Below are positions 1-44,892 of a stretch of DNA of 44,892 bases, one piece after another. Below the pieces are notes generated by a model. It had not been told where the DNA came from, searched no databases, and saw only the letters and a program-made list of their open reading frames with translations. The stretch comes from Planctomycetota bacterium (GTDB taxonomy: Bacteria > Planctomycetota > Planctomycetia > Gemmatales > Gemmataceae). Location of the stretch: positions 1 through 44,892 of the forward strand of contig VGYC01000039.1 in assembly GCA_016873095.1 (NCBI GenBank). Direction: 5' to 3'. A program made the position numbers and the translations under genes. The first letter of the stretch is position 1; each line of letters opens with the position of its first letter.

Positions 1-138
1 TGAAAAAAACTGCAACCGCGGGCTTATTCTTACGAAGTCGAGAGTTCTGCGGGGGAAGAGATTCTTGCCCCTTGGTGAGAACCGAAAAAAGACTGGCTCG
101 TCGTACATCGCAACGGGCTCGCATCGACCGAAAAATCG

Positions 139-166
139 TTGCTATGCACAGGAAATCGTTTACAAT
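139..166 (+). promoter_or_regulatory. Candidate sigma70-like promoter for the lipoprotein gene
   Basis: TTGCTA (139-144) is followed after 16 bases by TACAAT (161-166). These match the -35 and -10 consensus at 4/6 and 5/6 positions. The element lies about 70 bases before the TTG start proposed at 236 and suits that start better than the upstream TTG at 65. This is pattern matching only. Confidence 0.35.
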
Positions 167-235
167 CAAGCAGGTTGTGCCCAGACCAGGCCCTCGAACC
201 CGCACCAGCGCCACAACCGATCCGAGTACCACGCC

Positions 236-1354
236 TTGCACCGCCTCATCATCTGTTGCTTGCCGCTGCTCCTTGCCGGCTGCCTGCCCCGCGTGGTCTG
301 GCTGCCTGACTCGAGCGGCCTGGTGTACACCGCCGGCCCGGGCGGAAACTTGCTGCACGTGCACGATCTGTCGCGCGGCAAACCGCTGGTCAAGGACCTG
401 CCCGGACGCGTCAACGTCCCCGCGGTCAGTCCGGACGGCAAGCTGCTGGCTGTTGCCCTGCTGGCCGGCAACAGCCCCAACAGCCGGGTCCGCATCCTGG
501 TCTTCGATCGCGCCGGACGGGAGACGCATCGTTCCGACGAGATCCCCTGGCACGGCGAGACCAAGCTTTATTCCGCCAGGCCGCTCGGCGCCGAGACCTA
601 CTGGGAGCCGGCCGGCACGCGGCTGCTGATCGCCGGCGACGATCGTCTCGGTTTCTATGACCTCAAGAGCCGGCAATTTCGCGCGCAGCCGGGCAACTTC
701 GGCCCCGGCCCGCTGATTTTCGGCGGCGAATGGCGCGGGCCAAGGAGCAAGGATATGCTGGTCCGCTGCGACGGGCAGTTCGCCTTGCTGGACTGGAACG
801 GCGCCGTCCAGTCGCTGCGCGGCCTGAATGTCGAGGCTAGCAATCAGGTGCGCGACGCCATGACCACCTGGCCCGCCATCTTCTCTTCGCGCTGGGATGA
901 CGACATCGCCGAGGTCGGCTGGAACAGCGACCGTTTCCGCTTCGACCTTGCCAGGCGGACGGTTGCGTTCTCCCAGGTGCTGCCGGACTTCGCCGACGGC
1001 CGCAAGGTGGTCCAGCAACGTTTCTCGTTCGGCGCCGGAAAACCCAGTGTGCGCGTCGTCGAGTTGGTTGCCCGCAATTTTGGTCTGGGTGGCGACGGCC
1101 AGGAAGGAACATTCGGCATGTTCCGCGTCGAGGTTCTGAAACCAGGCCAGGACCAGCCGAGCGTGCTGGTGCCGAAGATCTCCGGCTGCGTGCAACTGGT
1201 GCCGTCGCCGGATCGCCGGCTTCTCGCCGTCGATTGCCTGGCCGACTCCGCCGACCGCGCGCCGCAGGAGCGGACCATTCTGGTCGTCGATGCCGCCGGC
1301 CGGCTCATCTCGCATATCGGCACGATTTTCCCGAAAGTGGGTCAGGCGGAATAG
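236..1354 (+). CDS. Beta-propeller-like lipoprotein, hypothetical
   Basis: A 372-residue secreted protein of unknown function. It opens with a hydrophobic stretch ending in the lipobox LLAGC (Cys at residue 16), so it is probably a lipid-anchored lipoprotein. The body has WD40/PD40-like strands, for example VWLPDSSGLVYTA and VSPDGKLLAVAL near the N-terminus and PSPDRRLLAVDC near the C-terminus, which suggests a beta-propeller. The open frame continues upstream to a TTG at 65, but the added 57 residues have no signal character and would bury the lipobox. TTG at 236 gives a textbook lipoprotein signal, although no strong ribosome site precedes it. It lies upstream of and in the same direction as the zinc-ribbon block, separated by 175 bases, so co-transcription is possible but unproven. 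Confidence 0.7.
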   Translation: MHRLIICCLPLLLAGCLPRVVWLPDSSGLVYTAGPGGNLLHVHDLSRGKPLVKDLPGRVNVPAVSPDGKLLAVALLAGNSPNSRVRILVFDRAGRETHRSDEIPWHGETKLYSARPLGAETYWEPAGTRLLIAGDDRLGFYDLKSRQFRAQPGNFGPGPLIFGGEWRGPRSKDMLVRCDGQFALLDWNGAVQSLRGLNVEASNQVRDAMTTWPAIFSSRWDDDIAEVGWNSDRFRFDLARRTVAFSQVLPDFADGRKVVQQRFSFGAGKPSVRVVELVARNFGLGGDGQEGTFGMFRVEVLKPGQDQPSVLVPKISGCVQLVPSPDRRLLAVDCLADSADRAPQERTILVVDAAGRLISHIGTIFPKVGQAE

Positions 1355-1529
1355 TTTGTTACATTGGCCTGACGTTTGGCAATTACACTGGTACAGCACG
1401 GCAAAGTGGTGGCAGGCCGCAAGCTCGTCTCCGTTCAATATTCTGCTTGAAATGGCCTGGTCTCGGTCAATAATGAAGACTTGGCACTAGTTCGCGGGTC
1501 AAAAGGGCGCCGTTCGTTAAGGAGTGCCG

Positions 1530-4283
1530 ATGGCCATCCAGTGCATTGCTTGTTCCAAGGTGAATCCAGCAGACGCCGTCTATTGCTACTACGACGGCCG
1601 GGCACTTGCGGGCAGCGGCAACGAAGGCCCCATGCGCGTCGGCGCCATGCCGTTTCCCATGCCCTTTTGCTTTTCCGACGGCGAGAATTGCAAGAACTTC
1701 AATCAACTGGCGCTGGCCTGTGACGCGCGCTGGGACGAGTCGCGCAGGCTTCTCGCCGATGGAATCTGGCAGACGTTTTTCACGGCCATGGGTCGGCTCG
1801 ATCTGGCGACCGCGGCCCAGCAAGCCGCCAGGCAGCCCGACCTTGACGTGGGCCTGAGTCAGTTGCTCGAGGTTTTTCCCACTGATCCGGATGTGCTGCG
1901 TCCGCCCAAGCTGGCGTTGTCGGCCACGCAGCAGGACCTGGGGACGCTGGCGCCAGGAACCGATCGATCCTTCCCGTTGCAAATCGCCAACCAGGGCTTG
2001 CTGGTCCTCCGCGGCATGGTGTCGTCCGATTGCGCATGGCTGTCGATCGGGCAGCCGGCCGGGCAGCCGGCCATGCGCGTCTTTCAAACCCGCGCCAACC
2101 ACACGCTCACGGTGAAGGTGCTCGGGCACAAGCTGCGCGCCGGCCGCAAGCCGCTCGAAGGCACCATCGTCGTCGACACCAACGGCGGCAACACCACCGT
2201 CGTCGTCCGCGCACAGGTGCCGGTCCGTCCCTTCCCCGGCAACAACGTGCTGGCCGGGGCCAGGTCGCCGCACGAACTGGCGGTCAAGGCCAAGGCCCAT
2301 CCAGCCGAGGCGGCCGGCCTCTTTGAACAGGGCGCTGTCCGGGCCTGGTACGCCAGCAACGGCTGGACCTATCCCATCCAGGGCACCGAAGGCACCGGCA
2401 AGGGCGCGGTCCAGCAATTCTTCGAGGCCCTCGGCTTGACGAAAGCCCCGCGGCTCGAGATCAGCACGCAGCAGATTGTCTGCAAGGGCAAGCCCGGCCA
2501 GCGACTGACCAAGCACATCACCATCAGCACTCAAGAGCATCGCCCGGTCTACGCCAACGCCTGGGCCAGCCAGGACTGGATCAAGCCGGGTGTGGCCAAA
2601 CCGCAAGGCAACAAGATCACGATTCCGTTGCACATCGAAGTGCCGCAGCGCCCGGGAGAACACCTGCAAGGCGCCGTCACCTTCCAGGGCAACGGCAATC
2701 AGCAGTTCGTCGTGCCGGTGACCATGGCCGTGGCGGCCGCCGCCGAGCGCGAGGAAGAAGCCGCCGAGACCACCAGCGGCGGCCTGCGCATCGGCTGGCT
2801 GGTGGCCGCCATCGCCGCCATGATCGTGATCACCGCCGGCGTCGTCGGCTTCATCATCAGGAGCCATGACGAGCACGGCGATCCACCCATCGTCCCAAAC
2901 CCTCAGCATGTGCAGCAAAAGCCGCCGACTCAGCCGCCCGGCGAGCGGCCGTCCGGCGAGAGTGGAGCCTGGTGGCACAAGATGCAGGGAGCCGGCTTGA
3001 CGGCGTCGCTGGCAGCGCTCGGGGAAGTCATTCCTCAGGAGAAGGGCATCGTCGATGGCATCGGCAACTCGTCCGACATCGAGCGCTACAAGGCTTACGA
3101 TGCGCTGCGTGACAAGCTGCCCGGACTGTTGCGCCAGCTCAAGGCCCGCGAACCGCTGGCCCGCGTCATTGCGGACTGCTGTGTCTTCGAACCCGCCGAG
3201 CGCAACGTCTCGCCCCTGGCCCAGGCCTTGACGAGCCAGATCCCCCTCGATCGGCAGGAATTTCGTCCCGAGGAAAACGGTGACGAGTTGAAGCGCGCCG
3301 TCTGGTCGCTGCGGACCTTGTTCACTGCCATCCAGAACAAGGCTATTAGCGACGATCGCGCCCGCCTGCTGGCCAATCAACTCGGCTCGGCAATGGTGTT
3401 CGGCATCTCCCTCAACACTGCGGCCCCTCTGGAAGAACTCAAGAAGGAGTCCGAGCAGCTGCTCGCGAGCCGTTGCTACCGGGGCATGGTATCGACCGCC
3501 TCGAAGTCGCTGGAGCACGCCCTGTTCATGCGCGGTGAACTGCTCAGAGAGTTCGCCGGACAGCTGCCACCGGCCGTGCGCAGCAAGATCGACGTCGAAC
3601 TGGTCGCCATCGGCCTGGCCAAGAACGGCGCCGCCTTCCCGAAGCTCGAGCCGATCCTCAGAGAAAGCCTGGAGAGCGTCGATATCGCCGCGGCGTTCAA
3701 GATCCTCGATGTCTACCAGCGGGCCGGCAAGGACCTGGCGCCGCAGCTTGAAAGTGTCCTGTCCACAAAATGGAAGGTGCTCGCCAATCCCAAGCTGCTC
3801 ACTCACGCCGACAAGGTGGCCGCGCTCCGCAGGGCGCTGGTCCCGCCCAAGATTCCTCCCGAACAGCGCCTTGCTTACGTGCAGAAGATGACCACAAGCG
3901 CCCTCAAGCTCACGAAGTCGAAGAAAGACATCGATTATTTGCAGGACACCTTGAAGCTGGCGCATGCCTCCACCATGGCCGCCGCACTCCTGAACAAGGA
4001 TGCGGGTGCGGAGCGGTTCGAGGATCTCGTCGAGGTGGTCCCCAAGCTGGAGCCCCCCGCTGAACCGGAAAAACTGCGGAAAAACCCAAGGACAAGCCCG
4101 ACCTGCCCGACAAGATCGACAAGATCAAGCGCACCAAGAAGAGCGCGGCTATCGGCCTTCAGCCGAAAATCTACAACGATACGCTGCGCGCCAGTGCCCC
4201 TCTCGACCCGCAGCGTGGCAGGCCGTGCAACACCTACCGCATCACCTTCCAGGCCGGTCAGATCTACACGATCGATCTCATGA
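1530..4283 (+). CDS. Zinc-ribbon/Ig-like membrane protein, N-terminal part (frameshifted)
   Basis: This frame carries the first ~850 residues of what should be a 1301-residue protein. The ATG at 1530 follows AAGGAG at 1518-1523. Residues 1-25 form a degenerate zinc ribbon (CIAC then CYYDG). About residues 130-230 and 310-400 are two Ig/BACON-like beta domains, separated by a linker containing AWYASNGWTYP. A single transmembrane helix spans about residues 419-444. The following ~400 residues are mainly helical, with no recognised domain. Near 4068-4086 the coding signal jumps to the -1 frame: the frame-0 tail after PPAEPEKL is Ser/Arg/Thr-rich shadow peptide running to the stop at 4283, while the other frame gives a clean PPC-domain protein from 4082. 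Two A5 tracts (4069-4073, 4080-4084) sit at the junction. A lost A, a real mutation or programmed slippage could explain it. The function is unknown. Confidence 0.75.
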   Translation: MAIQCIACSKVNPADAVYCYYDGRALAGSGNEGPMRVGAMPFPMPFCFSDGENCKNFNQLALACDARWDESRRLLADGIWQTFFTAMGRLDLATAAQQAARQPDLDVGLSQLLEVFPTDPDVLRPPKLALSATQQDLGTLAPGTDRSFPLQIANQGLLVLRGMVSSDCAWLSIGQPAGQPAMRVFQTRANHTLTVKVLGHKLRAGRKPLEGTIVVDTNGGNTTVVVRAQVPVRPFPGNNVLAGARSPHELAVKAKAHPAEAAGLFEQGAVRAWYASNGWTYPIQGTEGTGKGAVQQFFEALGLTKAPRLEISTQQIVCKGKPGQRLTKHITISTQEHRPVYANAWASQDWIKPGVAKPQGNKITIPLHIEVPQRPGEHLQGAVTFQGNGNQQFVVPVTMAVAAAAEREEEAAETTSGGLRIGWLVAAIAAMIVITAGVVGFIIRSHDEHGDPPIVPNPQHVQQKPPTQPPGERPSGESGAWWHKMQGAGLTASLAALGEVIPQEKGIVDGIGNSSDIERYKAYDALRDKLPGLLRQLKAREPLARVIADCCVFEPAERNVSPLAQALTSQIPLDRQEFRPEENGDELKRAVWSLRTLFTAIQNKAISDDRARLLANQLGSAMVFGISLNTAAPLEELKKESEQLLASRCYRGMVSTASKSLEHALFMRGELLREFAGQLPPAVRSKIDVELVAIGLAKNGAAFPKLEPILRESLESVDIAAAFKILDVYQRAGKDLAPQLESVLSTKWKVLANPKLLTHADKVAALRRALVPPKIPPEQRLAYVQKMTTSALKLTKSKKDIDYLQDTLKLAHASTMAAALLNKDAGAERFEDLVEVVPKLEPPAEPEKLRKNPRTSPTCPTRSTRSSAPRRARLSAFSRKSTTIRCAPVPLSTRSVAGRATPTASPSRPVRSTRSIS

Positions 4284-5434
4284 GCCGGTCGTTCGACACC
4301 TTTCTGCGCCTTGAAGATCCTTCCGGCATCACCATTGCCACGGACGATGACGGCGGCGGCAATCGCAACTCCCGGATCATCTTCAGCGCCCCCTCGACCG
4401 GAGAATATAGCGTGATCGCCACGACCTACAATGGCCGCCTGGGCCCGTACACGCTCGTGATTCGCCGCGGTACTGGCGGATCGCGCGGCCTGCGCCCCGG
4501 CGGATTTTCGCTACCAATCGGGCCTGGGGGATTGGGACAGATGCCCATGGGGCAGGAACCCAAGGAGAAGGACAAGTCGGCCGACGGGCAATTTGACGTG
4601 AACGACCTGGCCATCCTGGAGAGCAAGAAGAGCCAGCGTAGCGCTCGCGTGGCCGCCCTCGAGAACATCGCCAGCAGCGTCAGCAGCGCCGGCAATGAAC
4701 TGGCGCCGCGGCATGCCCGGCGGCTGGCCCGCTATCTCCTCACCGTGCAGGACAAGGAACTCGAGGAGATCGCCCCCAAGCTCGAGTCGTTCACCAAGTG
4801 CCGGCATCTGATCCTGGCACTGGCCGACCAGGTCGAAAAGACCGAGGGACCGCAGTTAACTGCCGAATCCGTCGTTGGCGCCGTGACGGGTCAGACCCTG
4901 CAGTTCAACCGCGACGAGGACTGGCGGTCGGCGTGCCGGCGCTTGCTTGTCCAGCTGGCCCTAGACCTGGGAGCGCAGCGTGCCACCAGTGTCGGCGAAC
5001 AGGCGGCCGAGATGCTGCGCGATCTCTACAAGGAACAGGGCTACGCCTTCGGCATGGAGGAGGGCGAGCTGGCGTCCTTGACCCGCCCGGCACAGGCGCT
5101 GGCCGCGGTCATCAAGCACGTCGCCGTCTCGGCAAGCAAGGACGGCGCCGCCCCGGAACACCGGGACTACCTGGAGCGCGTCGGCCGCCATGTCCAGGCC
5201 GCCCAGTTCGTCGCCGACAACGACCTCGAGCGCCTGATCATCCTGCAGCGCGTCTGGCTCAGGGTGCTGAGCATTTACCTGCACAAGTCACACCCGGAAA
5301 TTGCCGCCAGCGCCGCCGAGATCCAGCAACAGCTGGTCACCCGGGACCGCCGCGCCAGCAACGTGCTCGACCAGCTCCGTGCCGGCGAGGAAACGACGCT
5401 GCGCATCTGGTCGCTGGCGCACAACCCGAAATGA
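4280..5434 (+). CDS. PPC-domain C-terminal part of the frameshifted membrane protein
   Basis: The ATG at 4280 is probably not a true start. The same frame reads sensibly back to 4082 (KPKDKPDLPDKIDKIKR and onward), directly abutting the frame lost by the upstream gene. Once joined, residues about 870-970 form a PPC (bacterial pre-peptidase C-terminal) beta domain. Its diagnostic stretches are TYRITFQAGQIYTIDL, FDTFLRLEDPSG and GEYSVIATTYNG, where the initial half lies upstream of 4280. The remainder to 5434 is helical and unrecognised. Because the transmembrane helix is in the upstream part, the PPC domain should face outside the cytoplasm. The stop is 16 bases before the next gene, suggesting an operon. 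If translated alone, the PPC domain would lack its first strands, which argues for one protein. Confidence 0.72.
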   Translation: MSRSFDTFLRLEDPSGITIATDDDGGGNRNSRIIFSAPSTGEYSVIATTYNGRLGPYTLVIRRGTGGSRGLRPGGFSLPIGPGGLGQMPMGQEPKEKDKSADGQFDVNDLAILESKKSQRSARVAALENIASSVSSAGNELAPRHARRLARYLLTVQDKELEEIAPKLESFTKCRHLILALADQVEKTEGPQLTAESVVGAVTGQTLQFNRDEDWRSACRRLLVQLALDLGAQRATSVGEQAAEMLRDLYKEQGYAFGMEEGELASLTRPAQALAAVIKHVAVSASKDGAAPEHRDYLERVGRHVQAAQFVADNDLERLIILQRVWLRVLSIYLHKSHPEIAASAAEIQQQLVTRDRRASNVLDQLRAGEETTLRIWSLAHNPK

Positions 5435-5450
5435 TGATTGCGAGGACTCC

Positions 5451-6530
5451 ATGCAACGCCGCTCGCTTCTCCTCGTCGTGTTCGCACTCGGCTTCCTGAC
5501 GCCGCCCGCTGCGCGCGCCATCCTCATCGAGGCTGGCGGCATGCAGGTGGGTGGCTACGTCATCAGTAACAACGGCATGACGCTCAAGATTCGCGTCATC
5601 GGGCCGGACGGCGAGAAGAACCTCGAGTTTGAGCGAGCCAAGATCAAGATCATCCACCAGCTCGATCGCACCAAGCTCGAAAAACTCAGCAAGGACCAGC
5701 CGCAAGGCTACGCCGACCTCGCCGAAGCGTTTGCCGCGCACAAGCAAGATCCCGAAGCACGTGACGTGGCCATGCGCTTGTTCCTGATCGCGGCCTATCT
5801 CGACCAGAAGCAGTTCGCAGCCAGGTCGCTCATGCGCATGAGCCTTCTGGCGGCTTCGCCGGAGGAAGCCCGCCGCTGCAAGGCCATGGCGTTCCTGCTC
5901 GACCCCACCATGGACGCGACGGCGCTGCGCGTGGCAGCCGTCAAGCCGCCCGCCAAGGCGCAGTCCGGACCGTTGCAGGATTTTCTCAAGACGCTGCAGC
6001 ATTTTCGCGCCGGCCAGGTGGACCGCCTGAAGCAAGCCAAGGAAATGTCCGAGCGGCTGAACAAGCTCTTTGCCGCGGCGCCAGGCATCGGTTCGCAGGC
6101 CAGCTTCCAGCGCCTGTGCAACGATGCCTTCTGCAGCACCTGTGGCCGCCGGGGGGTGATAAAATGTTCCCTCTGCAAGGGCACCGGCGTGAGTGTCAGT
6201 GATTTCGGCCAGCAGCAGCTGTGCACCAAGTGCAAGGGCAAGCGCCTGCCAGGCTTCAAGTTCACCGTGACGACATGCGACGTCTGTGACGGCCAGGGCG
6301 TCAATCAGGCCATCATCGACGAGAACTTGCGGAACGTGCTGCGCGCCGAGCTTTGGGCGCTCGACCAGCTTGCCGGCGGCGCTAACGCCGGCAAGCGCGG
6401 CGAGGCCAGCTGGTCGTCCGTCATCGATACCCGACAGGTGAGCCCCGCCGGCACCCTGAGCCTGGAAACCATCACCGAGTTCGACCCGCGCAAGTGCGTC
6501 TATCGCGGCGGCGTCTGGGTCGCGCCCTGA
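5451..6530 (+). CDS. Secreted protein with DnaJ-type cysteine-rich zinc-finger domain
   Basis: A 359-residue protein that begins with a signal peptide (MQRRSLLLVVFALG, cleavage probably after ARA near residue 23). The first mature region, with IEAGGMQVGGYVISN, resembles a small beta domain. Residues about 80-220 are helical with a TPR-like feel (YADLAEAFAAHKQDPEA). Residues about 228-284 hold four CxxC pairs, three of the CxxCxG kind (CSLCKGTG, CTKCKGKR, CDVCDGQG), matching the zinc-binding centre of DnaJ. There is no J domain and no HPD motif, so it is not DnaJ. A DnaJ-type finger in an exported protein suggests holding of unfolded protein or thiol chemistry outside the cytoplasm, which is inference. 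It starts 16 bases after the PPC gene and is probably co-transcribed with it. Confidence 0.75.
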   Translation: MQRRSLLLVVFALGFLTPPAARAILIEAGGMQVGGYVISNNGMTLKIRVIGPDGEKNLEFERAKIKIIHQLDRTKLEKLSKDQPQGYADLAEAFAAHKQDPEARDVAMRLFLIAAYLDQKQFAARSLMRMSLLAASPEEARRCKAMAFLLDPTMDATALRVAAVKPPAKAQSGPLQDFLKTLQHFRAGQVDRLKQAKEMSERLNKLFAAAPGIGSQASFQRLCNDAFCSTCGRRGVIKCSLCKGTGVSVSDFGQQQLCTKCKGKRLPGFKFTVTTCDVCDGQGVNQAIIDENLRNVLRAELWALDQLAGGANAGKRGEASWSSVIDTRQVSPAGTLSLETITEFDPRKCVYRGGVWVAP

Positions 6531-6600
6531 TGGGCTCGTCGCTCGGCAGCGGCTCGAAGCAAAATCAGACCACAAACATTCCAGATAAGGAGTGACAACG

Positions 6601-7902
6601 ATGTTCGCCAAGGTCATGTGTCCGGGTTGCAAGTACCAGTTCAGCATCCCCGAGGGGGACATGGGCAAGCGCCAGGTCTGCCCGAACTGCCGATCGCCGT
6701 TCCTCGCCGGCAAGTCGGAGACCGAAGGAACGCAAGCCCCCGCCCCGGCTTTTTCTGCGCCGGCCTATTCCGCGCCGGCGTCGGCCGCGCCGCCTGCTTT
6801 CGCGAAAACCATGCTCGGCGAGACGGGACCGGCGATAAAGTACAATTGCCCGCGCTGCAAGACAGCGCTGGAGTCGCCGGTGAGCGAGGCGGGCATCAAG
6901 AAACCGTGCCCGTCGTGCGGGCAGCGCCTGCAGGTGCCCAATCCGCCGCCGGCCCCGGCACCGTCGGCGGCAGCGCCGCGACTGGACAAGACCATGCTGG
7001 CCAGCGATGAGCGGGCCGCGCCGCCGTTGCCCCCCATCAGGTACAACTGCCCCAACTGCAAACGGCCGCTCGAGGCCGCCGCGGTCGAGGCCAACACCAA
7101 GAAAAACTGCCCGTCATGCGGGCAGCGCCATCAGATCCCCGCCGCGCCTGCCGCGGCCGGCGGACCCAACCTGAACAAGACCATGCTCGCAGGCGACGGC
7201 AGCAGCCAGCCCGTCGGCGCCGCCGCCTATGCCTCCTACGGCACACCCGGCAGCGCTGCCGCCCCGGGCGCCCCGGGCGCCCCGGGCGCCGCGCCGACCA
7301 CGCCGCCGCCGATGATCGCTGGCGTGCCCGTGACCGGCAAGAACATCGCCATCGCCGTCGGCGCCCTCTTGCTGCTCCTCTACGTCGTGCCAGCGCTCAT
7401 CCGCGGCGGCCGAGCGGACAACACCGCCGAGATCGCCAAGATCGAAGAAAAGAGGAGGAAAGACGAGGAGGAATTCGAACGAGCGAAGAAGGAAGTGGAA
7501 AAGCACCAGGCCTACGTGGCTGAACAGAAGGAGTTCTTCGCCAAGGTGCGCCGTACCCTTGATGACCTGGCCAAGGACGCCCGGGACCAGGAATCGCGGA
7601 TGCGCCGCAACTATGAAGACGCCATCGCTAGTGCCGACGACACCCAGAAGGCGGTTCTCAAGAAGAAATTCGACGCCGAGCAACGCCGCATCGACGAGGA
7701 AAAACGAGCCAAGGAGCGGGAACATCAGAAGACGCTTGAGGAAATCCAGACCAAACTCGCCCAAAAAGAGCGCGAATTGCAGACGGCTCGGGAGCAGGAG
7801 CAGAATAGAAGGGCTATTGTCACACAGCCGGTCGTCGTCCCACAGCCGGTCTACTATCCGCCCTACGATCCTTACTACTGGCGTCCCTGGTGGCTGCGCT
7901 AG
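6601..7902 (+). CDS. Triple zinc-ribbon, KTML-repeat, coiled-coil membrane protein
   Basis: A 433-residue protein; the ATG at 6601 follows AAGGAG at 6587-6592. Three MJ0042-like zinc ribbons, each with two CxxC pairs, begin near residues 7, 83 and 150. Each is followed by an Ala/Pro-rich linker and a copy of KTML (Thr70, Thr131, Thr194), giving a repeat of about 62 residues. A 9-base tandem repeat encodes APG units before a transmembrane helix at about residues 248-267. Residues about 275-400 are a highly charged coiled coil, and the tail is rich in Tyr, Pro and Trp. By topology the ribbons are probably cytoplasmic and the coiled coil outside. The regularly spaced KTML threonines could be phosphorylation or FHA-docking sites, but no kinase is present here. 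The function is unknown. It is the third zinc-ribbon gene in a row, 70 bases after its neighbour. Confidence 0.75.
   Translation: MFAKVMCPGCKYQFSIPEGDMGKRQVCPNCRSPFLAGKSETEGTQAPAPAFSAPAYSAPASAAPPAFAKTMLGETGPAIKYNCPRCKTALESPVSEAGIKKPCPSCGQRLQVPNPPPAPAPSAAAPRLDKTMLASDERAAPPLPPIRYNCPNCKRPLEAAAVEANTKKNCPSCGQRHQIPAAPAAAGGPNLNKTMLAGDGSSQPVGAAAYASYGTPGSAAAPGAPGAPGAAPTTPPPMIAGVPVTGKNIAIAVGALLLLLYVVPALIRGGRADNTAEIAKIEEKRRKDEEEFERAKKEVEKHQAYVAEQKEFFAKVRRTLDDLAKDARDQESRMRRNYEDAIASADDTQKAVLKKKFDAEQRRIDEEKRAKEREHQKTLEEIQTKLAQKERELQTAREQEQNRRAIVTQPVVVPQPVYYPPYDPYYWRPWWLR
7261..7287 (+). repeat. 9-bp tandem repeat (x3) encoding APG units
   Basis: Three perfect copies of GCCCCGGGC encode an Ala-Pro-Gly linker just before the transmembrane helix. 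A GC-rich in-frame repeat of this kind can change in copy number without breaking the frame. Confidence 0.85.
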
Positions 7903-7932
7903 TGACTTGTCCCGGTTCGATTGATGGGAAAA

Positions 7933-7981
7933 CGAGGCTCCTGCCGAGCCGTCAACGGGCGGCGGCTCGGCAGGAGCCTCG
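7933..7981. terminator. 18-bp perfect inverted repeat, bidirectional terminator candidate and dispersed repeat
   Basis: Arms at 7933-7950 and 7964-7981 are perfectly complementary with a 13-base loop. The arm core is GAGGCTCCTGCCGAGCC. The hairpin lies between the stop of the zinc-ribbon gene (7902) and the convergent DUF493 gene (stop at 8076), where a terminator for both would be expected. There is no T-run, so if it terminates it is not a classical intrinsic terminator. The arm sequence recurs inside the PKS gene near 19657, so this is a member of a dispersed repeat family. Confidence 0.6.
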
Positions 7982-8075
7982 CCCTCCCCAATACCCATCG
8001 AGCGATGCGTGACGTTGCACGACTGGACTTCGCTCGAAGATGGCAGGCTGGCCGGCTCCAGCAAGCAAGTTGACT

Positions 8076-8360
8076 CTACCACATCATGACGAGTCCCGTC
8101 AGCGACCTGAGCCGCCCGTAGATGTCCAGCACTTGCTGGGCGGTTTGCACCATCGGCTCGACGGTGACGGCCACGTGGCGGCCACCTACCGCCTCGCGCA
8201 CCGAGTAGGGCGGGTCAGCGTTGGTATCGAGTTGCGCCCGGACCGCCGCCACGGTGCGCGCCACGAAGCCGCGCTCCGCCTTGCCGATCACCTTGAACAT
8301 GTAAGGCCCCGGGAAGGCATGCGTGCTTTCCAGCAGATCGATCGGCGGTAACTCGTACAT
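8076..8360 (-). CDS. DUF493/YbeD-like small protein
   Basis: A 94-residue protein that resembles the DUF493 family (E. coli YbeD), small ferredoxin-fold proteins of about 90 residues thought to be regulatory. The family pattern is visible in FPGPYMFKVIGKAE near residues 16-29, a central VAVTVEP strand, and a C-terminal LDIYGRLRSLTGLVMMW in place of the usual LYEELGKIDIVRMVL. The ATG at 8360 is preceded on the minus strand by GGAGAT at suitable spacing. It converges with the zinc-ribbon gene and is divergent from the GGDEF-like gene, with 270 bases between in which I recognise no further gene. The biochemical role of the family is not established. Confidence 0.75.
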   Translation of the reverse strand: MYELPPIDLLESTHAFPGPYMFKVIGKAERGFVARTVAAVRAQLDTNADPPYSVREAVGGRHVAVTVEPMVQTAQQVLDIYGRLRSLTGLVMMW

Positions 8361-8630
8361 ACCATCTCCAGCCTACCGGCGCGTTCGCTCCGGCACAACA
8401 GAAGTTGCCGGCGATGCTGGCGATCCAGTGCTACCGACTTTCCGGGCCGTGCCGGTTATCGCGCCTGGGCAAGCACGGCAAGCAGGAAAAACCACGCAGC
8501 TGCGCGGTTGCGTCTCGTACCGGCAGTCTCCGGAAGTTTTAATGGGTAGGCGATCCGCACACTGCGCGTGCGGCCAGCGGCACACCCTATGTGCCGGCCA
8601 CGAACATGGACTCGCCCTCGAGGACTGCCC

Positions 8631-9560
8631 ATGCCGGCCCCCTTCGGCCGCCGCCGAGCCTTGCTTGCCGGATATCGCGCTGCCGCCGAACCGGCGGATG
8701 CTCTGCCGGCACTGTTTCGGCAGTCCCCGCTTTGCGAGTGCTGGGAACTCGTCGCCGCCGATGACACGGCCCACGCTCGCGTCCTCCTGCACCACAACGC
8801 CTTTGACGCCGTCTTGCTGGATCAACCCGTCGATGACTGGACGGCCGGCCTGCAGGACTGCGCGACCGTCGTGCAGTTGACACAGTTCCGCCCCGAAGCA
8901 CTCACGCGCGCCTGCCAAGACGGTGTCACCATCTGTCTGCCCCGCGACATGACGCTGGCCCACCCGCCCCTTCTCGAGGCCGCGCTGGAACAGGCTGCCC
9001 GTCTCGCCGACGAGCGCCGCCTTCATGCGCTCACGATCGATCAACTCGAGCAGTCCCGTCGCCGCATCGACCGCCTCGTGAGCCTGATCTGGCGCTCTTC
9101 GCCGGCCGAACCGAACACCGGCTGGCTGGCGGAACGTTACATCCTGGAAAGGCTCGATGAGGAACTGGCACGCGCACAACGGCACGCCGCGCCGTTCACC
9201 CTGGCCATCGGCGAGGTGCTCGAAGAGGATGGCCACCAGGAACTGCCCGACATGCACGAGTGGACGGCGACAACGGTGCATCGGGCCAAGAGGCGCTGCG
9301 ACGTGGCCGGACAGTACGGGCCGAACCGCTTCCTCCTGCTCATGGTGCACACGCCCCAGGACGGCGCGCTGACGTGTTGCCGGCGCCTGCAGCGCCTCCT
9401 GCAAGCCTGCCCGCCCTTCGGCGGTCCACGCGAGGCAGTCCGCGCCTACTTCGGTCTGGCTGCATCGGCGCACGGCTCGACGCCGTCGCTTCTCCGTGCG
9501 GCCGAGGAGAACCTGCAGACCGCGCGAAATGTCGATGACGGCATCGCCGTCGCCTCCTGA
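8631..9560 (+). CDS. Degenerate GGDEF-domain protein
   Basis: A 309-residue protein. The N-terminal ~110 residues have a receiver-like flavour (FDAVLLDQPVDDW) without a clear phospho-acceptor set. After a helical linker (about 125-165), residues about 170-305 follow the GGDEF fold: ERYILERLDEELARAQRH, then QYGPNRFLLLM at residue 228 where an active enzyme has RYGGDEF, and a final AEENLQTARN helix. The GGDEF signature and its metal/GTP residues are absent, so diguanylate cyclase activity is unlikely. It may be a nucleotide sensor or a structural relic. The ATG at 8631 is chosen over an upstream in-frame start at 8568 because the extra 21 residues are Arg/Pro-rich and look non-coding. Strong conservation of fold with loss of catalysis is seen in known regulatory homologues of this superfamily. 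Confidence 0.7.
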   Translation: MPAPFGRRRALLAGYRAAAEPADALPALFRQSPLCECWELVAADDTAHARVLLHHNAFDAVLLDQPVDDWTAGLQDCATVVQLTQFRPEALTRACQDGVTICLPRDMTLAHPPLLEAALEQAARLADERRLHALTIDQLEQSRRRIDRLVSLIWRSSPAEPNTGWLAERYILERLDEELARAQRHAAPFTLAIGEVLEEDGHQELPDMHEWTATTVHRAKRRCDVAGQYGPNRFLLLMVHTPQDGALTCCRRLQRLLQACPPFGGPREAVRAYFGLAASAHGSTPSLLRAAEENLQTARNVDDGIAVAS

Positions 9561-9586
9561 GGCCTGAGCCGGCTGTCCCGCTGCGC

Positions 9587-12385
9587 TCACCTTCCACCAC
9601 GCGGCATGACAAGGACGCTGCCACGCAGCTCCTGCAGCATTCGCTCCACGCGCTCGGCCGATAGGCCCGAGCCGAGCAGCGTCGCCGCCGCGCCGGCGGC
9701 GAACGGCGTGGCGAGGCTGCTACCGTGGGGGCCGGGCGTGCCGTCCGGCGCCACCGCAATCGTATCGTACATCAGCAACCCCGGGACTCTGGCCAGCTCC
9801 ATGTCGCTGGGCGGGCCGGGCGAAGTGTAGGGTTGCGGCCGGCCTTTCAGGCCGGCGGCGCCGACGGCAAGGACGCCGCGCGAGTCGGCCGGCGTGCCGA
9901 TGGTGCCCAGGCCGGTGGCGTAGTCGAGAAACACCGGCCGGCCCTGGAGCCGCTGGGCATCGTCCCTCGCCTGCACGAAGATGCGCGGACGCAGCTCCCA
10001 CGATCTCTCGGAAGCCAGCAAGGTTGCCGAGCCGGGCGGCCGCGTCCCCGCCGCCACCGACAGTTCGCTGCGCTGCAGCACCAGCTTGCCGCGCGGATCC
10101 TCGAATGCCAGCCATTTCGAGCCGACCTGCCTTTCCACACGCACGGCGTATCGGCCTGGCTGATCAATGGTGATTTCCAGCGGTGTCTCGTAGACCGCGA
10201 ACGACGGCTGGTTGAGCAGCCGCTGCGTGGGCCACAGTCGCGGCGGGCTCGACGAGAAATCGCTGGAATAGGCGACGACCTCCAGATCGTCGGCCGGGAC
10301 TTTCTTGCCGTCCGGATCGCGCTGCCGCACCAGTACGAGCCGCAACCGCGCCAGCGGATAGAGGTATTCGTCCGCCTCACCGGCGCGCGGCTGGTAGTCC
10401 GGGTCGTGCGGCTCGCGCCACTGCATGGACAGTCGCAGCCGTGTCCCGGCGGGCAACTCGGCAGTCCGGGCCTTGTCGTGCGGCTGCCAGCCGAGGAAGT
10501 TCAGCTCGCGCGTCCACAATCCCTTGTGCAGCGGCGACTCGGCCGGCGCGAACTCCATGACGCCATTGCCATCGACATCGTGGTACAGGCCCGTCCAGCA
10601 CTGTCCATTGTGGTCGCCGGCCGACTGGAACCACAGCGCTCGCGGCCGTGGTCGCTCCTCGAGCAGCTGGCTCAGGCCGCCCGCGCCGCTCAGCGGATAG
10701 CCGTCGCTCCAGCCCAGCGAGCAGGAGACAATGGCTATGCCCTTCAAGCTCTTGATCGCGCGGATCAGGTCGTGAAAGCGATTCTCGCGCTTGCTGTACT
10801 GCCGCTCGGACTCCGCCTGGTACTCCAGGCGATCCTGAATCCAGACTCGCGGACTGAAAATCCAGCCATAGATCGGACCGAGGTAGCCGTACTGCCGCTC
10901 CAGGTCGCGGTCGTCGTCGAAATCGTCAAGGATGGGGACACGGTCGTGGAGCAGGTCGGCACGGTCGCGCTGCAGGCGAGCGCGATAGGAGATCAGTTCG
11001 TCCTGGCGCCGGCCCAGATGCTCGGAATAGTACTCGCCGCGGAGGTGGCGGACGACATCCAGCAGCTGGCCGGCCGTCACGTCCACGCGCAGCAACACCA
11101 GGTCCGACTCGGGTGCTGCCAGCGCCGCCGCCATGGCGCACTGCGTGCCGTGGCCCGGTTGCTTGGGATCGCCGGCATACGGATCGGGCGCAATCGTCGG
11201 GTTGCGCGCCGTGGTGAGATCGACGAGCTGAGTGGACCTGGCGAGCTTGCCGTCCTTGACAGCGTCTTCCCAGCCGCGGAAATCATCGTCAATGATGGCG
11301 ATACGCACTCCCTTGCCGCGCTGCTTCTTGGCGTGCATCGCGGCCAGGCCGGACTGCCTTAGTGCCAGTGCATTGTCACCGCCGGCCGCCGGCCGAATTC
11401 CGGACTCGGCCCTGGGCGGCATACGGACCACGGAAACCTCATCGAGCTGGGCGAGGCGGGCGATGTCATCGACCGCGCCGATGCCGGTCACGATGGGACC
11501 GAGTTGCTGCTCGAGGAAGAACAGCGGCGCGGCGTCAGCGATCCGCCGCTGCCACTTGCGATCGAGCACGTCCGGCGTGTATGCCAGCACCAGCTGGAAG
11601 CGCAGCCTGGCCGTCTCCTTCTTCTGCACGAGTGCCCAGAGGTCGGCGTCGATCTTGTCGTGCGCGACCGTCGGCCGGGCAACGGGCAGCGCGGGTTCGG
11701 CGACGGAGCGCAGGTACGGGACGACTTCCGTAACCAAGATGGGGGACGCGTTGCGCAGCGGCAACGGCAGGTCGCTCCGATCAATCCTGGTGGCCAGCCA
11801 GCCGGTCGGCAGTCGCCGCAAGTCCTTGAGCAGGTTGTTAACATTGCCGGCCGGCAGGACGCCTTCGAGTCGGCCGAACGGGCGGCCGCGCACGCCGCGC
11901 GTATCGTAGCCGATGGCTTCGCGGAATCCCTGTTCCGCAAGCAGCACGCGAACCTGGTCCGCCAGCAGTCGTTGCCGGTCCAGCGGCAGGCCATCGACAA
12001 GATCCAGCCGTACCCCGACCGGCTGATTGCCGTCGGGCATCTTGAAATCCGGCGGCATGAGCAACAGGCCGGCAATGCTCGGATTCCGCTGGATGTCACC
12101 GACCTTGCCCGCGTCGATCATCCCCTCGAGCATGTTCTTGCCCTGGTCCTCGCGATCGGTCCTGGGATGCTCATCCAGCGGCGGCACAAACTCGAAATCC
12201 AGCGATTTCAGGTGCTCGATCATGGCATCGTACAGCAGCACGTGCGGATCGCGCGGCGCGATGATGTTGTAACGGATGAGGACACGGTACTTGTCAGGCC
12301 GGGGCGGTTCCGCCGGCCGGTCTTGCGCGACGGCGTTCACGGCGAGCAGAAGCCCGATGATTGGAGTGAGGTAGTCTCGCATCAT
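9587..12385 (-). CDS. Secreted subtilisin-like (S8) serine protease, large
   Basis: A 932-residue protein with a signal peptide (MMRDYLTPIIGLLLAV, cleavage near AVAQ). The S8 catalytic triad is readable: Asp366 in IAIIDDDF, His412 in GHGTQCA, and Ser890 in GSSLATPFAAGAA. His and Ser are about 478 residues apart against about 157 in subtilisin, so some 320 residues are inserted, including a charged helical segment (about 440-540) and a beta-rich segment (about 640-830). The oxyanion-hole position reads SAGDHNG (Asp591) where most family members have Asn. The ~360-residue N-terminal region is probably a propeptide or a separate domain. The start at 12385 is chosen because it gives the signal peptide; the frame extends to 12493 through a tandem repeat. 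There is no ribosome site, because that repeat occupies the region. Confidence 0.85.
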   Translation of the reverse strand: MMRDYLTPIIGLLLAVNAVAQDRPAEPPRPDKYRVLIRYNIIAPRDPHVLLYDAMIEHLKSLDFEFVPPLDEHPRTDREDQGKNMLEGMIDAGKVGDIQRNPSIAGLLLMPPDFKMPDGNQPVGVRLDLVDGLPLDRQRLLADQVRVLLAEQGFREAIGYDTRGVRGRPFGRLEGVLPAGNVNNLLKDLRRLPTGWLATRIDRSDLPLPLRNASPILVTEVVPYLRSVAEPALPVARPTVAHDKIDADLWALVQKKETARLRFQLVLAYTPDVLDRKWQRRIADAAPLFFLEQQLGPIVTGIGAVDDIARLAQLDEVSVVRMPPRAESGIRPAAGGDNALALRQSGLAAMHAKKQRGKGVRIAIIDDDFRGWEDAVKDGKLARSTQLVDLTTARNPTIAPDPYAGDPKQPGHGTQCAMAAALAAPESDLVLLRVDVTAGQLLDVVRHLRGEYYSEHLGRRQDELISYRARLQRDRADLLHDRVPILDDFDDDRDLERQYGYLGPIYGWIFSPRVWIQDRLEYQAESERQYSKRENRFHDLIRAIKSLKGIAIVSCSLGWSDGYPLSGAGGLSQLLEERPRPRALWFQSAGDHNGQCWTGLYHDVDGNGVMEFAPAESPLHKGLWTRELNFLGWQPHDKARTAELPAGTRLRLSMQWREPHDPDYQPRAGEADEYLYPLARLRLVLVRQRDPDGKKVPADDLEVVAYSSDFSSSPPRLWPTQRLLNQPSFAVYETPLEITIDQPGRYAVRVERQVGSKWLAFEDPRGKLVLQRSELSVAAGTRPPGSATLLASERSWELRPRIFVQARDDAQRLQGRPVFLDYATGLGTIGTPADSRGVLAVGAAGLKGRPQPYTSPGPPSDMELARVPGLLMYDTIAVAPDGTPGPHGSSLATPFAAGAAATLLGSGLSAERVERMLQELRGSVLVMPRGGR

Positions 12386-12390
12386 GGCTG

Positions 12391-12438
12391 TGTACCAGAA
12401 GTCCTGTGTACCAGAGGTCCTGTGTACCAGAGGTAGCG
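12391..12438. repeat. 16-bp tandem repeat, about 2.8 copies
   Basis: Units at 12391-12406, 12407-12422 and 12423-12434 (partial) share TGTACCAGAGGTCCTG, with one A/G difference in the first. The array starts 6 bases upstream of the protease ATG, where its ribosome binding site should be, and lies in the 275-base divergent gap shared with the SDR gene. It is too short and lacks spacers for CRISPR. Confidence 0.85.
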
Positions 12439-12660
12439 TTGCGGGCTCGGGCTTTGCCTCCGCGCGTGGTGCAGGCAAGGCACATGAAACCATGCCATGC
12501 CGCCATGGGAAAAACAGGATTGCCGATCCGCGGGCAATTCCGGAAACTCACCTGCAAGGAGAAAAAACAGCGTCCCGGGCGCAATCGTTCCGGCCCTCCT
12601 ATTTTACCCGGCTGGAACATCTTTTTCTCTCGTTTCCATCGACGGCGGACGGACAAAGAA

Positions 12661-13461
12661 ATGGCCTTCGACTACCAGGTAGCGATAGTGACCGGCGCGT
12701 CCAGCGGCATTGGCTGGGCGCTGGCCAAGGAGCTGGCGTCGCGCAAGTGCAAGGTCGGGCTGCTCGCCCGCCGCGGCGACCGGCTGGCGGCGCTGGCGGA
12801 GGAGATTCGTCTTTCCGGCGGAGAGGCCGCCTTCGCCGTCGCCGACGTCAGCAATCGCGCCCAGACGCTGGACGCCATGGCAGCGGTCCGCCGCGAACTG
12901 GGACCGGTTGACCTGCTGATCGCCAACTCCGGCATCGGCACGCACACTCCCTTGAAACCGCTGGACACCGAGCGCGTCGAGTACATGATGCGCGTCAACA
13001 TCTTCGGTGTCATCTATGCCATCGAGGCAGTGTTGCCGGAGATGCTCGAGCGCGGCAAGGGGCATCTGTCCGCCATCTCCAGCCTGGGGTCCTACAAGGG
13101 CTTCCCCGGCGAATCCGGCTACTGCGCCAGCAAGGCCGCCATCAACGTCTATCTCGAAGGCTTGCGCATTCAGCTCCGCAGCAAGGGCATTGCGGTTACC
13201 ACGATCTGCCCCGGCTTCATACGCACCGCCATGACCGAAGCCCATGCCTTTCACATGCCCTGGGCGATGGAAGCGGACAAGGCCGCCCGCAAGATCGTCC
13301 GTGCCCTCAAGAGACGCAAGAAGGTCTACAATTTCCCGTGGCAAACCACCTGGCTGACCAAGTTCACCTGCTGGGTCCCTGACTGGCTGCTGGCCCGGAC
13401 TTTGAATCCATACGTTGTCGAGGGCCCCAAGCCGGAAAAAGGCTCGGCCTTCAAGAAGTGA
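12661..13461 (+). CDS. Short-chain dehydrogenase/reductase (classical SDR)
   Basis: A 266-residue classical SDR, predicted to be an NAD(P)(H)-dependent cytoplasmic oxidoreductase. The cofactor motif TGASSGIG is at residues 11-18, the structural NSG motif (in LLIANSGIG) near 83, the catalytic Ser in AISSLGS near 140, and YCASK (Tyr/Lys) near 155. The post-catalytic PGFIRTAM follows. The C-terminus has an aromatic and basic tail (KKVYNFPWQTTWLTKF) as in DltE/YqjQ-like membrane-associated SDRs. The ATG at 12661 is chosen because the Rossmann strand begins five residues later; upstream in-frame extension is basic and repeat-derived. The substrate is unknown. hemD follows 48 bases downstream, but there is no functional reason to link them. 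Confidence 0.85.
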   Translation: MAFDYQVAIVTGASSGIGWALAKELASRKCKVGLLARRGDRLAALAEEIRLSGGEAAFAVADVSNRAQTLDAMAAVRRELGPVDLLIANSGIGTHTPLKPLDTERVEYMMRVNIFGVIYAIEAVLPEMLERGKGHLSAISSLGSYKGFPGESGYCASKAAINVYLEGLRIQLRSKGIAVTTICPGFIRTAMTEAHAFHMPWAMEADKAARKIVRALKRRKKVYNFPWQTTWLTKFTCWVPDWLLARTLNPYVVEGPKPEKGSAFKK

Positions 13462-13509
13462 CCTACGCGTGCTGCCGTTCGCTCTTCAAGCCATGATCGA
13501 GGGAGCAAG

Positions 13510-14322
13510 ATGACCTTGCAAGGTCGAACCATCGCCCTGGCCGAGGGTCGGCAACTCGAAGAGCTGGCGGCGCTCCTGGAAAAGGAAGGCGCGTCGATCT
13601 GGCGCTGTCCCCTCGTCAGCATCCTGGACGCGCCCGATCCCGCTCCCGTGATTGCCTGGCTCCGCGAACTCATCGCCGAACGCTTCGATTACCTGGTGTT
13701 CTTCACTGGCGAAGGTGTGCGCCGGCTGCTTGGCCTCGCCGAACGCGCTGGTCTTCGTGATGACATGGTCGCGGCCCTGGGCAAGACCCGTCTTGTCACG
13801 CGCGGCCCCAAACCGGTTCAGGCGCTGCGTGACATCGGGCTGTCGCCGTCGCTGGTCGCGAGCACGCCCACCACGGCAGGTGTCATCGACTGCCTGCGAA
13901 GCCAGTCGCTGCACGGCGCCACCGTTGGCGTCCAGCTTTATCGTGACAGCAACGAACCATTGCGACGCTTTCTGGTCGACGCCGGCGCCGACGTGCGCGA
14001 AGTGCTGCCTTATGTTTACGCCCCGGCAGCCGACACCGAGCGCGTCGTTGCCCTCATCCACGCGCTGGAAAAAGGCGGCGTGGATGTGCTGGTCTTCACC
14101 AGTTCGCCGCAAGTTGACCGGCTCTTCGAGGTGGCAGACGAGCGGCAGCTACTGCCGTCGCTCACCGCCGGCCTGGGTCGCGTCCAGGTGGCAGCCGTCG
14201 GTCCCGTCGTCGCCGATGCTCTGCGGCAACGTAACGCCCCGCCGCACATCTGCCCCGAGCAAGGCTTCGTCATGAAGAACCTCGTTCAGCTGATAAAGCG
14301 GACATTTGCCACGGGCAAGTAG
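13510..14322 (+). CDS. hemD: Uroporphyrinogen-III synthase
   Basis: A 270-residue protein that fits HemD, which closes and inverts ring D of hydroxymethylbilane to make uroporphyrinogen III in haem and corrin synthesis. Sequence identity in this family is low. The pattern here is the two-domain layout with FDYLVFFTGEGVRRLL near residue 60, the hinge, VLPYVYAPAAD near 165, VDVLVFTSSPQVDRLF near 195 and VAAVGPVVADALRQRN near 230, which correspond to the conserved TSxxxV and GxxTAxAL stretches. A GGGAGC ribosome site (13501 region) precedes the ATG at 13510. It is not beside hemC, which is about 23 kb away on the opposite strand. Confidence 0.85.
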   Translation: MTLQGRTIALAEGRQLEELAALLEKEGASIWRCPLVSILDAPDPAPVIAWLRELIAERFDYLVFFTGEGVRRLLGLAERAGLRDDMVAALGKTRLVTRGPKPVQALRDIGLSPSLVASTPTTAGVIDCLRSQSLHGATVGVQLYRDSNEPLRRFLVDAGADVREVLPYVYAPAADTERVVALIHALEKGGVDVLVFTSSPQVDRLFEVADERQLLPSLTAGLGRVQVAAVGPVVADALRQRNAPPHICPEQGFVMKNLVQLIKRTFATGK

Positions 14323-14647
14323 GGCTTCAGCTTCATCGCGACTCATCTTAGGGCGCGCCGCCGCACCGTCTGACAGAGCTTGCCAATTTCGGTAATTTGG
14401 AGAAAATAGGAAGAATTGGCATCATGATAACGATCCGTGCGTATGGAATCTCACGAGCTTGCGACATGGCCATCATTTGCCGCCTGGGAGCTTTGGCAAA
14501 TCTGCATGGCGCGATGGTTTTATCCCACAGCCGCGGGCAAGCCTGATATAATTTTCTCGCTTGAGTCGGTTCCACGCGGCACGGCCGCCGGAACGCTCCG
14601 CATCATTCGCATCCTTGACTTCCAACACCCTGGCGCCCCCTTCTTCT
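14323..14647. other. 325-base gap upstream of the polyketide synthase
   Basis: I see no convincing gene. Short frames here (for example a 75-residue frame at 14437) overlap the PKS start and have no coding character. The stretch is noticeably more AT-rich than its surroundings around 14385-14440 and 14515-14560, as expected for regulatory DNA, and contains the extended -10 listed separately. Confidence 0.6.
14544..14552 (+). promoter_or_regulatory. Extended -10 promoter element for the PKS gene
   Basis: TGATATAAT is a perfect TGnTATAAT extended -10 about 95 bases before the PKS ATG. No good -35 lies 16-18 bases upstream, which extended -10 promoters can do without. Perfect consensus is unusual in such GC-rich DNA. 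Confidence 0.5.
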
Positions 14648-17600
14648 ATGCGAATCCTGTTTGAAACCCTCGTCGAGATGCTCCGCGCCCGGGCGGGAGA
14701 CTCCGTCAACGGCTATTTCCACATGCCGGACGGCCCGGGGCCCGAGGACTTCCTGTCGTTCGCCGACCTGGATCTTCGTGCCCGCGCGCTGGCCTGTCAC
14801 TTTCGCGACCACGGCTTGACCGGACAGCGAGCCCTGCTTTGCTATCCCCCTGGCGTCGAGTTCATGGTGGGCTTTTTCGGCTGCGTCTACGGCGGTGTGA
14901 TCGCCGTGCCCGCCTATCCGCCGCGTGCCCACCGCAGCGATCCGCGTCTGTACAGCATTGCCGAGAACTGCACGCCGGCCATCGCGCTCACCAGTCGCGA
15001 GGTTCATCGCGACCTGGCACGCTATGTCGCCAGGTCGCCGCGACTCGCCGCCTTGAACTGGCTGGACACCACGACGGTTGCCGCCGAATTGGCCGACGGC
15101 TGGCGCGATCCAGGACCGGCGCCGGGTGACCTGGTCGCCTTGCAATACACGTCCGGCTCGACCGGCAACCCCAAAGGCGTGATGCTGAACCACGGTTGCC
15201 TGCTGCACAATCTGGCGCGCATGCGCGAGGTGCTCGGTCTGGCCGAAGCCAGGCATGCTGTTTGCTGGCTGCCGACATTCCACGATATGGGTCTGGTGGG
15301 CAACTACTTGCAAGGCATCCACTGCGGCGTGACGCTCACATGCATGTCGCCGGCCGGCTTCGCCCACGATCCAATCCGCTGGTTGCGGACCATCAGCCAG
15401 AAACGCGCCTTCGTCAGCGGCGGGCCATGCTTCGCCTTCCAGCACTGTGTCAACCGCATGACACCAAAAAAGTGCGAGGGGATCGATCTGAGCTGCTGGA
15501 AGGTCGCCTATGTCGGCGCCGAGCCGGTTTCCGCCACCGTGCTCGAGCGCTTCGTGCGGACATTCGAGCCCTATGGCTACCGCCGCGAGACCTTCTTTCC
15601 CTGCTACGGACTGGCCGAGAGCACGCTGATGGTGACCGGCGGCGACTACCGCGCGGCTCCGATTGTCCGCGGCTTCCGCCAGGACGCCCTCGAGGAGAAC
15701 CGCGCCGAACTCGAAGCGGCCGGCAGGCAGCTGGTCGGCTGCGGACGCGCGCTCGACGACCTGGACGTGTGCATCGTCGATCCCGACACGCGCTTGCCGG
15801 TGAGCGAAGGCCGCATCGGCGAGATCTGGGCGGCCGGACCGAGCGTGGCGAGCGGATACTGGAACCGCGCCGAGGAATCCGCCGAGCTGTTCCGAGCCCG
15901 CCGCGCCGATGGCAGCGCCGCCGGATACCTTCGCACCGGCGACTTTGGCTTCCTGCAGCAGGGCGAACTGTTCGTCAGCGGCCGGCTCAAGGATCTCATC
16001 ATCATCCGTGGCCGAAACTTCCATCCACAGGACCTGGAAAGCGCCGTCGAGGAGGCGATCCCGGAACTGCGCGGCCTGGGAGCCGCTGCCTTTGCAGTCG
16101 ACGCCGATCCGGTCGCCCGGCTGGTCATTGTTCAGGAGGCGCCGCGCGCCTTCAAGGCGGGACAGGGCAACGACCTGTTTCTCAAGGCTCGCCAGGCGGT
16201 CGCCGAGCAATTCGAGCTGGAGCTGAGCACACTGGCGCTCATCAAGTTGGCCAGCATCCCACGTGCATCCAGCGGCAAGGTGCGCCGCAGCGAGACGCAG
16301 CGACGATACCTGGCCGGCGCCCTTGACATCATCGAGAAGATCGACGCTCCCGAACCGGAGGAGCCGGTTTCCCAGCAAGGCCCGACCCTCGTCGGCGCCG
16401 GCTTGGAGGCAGCCATCCGCGACTGGCTGGTGGCCAGACTGTCGAAACGCCTGGGTGTGCCTGCCGAGCAGATTGACCGCGACAAGCCGTTTGCCGCGTA
16501 TTTGCTCGATTCCATCATGATGGTGTCGATGGCGGCGGACCTCGAGCAATGGATCGGCCGGCCGTTGTCGCCAACCTTGCTCTACACCGCTCCGACAATC
16601 GCTTCGCTGGCGCGCAAGCTCGCCGGCGAGACACGCGTCGAGGACAATGGCGAGTTCCAGGGACCCGCTCCGGTGCCGGTTGCCGTCGTCGGCATCGGTT
16701 GCCGCTTTCCCGGCGCCGACCATCCCGACGAGTTCTGGCAGCTGCTTGCCGAGGGCAAGGACGGCGTCGCCGATCTGCCGGCGGGACGCTGGACCCGTAT
16801 CCCGAAGGACCTGGCTACTACCCGCGCCGGCTACCTTGGCAGCGTCGACCGCTTCGACGCGCAATTCTTCGGCATCGCCCCGCGCGAGGCCGTCTTCATC
16901 GATCCACAGCATCGCCTTCTGCTCGAAGTTGCCTGGGAGGCGCTCGAACACGCCGGCCTGGCGCCGGATCGGCTCGCCGGCAAGTCCGTCGGTGCCTTCG
17001 TCGGCATCTCCAACAGCGACTACGGCCGGATACTCACTCAGCACACCGGCTACGCCGACGCTTACCTGGGCACGGGCAACTCGCCGAGCATGGCCGCTCA
17101 TCGCTTGTCGTATCACCTCGATCTGCACGGTCCGAGCATCGCGGTGGATACGGCCTGCTCATCGTCTCTCGTCTCGGTGCACATGGCCTGTCAGAGCATC
17201 CGCAACGGCGAATGCGATCTCGCCCTGGCCGGCGGAGTCAACTTGCTGCTCGCCCCGGAACTGACCGAGGCGCTGTCGCGCGCCGGCATGCTGTCGCCGA
17301 CGGCACGCTGCAAGACCTTCGATGCCGGAGCCGACGGCTATGTGCGCGGCGAAGGTTGCGGGCTCATCGTCCTCAAGCCGTTGTCGGCTGCAATCCGTGA
17401 CGGCGACCAGGTCTTCGCCGTGCTGGAGGCGTCGCTGGTCAACCAGGACGGCCGCAGCAACGGCATCACCGCTCCCAACGGCGGCGTGCAGACCGAACTG
17501 ATCCGTCGCACCTTGCGGCTGGCCCATCGCCGGCCCGACGAAGTTTCCTACATCGAGGCACACGGAACCGGCACGCCGCTCGGCGATCCCATCGAGTTTG

Positions 17601-20600
17601 ACGGCTTGAATGACGCCATCGGCGCCGCCGACCAGCCCTGCACTCTTGCCTCCGTGAAGACGAATCTGGGCCATCTGGAAGCGGCCGCCGGCATTGCCGG
17701 ACTCATCAAGACCATCTTGCAGATTCACCACGCGCACATCGTGCCGCACCTGCATCTCGATGAGCTCAACGCGCGGATCAAGCTTGACGGCAGTCGTTTC
17801 CGCATTCCACGCGACTTGCAGCCCTGGGAAGGCAGCCGGCTGGCCGGCGTCAGCTCCTTTGGCTTCGGCGGCACCAACGCGCATGTGCTGGCCTCGCAGG
17901 CCCCGGCGATGGTTCCGGCCGTGTCGCCGGCCGATGACCGGCCCGTTCATGTCCTCACGCTATCGGCACGATCAGAACCGGCGCTGCGCGAGTCGGCCCT
18001 TCGTTACCTGGATTGGTTCGCACGCCATCCCGATGCGGCGCCGGCGGACGTCTGCGCCACGGCGGCCCGCGGACGCAGCCATTTCACGCAGCGCCTCGCC
18101 GTACGCGGCAGCTCGCTGTCCGAGCTGAGCGACGGCCTGCAACGCTGGCTCGACGGCAAGCGCGATCCCGCCTGGCAAATCGGCACTGCCCGGCCGGACC
18201 TGTCGCGAAACATTGCTTTCCTGTTCACCGGCCAGGGGTCCCAGTACGCCGGCATGGGCAAGCAGCTCTATGAAAGCTGCGCGGCGTTTCGTGAAGAGCT
18301 TGACCGCTGCGACGCCATCCCCCGCGGCCACGGCTTCTTCTCGATCCGCGAAGCTCTGCACAGCGCGGAACGGCTCGACGATACAGATATCGCTCAGCCG
18401 GCACTGTTCGCGCTCGAATACTCGCTGGCGCAGCTGTGGCGGCGCTGGGGCATCGAGCCGGCAGCCGCGCTGGGCCACAGCGTCGGCGAGTATGTTGCCG
18501 CCTGCGTCGCCGGCGTCTTTTCCCTCGAAGACGGACTGCGGCTGATTGCCGAGCGCGGCCAGCTCATGCAGGCATGTCCCGAGGGAACCATGCTCGTCTG
18601 CTTCGCGCCGCTGGCGGAAATCCAGGAACGGCTCGAGCGCTGGCAGGACTTCCTCAGCATCGCAGCGATCAACGGCCCCGAGAGCATCGTGCTGGCGGGC
18701 GACGCCGGTGTCATGGCCGCTTTCCAGGAAGAGCTGGCGGCGTTCAGCATCGAAACCAGGCCATTGCACGTGCGCCGGGCGTTTCACTCGCGGCTGATCG
18801 AGCCGGCGTTGCCGAAGTTGCGCGACATCGCCTCCGGCATCACGCTTCAACCACCGGGGATTCGCCTCATCTCGAACAGGACCGGCGACTTCTTCCAGGC
18901 TGCGCCGGACGCCGGTTACTGGGCCGAACATGCCCGCATGCCGGTGCAGTTTGCCAGGGGCATCCAGACGCTGCATGAGGCCGGCATCACACATTTCCTG
19001 GAGATCGGTCCCGAGGCCGTGCTCAGCCGGCTGGGCCCGACTTGCCTGGCCGGCCAGGACGCGACCTGGCTGCCGTCACTGCGCCGCGGCAAGGACGATT
19101 GGCAGGAGTTGCTTGCCAGTCTCGGCAAGCTCTACGTGGACGGGGCCGCGATCGATTGGGATCGCTTCGACAGCGTGCGCCGGCGCCGCCTGGTGCTGCC
19201 TACCTATCCGTTCCAGCGGCAACGCTACTGGTATGATGACCTGCCGCGCGGCGTCGTCTCCGCCGACGAGATGGTCGCCGCCGCACCGAAGGACGGCTCG
19301 ACAGAGATCACCTGGCAGCCACGTTCCAACTGGAGCGAAGGATTGCCGCGACTGGCCACCGGCTTCGACAAGCTTCCGGGTGGACTCGAAGCTGTCGCGG
19401 CGCCCATTGTCGCCAAGGTGAAGAACGCGCACGACATCGGCATGTTCGGCGATTTGCGCGTGGAATTCGATCGCCTCGCCGGCGGCTACGTCGCCAACAC
19501 GCTCAAGCAACTTGGCTGGCGGCCCGGCGCGGACGAGCGCGTCGAGCTGGAGCCACTCGCCGAGCGCTGCAAGGTCCAGCCCGCATATCGCCGGCTGCTG
19601 GGTCGGCTGCTGGAGATCGCCGCCGAGGACGGCTGGCTTACCGCCGCGTTGCACAGGGAGGGCGAGGCTCCCGCCGAGCCGCACAGCTGGCATGTCGTGC
19701 GGCCGCCGGCCGCGGTGGACATCCAGGCGTGGCACGAGGATCTGACGAGCCGCCGCGCCGATTTCGCGGTCGAGCTCAAGCTGGCCCATCGCTGCGCCAC
19801 GCTGATGCACGCCGTGATGCGCGGCGAGCAGGACCCGCTCCAGGTCTTGTTCGGCGAAGGGGCGGGACAGCTCACCGAGCAGCTGTATGAGAAATCGCCG
19901 CTGTCGCGCTTCTTCAACGAGTTGCTGGCGGAATGCGTCGCCAGCGTGCTGGTGCCGCTGGCCAGGCAGCGGCCGATACGCATCCTCGAAGTCGGCGCCG
20001 GCACGGGCGGGACCACGACCTACTTGCTGCCGCGCCTGCCGGCGGAGCGCACCGAGTACGTTTTCACGGACCTGTCGCAACTTTTCCTGGCGCGCGCCCG
20101 GGACAAGTTCCGCGCCTATCCGTTCGTCGAATATCGATTGTTCGACGCCGAGAAGGACCCGGCCGGCCAGGGCTTCGCCGACGGTCAGTTCGACATGGTC
20201 ATGGGCGCCAATGTTCTCCACGCCACGGGCGACCTGCGTCTCAGCCTGCGGAACATCCGCCGGCTGCTGGCTCCCGCCGGTTTGCTGGTAATGCTCGAGG
20301 GCACCGGCCGGCGTCGTCTGCTCGACATGATCTTCGGCCTCACCGACGGGTGGTGGAAGTTCCAGGACGCCGATCTGCGCCAGGGCTGCCCGCTGCTGTC
20401 CCCCGCGAGCTGGACCAGGCTGCTCGTCCAGGAGAAGTTCCCCGAGGTTGCCATCGTCCCGGCGCCTGACGATGTCATGCCGGACCCGGATCAGGCGGTA
20501 GTACTGGCACGTGCCGGCGAACCGGTGCGGCAGGATTCCGAATCGGCCCGATCCCGCGCGTGGGCGGTCAACGGCGTCGCCACCAAGAACGCCAGCACGA

Positions 20601-21541
20601 CTCCCCAGACCTGGCTGGCCATCGCCGACCATTCCGAACTCGCCGACCACGTGGCAAAGCGGCTTGCGGCGGAAGGTGCGAGCGTCGTCCACGTTCATCA
20701 CGGTGAAATGCTTGCCTGGGAGGGACAGGAACGCTGCTGGATTCGTCCCGGCGAGCAAGAGGACATCGACGCGCTGCTGGCTGAAGTCCGGAAGCGCAGC
20801 CAGCAGGCCATCCACGTCATCGATTTCAGCGAAGCAGGCACGCGGACCTGGCCCGGCGTCGAACGCCACTGGCTGGTGACGCGCGGCGCGGCGCCGCTCG
20901 GCGAGGCGCAGGCGAACTTGACCTGGCAAGCATGGCTCGACGACAAGCTGGATGCGACGATGCGCCTGGTGGACGTCGATCCAGACGCGACCGTGGACGC
21001 GCAAGCCGATTCCTTGCTGGGAACGCTGCTGCATCCCGACGATGAGCCGGCGCTGGCGTACCGGGGCGATCAGCGCTACGTGCCGCGGCGGCCGACTCCG
21101 ACCGGGCCGGCGGCAGCCGGCGACCGGGTCGCAGCCATCGATCGACAGGCACTGCTGGCGGCGTCGCCTTTCGATCGTCGGGCCATGGTCGAGGGTTATC
21201 TGCGCCGCGAGTTCGCCAACGTCCTCGGTCTCGAACTGGCCGCCGAGGATCTCGACAAGCCGTTGCAGGCCTTCGGGCTGGATTCGCTCATGGGCATTCA
21301 GTTCCGCAATCGGGTCGAGGCCGGTCTGGGCGTGTCGTTGTCCATCGTCGATTTCTTGAAGGGACTGAGCCTGGGTCAAATCGTCGAAAACTCGCTCAAG
21401 GAACTGGCGGCCTCCGCCGAGGCACAGGCGGCCAGGCCCAGGAAGGAGCTTGTCGTCCCCGGCAATTTCACACCCGACAAGGTCACCAACCTCTCGGAAG
21501 GCGAACTCGACAACCTGTTGCAATCGCTCATGGATTCCTAA
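14648..21541 (+). CDS. FAAL-ACP-KS-AT-cMT-psiKR-ACP polyketide synthase
   Basis: A 2297-residue type I PKS. Residues 1-~570 are a fatty acyl-AMP ligase (YTSGSTGNPKG near 167), which activates a fatty acid and loads it on the first ACP (Ser622 in LLDSIMM). The ketosynthase runs about 678-1085, with Cys837 in DTACSSSL and the His motifs EAHGTGT and TNLGHLEAA. The acyltransferase is about 1190-1500, with Ser1278 in GHSVGEY and RAFHS, which favours malonyl-CoA. A C-methyltransferase (EVGAGTGG near 1780) follows. Then comes a shortened ketoreductase structural half (WLVTRGA; LRG-like RYVPRR near 2145) with no catalytic KR half. The last ACP has Ser2213 in GLDSLMG. There is no DH, ER or thioesterase. 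The final residues NLSEGELDNLLQSLM look like a short docking helix. The ATG at 14648 fits FAAL N-termini; a TTG at 14561 is the alternative. The expected product is a chain-extended, alpha-methylated beta-keto fatty acyl unit on ACP (inference). Confidence 0.9.
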   Translation: MRILFETLVEMLRARAGDSVNGYFHMPDGPGPEDFLSFADLDLRARALACHFRDHGLTGQRALLCYPPGVEFMVGFFGCVYGGVIAVPAYPPRAHRSDPRLYSIAENCTPAIALTSREVHRDLARYVARSPRLAALNWLDTTTVAAELADGWRDPGPAPGDLVALQYTSGSTGNPKGVMLNHGCLLHNLARMREVLGLAEARHAVCWLPTFHDMGLVGNYLQGIHCGVTLTCMSPAGFAHDPIRWLRTISQKRAFVSGGPCFAFQHCVNRMTPKKCEGIDLSCWKVAYVGAEPVSATVLERFVRTFEPYGYRRETFFPCYGLAESTLMVTGGDYRAAPIVRGFRQDALEENRAELEAAGRQLVGCGRALDDLDVCIVDPDTRLPVSEGRIGEIWAAGPSVASGYWNRAEESAELFRARRADGSAAGYLRTGDFGFLQQGELFVSGRLKDLIIIRGRNFHPQDLESAVEEAIPELRGLGAAAFAVDADPVARLVIVQEAPRAFKAGQGNDLFLKARQAVAEQFELELSTLALIKLASIPRASSGKVRRSETQRRYLAGALDIIEKIDAPEPEEPVSQQGPTLVGAGLEAAIRDWLVARLSKRLGVPAEQIDRDKPFAAYLLDSIMMVSMAADLEQWIGRPLSPTLLYTAPTIASLARKLAGETRVEDNGEFQGPAPVPVAVVGIGCRFPGADHPDEFWQLLAEGKDGVADLPAGRWTRIPKDLATTRAGYLGSVDRFDAQFFGIAPREAVFIDPQHRLLLEVAWEALEHAGLAPDRLAGKSVGAFVGISNSDYGRILTQHTGYADAYLGTGNSPSMAAHRLSYHLDLHGPSIAVDTACSSSLVSVHMACQSIRNGECDLALAGGVNLLLAPELTEALSRAGMLSPTARCKTFDAGADGYVRGEGCGLIVLKPLSAAIRDGDQVFAVLEASLVNQDGRSNGITAPNGGVQTELIRRTLRLAHRRPDEVSYIEAHGTGTPLGDPIEFDGLNDAIGAADQPCTLASVKTNLGHLEAAAGIAGLIKTILQIHHAHIVPHLHLDELNARIKLDGSRFRIPRDLQPWEGSRLAGVSSFGFGGTNAHVLASQAPAMVPAVSPADDRPVHVLTLSARSEPALRESALRYLDWFARHPDAAPADVCATAARGRSHFTQRLAVRGSSLSELSDGLQRWLDGKRDPAWQIGTARPDLSRNIAFLFTGQGSQYAGMGKQLYESCAAFREELDRCDAIPRGHGFFSIREALHSAERLDDTDIAQPALFALEYSLAQLWRRWGIEPAAALGHSVGEYVAACVAGVFSLEDGLRLIAERGQLMQACPEGTMLVCFAPLAEIQERLERWQDFLSIAAINGPESIVLAGDAGVMAAFQEELAAFSIETRPLHVRRAFHSRLIEPALPKLRDIASGITLQPPGIRLISNRTGDFFQAAPDAGYWAEHARMPVQFARGIQTLHEAGITHFLEIGPEAVLSRLGPTCLAGQDATWLPSLRRGKDDWQELLASLGKLYVDGAAIDWDRFDSVRRRRLVLPTYPFQRQRYWYDDLPRGVVSADEMVAAAPKDGSTEITWQPRSNWSEGLPRLATGFDKLPGGLEAVAAPIVAKVKNAHDIGMFGDLRVEFDRLAGGYVANTLKQLGWRPGADERVELEPLAERCKVQPAYRRLLGRLLEIAAEDGWLTAALHREGEAPAEPHSWHVVRPPAAVDIQAWHEDLTSRRADFAVELKLAHRCATLMHAVMRGEQDPLQVLFGEGAGQLTEQLYEKSPLSRFFNELLAECVASVLVPLARQRPIRILEVGAGTGGTTTYLLPRLPAERTEYVFTDLSQLFLARARDKFRAYPFVEYRLFDAEKDPAGQGFADGQFDMVMGANVLHATGDLRLSLRNIRRLLAPAGLLVMLEGTGRRRLLDMIFGLTDGWWKFQDADLRQGCPLLSPASWTRLLVQEKFPEVAIVPAPDDVMPDPDQAVVLARAGEPVRQDSESARSRAWAVNGVATKNASTTPQTWLAIADHSELADHVAKRLAAEGASVVHVHHGEMLAWEGQERCWIRPGEQEDIDALLAEVRKRSQQAIHVIDFSEAGTRTWPGVERHWLVTRGAAPLGEAQANLTWQAWLDDKLDATMRLVDVDPDATVDAQADSLLGTLLHPDDEPALAYRGDQRYVPRRPTPTGPAAAGDRVAAIDRQALLAASPFDRRAMVEGYLRREFANVLGLELAAEDLDKPLQAFGLDSLMGIQFRNRVEAGLGVSLSIVDFLKGLSLGQIVENSLKELAASAEAQAARPRKELVVPGNFTPDKVTNLSEGELDNLLQSLMDS
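19657..19681 (+). repeat. Dispersed EGEAPAEP repeat inside the PKS reading frame
   Basis: The stretch reading GGGCGAGGCTCCCGCCGAGC and its flanks is one substitution away from the arm of the palindrome at 7964-7990 read on the minus strand. In the PKS frame it encodes REGEAPAEP (about residues 1670-1678) in the linker before the methyltransferase motif. Confidence 0.75.
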
Positions 21542-21632
21542 AAAGGGCAAGGCGAGCCGGGAGCGAGGGCGACCGGAGGATCTGGCAGCGGACGAGTCCG
21601 CTTACGTCAAGGCCAAGGAACGGGGAACTGAC

Positions 21633-22646
21633 ATGGCCCGTGTGCTGGTGACCGGGGCGACCGGCTTCATCGGCCGCAATCTGGTCGAGCGGCTGGTCAA
21701 GGGTGGCGATCAGGTCGTCTGCCTGCTCCATCGTCGCGGCGCGGAGAACTTCTTCGCTCCGCTGCAGGTCGAATATGTTCGCGGTGATTTGCTGACGCCC
21801 GGCTCGCTCGATCCGGTCCTCCCCGGCGTGGACATTGTCTATCACCTGGCCGGCGCCACGCTCGTGCTGTCTGCCAAGGAATTCGCGCGCGGCAATACCG
21901 AGGCCACCAGGTTGCTGGCCGAAGCCTGCGCCCGCCAGGAGCGCCCGCCCCGGGTCGTCTTCGTGTCGTCCCTGGCCGCCGCCGGGGTTGCGCCTGCAGA
22001 TCGACCGCTCACCGAAGAGTCACCGGCGGCCCCCGTTTCGGAGTATGGCCGCAGCAAGCTTGCCGCCGAGCAGCATCTGCGCGCCGTCGCCGATCGGGTG
22101 CCCATCACCATCGTGCGCCCCCCCATCGTGTTTGGCCCATGGGACCCCCTCACCGTCATTCTCTTCAAGATTGTTCGACTGGGCATCAACTTCAATGCCG
22201 GCTTGAAGGACTATCGCCTGGCGTGGATTCATGTCGCGGACCTGGTCGAGGGACTTGTCAAGGCAGCCCGAAACGGCGAGCATCTGCCGCCTGATACCAG
22301 GACCGCGCCGCCGGGTCGCGGCATCTACTTCATGGCCATGGACGAGATGCGCTCCTTGCGCGAGGCCAGCGAGCTGACAGCCCGCGCCTTGAAGCGCAAG
22401 ATGCTGGCCTTCATCTACTTCCCAGCGTTTCTGTGCCGCTTCCTTGCCAAGGTAAACGACCGGATAGCGCAGCGCATCAGCCGTCCGAGTCTCATGGTCC
22501 CCGACAAGATCGCCGAAGGCCTGGCCGGCTCGTGGATGTGCAGTTCCGACAAGGCCAAACGCGAGCTGGGCTTCTCTTGCCACTTCCAACTCGAGGCGGG
22601 CCTGCGCATGCTGGCCCAGTGGTACCGCAAGCACGGCTGGATGTGA
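21633..22646 (+). CDS. NAD-dependent epimerase/dehydratase family protein (extended SDR)
   Basis: A 337-residue extended SDR. TGATGFIG at residues 7-14 binds the dinucleotide, VYHLAGAT follows at about 69-76, VSSLAAAG near 112 supplies the Ser region, and EYGRSKLAAEQ near 135-145 supplies the Tyr/Lys pair. Its overall look is that of the 3-beta-hydroxysteroid dehydrogenase or dihydroflavonol reductase type rather than a nucleotide-sugar epimerase. The ATG at 21633 lies 91 bases after the PKS stop, in the same direction and with no obvious terminator between, so it may be co-transcribed. A ketone reductase acting on the PKS product is attractive because the PKS lacks a working KR, but this is inference. 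Confidence 0.82.
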   Translation: MARVLVTGATGFIGRNLVERLVKGGDQVVCLLHRRGAENFFAPLQVEYVRGDLLTPGSLDPVLPGVDIVYHLAGATLVLSAKEFARGNTEATRLLAEACARQERPPRVVFVSSLAAAGVAPADRPLTEESPAAPVSEYGRSKLAAEQHLRAVADRVPITIVRPPIVFGPWDPLTVILFKIVRLGINFNAGLKDYRLAWIHVADLVEGLVKAARNGEHLPPDTRTAPPGRGIYFMAMDEMRSLREASELTARALKRKMLAFIYFPAFLCRFLAKVNDRIAQRISRPSLMVPDKIAEGLAGSWMCSSDKAKRELGFSCHFQLEAGLRMLAQWYRKHGWM

Positions 22647-22666
22647 CAGCCGCAGGCCATCCCCAG

Positions 22667-23596
22667 TTATGTCTTCTCGAACTCGAAGAATTGCAATAGC
22701 GCGCGCAGAAAATTCACCACCTCGCCTTTCTTCTTGACGCACAGCGTCGGACGTCTGGTCCTGGAGCAGACCGTGTCCGCGACATGACCCAGAAGGAAGG
22801 CGGCGGGGCCGGTGCGGCCGTGCGAGCCCATGACGATCAAGCTGGCATCGACCTCGTCGGCGACGGCCAGCACCGTACTCGGCACCTCGTTGCCGAGATC
22901 GAACCGGACGGTCCACGGAACACCCTGGAAGTTGACGCTTGGCAAAAACTCGTTCCAGTGCCGCTCGGCGTGCCCTTGCATGATGGCGGCGAACTCCTCA
23001 TAGCTCTGATCGCTCTTGTGCCAGCCCAGGGGAACTTCGTAGGTGTGCTGGACGATCACCGACGCGCCGGGCATGGACTGGGCGATGGCACAGGCCACCT
23101 CCAGGGCTTCGCGCGCATGGTCCGAGAAATCCACGGGCACGAGGATCCGCTCGTAGTGAGGCTCGTCGCCCGGCGAAACCATCAACACCGAGCAGGGCGC
23201 CTTGCGCAGCAGCCGCATCGCCGAATCACTCAAGAGGTCGAGATCATGCAGCGGACGCCGCCCCAGGCAGAACAGGTCCGCAGACTTTTGCGCCGCTAGC
23301 CGGATCAATTCCGGGACCAGCGACCCTTGCCGGCCGATGGCGTGGATTTGCGTGCTGACCGGAAACAGGCTGCGATGCTCATCGATCAGCGCTTGTATTT
23401 TCTGTTCGATCACCTCGTCCACTGGCACGACCAGGTCGGCTTGCTGGGCCAGTTCGGCCGGCAAGTCAAAGGTGAGCGCCACATGTGCGACATAAATCGC
23501 TCTCGCCGCCTGGGCAAGGCGCGCTGCATGACGCAAGGTTGTTGCATCCCGGTCATCCAGGCCCGCGCCCACCAGGATGGTCTGGTATCGCTTCAT
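22667..23596 (-). CDS. Tandem universal stress protein (UspA family)
   Basis: A 309-residue protein with two Usp domains. The first (residues about 1-143) starts YQTILVGAGL and has only a degenerate nucleotide-binding loop (LGRRPLHDLDLLSDSAMRLL). The second (about 149-290) begins YERILVPVDFSDHAREAL and retains the ATP-binding loop GSHGRTGPAAFLLGHVAD, so it is the domain likely to bind nucleotide. The tail past residue 290 is short and hydrophobic (FLRALLQFFEF). The protein is cytoplasmic and its role in stress response is assumed from the family. It converges on the SDR gene with only 20 bases between the stops. The ATG at 23596 lies nine residues before the first beta strand ends, as is usual. 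Confidence 0.85.
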   Translation of the reverse strand: MKRYQTILVGAGLDDRDATTLRHAARLAQAARAIYVAHVALTFDLPAELAQQADLVVPVDEVIEQKIQALIDEHRSLFPVSTQIHAIGRQGSLVPELIRLAAQKSADLFCLGRRPLHDLDLLSDSAMRLLRKAPCSVLMVSPGDEPHYERILVPVDFSDHAREALEVACAIAQSMPGASVIVQHTYEVPLGWHKSDQSYEEFAAIMQGHAERHWNEFLPSVNFQGVPWTVRFDLGNEVPSTVLAVADEVDASLIVMGSHGRTGPAAFLLGHVADTVCSRTRRPTLCVKKKGEVVNFLRALLQFFEFEKT

Positions 23597-23675
23597 GTGG
23601 CAATCTGTGGCAATGGGAAAATCCGCACATCATTTCCTCGCGGCCTGCGCGTTCACACGACCTCCTGGCCAGGCG

Positions 23676-25754
23676 TCACTGCCGTCGGCCGCTGACAACT
23701 TCCGTTGCCAGATCCTCGGCATCGTAGATCGCCCGCAGCGCTTCCGGGATGGCATTCGAGCAGACGGAAACTGCGCGGGCCACCTCATCGGTATAGGCGA
23801 AGTCCCAGACCAGCGACTGGATGTTGCCGTCGAAGATCAGGCCGACGACCTCGGCGTCGCGGTTGATGACCGGGCTGCCGGAGTTGCCACCGATGATGTC
23901 GGCCGTGCACACGAAGTTGAAGGGCGTCTTGAGATTTAGCTTGTTCTTCCGCTCGATCCAGCGCGGCGGCAAGTCGAAAGGCGGCTTGTTCTTCTGCTCC
24001 GCCGCCTTCCGGTACAGGCCGGCAAAGGTCGTCTCGAAGGGGATGTGCTTGCCCCCTTCCGTGTAGCCCTTCACTTGCCCGAATGCCAGCCGCAATGTGA
24101 ACGTCGCGTCCGGGTAGGTGTTGGTTCCCAGGGCGGCGAACTTGGCCCGGGCGATCGTGTCGTAGGCCTGCTTCTTGGGCTCCTCGACCTCGTTCTCCAT
24201 GACCTTGCGGATGGCCCGCGCTTCCTTGTCCACCAGCCTGGCAAGCAGGATCATCGGGTCCTTCGACTCAGCAACCGCCTCCTTGCCGCCCTCGTAAAGC
24301 CTCTTGCGCTCCTTGACATCGAAGAGCTTGGAGCCAATCAGCTCGCCGGCGCGCTCGCGCGGCGACTTGCCGGCGAGGATTTGCTGCACCAGCTTGTGCT
24401 GGTAGCCGAGTTGCTCGACCAGCCAGGATAGCGAATCGTTGAGCTTGGCCAGCTCGTACTCGCGGTACAGCGGCCGCTTCGAGAACAGTTTCAGCTCCAG
24501 CGACTTCTTGTCGGCGTCGCCGAATTCCTCGAGACGCTTCTCGTTGGGCTTGGCGAACTCGTCGGCCGCGCGGACCAGCGTGCGGGCGTAGCCGAACAGG
24601 CTGCTGTTGAAGCCCGCCCCGCCTTCCAGCACGATGTACTTGCGGATGTTCTCCCCTCGAATCTTCTGGATCTTGGCGATGATGTCCCAGGCGTCGGCGA
24701 CGTCCGAAAGTTCCGCATCCTTGGCGACGGCGGCGCGCAGCGCTTTCTCCTCGGCCTTCTTCTTGGCCATCATGGCCGGATCCTGCAAGCCCTCCAGGCC
24801 GCCCATGCGCGCCTTGCGGCTATTGGCGACGCTGAACAGGAAGTCCTTCGCCTGCCGTTCCTGCTCGACCCCCTGGCCGCTGTACACACTGGCCATCACC
24901 TCCCAGCGATTGAGCCGCTGCAAGAGATAGGGGAAGCCGGTGTCGCGCAGGTATTCCAGCTCGGCGACGGTGCTGAGCCGGTCCGTCTTGCCCGGATGCC
25001 CGGAGACGAACACCAGCTCCTCGTCCTTGACGCCGGACTTGCTCCACTTGAGGTAATGCTCGATCTTGGCCGGCTTGCCGTTCTCGTAGACGCGAAAGAA
25101 GCACACATCGAGATCGTAGCGCGGATAGGCGAAGTTGTCCGCGTCGCCGCCGAAGAAGGCGATCTGCTGTTCGGGCGCGAAGACCAGGCGAACGTCGGTG
25201 TATCTCTTGAAGCGATACAGGTGATATTGCCCGCCCTGGTACAGCGTGATGACGTTGGAACGCAGGCCGGTCTTCTTGAGCGAGTCGGCCTCGATCTTGG
25301 CGATGATCGCCCGACGGGCCTCGAACGCCTTCTCGGCGGGCAACCCCGCCTTGACCGCGGCTTTCACTTGCTTGGTCACGTCCTCGATCTCCATGAGGAC
25401 GTTCAGCTCCTCGTCCACCGACTTGTATTCCTCGTCAAGCGTCCGGGCATAGAAGCCGTCCTTGACATAGTCCTTGTCCTTGCTGCTGAGCTTTTGCAAG
25501 GCGCCGAGGCCGACGTGATGGTTGGTCATGACCAGCCCATCGGCCGACACGAAAGAACCGGAGCCCCCCGAGTTGAAGCGGACCGACGACTTCTGCACGT
25601 GTTCCAGCCACTCGGGCGTGACATCGAAGCCGTACTTGTCGTGCAGCAGCTTCTTGGGAGGGTTGTTGAACAGCCACATGCCTTCGTCGGCACGGGCCGT
25701 CGCGGAGAGCATTGCCATGATGATGCCTGCGGAGATTAGTGTTGACGATCTCAT
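23676..25754 (-). CDS. S46 family dipeptidyl-peptidase (DPP7/DPP11-like)
   Basis: A 692-residue exported serine peptidase of family S46, which removes dipeptides from peptide N-termini. A signal peptide (MRSSTLISAGIIMAML, ending ARA) is followed by DEGMWLFNNPP, typical of the mature start. The catalytic set is visible: TNHH (His79/80), the Asp region YPRYDLDVCFFR, and Ser625 in GGNSGSPV. The residue 18 positions after the catalytic Ser is Gly, as in DPP7-type enzymes, rather than the Arg linked to acidic specificity in DPP11. The helical insertion domain of the family occupies about 320-560. The start at 25754 is supported by AAGGAG upstream; the frame extends further through a palindromic repeat, which is non-coding. 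It probably feeds peptide uptake. Confidence 0.92.
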   Translation of the reverse strand: MRSSTLISAGIIMAMLSATARADEGMWLFNNPPKKLLHDKYGFDVTPEWLEHVQKSSVRFNSGGSGSFVSADGLVMTNHHVGLGALQKLSSKDKDYVKDGFYARTLDEEYKSVDEELNVLMEIEDVTKQVKAAVKAGLPAEKAFEARRAIIAKIEADSLKKTGLRSNVITLYQGGQYHLYRFKRYTDVRLVFAPEQQIAFFGGDADNFAYPRYDLDVCFFRVYENGKPAKIEHYLKWSKSGVKDEELVFVSGHPGKTDRLSTVAELEYLRDTGFPYLLQRLNRWEVMASVYSGQGVEQERQAKDFLFSVANSRKARMGGLEGLQDPAMMAKKKAEEKALRAAVAKDAELSDVADAWDIIAKIQKIRGENIRKYIVLEGGAGFNSSLFGYARTLVRAADEFAKPNEKRLEEFGDADKKSLELKLFSKRPLYREYELAKLNDSLSWLVEQLGYQHKLVQQILAGKSPRERAGELIGSKLFDVKERKRLYEGGKEAVAESKDPMILLARLVDKEARAIRKVMENEVEEPKKQAYDTIARAKFAALGTNTYPDATFTLRLAFGQVKGYTEGGKHIPFETTFAGLYRKAAEQKNKPPFDLPPRWIERKNKLNLKTPFNFVCTADIIGGNSGSPVINRDAEVVGLIFDGNIQSLVWDFAYTDEVARAVSVCSNAIPEALRAIYDAEDLATEVVSGRRQ

Positions 25755-25862
25755 GTGGAAACACTCCTTGTGTCGCGTGATCCGGCACAGGACATTGTAC
25801 AAACTCGGAACTCGTGCCCAGGCGTGTCCATGAGGTTCCGATCGGCGCGCGATCGGAGTCCG

Positions 25863-25946
25863 CCGCGAAGACGCGAAGATCGCCAAGAAAGAAATGCTGG
25901 AGCCTTGCATGTTGTGGATTTCGTGGCGATCTTCGCGTCTTCGCGG
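25863..25946. repeat. 23-bp perfect inverted repeat element
   Basis: Arms at 25863-25885 and 25924-25946 are perfect reverse complements with a 38-base loop. Their core is GCGAAGACGCGAAGATCGCC. The element lies in the 277-base gap between the S46 start and the end of the amidohydrolase gene. It resembles mobile palindromes that I recall as common in planctomycete and other environmental genomes. It could fold as an RNA hairpin and end amidohydrolase transcription. Confidence 0.8.
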
Positions 25947-26031
25947 TGGAAAGCAAGACCTCAACCCAGCAGTTGGGCATTGCACGCTGCTATGCGACTC
26001 TGTGCCTGAAGCCAACACGGCTCGCGCGCCG

Positions 26032-26943
26032 TCAGGGCAGCCCGTACGCCCTCCGGGCGTTGCCGGAAAAGAACTGCCGCGCCGCGTCCTTGCCCCGGGG
26101 AGCGACGTGGTCGCGGACGATGGCGAACACCGTCGCGTAACTGGCCCGCGTGTCGCTCACCGGCCAGTTGCTGCCGTACATGAGCCGATCCTGCCCGAAC
26201 GTCGCCCACAGCGCATCGAGGACCGGACGGTAGAAGCCGGCGTCGGTCGGCGCCTTGCGCTCGCGCGGCAACGCGCCTTCCACCAGCGCGGAAACCTTGC
26301 AATAGACATTCTCATTGGCGGCGGCTTCCTTCATGCCCCTGAGCCAGGCCTCGGGCGGCGCCTTGCCGTCGATACCCAGGTTGGCCGCATGATTGATGAC
26401 GATGCGCAGCGACGGCAACTCCCGCGCGAGCTTCGCCACCACTGCCGGCATGTCCGGCCCGCCGTTGACATCCAGCGTCAAGCCTCGGCTGGCCAGTCGC
26501 CTGAGGTCGCCCAGGTATGCCTGAATCTCGAGACCCTTCGCCAGGGCATCCTTGTTGACACGGATGCCGCGGAACAGCTTGTCCTTGCCAAAGCGCTCCA
26601 GGTGCTTCGCAAAGTCCTTACGACCGGGAGACAGCTGCCCGACGACGCCGATGATGGCCCTGTTGCGCTTCGCCAGGTCGAGCAGCCACTGATTGTCTTC
26701 CAGCCACGGACTGGCCTCGACGACGATGGTCCGCGTCACGCCGACCGGCCTGGCCACCTCCAAGAAATGTCGCGGCAATACGGTCCGGTAGAGCAGCTTA
26801 TCTCCCTTGCCTGGCCAGGGCACGCCCTCCGGCCGGGCGGGATCATAGAAGTGCGTGTGCGTGTCGATGATCTCGTCGTCTGCACGAGTCGCACGGCACA
26901 CCACCAGGGCAATGAGCATTGTTATCGCTGCCAGTCGCGCCAT
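26032..26943 (-). CDS. Secreted amidohydrolase 2 family (TIM-barrel lactonase-like)
   Basis: A 303-residue protein with a signal peptide (MARLAAITMLIALVV, to TRA). The mature part opens with IIDTHTHFYDP, the metal-binding HxH at the first barrel strand. INHAANLG near residue 185 supplies the later His, and LMYGSNWPVSD near 255 supplies the final Asp region. This is the pattern of the amidohydrolase 2 family (COG3618), which includes sugar lactonases such as fuconolactonase and rhamnonolactonase. The start at 26943 has AAGGAGGA upstream at good spacing and is preferred over 26997. It diverges from purN across 41 bases. Secretion and the nearby SMP-30 lactonase hint at extracytoplasmic sugar-lactone hydrolysis, but the substrate is unknown. 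Confidence 0.87.
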   Translation of the reverse strand: MARLAAITMLIALVVCRATRADDEIIDTHTHFYDPARPEGVPWPGKGDKLLYRTVLPRHFLEVARPVGVTRTIVVEASPWLEDNQWLLDLAKRNRAIIGVVGQLSPGRKDFAKHLERFGKDKLFRGIRVNKDALAKGLEIQAYLGDLRRLASRGLTLDVNGGPDMPAVVAKLARELPSLRIVINHAANLGIDGKAPPEAWLRGMKEAAANENVYCKVSALVEGALPRERKAPTDAGFYRPVLDALWATFGQDRLMYGSNWPVSDTRASYATVFAIVRDHVAPRGKDAARQFFSGNARRAYGLP

Positions 26944-26970
26944 ATTTGTGTCCTCCTTCGTGGGCACCAT

Positions 26971-26976
26971 TACAAT
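26971..26976 (+). promoter_or_regulatory. Candidate -10 box giving a leaderless purN transcript
   Basis: TACAAT ends 8 bases before the purN ATG, so transcription would begin at or near the start codon. No Shine-Dalgarno sequence precedes that ATG (AATAGTAAGCG), which is consistent with leaderless translation. The -35 is weak (TTGTGT at 26946-26951). Confidence 0.4.
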
Positions 26977-26984
26977 AGTAAGCG

Positions 26985-27578
26985 ATGACCACGCCATTAC
27001 GACTCGCGGTGCTGGTGAGCGGCAGCGGGACCACCTTGCAGAACCTGCTGGACCGTTGCGCCGATGGCCGGCTGACTGCGCGCGTGGTCCAGGTGGTATC
27101 GAACGTGCCAGGCGTGAAGGCCCTGGAGCGTGCCGCCGCCGCAGGCGTGCCGGCGGCTGTCGTGGTCCGCAAGGAAGCCGGCTCGCGCGAGGAGTTCAGC
27201 CGCCGCATCTTCGACCATTGCCGCCATGCCCGTGCCGACCTGGTGTGCCTGGCCGGCTTCTTGCAGATCATCACGATTCCGGACGATTATCTCGGCCGGG
27301 TCATGAACATCCATCCGGCGCTGATCCCGGCGTTCAGCGGCAAGGGCTACTACGGCCGACACGTTCACGAGGCCGTCCTCCAATCCGGCGTCACGGAAAC
27401 CGGCTGCACTGTCCACTTCGCCGACAACCAGTACGACCACGGACCGATCATCTTGCAAAAGAAGGTTCCGGTGCTGGCCGGCGACACGCCGGAGACGCTG
27501 GCCGCCCGCGTCTTCAAGCAGGAGTGCGAGGCCTATCCCGAGGCGATACGGATGTTCGCGGAGGGAAAATGCCCCTGA
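26985..27578 (+). CDS. purN: Phosphoribosylglycinamide formyltransferase
   Basis: A 197-residue protein of normal family length. PurN transfers a formyl group from 10-formyltetrahydrofolate to GAR in purine synthesis, in the cytoplasm. Visible motifs are the phosphate-binding VSGSGTTLQNLL (residues 11-22), LAGFLQIITIPDDYLGRVMN, the catalytic Asn/His in NIHPALIPAF (about 106-115) and the catalytic Asp in DHGPII (about 148). The key residues are all present. The start at 26985 gives the expected short lead into the first strand. No other purine gene is adjacent. The next gene converges from the opposite strand after 66 bases. Confidence 0.93.
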   Translation: MTTPLRLAVLVSGSGTTLQNLLDRCADGRLTARVVQVVSNVPGVKALERAAAAGVPAAVVVRKEAGSREEFSRRIFDHCRHARADLVCLAGFLQIITIPDDYLGRVMNIHPALIPAFSGKGYYGRHVHEAVLQSGVTETGCTVHFADNQYDHGPIILQKKVPVLAGDTPETLAARVFKQECEAYPEAIRMFAEGKCP

Positions 27579-27644
27579 TTGGTTCCTCAGGTCCTCGGAA
27601 AGACGTGAGTCGATGAAGGCTTACCGGCCAGCACCCGCGCGCTG

Positions 27645-28142
27645 TCACAGCTCTCGCTGAATGATCTCCTCCTTGAAGAGCGAGAATCCTGCCTTCAGAT
27701 ACGTCGGCAGCGCGTTGGGATGATCGAGCGTGCAGGTGTGCAGCCAGAAGCGGCGCGGGTTGTGGCTCCAGGCCTTGTCGATGGTCCACTGGAGGAAGTA
27801 CCTGCCCAGTCCCTGGCCGATGAACTCCGGCATGAGCCCGAATTGCAGCAACTCGACCTCGCCCTGCACACGTCGATCCAACTCGGCGAAGCCGGCCGGC
27901 ACGCCAGCGGCAAAGAGCACATGCACGTCATTGCACGGGTCGCGCAGCAACACCGCCAGCTCCTCATCGGACAGGCGGCGGCGGCTCAGCCAGTGATAGT
28001 CCTTGCCGACGGTGTTGTACAGATAGCGATAGTACGCGACCGTGGGACTGTGCGCCTGGATGACGCAAAGCCCATCACGCGGCGGCGGCACCACGCGCTG
28101 GGGACGAGCGAGCATTTCCAGGTTGTAAACCCTGACTTCCAT
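27645..28142 (-). CDS. GNAT family N-acetyltransferase
   Basis: A 165-residue GNAT-fold acyl-CoA transferase. The acetyl-CoA-binding loop is FIGQGLGRYFL (Q/RxxGxG/A-like, residues about 108-118), preceded by the strand VELLQFGLMPEF. The N-terminal part contains YYRYLYNTVGKDYHWLSRR, a stretch I associate with a bacterial GNAT subgroup that keeps FAELDRR in its core. HTCTLDHPNALPTYLKAGF is the typical C-terminal alpha4/beta6 region. The start at 28142 (MEVRVYNLEML) fits that subgroup. An in-frame ATG at 28169 is possible, and the longer frame to 28301 overlaps the divergent cytochrome gene. Substrate unknown. Confidence 0.82.
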   Translation of the reverse strand: MEVRVYNLEMLARPQRVVPPPRDGLCVIQAHSPTVAYYRYLYNTVGKDYHWLSRRRLSDEELAVLLRDPCNDVHVLFAAGVPAGFAELDRRVQGEVELLQFGLMPEFIGQGLGRYFLQWTIDKAWSHNPRRFWLHTCTLDHPNALPTYLKAGFSLFKEEIIQREL

Positions 28143-28204
28143 GGTCTGTCTATGGAAATGATATGCCATGCTCTCGCGACGCCCACGACGCCCCGCGATT
28201 CCCC

Positions 28205-28210
28205 TAAAAT
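28205..28210 (+). promoter_or_regulatory. Candidate -10 box giving a leaderless cytochrome-gene transcript
   Basis: TAAAAT ends 6 bases before the ATG at 28217, and there is no ribosome site between (GCACGC). The arrangement matches that upstream of purN. No clear -35 was identified. Confidence 0.35.
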
Positions 28211-28216
28211 GCACGC

Positions 28217-31200
28217 ATGACGCGAACACTGGCCATCGCATGTCTTCCCTGTTTGATCCTGTTGCGCGCCGGTGCCGGCAACTCGGGCAAGGACTGGACA
28301 TTGCTTGACGTCCCCGGCGCCTGGGAGCAGACCGGCGGCGAGCGCTTCAAGAAATACGACGGCATCGCCTGGTATCGCTGCCATGTCAAGGTGCCGCTCG
28401 GCTGGAAGGGGGACGACCTGGCGCTGACGGTCCAGCTGATCGACAACTGCCACGAGGCGTACTTCAACGGCGTGAAGATCGGCGGGCAGGGCGAGTTCCC
28501 GCCGCGCTATCGCAACGGGCTGAGCGATCGGCCGGCCAGCTACACCATCGCCGCCAGGCATGTCCGGCCGGGCGCGTACAACCACATCGCCATCCGTATC
28601 TACGACGACGGCGGCCGCGGCGGCTTCGTCGGCGCCCCGCCCATCCTCGCCAACGATGCCCAGGCCATTGCACTCAAGGGCAAATGGCTGTTCCGCACCG
28701 GCGACGATCCGGCATGGGCGAAGCAGGAACCAGGAGTAAGGGGTCAGGATCCGGCGACCTTTTCTCGGATCGAGGATGCGGCGGCGCTGGCGCGGCGGAT
28801 GTTTCCGGTCAAGGGCGCTGTCAAGCGACTTTCCCCGGCCAATGCGCTCAAGCTTTTCAAGACGCCGGCCGACCTGGTCATCGAGCAGGTGCTGGCGGAG
28901 CCAGTCGTCCGGCAACCGGTATTCTTGAACTTCGACGAGCGCGGCCGCATGTGGGTCGTGCAGTACCTGCAATACCCCAACCCGGCCGGCCTGAAGATCC
29001 TGAGCCGCGACGCCTACTGGCGCATCGTCTACGACAAGGTTCCGCCGCCGCCGCCCCGGCATTTCCGCGGCAAGGACAAGATCACCATCCACGAGGACAT
29101 CAAGGGCGACGGCAGCTTCGCCAGGCAATCGACGTTTCTCGATGGACTGAACATCGTCACGGCCGTGGAACGCGGTCGCGGCGGCATCTGGGTCCTCAAC
29201 CCGCCCTACCTGCTCTTTTATCCCGACAGGAACAGCGACGATATTCCCGATGGCGACCCTGTCGTTCACCTGGCGGGCTTCGGCCTGGAGGACACGCATT
29301 CCGTCGTCAACAGTCTGCGCTGGGGGCCGGACGGCTGGCTGTACGGCGCGCAGGGGAGCACGGTGTCGGGAAATGTCAAGCGGCCGGGCATCGACACAAA
29401 GCCGGTCCATTCGATGGGCCAGCTCATCTGGCGCTATCATCCGGAGAAACGGCGCTACGAGATCTTTGCTGAGGGCGGCGGCAACGCCTTCGGCGTCGAG
29501 ATCGATAGCAAGGGCCGCATCTACAGCGGACACAACGGCGGCAACACGCGCGGCTTCCACTACGTCCAGGGCGGCTACTACCAGAAGGGCTTCAGCAAGC
29601 ACGGGCCCATCTCCAACCCATATGCGTTCGGCTACTTTCCGGACATGAAGCATCCCGGCACGCCGCGTTTCACGCACACTTTCGTCATCTACGAAGGCGG
29701 CGCCTTGCCAGCGCGGCACGACGGCAAGCTCTTCGGCGTCGCTCCGATGCTCAATCATGTTGTCGAAAGCGAGATCAAGCCGCGCGGCTCTACCTTCGAG
29801 ACGCGCGACATCGAAGTCCCGATCACCACCTCGGATAGCTGGTTCCGCCCCGTCGATATCAAGTCCGGACCTGACGGCGCCTTGTACGTCGCCGACTGGT
29901 ACGACAGCCAGGTCAACCATTACCGCAACCACGAAGGCCAGATCGATCCTGCGACCGGCCGCATCTATCGACTGCGCGACAAGAATGCATCGCCACGGAA
30001 GCCGCGCGATCTCTCCAAGCTCAGCACGCGCGAACTCATCGGCCTGCTGGGCGACGACAACCGCTGGACCCGGCAGACGGCGCTGCGGCTCATCGGCGAT
30101 CGCAAGGATCGCTCGGTTATCCCGACGCTGACGCAGATGCTCCGCGCGGAGACGGGGCAGCTCGCGCTGGAGGCGCTATGGGCGCTCAATCTCAGCGGCG
30201 GCTTCGATGAAGGCATGGCCGGCGATGCGTTGCAGCATGCCGATCCACATGTCCGACTCTGGGCGGTCAGGCTGTTGGGCGATGAGGGCAAGGTGTCGCC
30301 GCGCGTGGCCAGGGCGCTGGCCGACCTGGCGAAGCGCGAGCCGCACATCGAGGTCCGCAGCCAGCTTGCTTGCACTTCCCGGCGGCTGCCCACCGATGCC
30401 GGCCTCGGCATCGTCCGCCAGCTGCTGACCCGCTCCGAGGACAGCGACGACGTGCACATGCCGCTGTTGTTGTGGTGGGCCCTGGAAGCCCGGGCCGAGA
30501 AGGATCACGAGACGCTGCTGCGAATGCTCGAGGACCCGGCCGTGTGGAACACGCCGATGGTGGAACGCCACATCCGCGAACGGCTCATGCGGCGCTTCGC
30601 CCAGGCCGGTGGCCGCATGAACCTGCTCATCGCCGCCCGGCTTCTCAGCCGCGCTGCCACGCCGGCGCAGGCGAAGCAATTGCTGGCAGGCTTCGAGCAG
30701 GCGTATGCCGGACGACCGCTGACGGGTCTGCCGGAAGAATTGCTGACCGCGCTCGCCAGGCACGGCGGCGGCTCGCTGTCGCTGCGCTTGCGGCTCAATG
30801 ACGCGGCGGCTCGCGACCAGGCCTTGAAGCTCGTCGCCGACGACAGGGCCAGCCGCAAGCAACGCCTCGAGTTGATTCCCATCCTTGGCGAGATCAAGCA
30901 GCCCGCCGGCGTGCCGGTGCTGTTGCGCGTGCTGGAAACCAGCGCGGACGCCGACCTGTGCCGGGCGGCGCTGGGCGCGCTGCTGCCGTTTGACGACCCG
31001 CGCATCGCCGCGCGTGTCCTGGCCGCGCACAATCAACTTCCGGCCGAGGTCCGCGGCGCGGCTCAGGGCCTGCTCGCCAGCCGCAAGGACTGGGCCCGCG
31101 ACCTCTTGCAAGCGGTCGATGCGGGCAAGATCGACAAGTCGGCCATGGCGCTCGACATGGTGCGCAAGCTGACAATTCATCGCGACGACAAGATCGCTTC

Positions 31201-31714
31201 CCTCATCGACAAGCACTGGGGCAAGGTCCAAGGCGCCACCACCGCCGAGATGAGCAAGCAGATCGACCGGCTCCGTGGCGTCATCGCCGCCGGCGCCGGC
31301 TCACCTTACGCCGGCAAGAAGCTGTTCCTGGCGAGCTGTGCGAAATGTCATGTGCTCTTCGGCCGGGGGGGCAAGATCGGCCCGGACCTCACGACCCACA
31401 AGCGCGACGATCTGGCCGGCATGCTGCTCAGCATCGTCAATCCATCGGCGGAGATTCGCGAAGGCTTCGAGACACACCTGGTGCTCACGCACGATGGCCG
31501 GGCCCTCACGGGCTTTCTGGTTGATCAGGACAATCGCCTGGTAGTGCTGCGCACGGCCGAGGGACAGGACGTGTCGCTGCCGCGCTCCGCCATCGAGGAG
31601 ATGCGCGTCATCCCGCAGTCGATCATGCCCGAGGGCCTGTTGACGCCGCTCTCCGATCAGCAGGTCCGCGACCTGTTCGCATATTTGCGCAGCACGCAGC
31701 CGTTGAATGATTGA
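28217..31714 (+). CDS. PVC-type cytochrome c with jelly-roll, beta-propeller and HEAT domains
   Basis: A 1165-residue exported protein with a signal peptide (MTRTLAIACLPCLILL). Residues about 25-155 are a galactose-binding-like jelly roll (GAWEQTGGERFKKYDGIAWYRC, YFNGVKIGG), like the sugar-binding domain of family 2 glycosidases. Residues about 205-590 are the PVC-lineage membrane-bound-dehydrogenase beta-propeller (NFDERGRMWVVQYLQYPNP; VADWYDSQVNHY). Residues about 595-1000 are HEAT-like repeats. The C-terminus is a haem-binding domain with CAKCH (Cys1041, Cys1044, His1045) and a probable axial Met in SIMPEGLL. This architecture is expanded in Planctomycetes and is thought to oxidise or bind complex carbohydrates outside the cytoplasm; the substrate is unknown. 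A short dispersed-repeat-like linker (WAKQEPGVRGQDP) sits between the first two domains. It diverges from the GNAT gene by 74 bases and is followed 31 bases later by the SMP-30 gene. Confidence 0.88.
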   Translation: MTRTLAIACLPCLILLRAGAGNSGKDWTLLDVPGAWEQTGGERFKKYDGIAWYRCHVKVPLGWKGDDLALTVQLIDNCHEAYFNGVKIGGQGEFPPRYRNGLSDRPASYTIAARHVRPGAYNHIAIRIYDDGGRGGFVGAPPILANDAQAIALKGKWLFRTGDDPAWAKQEPGVRGQDPATFSRIEDAAALARRMFPVKGAVKRLSPANALKLFKTPADLVIEQVLAEPVVRQPVFLNFDERGRMWVVQYLQYPNPAGLKILSRDAYWRIVYDKVPPPPPRHFRGKDKITIHEDIKGDGSFARQSTFLDGLNIVTAVERGRGGIWVLNPPYLLFYPDRNSDDIPDGDPVVHLAGFGLEDTHSVVNSLRWGPDGWLYGAQGSTVSGNVKRPGIDTKPVHSMGQLIWRYHPEKRRYEIFAEGGGNAFGVEIDSKGRIYSGHNGGNTRGFHYVQGGYYQKGFSKHGPISNPYAFGYFPDMKHPGTPRFTHTFVIYEGGALPARHDGKLFGVAPMLNHVVESEIKPRGSTFETRDIEVPITTSDSWFRPVDIKSGPDGALYVADWYDSQVNHYRNHEGQIDPATGRIYRLRDKNASPRKPRDLSKLSTRELIGLLGDDNRWTRQTALRLIGDRKDRSVIPTLTQMLRAETGQLALEALWALNLSGGFDEGMAGDALQHADPHVRLWAVRLLGDEGKVSPRVARALADLAKREPHIEVRSQLACTSRRLPTDAGLGIVRQLLTRSEDSDDVHMPLLLWWALEARAEKDHETLLRMLEDPAVWNTPMVERHIRERLMRRFAQAGGRMNLLIAARLLSRAATPAQAKQLLAGFEQAYAGRPLTGLPEELLTALARHGGGSLSLRLRLNDAAARDQALKLVADDRASRKQRLELIPILGEIKQPAGVPVLLRVLETSADADLCRAALGALLPFDDPRIAARVLAAHNQLPAEVRGAAQGLLASRKDWARDLLQAVDAGKIDKSAMALDMVRKLTIHRDDKIASLIDKHWGKVQGATTAEMSKQIDRLRGVIAAGAGSPYAGKKLFLASCAKCHVLFGRGGKIGPDLTTHKRDDLAGMLLSIVNPSAEIREGFETHLVLTHDGRALTGFLVDQDNRLVVLRTAEGQDVSLPRSAIEEMRVIPQSIMPEGLLTPLSDQQVRDLFAYLRSTQPLND

Positions 31715-31745
31715 CATCCTCGCCTGCAACTTGGAGGTTCCTTCG

Positions 31746-32810
31746 ATGAGCAGTCTGCTGATCCCCGTACTGATGTCGCTGGTAGTGGGGGATGAACCGA
31801 AAGGCGCGCCGAAGATCGCCGCCCCCACGGGCAAGGGCATTGTCGCACCCGATGCCCGGCTGGAAAAGGTTTACACGCGCACGCAGAAGGACATCACGGG
31901 TGGGCTGACGGAAGGCGCTGCCGTCGCTCCCGACGGCAGCATCTACTTCACCGACATCCCCTTTGGTCCCAAGGACAAGGGGCTGATCCTGCGTTTTGAC
32001 CCGCGGACCAGGAAGACCACCGTCTTCAGCGACGATAGCAAGAAGGCCAACGGCCTGATGTTCGACGCCAGGGGCTACCTGGTCGCCTGCGAGGGAGCCG
32101 ACGGCGGCGGCCGCTGCGTGTCGCGCTGGAACATCAAGACCAGGACGCGCACCGTCGTCGCCGACAACTACAACGAGCGAAAGTTCAACTCGCCCAACGA
32201 CCTGTGCATCGACTTGAGGGGCCGCATCTACTTCAGCGACCCACGCTACGTTGGCAAGGAGAAGCGCGAACTCCGCCATCAAGCCGTCTATCGCATCGAT
32301 CCGGACGGCACGGTCAACGAGATCACCCACGACGTGGAAACGCCCAACGGCCTGGCCATCAGCCCCGATCAGAAGACTCTGTACCTCGCCGACCACAATC
32401 CCGGCAGCGACGACATCGTCAACCGCAAGCCAGAGAAGAAAGGCTCGATGAAGATCTATGCCTTCGCGCTGGACGACGACGGCCTGGTCAAGGGCAAGCG
32501 CAAGACCATCGTTGACTTCGGCGCCGAGGACGGCTGCGACGGCATGACCGTGGACGCCAGGGGCAACCTGTATCTAACCGTGCGCAGCGGCAAGCGCCCT
32601 GGTGTCCTGGTGGTCAATCCAAATGGCAAGGAGATCGCCTTCATCCCGACCGGCCCCGCCAACCAGACCGGCAAGGACCTGGTCGGCCTCCCCAGCAACT
32701 GCGATTTCGGCATCGGCGCCGAGAGCCGCGTTCTCTACGTCACGGTCGATCAGAGTCTGTATCGCATCCCGCTGCTGGTCGAGGGCTGGCACATTCCGTG
32801 GGCGAAATAG
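31746..32810 (+). CDS. SMP-30/gluconolactonase-like secreted beta-propeller
   Basis: A 354-residue protein with a weak signal peptide (MSSLLIPVLMSLVVG). It follows the SMP-30/gluconolactonase/LRE-like fold, which hydrolyses sugar lactones using one divalent metal. Metal ligands are recognisable as Glu in LTEGAAVAPDGSIYFTD, Asn in FNSPNDLCIDLRGRIYFSD, Asn in VETPNGLAISPD and Asp in DGCDGMTVDARGNLYLT. The ATG at 31746 has GGAGG at 31733-31737. An in-frame ATG at 31707 overlaps the upstream stop but has no such site. The gene lies 31 bases after the PVC cytochrome, in the same direction, which suggests an operon: oxidation of a sugar by an unknown dehydrogenase followed by lactone opening is a reasonable but unproven reading. 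Confidence 0.87.
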   Translation: MSSLLIPVLMSLVVGDEPKGAPKIAAPTGKGIVAPDARLEKVYTRTQKDITGGLTEGAAVAPDGSIYFTDIPFGPKDKGLILRFDPRTRKTTVFSDDSKKANGLMFDARGYLVACEGADGGGRCVSRWNIKTRTRTVVADNYNERKFNSPNDLCIDLRGRIYFSDPRYVGKEKRELRHQAVYRIDPDGTVNEITHDVETPNGLAISPDQKTLYLADHNPGSDDIVNRKPEKKGSMKIYAFALDDDGLVKGKRKTIVDFGAEDGCDGMTVDARGNLYLTVRSGKRPGVLVVNPNGKEIAFIPTGPANQTGKDLVGLPSNCDFGIGAESRVLYVTVDQSLYRIPLLVEGWHIPWAK

Positions 32811-32840
32811 GCTGCCATCGCCGAATCTGTAACGATGCCG

Positions 32841-35036
32841 TCAGCGAGCCTGTGCGGCGATCGCCGCTGTTTCGATGGTCACGCGCACGCTCTTGAACGC
32901 CGGTGTCTTCGATAGCGGATCGATGGCGCGTGGCACAAGCACGTTGGCCTCCGGATAGTACATGAGAGCGTTGCCGGCGCGAATGTCGTAGGGGCGGACC
33001 ATGATGCTGGGCATGACGCCGGCACAGCTGCGGACCGTGACACGCTGATCGGGTTGCAGCCCCAGCCGTTTGATATCGGCCGGATTCAGCAAGATCACGT
33101 CGCGGCGATCCTGGCCGCGGTAGATGTCTTGCTCCTCATAGACCACCGTGTTGAACTGCCCTTCGGAGCGCACCGTCATCAGCCGCAGCTGGTCGTCGTC
33201 CAGTGGCAACTCCGGCATTGATTGCGCGGCAAAGCTCGCCTTGCCGCTCGCCGTCGGAAAACGCGGCTCGTGCAGGATCCGGTTGGGGATGTGAAACTCC
33301 TTGCCGGTGCGGTCCAGGTCGCGCAGCCCTTCCAGGCCCGGGATCACACGGGCGATCATGTCGCGCACGTTGCAATGACGCTTGAGCGCTTCCCAGTCGA
33401 TGGGCGAGGCACTGCCGAGCGTTTGCCCGGCGATGGCGGCGATCAGCTCCACCTCGCCGCGCGGCCCGTGGATGCGCGTCTGCCCGCCGTCGCTCAACCG
33501 GACGAAGTTGAACATCGACTCCTGCGTCGTCGGCTGCGTCTCCTCGTCGCGTGCCAGCACCGGCAAGATCAGCGTCTGCCGGCCACGACCCCAGGCATGG
33601 CCGGTGTTCAGGGTCGTGCTCAGGTAGGTGACCAGTTCCAGCTTGCCAAGTGCGCGGTGCGCAAAGCCGGCGTCGGGGTTGCTGCCGAACAGGTTGCCGC
33701 CCAGGCAGATGGCTGACTTGACGCGTTCCTGATCGGCCGCCTCCATGCAGGCCATGGTGTCGAGCCCCGGCGTCCGCGGCAGCGTGACGTTCAACGTCGT
33801 CTCGAGATTGTCGAGGATGTGCTGCTTCAGATTCGGGACGACGCCGACCGAGCCGATGCCCTGAACATTGGAATGGCCCCGGATGGGCAGCAAGCCGGCG
33901 TGACGTCGGCCCACCATGCCGCGCAGCAACGCCAGGTTGACGATGGCCCGCACGTTGGCCACGCCGTGCTCGTGATGCGTGATGCCCATCGTCCAGCCAA
34001 AAACGACGTTGCGGGCGGCGGCATACATGTCGGCCATGCGTGTGATGGTCGCACGCTCCACCCCGGAGTTCCGTTCAATCTCCTGCCACGTAGTCGCCCG
34101 CACTTGCCCGGCGAAGGCATCGAAGCCATCGGTGCATTTCGCGATGAAGTCGGCGGCGATCGCGTCGCTTTCCACTAGCAGCTTGGCAATGCCCGTAAGC
34201 AGGGCCACGTCGCCGCCGATGTGCGGCTGGACATAAAGACTGGCGATCTTCGAGCCAAACAGCAAGCTCCAGACGTCCGAGGGCACGCTGAAGTTGACGA
34301 GACCGATCTCCTTGACGGGGTTGATGACGACGACGTGGCCGCCGTTGCGGCGGATATTCATCAGCGAGCGCATCAGTCGCGGATGATTGGACGCCGGATT
34401 GCCGCCGATCAGGAAGAACAGGTCCGCCGTCTCGATGTCGTCGAGAGTCACCGTGGCGGTTCCCGTTCCCAGCGCCGCCGACAAGCCCACGCCGCTGGCC
34501 TGGTGACAGTAGAACGAGCAGTTGTTGACGTAGTTGGTGCCATACAGCCTGGCGAAGAGTTGCAGAAGAAAGCCCGCCTCGTTGGACGAGCGTCCGCTGC
34601 AATAGAAGAAGCTTTCGTCCGGCTGTGTGCCGCGCAGTTGATCGCTGACACGGCGCAGGGCCTCTTCCCAGGCTATGGGACGAAAATGCATGTCGCCCGG
34701 GCCGGCGAACAGCGGCTCGGTCAGCCGGCCGCACCACTCCAGTTCGCGCGGCGACAGCGTCTGCAAGTGGGCAATGGCATAGCGTTCGAAGAACTCCTGC
34801 CGCAGCCCGTGCTGCATATCGGCCACCATGGCTTGCAGAGACTTCTTGCACACCTCAGGCCAGTGGCCTTGCTCGTTGCGCATGCCGCCGGCCTGCCCGC
34901 CCATGCCGAGCGCGCAGGTCTTGCAGGCGTTCTTGGAACGCATGGCCTGCCACAGCCGCCACCAGCCGACGCGCTGGGCCATCCGCAAGGTATAACAAAC
35001 CGCTGCCCAGCCGCCGCCGCTCTTCATCGGGTTCAT
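32841..35036 (-). CDS. FdhF/YdeP-family molybdopterin oxidoreductase
   Basis: A 731-residue member of the formate-dehydrogenase-alpha-like FdhF/YdeP family, which binds a molybdenum or tungsten bis-pterin cofactor. The N-terminus has KNACKTCALGMGG (Cys pair) and a third Cys near residue 63, a partial iron-sulfur-like set. FYCSGRSSNEAGFLLQLFARLYG and NNCSFYCHQASG (about residues 145-185) are family hallmarks, the latter carrying the probable metal-ligand Cys. LFFLIGGNPASNHPRLM and FGWTMGITHHEHGVANV are pterin-binding loops. The last ~110 residues form the C-terminal beta-barrel of the superfamily (MTVRSEGQFNTVVYEEQDIYRG). There is no Tat signal, so it should be cytoplasmic. No fdhD or accessory subunit is adjacent. 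The physiological reaction is unknown; acid resistance has been proposed for E. coli YdeP. The ATG at 35036 is the most upstream option and has a weak ribosome site. Confidence 0.87.
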   Translation of the reverse strand: MNPMKSGGGWAAVCYTLRMAQRVGWWRLWQAMRSKNACKTCALGMGGQAGGMRNEQGHWPEVCKKSLQAMVADMQHGLRQEFFERYAIAHLQTLSPRELEWCGRLTEPLFAGPGDMHFRPIAWEEALRRVSDQLRGTQPDESFFYCSGRSSNEAGFLLQLFARLYGTNYVNNCSFYCHQASGVGLSAALGTGTATVTLDDIETADLFFLIGGNPASNHPRLMRSLMNIRRNGGHVVVINPVKEIGLVNFSVPSDVWSLLFGSKIASLYVQPHIGGDVALLTGIAKLLVESDAIAADFIAKCTDGFDAFAGQVRATTWQEIERNSGVERATITRMADMYAAARNVVFGWTMGITHHEHGVANVRAIVNLALLRGMVGRRHAGLLPIRGHSNVQGIGSVGVVPNLKQHILDNLETTLNVTLPRTPGLDTMACMEAADQERVKSAICLGGNLFGSNPDAGFAHRALGKLELVTYLSTTLNTGHAWGRGRQTLILPVLARDEETQPTTQESMFNFVRLSDGGQTRIHGPRGEVELIAAIAGQTLGSASPIDWEALKRHCNVRDMIARVIPGLEGLRDLDRTGKEFHIPNRILHEPRFPTASGKASFAAQSMPELPLDDDQLRLMTVRSEGQFNTVVYEEQDIYRGQDRRDVILLNPADIKRLGLQPDQRVTVRSCAGVMPSIMVRPYDIRAGNALMYYPEANVLVPRAIDPLSKTPAFKSVRVTIETAAIAAQAR

Positions 35037-35187
35037 TGGTCAAGTTTCCACGAGCAGAGGCGAAATCTCCAATCATGATCTTATCGCTTGCGGGGCGCCG
35101 CCGCGACGGTATCATTGGCAATGGAGCTTCAACGTTGCCAGCCGGGCGCGATGCGTGCCCGGACGCTTCGGGGCCATCGGGTCTCTT

Positions 35188-37275
35188 GTGTTCATCCACA
35201 CTCAAGACCTCAGGCAGAGCGTGCAGTATCTCAAGGGCGTCGGCCCCGCGCGCGCGGAGTTGCTCGAACGTCTCGGCATCCGCACCGTCGGCGACCTGCT
35301 ATTTCACTTCCCGCGCTCGTACGACGACCTGAGCGACACCCGCGCCATCACCGAGCTTTCCGCCGGCGTCATGCAGACCGTGCAGGGCGAGATCGTCGAG
35401 ATGGAGGGACGCGAGATCTCCAACGGACGAAGCGTCGTGTCCATCGTGCTCGACGACAAGTCCGGGAAATGTCTTGAAGGCGTCTGGTTCAATCAGCCGT
35501 ACATCACGCGCGGCTATCGCTACGGGCAGCGTGTCTCCTTCAGCGGCAAGCCGCGCTGGTATCGCGATCACTGGCAGATGAACGCCCCGCGCGTTCGCAT
35601 CCTCGACGGCAGCGCCAGGGAGGAGAGGGAAGAATCGACCATCGTGCCGGTCTATCCCCTGACGGAGAACCTGCGCGCCGACGCGCTGCAAGCGATGCTG
35701 CGCCAGGCCGTGGACCGCTACGCCGCCGCACTGCCGGAGCTGCTACCCGCGAAGCTTCGTGAACAGCAGCAACTCCCCGGCAGTCAGGCAGCGCTCGCGG
35801 GCGTGCATTTCCCGCGCGATCTGCAAACGGCCAGGCAGGCCCGGCGACGCTTCGTTTACGAAGAGCTACTGGTCCTGCAGGTGGCCCTCGCCCTGCGGCG
35901 CCGCGAACTGCGCGACCGGCAGCAAGCGCCTCCCTTGCCGGTGGATTCGTTGATCGACGAGCACATTCGCCGGCTGTTTCCCTTCAAGCTGACGGCCGAC
36001 CAGGACCGCGCCGTGCAGGCCGTCTGCCGCGACTTGGCGAAGAATCGGCCCATGCAACGGCTGCTGCAAGCCGACGTGGGCGCCGGCAAGACCGCGGTTG
36101 CCGTCTACGCCCTGCTCGTCACCGTGGCCAACAAGCATCAGGCGATCCTGATGGCCCCCACCGAGGTGCTCGCGCAGCAGCACTGGCGGACGCTGGACGC
36201 TTATCTTGCCAGGAGCCGAGTGCGGCGGCTGCTGCTCACCGGCGCCTTGACATCGAGGGAACGCACGAAAGCGCTGGCCGCCATCAAGGCCGGCGACATC
36301 GACCTGGTCGTCGGCACGCAGGCGCTGGTGCAGGACGACGTCAAGTTCGCCCGGCTGGGGCTGGTCATCATCGACGAGCAACACAAGTTCGGCGTGAATC
36401 AGCGGGCCCAGGTCCGCAAGCTTGGCGTCGATCCGCATTACCTGGTCATGACGGCCACGCCCATCCCGCGCACCGTGGCCCTCACCATGTTCGGCGACCT
36501 GGACACATCCACCATCAAGCACCTTCCTCCAGGCCGGCAACCGGTCACGACTCGCTGGATGACCGAGTCGCAGCGCGAACGCGTCTACACCAGGCTCGCC
36601 GAGGCCCTGCGCCAGGGCCGGCAGGCGTTCCTTGTTTGCCCGCTCGTCGAGGAATCGGAAACGCTCGACCTCAAGGCGGCCGAGCAGATGCACGCCGAGC
36701 TGAAGGAGGGGGCCTTCCGCGAGTTTCGCCTGGGCCTGCTCCACGGCCGGCTTGACGACGAGGCCAAGGACCGCGTCATGGAGCAGTTCCGCAAGCGCGA
36801 GCTGGACCTGCTGGTGACGACGCTGGTGATCGAGGTCGGCGTGGATGTGCCCAACGCCACGCTGCTGGTCGTGGAGCACGCCGAGCGTTTCGGCCTGTCG
36901 CAGTTGCACCAGCTGCGCGGCCGGGTGAGCCGCGGCAGCGTCGCCGGCGAGTGCTACCTGTTCTCGAGCCAGACGAGCAGCGACGCGCAACAACGGCTGC
37001 GCACGTTTTGCCGGACGACCGACGGCTTCGCCCTCGCGGAGCAGGATGCGCGCATGCGCGGCCTGGGCGAGTTCTTCGGTACGCGGCAACACGGCCTGGG
37101 CGACCTGCACGTCGCCGATCTGCTCGCCGACCAGGAAGTCTTGCAAGCGGCCCGCGCCGACGCGCTCGAACTCGTCGCGGCCGACGCCACATTGAAGCAG
37201 CCGGAGCACGCGTTGCTACGCCAGGCGGTCATCGAACGCTACGGGAAAACGCTGGATCTGTCGCGGATCGGATGA
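35188..37275 (+). CDS. recG: ATP-dependent DNA helicase RecG
   Basis: A 695-residue superfamily 2 helicase that remodels stalled forks and branched DNA. The N-terminal wedge/OB region begins VQYLKGVGPARAELLERLGI. The helicase core has FKLTADQDRAV (Q-motif region), Walker A in QADVGAGKTAVA, DEQH (motif II, in VIIDEQHKFGV), TATPIPRT (motif III), ATLLVVEHAERFGLSQLHQLRGRVSRG (motifs V-VI) and the C-terminal GLGEFFGTRQHG (TRG motif). All are intact. GTG at 35188 gives the usual distance (about 11 residues) to VQYLKGVGP; GTG at 35155 is an alternative. It diverges from the oxidoreductase gene and converges on hemC with 26 bases between. Confidence 0.93.
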   Translation: MFIHTQDLRQSVQYLKGVGPARAELLERLGIRTVGDLLFHFPRSYDDLSDTRAITELSAGVMQTVQGEIVEMEGREISNGRSVVSIVLDDKSGKCLEGVWFNQPYITRGYRYGQRVSFSGKPRWYRDHWQMNAPRVRILDGSAREEREESTIVPVYPLTENLRADALQAMLRQAVDRYAAALPELLPAKLREQQQLPGSQAALAGVHFPRDLQTARQARRRFVYEELLVLQVALALRRRELRDRQQAPPLPVDSLIDEHIRRLFPFKLTADQDRAVQAVCRDLAKNRPMQRLLQADVGAGKTAVAVYALLVTVANKHQAILMAPTEVLAQQHWRTLDAYLARSRVRRLLLTGALTSRERTKALAAIKAGDIDLVVGTQALVQDDVKFARLGLVIIDEQHKFGVNQRAQVRKLGVDPHYLVMTATPIPRTVALTMFGDLDTSTIKHLPPGRQPVTTRWMTESQRERVYTRLAEALRQGRQAFLVCPLVEESETLDLKAAEQMHAELKEGAFREFRLGLLHGRLDDEAKDRVMEQFRKRELDLLVTTLVIEVGVDVPNATLLVVEHAERFGLSQLHQLRGRVSRGSVAGECYLFSSQTSSDAQQRLRTFCRTTDGFALAEQDARMRGLGEFFGTRQHGLGDLHVADLLADQEVLQAARADALELVAADATLKQPEHALLRQAVIERYGKTLDLSRIG

Positions 37276-37301
37276 GTAGATCCAGCCAGGCAATGGACAC
37301 A

Positions 37302-38213
37302 TTAGCCCTTCAAAAGTTCGCGTGCACCCTTCGCCAGCAGATTCGCGGCCAGTTCGCGGCCAATTGCATCGGCGTCGCTCGTCTTGCCGGCAAGTTGCGC
37401 CTCGATGCGCCGCGTACCATCGGGTGACAGCACGGCACCGCGAATGGTCAACGCGTCGTTCAGGACCGATGCGGCGGCGCCGATGGGGACGTGACAGCCG
37501 CCGCCCAGCTCGCGAAGCATGGCGCGCTCGGCGAGGACCGCGGCATGCGTGCTGGCATGATCGATCTGTCCGAGACAGGTACGGGTCGCGGCATCGGCGG
37601 CGCGGCATTCCAGGCCGAGTGCGCCCTGGCCCACCGCCGGCAACATCCAGCTCGCATCGAGGACTTCGGTGATGTCTGCTGCCAGCCCCAGCCGTTTCAG
37701 CCCGGCCTCGGCGAGGATGATGCCGTCGAGATCTTGCTCGACCAGCTTGCGCAGGCGCGTGTCCACGTTGCCGCGGATGTCCACCAGCTTCAGATCGGGT
37801 CGGCGATGGGCCATCTGGGCGCGGCGGCGCAGGCTGCTGCTGGCCAGTGTCGCGCCTTGCGGCAGCGCGGCAAACGATAAGTGCTTGCGCGAAACAAGTG
37901 CGTCGCCGGTCGGGCCGCGCTCCGGCACCGCCGCCAGGACCAGACCCGGTGCGGCAACCGTCGGCAAGTCCTTCAAGCTGTGCACCGCCACATCGGCGAC
38001 ATTCGCCAGGAGCGCGTCCTGGATGGCCTTGGTGAAAACGCCCTCGCCGCCGATGGCCGCCAGCGGCACGTCGCGCACCTGGTCCCCGGCCGTCTGGATC
38101 TCGACGATCTCGATGCGGCGGTTTCTCACGCCGGTAAGCAACTGCGACACGTGCCGCGCTTGCCAGAGGGCCAGCGGGCTGGCACGCGTACCGATGCGAA
38201 GGGGAGCAGGCAT
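37302..38213 (-). CDS. hemC: Porphobilinogen deaminase (hydroxymethylbilane synthase)
   Basis: A 303-residue protein that polymerises four porphobilinogens to hydroxymethylbilane. It begins MPAPLRIGTRASPLALWQA. EIVEIQTAGDQ and FTKAIQDALL follow, then VAVHSLKDLPT with its catalytic Asp. SSSLRRRAQM and VDIRGNVDTRL carry the substrate-binding Arg residues, and ELGGGCHVPIGA carries the Cys that anchors the dipyrromethane cofactor. Family length is normal. The start at 38213 is supported by homology; the frame runs upstream to 38675 through a 12-bp tandem repeat and the trxB 3' end, which is spurious. No strong ribosome site is visible. It is separated from hemD, the next enzyme in the pathway. 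Confidence 0.94.
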   Translation of the reverse strand: MPAPLRIGTRASPLALWQARHVSQLLTGVRNRRIEIVEIQTAGDQVRDVPLAAIGGEGVFTKAIQDALLANVADVAVHSLKDLPTVAAPGLVLAAVPERGPTGDALVSRKHLSFAALPQGATLASSSLRRRAQMAHRRPDLKLVDIRGNVDTRLRKLVEQDLDGIILAEAGLKRLGLAADITEVLDASWMLPAVGQGALGLECRAADAATRTCLGQIDHASTHAAVLAERAMLRELGGGCHVPIGAAASVLNDALTIRGAVLSPDGTRRIEAQLAGKTSDADAIGRELAANLLAKGARELLKG

Positions 38214-38281
38214 GACTGACTCAAAAGGCGAGCGTCGATGCGTAAGCTCGACGTGTACGATGCGCCGCGCGGATTCGCGCA

Positions 38282-38317
38282 CGTCGCGCTTACCGTCGCG
38301 CTTGCCGTCGCGCTTAC
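38282..38317. repeat. 12-bp tandem repeat, 3 copies, between hemC and trxB
   Basis: Three units of CGTCGCGCTTAC, the middle with one substitution (G for A), lie at 38282-38293, 38294-38305 and 38306-38317. They fall 69 bases upstream of the hemC start and downstream of the trxB stop, so they may affect hemC expression. Confidence 0.85.
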
Positions 38318-38337
38318 GCCGCGACGCCCGCCGTGTC

Positions 38338-39423
38338 TCAATGGTAGCCTTTTTCCGCGAGCCAGCGTTCGGCGTCGAGGGCGGCCATGCAACCGGTACC
38401 GGCGGCGGTGACGGCCTGCTTGTAGTAGCTGTCCGAAACGTCGCCCGCCGAGAACACGCCCTCCACGCTCGTCCAGCACCGCTGCGGCCTGGTCCATTTG
38501 ATGAAGCCCTTGTCGTCGAGGGCCAGCGCGCCTTCGAGAAAGTCGGTGTTGGGCGTGTGGCCGATGGCCACGAACATGCCGCCGGCATCAAGTTCCTCGG
38601 TGCGGTCGTCAACCGTGCTCTTGAGCCGGACGCTGGTGACGCCGTCGGCCTCGGTGCCGATGACCTCATCGACAACTCGGTTCCACTTCATCGTTATCTT
38701 CGGATTGCTCAGGGCACGGTCTTGCATGATCTTGCTGGCGCGGAGCTCGTCGCGACGATGGACCAGGTAGACCGTGCTGGCGAACTTGGTCAGATACGTT
38801 CCCTCCTCGACCGCTGAATCGCCGCCGCCGACCACGACCAGCGGCTTGTTCTTGAAGCGCGGCAGCGCGCCGTCGCACACCGCGCACGCCGACACGCCAT
38901 TGTTCTTGTACTTGTCTTCCGACGGCAGTCCCAGATAGTTGGCTCGCGCCCCGGTGGCGACAATGACGGCCTGACTCTCGACCGACTCCCCCTCGCGGCT
39001 GTGCAGCACGAACGGATGCTTCTTGAAGTCCACCTTGACAATGTCGTCGGTGACGATGCGCGTGCCGAAGTTGACTGCCTGCTGCCGCATGAACTCCATC
39101 AACTCCGGGCCGAAGGCGGCACGCTTGCCGGTGTGAGCACGCTTGCCCGAATGAAAGTGTGCCAGGTTGCCGTAGCGATCATCCGGGAGAGCCGAGCGCG
39201 AGAACTGGGCCAGGGCCGCCGAATCGACGAACGGCCAGCCGGGGAAGTTCTCGACCTCGGTGGTGAGGTTGAGCTGGCCGAGCGGCGTGGTGCCGTTCAC
39301 GCGATTCTGGTCCCAGGTCGCCGAGCCCTCATAGACGAGCGGTTGCAAGTTGGCGCGTGCCGCGTAGATCGCCGCCGTCCACCCCGCCGGTCCCGAACCG
39401 ATGATCACAACCTTCTCTGGCAT
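38338..39423 (-). CDS. trxB: Thioredoxin reductase with an insertion
   Basis: A 361-residue FAD/NADPH enzyme that reduces thioredoxin. FAD-binding [18 protein letters not shown] is at residues 7-24, the redox-active pair is in [11 protein letters not shown] (about 175-185), the NADPH loop is [15 protein letters not shown], and the C-terminal FAD motif is [23 protein letters not shown]. About 40 residues (about 65-104) are present between ENFPGWP and [12 protein letters not shown] that ordinary ~320-residue TrxB proteins lack, including a [10 protein letters not shown] duplication. All catalytic elements are intact, so it is probably functional. AAGGAGAG precedes the ATG. No thioredoxin gene is adjacent. 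Confidence 0.92.
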
Positions 39424-39599
39424 GCATTCTCTCCTTGATTAGGCAGTGCGTTCCAACATGGATGAGTATAAGCAAGCGGGGGCGGGCGAAGAAGGGGTAG
39501 GCCCGCCTTCGATGAGCTTCCATCACGCGGTGCGCGACGTCTCAGCGCTCCACGTGCTGCAGGCGATCCGCCCTGATTGCGCGGTTCCAGGTGTATGAC

Positions 39600-41255
39600 T
39601 CACGGCATCGGCTGGCCGACCTCGGCCTGGCCGATGTCGATGTTGCGGAACGCGAACGGTACCTGGAATGTGACAGTGCGCTGGCCCGTGAAGAGCAGAC
39701 GATCAGGATCGTTCTGGCCGGCATTGGCGCGAAACACCATCGTCAGTTCCTGGCTCATCACGCCGTTGGTGATCTGCATGCGGCGGCTGGGGATGTTGAC
39801 GAGCTGGAAATTCTTGCCGTCCTTGTCCACCAGCGTCGGCACGTTTTGCTGCTGCGGCATGCCGCCGATGATGATGTTGCCGCCTCCCTGGATCTGGATT
39901 TGCTGGATGACGACGCCGTTCACACCGCCGAAAACGTTCTGTCCTGGCAAGTTTCCCATGCGGACCTGGATGCTGAATGTCCCGTCCTTCTGCTTCGCGG
40001 CCGATACCACCTGCATGGTGGCGCCGCCCTTGCCCTTCACGGTCTTGCCGCCCCCCTTGAGGACATCGGGCACGGACACGAGCGTTTCCGTCGGCATCAG
40101 AGCCTGCGCGGTCAGGCTGCCCGTCAACTCCTTGAACAGCTTGGCTTTCTTCTCGCCGAGCTTGAAACGGCGCACCGCTTGCCGGTTGCCCTGGGCGTGA
40201 ATGACGTGCGTCGCGTCGACAGTGCGATCGATGTTCAGGGACAGCGCCTGTCCCTGGTCGTCGCTGGCCTTGTCCACGCGCGGCGAACTGGTCAGCGCGA
40301 AGTTCTGCAGGCGCGGCTCGGCCCACACGTCGAGGAGCACGACGACTTCATCCTTCCGCGCCGGCTCTTTCTTTGCGTGGGCGCGAATGCGGACGGCGCC
40401 GGAATAGCTCGTGGGCACCACCACGGGCTTGCCGGAGCGGACCTGCAGGTAATTCGACGGGCGCGGCTCCTGCAAGTAGTAACCGGGGTTGCGCGCCGGC
40501 TGCAGCTGGATCTGCACGGCGGGAGGCGGCGCCTGGACCGGCTGTGCCTGGACCACCGGCGCCGGCGGCTTGATTTCCAAGGCCGCCGCGGCCGCCGCGC
40601 GCGCCTCGATCAGCACCGGGCCTTTCGGGGCCGCCTTCGGCGGAATCACCGGCAAGACCGGCAACGGCCGCGGTTTGCGGTTCGGCGGCCGGATGCGAAT
40701 CGGCGGCATGGGCGGCGGCACCATCGCCGGCAGATACGGATTGCCGTCCACCAGCCCGGCCTTCTGGCAAAGCTGATCGAACGCCTCCCAGAAGGTCGTG
40801 TCGCCCGTGTCGATCGTGATCTTCTGGGCGGCAAGTTTCTTGGCGTCGCCCTGGACCATGATGGGATACTTGCTCTGGTTCTCCAGCTCCTTGATGGCGT
40901 CCAGCACCGACACGTCCTTCAGCTTCAGACGCACGCGCCTGGGCGCGAGGATCTGCGCCGTGGCGATCTTCTCCTCGAGCCGGCGCTGGATCTCGGCGGC
41001 CCGGCGGATCACTTCCAGGTCAAGTCCCTGGCCGGCTTCCGCGCTCCTGGCAATGGCGCGCAACGCGGGCAGCGCCGGCTCGCCGATGGCCTCCAGTTCC
41101 TTGGCCGCGCGTTCGCGCTCCGCGAACTTGCTGCTGCCGAGCTGCTTGATCAGCTCCGACACCCGGCCGCCATCCTGGCTCTGCGACTGCGTTTGCTGGG
41201 CGACGACCGGCAAGGCAACGCCAAGAACGCATGCTGCCATCAACGTCCGACGCAT
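39600..41255 (-). CDS. Secreted HEAT/STN-like protein with Pro/Ala-rich linker, hypothetical
   Basis: A 551-residue exported protein whose function I do not recognise. A signal peptide (MRRTLMAACVLGVALPVVA) is followed by a Gln-rich stretch. Residues about 30-95 resemble one or two HEAT repeats (SSKFAERERAAKELEAIGEPALPALRAI is the classic look). Residues about 105-175 resemble the secretin/TonB short (STN) domain (VRLKLKDVSVLDAIKELENQ). A long Pro/Ala-rich linker (about 180-260) follows, and then a C-terminal beta-rich domain (about 280-545) containing GGGNIIIGGMP. The ATG at 41255 has GAAGGAGATC upstream. STN-like domains occur in secretin and receptor assemblies, but there is no secretin here. 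It is a single gene, transcribed towards trxB. Confidence 0.75.
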   Translation of the reverse strand: MRRTLMAACVLGVALPVVAQQTQSQSQDGGRVSELIKQLGSSKFAERERAAKELEAIGEPALPALRAIARSAEAGQGLDLEVIRRAAEIQRRLEEKIATAQILAPRRVRLKLKDVSVLDAIKELENQSKYPIMVQGDAKKLAAQKITIDTGDTTFWEAFDQLCQKAGLVDGNPYLPAMVPPPMPPIRIRPPNRKPRPLPVLPVIPPKAAPKGPVLIEARAAAAAALEIKPPAPVVQAQPVQAPPPAVQIQLQPARNPGYYLQEPRPSNYLQVRSGKPVVVPTSYSGAVRIRAHAKKEPARKDEVVVLLDVWAEPRLQNFALTSSPRVDKASDDQGQALSLNIDRTVDATHVIHAQGNRQAVRRFKLGEKKAKLFKELTGSLTAQALMPTETLVSVPDVLKGGGKTVKGKGGATMQVVSAAKQKDGTFSIQVRMGNLPGQNVFGGVNGVVIQQIQIQGGGNIIIGGMPQQQNVPTLVDKDGKNFQLVNIPSRRMQITNGVMSQELTMVFRANAGQNDPDRLLFTGQRTVTFQVPFAFRNIDIGQAEVGQPMP

Positions 41256-41382
41256 GATCGATCTCCTTCGTGGAGTCCTTCCAGACGGTTACGGCTCGAT
41301 GGTTGTGATTGATCATGATAGCCGATCTGACCACGTGACACAAACGGAAACTGACCGTCACGAAGACCGTGAAGGCGTCGTG

Positions 41383-42882
41383 TCATTCACGCGGCAATGC
41401 CTCGGGCCGCTTCGCCTCCAGGATGAGCAAGCGGTCGCGCTGAAACACCGGCGCCTGCCTGGTACCGCCGGGCAGCCAGCGCTCCGGGGACGCGTCCCAC
41501 AGGACAACCAGGTCCACCAGCTCGCGCTGCGGATGTGTCGCGAAGTCGCCGCGGGCCCGGACGACGCCCTCGCGAAAGCGGATCGGAAAGTAGCCGCTGG
41601 CGGCCTCGTGATTGTCGAGGTTCACGTTGCCTGTCCCGAGACAGTAGTAGTCGCCGGCGTGTTCGAGATGGTCCGCGCCCGCCGCCCGCCTGTCGCCGCG
41701 GACGATGAAGAGCGTGCGATTCTCGCCCACCGCGCCCAGCCCCGCGGTGAACTCCTCGATCTCATCCTGAAGATTGCCGACGTGACCCGACACGAGACCC
41801 AGCTTCCACGAGAGCGCCACCAGCGTCAACGCCCAGCAACCAAGACGACATGCCGGCCGCGGCGTCGGACGACACGCGGCCAGCAAGCACAGTGGAAACA
41901 CCGCGGCCAGCCGGCATTTCAAAAACCCACCCTGATCGCTCGGCAGATGATCGCTCACGAGCCAGTAGCCGGCCAGCAGCAGCGCGCCGTAACAAGCGAT
42001 CGGCCAGCGCGGCACGCCCGCCGCCCCGCACCATGCCCCCACCACCAGGAGCAGCGCGTAGACAACCAGCGTCACCGTCGCCAGCGTATCGGCCCGCGGC
42101 AACGGGCCGAACATCTGCATGCCCAGCCCCGCGATGTCCGCCTGCAGCCGCTCCGCGCTCACGCCCTCCAGCAGGCGCGGTCGGCCTGCCGCCCAGAATC
42201 CGCTCCGCTCGAAATAGTCCAGCGTCAGCAGCAGCGCCGGCAGCGCTGCCAGCGCGATCCAGCCCAGCCGCGCCGCCCGCGCCTGAAAGGCTTCCGGCCC
42301 CGTCCGGTCCATCGCTGTCAGCCCCGCCAGCCACAGGCTGCCCGTCACCGCCAGCAGGAACCCCACCAGGTGCGTGAACCAGCATGCCAGGAACAGCGCC
42401 GCCAGCACCGCCGCCGGCCCGGCGTCCAGCCGTGGCCTGCGCAGCACATAGCCCAGGATCGTCCACAGCAGCACCATGCTCAGGCAGTAGTTGTAAAACC
42501 CCATCCAGAAGCAGCGCGGCAAGAGCAGCAGCAGTGCCGCCGCCGCCAGATAGCCGCTGTCCTTCCCGAAGCCCCCCAGAAAGTACCGGAACGACCAGGC
42601 GAAGCCGATGACGTATACGCTGACCACCACCTTCTCGGCCGTCAGCGGCGCCACGACGTGGAAAAGCCCGGCCAGCACGACGTGCACTGTCCAGTTCGGC
42701 ACGGCTTCCAGCCGGATCTCGTAGAAGTCGGCGCAGCGCGGCCCACACTCCGCCAGGATGGCCGCGTTCGCCAGATGTGCCGGCCCATCCTGCGTCGGTA
42801 GATAGCGATTCAGCCACACCGGCATGAGATGGCACAGCACCAGCAGCCCCAACAGCACATCGGCTCGCCGGCTACTTACCAT
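41383..42882 (-). CDS. Polytopic membrane protein, possible GT-C-like glycosyltransferase
   Basis: A 499-residue protein with about ten hydrophobic helices across residues 8-350, then a soluble C-terminal domain (about 370-499). The first loop contains LNRYLPTQDGPAHLANAA; an acidic residue in the first extracytoplasmic loop is characteristic of GT-C glycosyltransferases, which use lipid-linked sugar donors. This resemblance is weak and the family is not certain. The central helices include YNYCLSMVLLWTILGYVL and GAWCGAAGVPRWPIACYGALLLAGYW. The C-terminal part includes TLFIVRGDRRAAGADHLEHAGDYYC. The ATG at 42882 is the first good start. Neighbours give no pathway clue. A purely hypothetical membrane protein remains the fallback. 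Confidence 0.6.
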   Translation of the reverse strand: MVSSRRADVLLGLLVLCHLMPVWLNRYLPTQDGPAHLANAAILAECGPRCADFYEIRLEAVPNWTVHVVLAGLFHVVAPLTAEKVVVSVYVIGFAWSFRYFLGGFGKDSGYLAAAALLLLLPRCFWMGFYNYCLSMVLLWTILGYVLRRPRLDAGPAAVLAALFLACWFTHLVGFLLAVTGSLWLAGLTAMDRTGPEAFQARAARLGWIALAALPALLLTLDYFERSGFWAAGRPRLLEGVSAERLQADIAGLGMQMFGPLPRADTLATVTLVVYALLLVVGAWCGAAGVPRWPIACYGALLLAGYWLVSDHLPSDQGGFLKCRLAAVFPLCLLAACRPTPRPACRLGCWALTLVALSWKLGLVSGHVGNLQDEIEEFTAGLGAVGENRTLFIVRGDRRAAGADHLEHAGDYYCLGTGNVNLDNHEAASGYFPIRFREGVVRARGDFATHPQRELVDLVVLWDASPERWLPGGTRQAPVFQRDRLLILEAKRPEALPRE

Positions 42883-43082
42883 CGACCATTCCCCCGGCTA
42901 TCAACGCTGCCCGAAAGCCGACCGCGGAAAGCTGACCGCTGAGGAAATTCGTCCAGGATTCGTCCAGAAAGTGACATACACCCCCTCGGCGCATCCTCCC
43001 AGATGGCAGCCAATAACGTAACCGATTACCTGACCATGGGTTACATTATTCCAGCGTTGGTTCTCTATGTCCAATGCGATTT

Positions 43083-43143
43083 AACCACAGAGACACAGAG
43101 GCACAGAGAACGGTCTTCTCTGTGTCTCTGTGCCTCTGTGGTT
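43083..43143. repeat. 28-base imperfect inverted repeat (hairpin element)
   Basis: Arms at 43083-43110 and 43116-43143 pair at 26 of 28 positions around a five-base loop (CGGTC). The arms are built of CAGAG/CTCTG repeats. The element sits 30 bases after the DUF1559 stop, within the 291-base gap before the membrane protein gene, so it could terminate the DUF1559 transcript. I recall similar hairpins as dispersed repeats in many environmental bacterial genomes. Confidence 0.85.
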
Positions 43144-43173
43144 CTAAATTGAGAGCTGCCCCCTGCAAGCCGT

Positions 43174-44070
43174 TCATTCCTCGATGACTTCGCCGCCGGC
43201 GGGGGTGAGCAGCGCCAGCACGGTCGCGTAGGGCGCCTCGAAACGCAGCGGCCGCACCGAGCCGTCCGCGAACAGGAACTGCGCGATGTTTGGATGGGCC
43301 GAGCCCCAGTTTTGCAGCACGTTCACGCCGGCCTTGTCTGCCAGAACGTCGGTCCCCAGCCGGGCCAGCGCGTCCGGCCCGCCCAGGAAGAACGGCTCGT
43401 CCCACCACCACGTGCCGCTCGTGTAGTCGGCCGGGTCCATGACCTTCTCGCCCGCCAGGATCGTGCTCGACGTGCCGTCGCTGATGAACGCGCTCGACAG
43501 CACCTGCGGCCGGCGCTGGATGAGCCGCCCGTTGGCCGCGTAATCGATCCGCGCCCACGACCAGCCGCCCCCTTCATAACTGCCGTACTTGTCCGCGCTG
43601 GCCACCATGGCGCTGTTGGCCCGCCGCCCCGGGCAGATGTACGACGGCACTGTCCCGTCCCAGCGCGGCTTCTTGTGCAAATTGTCCTGCTCCAGATAGG
43701 GCAGGATGGCGTACGCCCAGCTGCCGGTCTGCTCCGCCGCACCCAGCGCCGGATCGCCCACGCCCCACGTGTACGTCTTGCCGTAGGCATACACCGTCGT
43801 GGACACGTACACAGCCAGCCCGGCCGTGCTCTTGATCGACTGCTTCCCGTCCCAGCCGCCATTGCTCGGAAACACGCGGCGGCCGTCATGATGCTGCACC
43901 AGCGCCAGGCCAATCTGCCGCAGGTTGTTGCCGCACTCGGCCTGGCTGGCCGCCGCCCGCACGCGCACGATCGCCGCCGCCGTCATCGCCAGCAACACGC
44001 CGATGATGGCGACGACGACCAGCAACTCGATCAGGGTGAAGGCGCGCGCTCTTACATCGTCACGATTCAT
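43174..44070 (-). CDS. DUF1559 prepilin-type N-terminal domain protein
   Basis: A 298-residue protein of a family greatly expanded in Planctomycetes. The N-terminus is a type IV prepilin/pseudopilin signal: a short basic leader (MNRDDVRARA), then FTLIELLVVVAIIGVLLAM, with processing expected just before the Phe. The following AECGNNLRQIGLALVQHHD is the conserved DUF1559 start, and the C-terminal domain ends with FLFADGSVRPLRF, the family's H/DGS signature. The start at 44070 gives the right leader length; an ATG at 44100 would lengthen it. Members are thought to be pseudopilin-like or cell-surface proteins, but their role is not established. No pilus or type II secretion genes are nearby. Confidence 0.9.
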   Translation of the reverse strand: MNRDDVRARAFTLIELLVVVAIIGVLLAMTAAAIVRVRAAASQAECGNNLRQIGLALVQHHDGRRVFPSNGGWDGKQSIKSTAGLAVYVSTTVYAYGKTYTWGVGDPALGAAEQTGSWAYAILPYLEQDNLHKKPRWDGTVPSYICPGRRANSAMVASADKYGSYEGGGWSWARIDYAANGRLIQRRPQVLSSAFISDGTSSTILAGEKVMDPADYTSGTWWWDEPFFLGGPDALARLGTDVLADKAGVNVLQNWGSAHPNIAQFLFADGSVRPLRFEAPYATVLALLTPAGGEVIEE

Positions 44071-44181
44071 GGACCCAGCCTTCGCCGCCGAGAGCGTCAT
44101 CAGAATAAACGATGATGGCGCTAAATTAGTTGGCAGCCATGCATTGCCGGAATCGGGCCACAGTATCGCGACCCGGCCCGG

Positions 44182-44574
44182 CTAGCTCTTGGGCGTGCAT
44201 CCCTCGCAACAGATAGTCTCCAGAGACTTGCCAATCGGGTCGCTGCACGATTTCGCTTCGCCCGTGTTGGTTTGAATTGGTTCACAAACGGTGGTCCCGC
44301 TCGCTTCGCGGAATGTGAGCTTGACGGTTGAATTCGTACAGTTGCAGTCGGCGGCCGCACAACCAGCCGACGCCACGTACCACCAGTTGCAAATCTTGCC
44401 GTTGTCGATCAACAAGAACTTGCCCGCGAAATTCTTGGCGCAGGCGAGACCGACGCAGCGTACCTCACAGGCGCCATCAACCTGTCGGACGAGACTCATC
44501 AAGATCAAGCAAGACAGTGCGGCGATCCAAATTGCGGCCTGGGTCGCCCTGTAGCCACTCTTTTCGACGAACAT
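44182..44574 (-). CDS. Small cysteine-rich secreted protein, hypothetical
   Basis: A 130-residue protein with a basic N-terminus and a hydrophobic signal (AAIWIAALSCLILMSLV) ending near DGA. The mature part of about 90 residues contains 12 Cys (CEVRC, CAK, ICNW, GCAAADCNC, VCEP, SCSD, ICCEGC), an even number that suits a disulfide-linked exported protein. The ATG at 44574 has AGGAGGTG upstream, a strong ribosome site. I do not recognise the family. There are 46 bases between this start and the stop of the disrupted frame upstream on the same strand. Confidence 0.7.
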   Translation of the reverse strand: MFVEKSGYRATQAAIWIAALSCLILMSLVRQVDGACEVRCVGLACAKNFAGKFLLIDNGKICNWWYVASAGCAAADCNCTNSTVKLTFREASGTTVCEPIQTNTGEAKSCSDPIGKSLETICCEGCTPKS

Positions 44575-44620
44575 GCGGCACCTCCTGTTAAGCAAGAAAA
44601 AAACCTCGTTGTTGAAAGCA

Positions 44621-44854
44621 TCAGGCAGAATTCACCCGAGCGCGTCTCCTCCTGACAAGCGCCGCTCCGACGATAGCAGCAATCAGCAGCAGCGCCAGCA
44701 GTAGCCGCCAATCGCTCCAGAACGAAGACGGCGCGCCAACAACAAAACTAGTGACTTGCGCTTTTTGATTTGTTTCAGCCACAATGGCACAAAACCGGTC
44801 AGGTTGTAGCGACAGTTCCGGCCGCGGCGTAGGGTAAGGTTCCTTGCTCCAAGT
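44621..44854 (-). pseudogene. C-terminal membrane-anchor fragment, partial or interrupted
   Basis: This is a 77-codon open stretch before the stop at 44621-44623. It reads as a plausible protein end, with ELSLQPDRFCAIVAET, then SSFWSDWRLLLALLLLIAAI and a basic tail VRRRRARVNSA, typical of a C-terminal membrane anchor. It has no ATG. In the same frame a TGA stands at 44855-44857, and the 11 codons before it to the window edge (VTAAASGT) also read sensibly. It may be the 3' end of a gene with a nonsense or sequence error, or an eroded gene. The window end prevents a decision. Confidence 0.4.
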
Positions 44855-44892
44855 TCAGGTTCCGCTCGCGGCGGCGGTGACGCGCTTGCGCC

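Follow-up and report, generated by a model that had tools for sequence, protein, structure and literature searches.

Three consecutive genes in a member of the Gemmataceae, here called A, B, and C, raise the question of whether they encode a single unit reaching across the inner membrane or are neighbors of no joint function. The window analyzed here is a stretch of 44,892 nucleotides, the entire contig C39 of an 8.36 Mb draft genome (G000). An earlier note on this DNA had described the genes as three zinc-binding proteins that, with a preceding lipoprotein, might form an undescribed envelope-spanning assembly. All three genes are encoded by the + strand; A and B are 16 bases apart and B and C 70 bases apart, in agreement with that note (Table 1).

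Table 1. Positions in the window of genes A, B, and C and of features within or next to them
Feature	Position	Strand	Description or basis
Sigma-70-like promoter match	1447-1474	+	Sole match in 1300-8100; just upstream of A, after the lipoprotein gene; weak
Gene A	1530-5434	+	Predicted cytoplasmic module, one transmembrane (TM) segment, and periplasmic region; frame broken within 4062-4098
A zinc-ribbon-like CxxC-x10-C-x2-D	1542-1598	+	Fourth ligand position is an invariant Asp, not Cys
A-N, two repeats of helical bundle plus HYDIN/PapD (ASH)-type Ig domain	1698-2735	+	Predicted model, fold matches; widespread Gemmataceae module
A single TM segment	2802-2870	+	Hydropathy, sequence
A frame change, -1	4062-4098	+	Beside two runs of five A; relatives continuous
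A PPC domain (window-type A)	4229-4414	+	Pfam E 6.7e-7
A core, C-terminal domain common to A-like proteins across Planctomycetota	4646-5416	+	blastp, HMM
Gene B	5451-6530	+	Predicted exported partner of A; signal peptide, small SH3/Sm-like barrel, TPR-like helices, C-terminal domain
B DnaJ-like four-CxxC finger, optional insert	6129-6308	+	Pfam, NCBIfam, relatives compared
Gene C	6601-7902	+	One KTML motif in each of three ribbons, a single TM segment, coiled coil, aromatic C-terminal tail
C TM segment	7345-7404	+	Sequence

Gene content of the block

The description of gene A in the earlier note holds in part. A has one hydrophobic segment (residues 425-443) and a PPC domain scoring 30.5 bits against a Pfam cut-off of 25.9, while the same domain in the relative from genome G034 reaches 23.5 bits, below the cut-off. 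However, A is not one open frame in the window, and its ribbon consists of three Cys and an Asp. The first frame runs on wrongly to position 4283, and from about 4062-4098 onward the correct reading is in the -1 frame. In two relatives the gene is unbroken, encoding 1324 residues in G034 (locus L009) and 1292 residues in G076 (UBA4732; locus L010). The break may be an assembly error or a local mutation. It may also be a programmed frameshift, but the relatives lack any frame change.

B was likewise described correctly in some respects. An N-terminal signal-type helix and four CxxC motifs are present, and Pfam and NCBIfam detect no J domain. The DnaJ-type match, however, is below the cut-off (14.3 bits against 32.7; E 0.049 in Pfam, 2e-4 in NCBIfam), and the finger is optional. 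Among 12 B proteins compared, only those of the window and G034 carry it; it is missing from the other 10, including those of G076, G077, and G080 and the B proteins of f4, a second family within the class, which are shorter. The finger is therefore an insert and not a defining feature of B, and the idea that a different zinc module in each gene is a common principle of the group has to be given up. We also considered B as a periplasmic Hsp40-like zinc chaperone in a folding operon. The four CxxC motifs do resemble the DnaJ central domain, but the missing J domain and the dispensability of the finger in the B family led us to discard this reading, to which we give next to no credence. The predicted model of B has low confidence (pLDDT 61), offering barrel- and TPR-like hints only. 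A Foldseek search with it gave no match at E <= 0.001, and a PDB sequence search with the B profile returned nothing significant.

The sequence features given for C in the earlier note are present. Six CxxC motifs make up its three ribbons; it also has three KTML motifs and a single hydrophobic segment, and its tail is coiled-coil-like. In relatives, both the ribbons and the KT[ML]L-type motifs number two or three.

A scan of positions 1300-8100 gave one promoter-like site against 0.7 expected by chance, which is weak evidence. No promoter-like and no + strand terminator-like site was detected between A, B, and C in these weak scans, in keeping with the grouping that the note proposed. The beta-propeller lipoprotein gene, which the note had counted with the group, precedes the sole promoter-like site. 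It is not next to the block in L009 or L010, and its one good relative among the genomes bearing the triple, in G076, is on a different contig. We therefore rejected it as a fourth member.

The gene order is conserved amid unlike flanks

A, B, and C are found on one strand and in the same order in G000, G034, and G076, which represent three Gemmataceae genera, with identities of 36-51%. These are all of the genomes in which the three genes share a contig (3/3). The pattern that the earlier note said would refute the grouping, homologs mostly apart and out of order, was not seen. When the genes around the three blocks were compared, only A, B, and C were common to all, and no immediate flank was shared. 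One extra match, members of a dehydrogenase-like family, lies 20 kb off in the window. An order kept amid unlike flanks is not expected from chance or simple recency, so the earlier claim of a grouping beyond chance stands. That the three genes are chance neighbors without joint function is consistent with the small number of genomes that carry all three. Given the same order in three genera, the unrelated flanks, and the modular fusions described below, we regard it as very improbable.

B is rare, with full-length matches in 5 of 95 family genomes, and since most of the compared genomes are drafts, gene absences may be gaps. Wherever a full-length B was found (12/12 loci), it directly follows A or an A-like gene. 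Several observations count against a single unit, among them the broken frame of A in this assembly and the lack of an FHA, vWA, or kinase gene next to the block. In the relatives, B and C are separated by 244 and 389 bases, so C could be transcribed from a separate promoter in those genomes. In a fourth genome (G042), A is truncated by the contig end and C is on another contig. G034 also has a second, shorter C-type gene without an A-type neighbor (L127, 9312-10052).

Two other genes of the window are recorded here. Downstream of C is a GGDEF-domain gene (8568-9560); none was seen beside C in L009 or L010. The first half of a large gene at 14561-21541 contains domains of the AMP-ligase, carrier, and ketosynthase types; its open frame, 2326 residues long, looks like a modular polyketide synthase.

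The N-terminal module of A is widespread in Gemmataceae

The A profile matched 54 of the 95 family genomes, most of them through the N-terminal module (A-N, residues 1-405) and some only through the PPC domain. A-N comprises the ribbon and two HYDIN/PapD-like Ig domains. Its predicted model (pLDDT 85.8) has the ribbon followed by two repeats of a helical bundle and an Ig domain, and the modeled Ig domains match HYDIN/CEP192-type folds (Foldseek, VIA). The HYDIN PapD-like domain aligns to an A Ig domain with a Z of 11.2 and an rmsd of 1.7 over 94 residues. A PDB sequence search with the A-N profile gave nothing significant. The resemblance of these predicted domains to the ASH-type Ig domains of HYDIN and CEP192 is one of fold only, and no ciliary function is implied.

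A-N modules often share an operon with a von Willebrand factor A (vWA) protein and two FHA proteins, one carrying a zinc ribbon and the other a membrane protein; one such operon is on contig C47 of the window genome. This context suggests that A-N is a Gemmataceae module related to FHA/vWA signaling modules, with a probable link to phosphorylation. No FHA, vWA, or kinase gene adjoins the A-B-C block, and no vWA or FHA gene is next to it in the window, L009, or L010. The recurring operon, for which we found no name, encodes one or more ribbon-Ig proteins along with a vWA protein and a zinc-ribbon FHA protein, often joined by an FHA membrane protein. It is found at L053 (on C47, 7043-14402) and also at L054, L058, L059, L062, L067, and L070. 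The vWA protein of L053 (9410-10690) ends in KKTMLA and KKTQLA, resembling the KTML motifs of C.

A-N also pairs with C in the absence of the rest of A. In three genomes (G001, G065, and G033), A-N stands alone as a protein of about 450-490 residues; its gene is directly followed by C, and B is absent. In a maximum-likelihood tree, the A-N modules of all loci with C, together with the truncated A of G042, form one clade (100/100), and those of the A-B-C members group inside it (93/95). These results bear on a reading in which the three genes share a transcript, only A and B cooperate, and C is an independent scaffold riding along. Two of the eight clear C loci are away from A, and B-C gaps reach 389 bases. 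In the other six, though, C directly follows an A-type gene, and the A-N modules paired with C are a single clade. We consider an independent C unlikely.

The A core and B form a pair found beside motor genes

The C-terminal core of A, about 240 residues long, is homologous to A-like proteins whose N-terminal regions differ. Core homologs are present in G077, G080, and the f4 family (blastp E 1e-14 to 1e-22) and in distant families (HMM E 5e-10 to 3e-11). C is absent from G077, G080, and seven f4 genomes, in all of which B comes directly after the A-like gene. Where the contig extends far enough upstream, the pair is preceded by genes for a vWA protein, a small exported protein, ExbB, two ExbD proteins, and a TPR protein that is likewise exported. 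Profiles for the TPR protein, the A core, and B recovered matches in more distant families of the phylum. In roughly 17 genomes, the TPR match precedes the B match by about 2-4 kb, a spacing of one A-sized gene, and in families f9, f91, and f98 the A core and B come directly after the TPR gene.

In the single-contig genome G469, the A core (residues 902-1115) and B (residues 1188-1413) are parts of one 1418-residue protein. Fusion into one polypeptide strongly suggests that the A core and B act together. The fused gene (L136, 6173-10429) directly follows the TPR gene. The A-like and B proteins scanned against Pfam gave no match at E 0.05, and no PPC domain was found in the A-like proteins scanned. 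A J domain suspected by eye in a distant A of G473 had no Pfam match and was rejected.

Judged by these sequence relationships, A is a fusion of two older units, A-N with C and the A core with B, joined through the TM helix.

The motor genes seen beside the pair elsewhere have a different distribution in the genomes with the full block. No match to the TPR gene was found in G000, G034, or G076, and a second search of G000 likewise gave none. The ExbD matches of G000 are on contigs C233, C129, C13, and C102, with none on C39, and an ExbB-ExbD-ExbD set is present on C129. The unit may therefore have left the motor or use one in trans. The second possibility is a reading in which A and B are still coupled to an ExbB-ExbD motor encoded elsewhere in the genome, much as their relatives appear to be to one within the same operon, and the A-N and C part is only regulatory. 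It is favored by the set on C129 and by G077 and the f4 genomes examined, where ExbB-ExbD-ExbD-TPR genes precede the A core and B. Against it are the lack of a TPR match in all three genomes with the block, the placement of every ExbD gene of the window genome off the A-B-C contig, and the sequence of the A TM segment. This segment contains no His, and thus neither the SHLS motif nor the conserved His reported for TonB/TolA-type transducers (PMC12204202). We judge a motor still coupled to A and B to be rather doubtful.

Comparison with known systems

Among the nearest described systems is the TPR-tolQ-tolR-tolR-vWA cluster of the PVC group, put forward as a force transducer driven by protons (Mol Biol Evol 2025, PMC12204202). 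In G077, in the f4 family, and, along with the TPR gene, in families f9, f91, and f98, the two genes that come right after the TPR gene of such clusters are homologs of the A core and B. These genes are outside the cluster definition published in the portion of the paper considered here, which makes no mention of A- or B-type genes. Unlike the PVC clusters, the window unit is on a contig that carries neither motor genes nor a TPR or vWA gene. In the window, A has also acquired a PPC domain and another kind of cytoplasmic module, and C has been added.

The Gemmataceae vWA, zinc-ribbon-FHA, and FHA-TM operons resemble the block in encoding at least one protein with the roughly 405-residue ribbon-Ig module of A. 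They differ in that A-B-C has no adjacent FHA or vWA gene and that the operon paralogs lack the periplasmic A core. The likeness to Tol-Pal and TonB-ExbBD is one of overall plan, a protein of the inner membrane whose periplasmic part is long, but no TolQ, TolR, TolA, or Pal gene is next to A-B-C. The TolB-like match of the lipoprotein is weak (E 0.01), and the lipoprotein gene is unlinked to the block in G076. The CxxC finger of B is like the central domain of DnaJ (Hsp40); as noted above, B differs in lacking a J domain and in having a dispensable finger.

Full-text searches of open-access papers found none describing the A, B, and C set, and eLife papers on vWA systems, considered as a possible description of it, did not match. 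In agreement with the earlier note, no named system with this set was found in the open-access papers and domain libraries searched.

A model for A, B, and C

Our working model is that A, B, and C form one functional unit spanning the inner membrane, a reading to which we give even chances. The envelope-spanning complex proposed in the earlier note now has a basis in A, a fusion of two halves that are conserved independently of each other and have one partner each; the function of such a complex we can only infer. The A-N ribbon-Ig module would lie in the cytoplasm, in a putative orientation assigned by convention. One TM helix would tie it to a periplasmic helical region, the PPC domain, and the conserved core, and the core is predicted to bind exported B in the periplasm. 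C would be a second membrane protein, its ribbons and KTML repeats facing the cytoplasm in a putative orientation, again by convention, and working with A-N. The threonines of the KTML motifs are candidate phosphorylation sites for FHA-dependent signaling. The coiled coil of C may extend into the periplasm. The unit would most likely pass a cytoplasmic, probably phosphorylation-dependent state outward to the A-B complex in the envelope, or anchor the complex to it. What the comparison shows directly is the order of the genes, their domains, the history of fusion, and the linkage of B to A cores; the physical complex, its topology, the direction of signaling, and the part played by phosphorylation are putative.

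A more specific form of this model is a trans-envelope signaling device, in which an FHA/vWA-linked module has been fused to a motor-associated A-B core, and signals, perhaps phosphorylation-dependent, control a machine freed from its proton motor. We offer this version tentatively, as possible and not as probable.

Gene A thus connects a described motor cluster, itself of putative role, with a Gemmataceae signaling module, and the A core and B are two protein families without a Pfam model. The joining of A-N and C to the A core and B, together with the fusion in G469, predicts a cytoplasmic partnership of A-N with C and a periplasmic partnership of the A core with B. These contacts, one pair inside and one outside, would be testable by binding and topology experiments in a group whose envelope is poorly understood.

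Follow-up and report, generated by a model that had tools for sequence, protein, structure and literature searches.

A locus in a planctomycete of the Gemmataceae raises two questions: where the product of a PKS module goes when the module has no means of reducing or releasing it, and what part is played by the SDR gene that follows. The locus lies in a window of 44,892 nucleotides, which is the whole of contig C39 in a source assembly of 8.36 Mb and 548 contigs (genome G000). A sequence-only reading had taken it for an orphan locus. The explanation favored here, and considered probable as a whole, places the PKS at the start of a dispersed FAAL-PKS-NRPS lipid (lipo-aminoacyl) pathway, where it would load the starter and carry out the first extension.

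The PKS gene is read on the plus strand from an ATG at 14648 to a stop that ends at 21541, and encodes a type I PKS of 2297 aa with the order FAAL-ACP-KS-AT-cMT-(KR structural remnant)-ACP-C-terminal helix, as assigned from the gene call, Pfam and motifs. The fatty acyl-AMP ligase (FAAL) domain covers aa 35-560 (14750..16327; Pfam AMP-binding at aa 35-405, 1.8e-55), and its best stand-alone AMP-ligase matches in NCBIfam are FAAL models, which score under their cut-offs. It is followed by ACP1 (aa 592-656, 16421..16615), the ketosynthase (aa 677-1037, 16676..17758; ketoacyl-synt, 1.9e-90), the acyltransferase (aa 1191-1500, 18218..19147; Acyl_transf_1, 3.1e-56), the C-methyltransferase (aa about 1588-1955, 19409..20512; Methyltransf_12, 9.6e-19) and ACP2 (aa 2188-2256, 21209..21415), with PP-binding found twice (6.3e-25). 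These domain scores greatly exceed what chance would give. Active-site motifs are kept throughout: YTSGSTG in the FAAL; DTACSSS, EAHGTGT and KTNLGHLE, with the Cys-His-His set, in the KS; GHSVGEY and RAFHS in the AT; GAGTGGTT, NVLHAT and LEG in the cMT; and the serines of LLDS in ACP1 and GLDS in ACP2. The role of each motif is taken from what we assume to hold for its family, and by the GHSVGEY/RAFHS rule the AT is presumably malonyl-type. With a FAAL-type AMP-ligase, ACP, KS, AT and second ACP all present, the protein is, on its domain content, a FAAL-loaded type I module, and Pfam and motifs agree with the earlier description of a single module of this kind with an AT and a C-methyltransferase. 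The alpha-methyl branch that had been expected is likewise supported by the cMT, whose nearest solved structure is the CurJ C-MT (PDB 5thy, 2.8e-105). Foldseek with an AlphaFold model of the cMT-to-end region agrees with this assignment; as the model has a mean pLDDT of 57.8, the result is used for the cMT alone.

Pfam at E <= 0.01 finds in the PKS no family of ketoreductase (KR), dehydratase (DH), enoyl reductase (ER) or thioesterase (TE), as the sequence-only reading had held for active KR, DH and thioesterase domains. Between the cMT and ACP2 lies a KR structural subdomain remnant without the catalytic half (aa about 1986-2150, 20603..21097), recognized by Pfam, motifs and profile comparison. 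Compared with the KR structural subdomain of a complete PKS from G000, the remnant gives weak but correctly ordered matches at both ends, PxxWLxxAD... and ...DLDP...AYRGDQRYVPR (i-Evalues of 0.94 and 0.0026). A scan of aa 1930-2190 for cofactor and active-site motifs found neither GxGxxG nor YxxxN, a comparison of the region with PDB sequences returned nothing useful, and the cMT-to-end AlphaFold model, at its low mean pLDDT, lends the remnant no backing. A profile search for a complete KR in the PKS thus left the structural remnant alone, and the protein, judged by its lack of a catalytic ketoreductase domain, is not a reducing module.

The PKS as a whole is rare. A search of 59 genomes, including its own, returned matches in every genome because KS and AMP-ligase domains are common, and full-length relatives beyond G000 were found only in G010 (51% identity over residues 4-2296 of the window PKS) and G027 (53% over residues 7-1957 and 49% over 2105-2296). 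With the cMT-to-end region as query, matches at E <= 1e-30 come from five of the 95 genomes of the family; the C-terminus is reached only in G000, G010 and G027, and the matches in G464 and G022 are limited to the surroundings of the cMT. In a phylum sample, 10 of 392 genomes match at E <= 1e-20, and only G000 spans the whole query. A contig scan based on the PKS alignment, which used two short peptide patterns and was not exhaustive, again returned G010 and G027 only.

The gene order in these relatives points to a partner. In G027, the PKS is followed after 57 bases by an NRPS of the architecture C-A-PCP-KASIII-KASIII (1763 aa) and then by a luciferase-like monooxygenase, all in one direction. 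The ortholog in G000 is a protein of 1780 aa encoded on the minus strand of contig C66 (6734-12076), with 52.6% and 51.1% full-length identity to the G027 and G010 proteins, and it is likewise adjoined by a luciferase-like monooxygenase (C66, 5451-6626, minus strand). The monooxygenases of C66 and G027 share 58% identity, and both score above the cut-off of TIGR04020. In G010, the PKS closes a contig of 8.8 kb, which ends 38 bases past the PKS stop, and the NRPS opens a contig of 5.5 kb that ends where a monooxygenase would be sought. Bases 73-100 of the NRPS-first contig recur, as reverse complement, in the last 28 bases of the PKS contig, and within the NRPS-first contig bases 1-14 pair with bases 59-72. 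A hairpin repeat thus plausibly bridges the two contigs; if PKS and NRPS are neighbors there, such inverted-repeat arms would account for the break in the assembly. The contig ends therefore suggest the same PKS-NRPS order as in G027.

Distribution agrees with gene order. The PKS and the KASIII-pair NRPS occur in the identical three of 95 family genomes (G000, G010 and G027), and in the phylum sample the KASIII pair is found in two of 392 genomes, namely G000 and, as a distant split version, G244. Identical random triples would arise by chance with a probability of 7e-6, a value that ignores the common descent of G027 and G010. In a tree built on GyrA as the single marker, with 50 genomes of the family's 95 (30 taken by best locus score and 20 picked by hand), G027 and G010 are sisters (100/99), and G000 falls in a separate clade amid genomes that lack the PKS. 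The three carriers do not form one clade and the PKS pattern needs at least two changes, so common descent accounts for G027 and G010 but not for G000. In combination, the G027 gene order and the shared three genomes indicate that the PKS very probably hands its chain to the C66 NRPS, and the PKS-NRPS partnership is the part of the explanation held with the greatest confidence. The locus is accordingly not an orphan, although in G000 it is not one operon either, as PKS and NRPS lie mid-contig on separate contigs. Tetranucleotide usage correlates between C39 and C66 with r of 0.97, against 0.70-0.87 with five stretches from four other genomes, which makes it unlikely that C66 is a foreign contig.

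Docking domains are a reviewed subject, and the two proteins carry candidate ends of this kind. The PKS tail LSEGELDNLLQSL (21455..21538), a helix in the low-confidence model, keeps the motif LSExxLDxLL in all three genomes, and the NRPS head LSVEDKRELLKNLL keeps L(S/P)VxxKRELLxxLL in the same three. These ends look like helical docking ends. A stand-alone FAAL-ACP of G027 carries the same tail motif, which is thus not unique to the PKS-NRPS pair. Among the three routes of release that had been proposed earlier, a partner module reached through the C-terminal helix is the one for which a candidate now exists. A second NRPS in G000 was weighed as the true partner: contig C68 carries a paralogous C-A-PCP NRPS, with the KASIII pair as a protein of its own (660 aa; the KASIII parts are 49% identical). 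However, C66, not C68, encodes the protein that is orthologous to those of G027 and G010 and likewise fused, with the same N-terminal helix, and has the monooxygenase; by eye, the C68 NRPS has no docking-like N-terminus, and the C68 pair is divergent from a complete PKS-NRPS-TE that is a possible user. Partnership with C68 is consequently rated as very improbable.

With C66 as the favored partner, release would fall to an unusual terminus. Neither a thioesterase nor a reductase release domain is present in the NRPS, which ends in two KASIII-like domains, the first keeping Cys-His-Asn and the second lacking the Cys. Since the PKS has no thioesterase either, the simplest reading is that the KASIII pair releases the chain, a role considered fairly probable from the domain content. 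Among weak matches of the pair to PDB sequences are PqsC and a PQS biosynthetic enzyme; the AlphaFold model of the G027 pair alone has a pLDDT of 37. PqsB and PqsC are a KASIII-like pair with one inactive partner, and the pair described here resembles PqsBC in having one domain with Cys-His-Asn and one without Cys, but differs in being a single fusion of both domains with an NRPS module. The pair might catalyze an intramolecular condensation, join the chain to a second acyl chain by condensation, or form an ester. In G027, the stand-alone FAAL-ACP lies slightly beyond the monooxygenase, past an S49 peptidase gene, and is relevant to the second of these. The A-domain codes of the C66 and G027 NRPS, read from motifs by a numbering assumed to apply, differ, so the amino acid may differ between the two.

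The SDR gene (21633..22646, plus strand; ATG at 21633, stop ending at 22646, 337 aa, motifs TGATGFIG and YGRSK) lies 91 bp downstream of the PKS on the same strand, and no terminator-like site was found in the gap. From Pfam, NCBIfam, its distribution and a tree, it is an extended SDR (NAD(P)-dependent epimerase/dehydratase family) and a candidate trans beta-ketoreductase. It had been called 3-beta-HSD type; its best Pfam match is Epimerase at 118 bits against 66 bits for 3Beta_HSD, so the term holds as a superfamily resemblance and not as a type. Against TIGR03466, the model of the hopanoid-associated epimerase HpnA, it scores 117.5 bits, below the cut-off of 367.65. Within the family, 34 of 95 genomes have a match at E <= 1e-18, and at stringencies beyond 1e-30 only G000 and G027 remain, the G027 ortholog at 3e-82 and the next match at 6.6e-28. 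Two of the three PKS carriers and none of the 92 other genomes thus have an ortholog (E <= 1e-30).

The arrangement could also mean that the two genes form a lipid locus complete in itself, the SDR acting on the beta-ketone in trans and an unknown thioesterase or spontaneous release yielding a 3-hydroxy-2-methyl fatty acid. The short gap free of a terminator-like site and the confinement of the family ortholog to PKS carriers (2/95) speak for it, and the reduction in trans of a beta-keto lipid with an alpha branch has a precedent in mycolate synthesis by FadD32, Pks13 and a reductase, the separate SDR Rv2509 (PMC2568869). The SDR is, however, not conserved beside the PKS: it lies on another contig than the PKS in G027, and no ortholog was found at E <= 1e-30 in G010, an assembly that is 84% complete. 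Together with the existence of a partner NRPS of matching gene order and distribution, this leaves the two-gene locus unlikely.

A stronger competitor sees in the SDR a reductase of housekeeping or sphingolipid type (CerR-like) that has no tie to the PKS and neighbors it by chance, while the beta-ketone passes unreduced to the NRPS. Orthologs at E <= 1e-30 occur in 102 of 392 phylum genomes, and absence from G010 combined with this wide occurrence speaks against a dedicated enzyme. In the tree, the G000 and G027 SDRs are sisters (100/97) and the nearest clade of the window SDR holds SDRs without PKS linkage. The surroundings were viewed at 19 loci, 16 from the 392-genome search and three from another search, with genes beyond the window called by an in-house codon-usage script and not a published gene finder; the calls missed the SDR at L123 and L133 and cut its start at L071 and L073. 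None of the 17 loci with the SDR called has the PKS next to it; at five of the 17, SPT-like (serine-palmitoyltransferase-like) and GNAT-like genes adjoin, and at one a bioF-like gene. This setting resembles that of bacterial ceramide reductases as described in PMC11087976 and PMC11334938, the former describing the CerR pathway; the likeness to CerR is one of gene context and not of sequence comparison. Unlike in that setting, none of the three alpha-oxoamine synthase matches in G000 is best with an SPT model, one being Kbl above cut-off and the other two best with bioF below cut-off. In addition, the confinement of the SDR, within the family, to two PKS carriers that GyrA places in different clades is at odds with a chance neighbor, as is gene X, a gene common to the PKS carriers from which the SDR is divergent in G027.

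Gene X has no confident family match, and G000, G010 and G027 are the only genomes with close homologs (E < 1e-60), the best match elsewhere standing at 1e-31. In G000, gene X is divergent from the C66 NRPS. The pairs PKS-SDR, SDR-X, X-NRPS and NRPS-PKS, distributed over rearranged genomes, speak for a functional link. A conserved place beside unrelated genes in PKS-lacking relatives, which the sequence-only reading had named as grounds for refutation, is seen for the SDR at the level of the phylum, but not inside the family. The view that the wide phylum distribution refutes a link between SDR and pathway was dropped, given gene X and the family-restricted SDR. On these grounds the SDR is rather more probably part of the pathway than not, its proposed activity as a beta-ketoreductase stands at slightly less than an even chance, and the CerR-like chance neighbor keeps a substantial but smaller share. 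Another candidate for trans reduction is a classical SDR upstream (12661..13461), on the same strand at 1.2 kb from the PKS, with an adh_short match and a weaker KR-domain match; a uroporphyrinogen-III synthase gene intervenes, however, and no look-alike was seen by eye among the genes around the G027 PKS, so that this weaker alternative has little probability.

Sequence establishes which domains and motifs are present, which genes are orthologous, and how these are ordered and co-distributed. From this we infer, as follows, the docking, the succession of the reactions, the part played by the KASIII pair, the step catalyzed by the SDR and the nature of the product. The FAAL would activate a fatty acid and load it onto ACP1, the KS and AT would add one malonate unit, and the cMT would methylate the alpha carbon, so that ACP2 would then bear an alpha-methyl-beta-ketoacyl chain, in which the beta-keto group is retained because the KR is reduced to its structural half. 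The SDR, probably in the pathway, may reduce the beta-ketone in trans, in which case the chain handed over would be the reduced form. The C-terminal helix of the PKS would dock to the NRPS supplied in trans from C66, which would join the chain to one amino acid; the KASIII pair would probably remove the chain from the PCP, and the MupA-type luciferase-like monooxygenase encoded beside the NRPS in G027 and G000 would tailor the product.

Parts of this scheme are known elsewhere. Pks13 is a PKS loaded by a FAAL, FadD32, and the family of the window SDR is presumably different from that of Rv2509. The FAAL-loaded PKS resembles the FadD32-Pks13 pair. The expected alpha-branched beta-keto lipid and the candidate separate SDR resemble the Pks13-Rv2509 steps presented in PMC2568869. 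The window PKS differs in that the branch would come from a methyltransferase and not from acyl condensation, in lacking a thioesterase, and in its score of 727.2 bits with the curated Pks13 model of NCBIfam, below the cut-off of 2100. The CurJ module of curacin is nearest in its C-MT among solved structures, but has other loading and another partner, and the window PKS has no full KR. Also close are the puwainaphycin and the iturin/mycosubtilin-type starters, in which, according to PMC4219810, a FAAL loads an ACP, a PKS extends the chain, and alpha-C-methylation, a flavin monooxygenase and an NRPS take part; loading, extension, methylation, monooxygenase and NRPS are shared. In contrast to those systems, FAAL, ACP, KS, AT, cMT and ACP form one protein in the window PKS, no aminotransferase domain was found in it, and a single NRPS module ends in the KASIII pair instead of a thioesterase, with PKS and NRPS on separate contigs of G000. 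Most likely, the system belongs with the known FAAL-PKS-NRPS lipopeptide starters as a variant that ends unusually, in KASIII-like domains, and that may have a trans reductase as in the mycolate pathway.

A search for published counterparts of an NRPS with a KASIII-like pair, in release or in a monooxygenase context, found no match, which is weak evidence of novelty with subscription journals mostly uncovered. It is tentatively proposed that a fused active/inactive KASIII-like pair at the end of an NRPS could release an N-(alpha-methyl-beta-ketoacyl)aminoacyl chain from the PCP by C-C bond formation, and that FAAL-PKS, NRPS-KASIII-KASIII, monooxygenase and SDR might together make a new class of planctomycete lipo-amino-acid ketones or rings. 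Gene order in relatives, together with joint distribution, can link a seemingly orphan module to a partner on another contig of a fragmented genome. The NRPS with its KASIII-like pair points to a rare release architecture, and may represent a new way of releasing such lipids.

Close homologs of gene X, a gene of about 260-340 amino acids that lies divergent from the SDR gene in G027 and from the NRPS gene of contig C66 in G000, are confined to the three genomes that carry the PKS (L088 12736-13602; L071 11239-12030; L174 450-1460). A family search gave no confident match in the copies tested, and, judged by eye, the N-terminus of the G010 copy resembles a lipoprotein signal. In the window, the PKS gene is immediately preceded on its own strand by a uroporphyrinogen-III synthase (HemD) gene (13510-14322), and this in turn by a classical SDR gene. 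Between the PKS and NRPS of G010, a hairpin repeat spans the end of contig C804 and the start of C208, and probably caused the assembly break there.

Contig C68 of G000 encodes a second, paralogous system. In this case, a C-A-PCP NRPS and a 660-residue KASIII-like pair (L086 12022-15114 and 15387-17369, plus strand) are divergent from a complete, 3537-residue PKS-NRPS with a thioesterase (L086 902-11515, minus strand; KS-AT-DH-ER-KR-ACP-C-A-TE). In the distant planctomycete G244, a split KASIII-like pair (contig C317, L090 54-5064) is adjoined by an extended SDR and by two genes that, on inspection by eye, resemble those of ArsA-type ATPases.

Another observation concerns proteins of about 1100-1200 residues in which a FAAL and an ACP are fused to an alpha-oxoamine synthase, with domains confirmed by profile in G052 (L075 7337-10945, minus strand) and candidates in G047, G325 and G408 judged by open-frame length. 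Such a fusion could pass a fatty acyl group from the ACP to the SPT/BioF-like enzyme in a CoA-free manner. Separately, an alpha-oxoamine synthase match in G047 (C10:764919-766028) falls within a 2583-residue open frame, a length shared by the open frame of the PKS match just upstream on that contig. Such a fusion could pass a fatty acyl group from the ACP to the SPT/BioF-like enzyme in a CoA-free manner.
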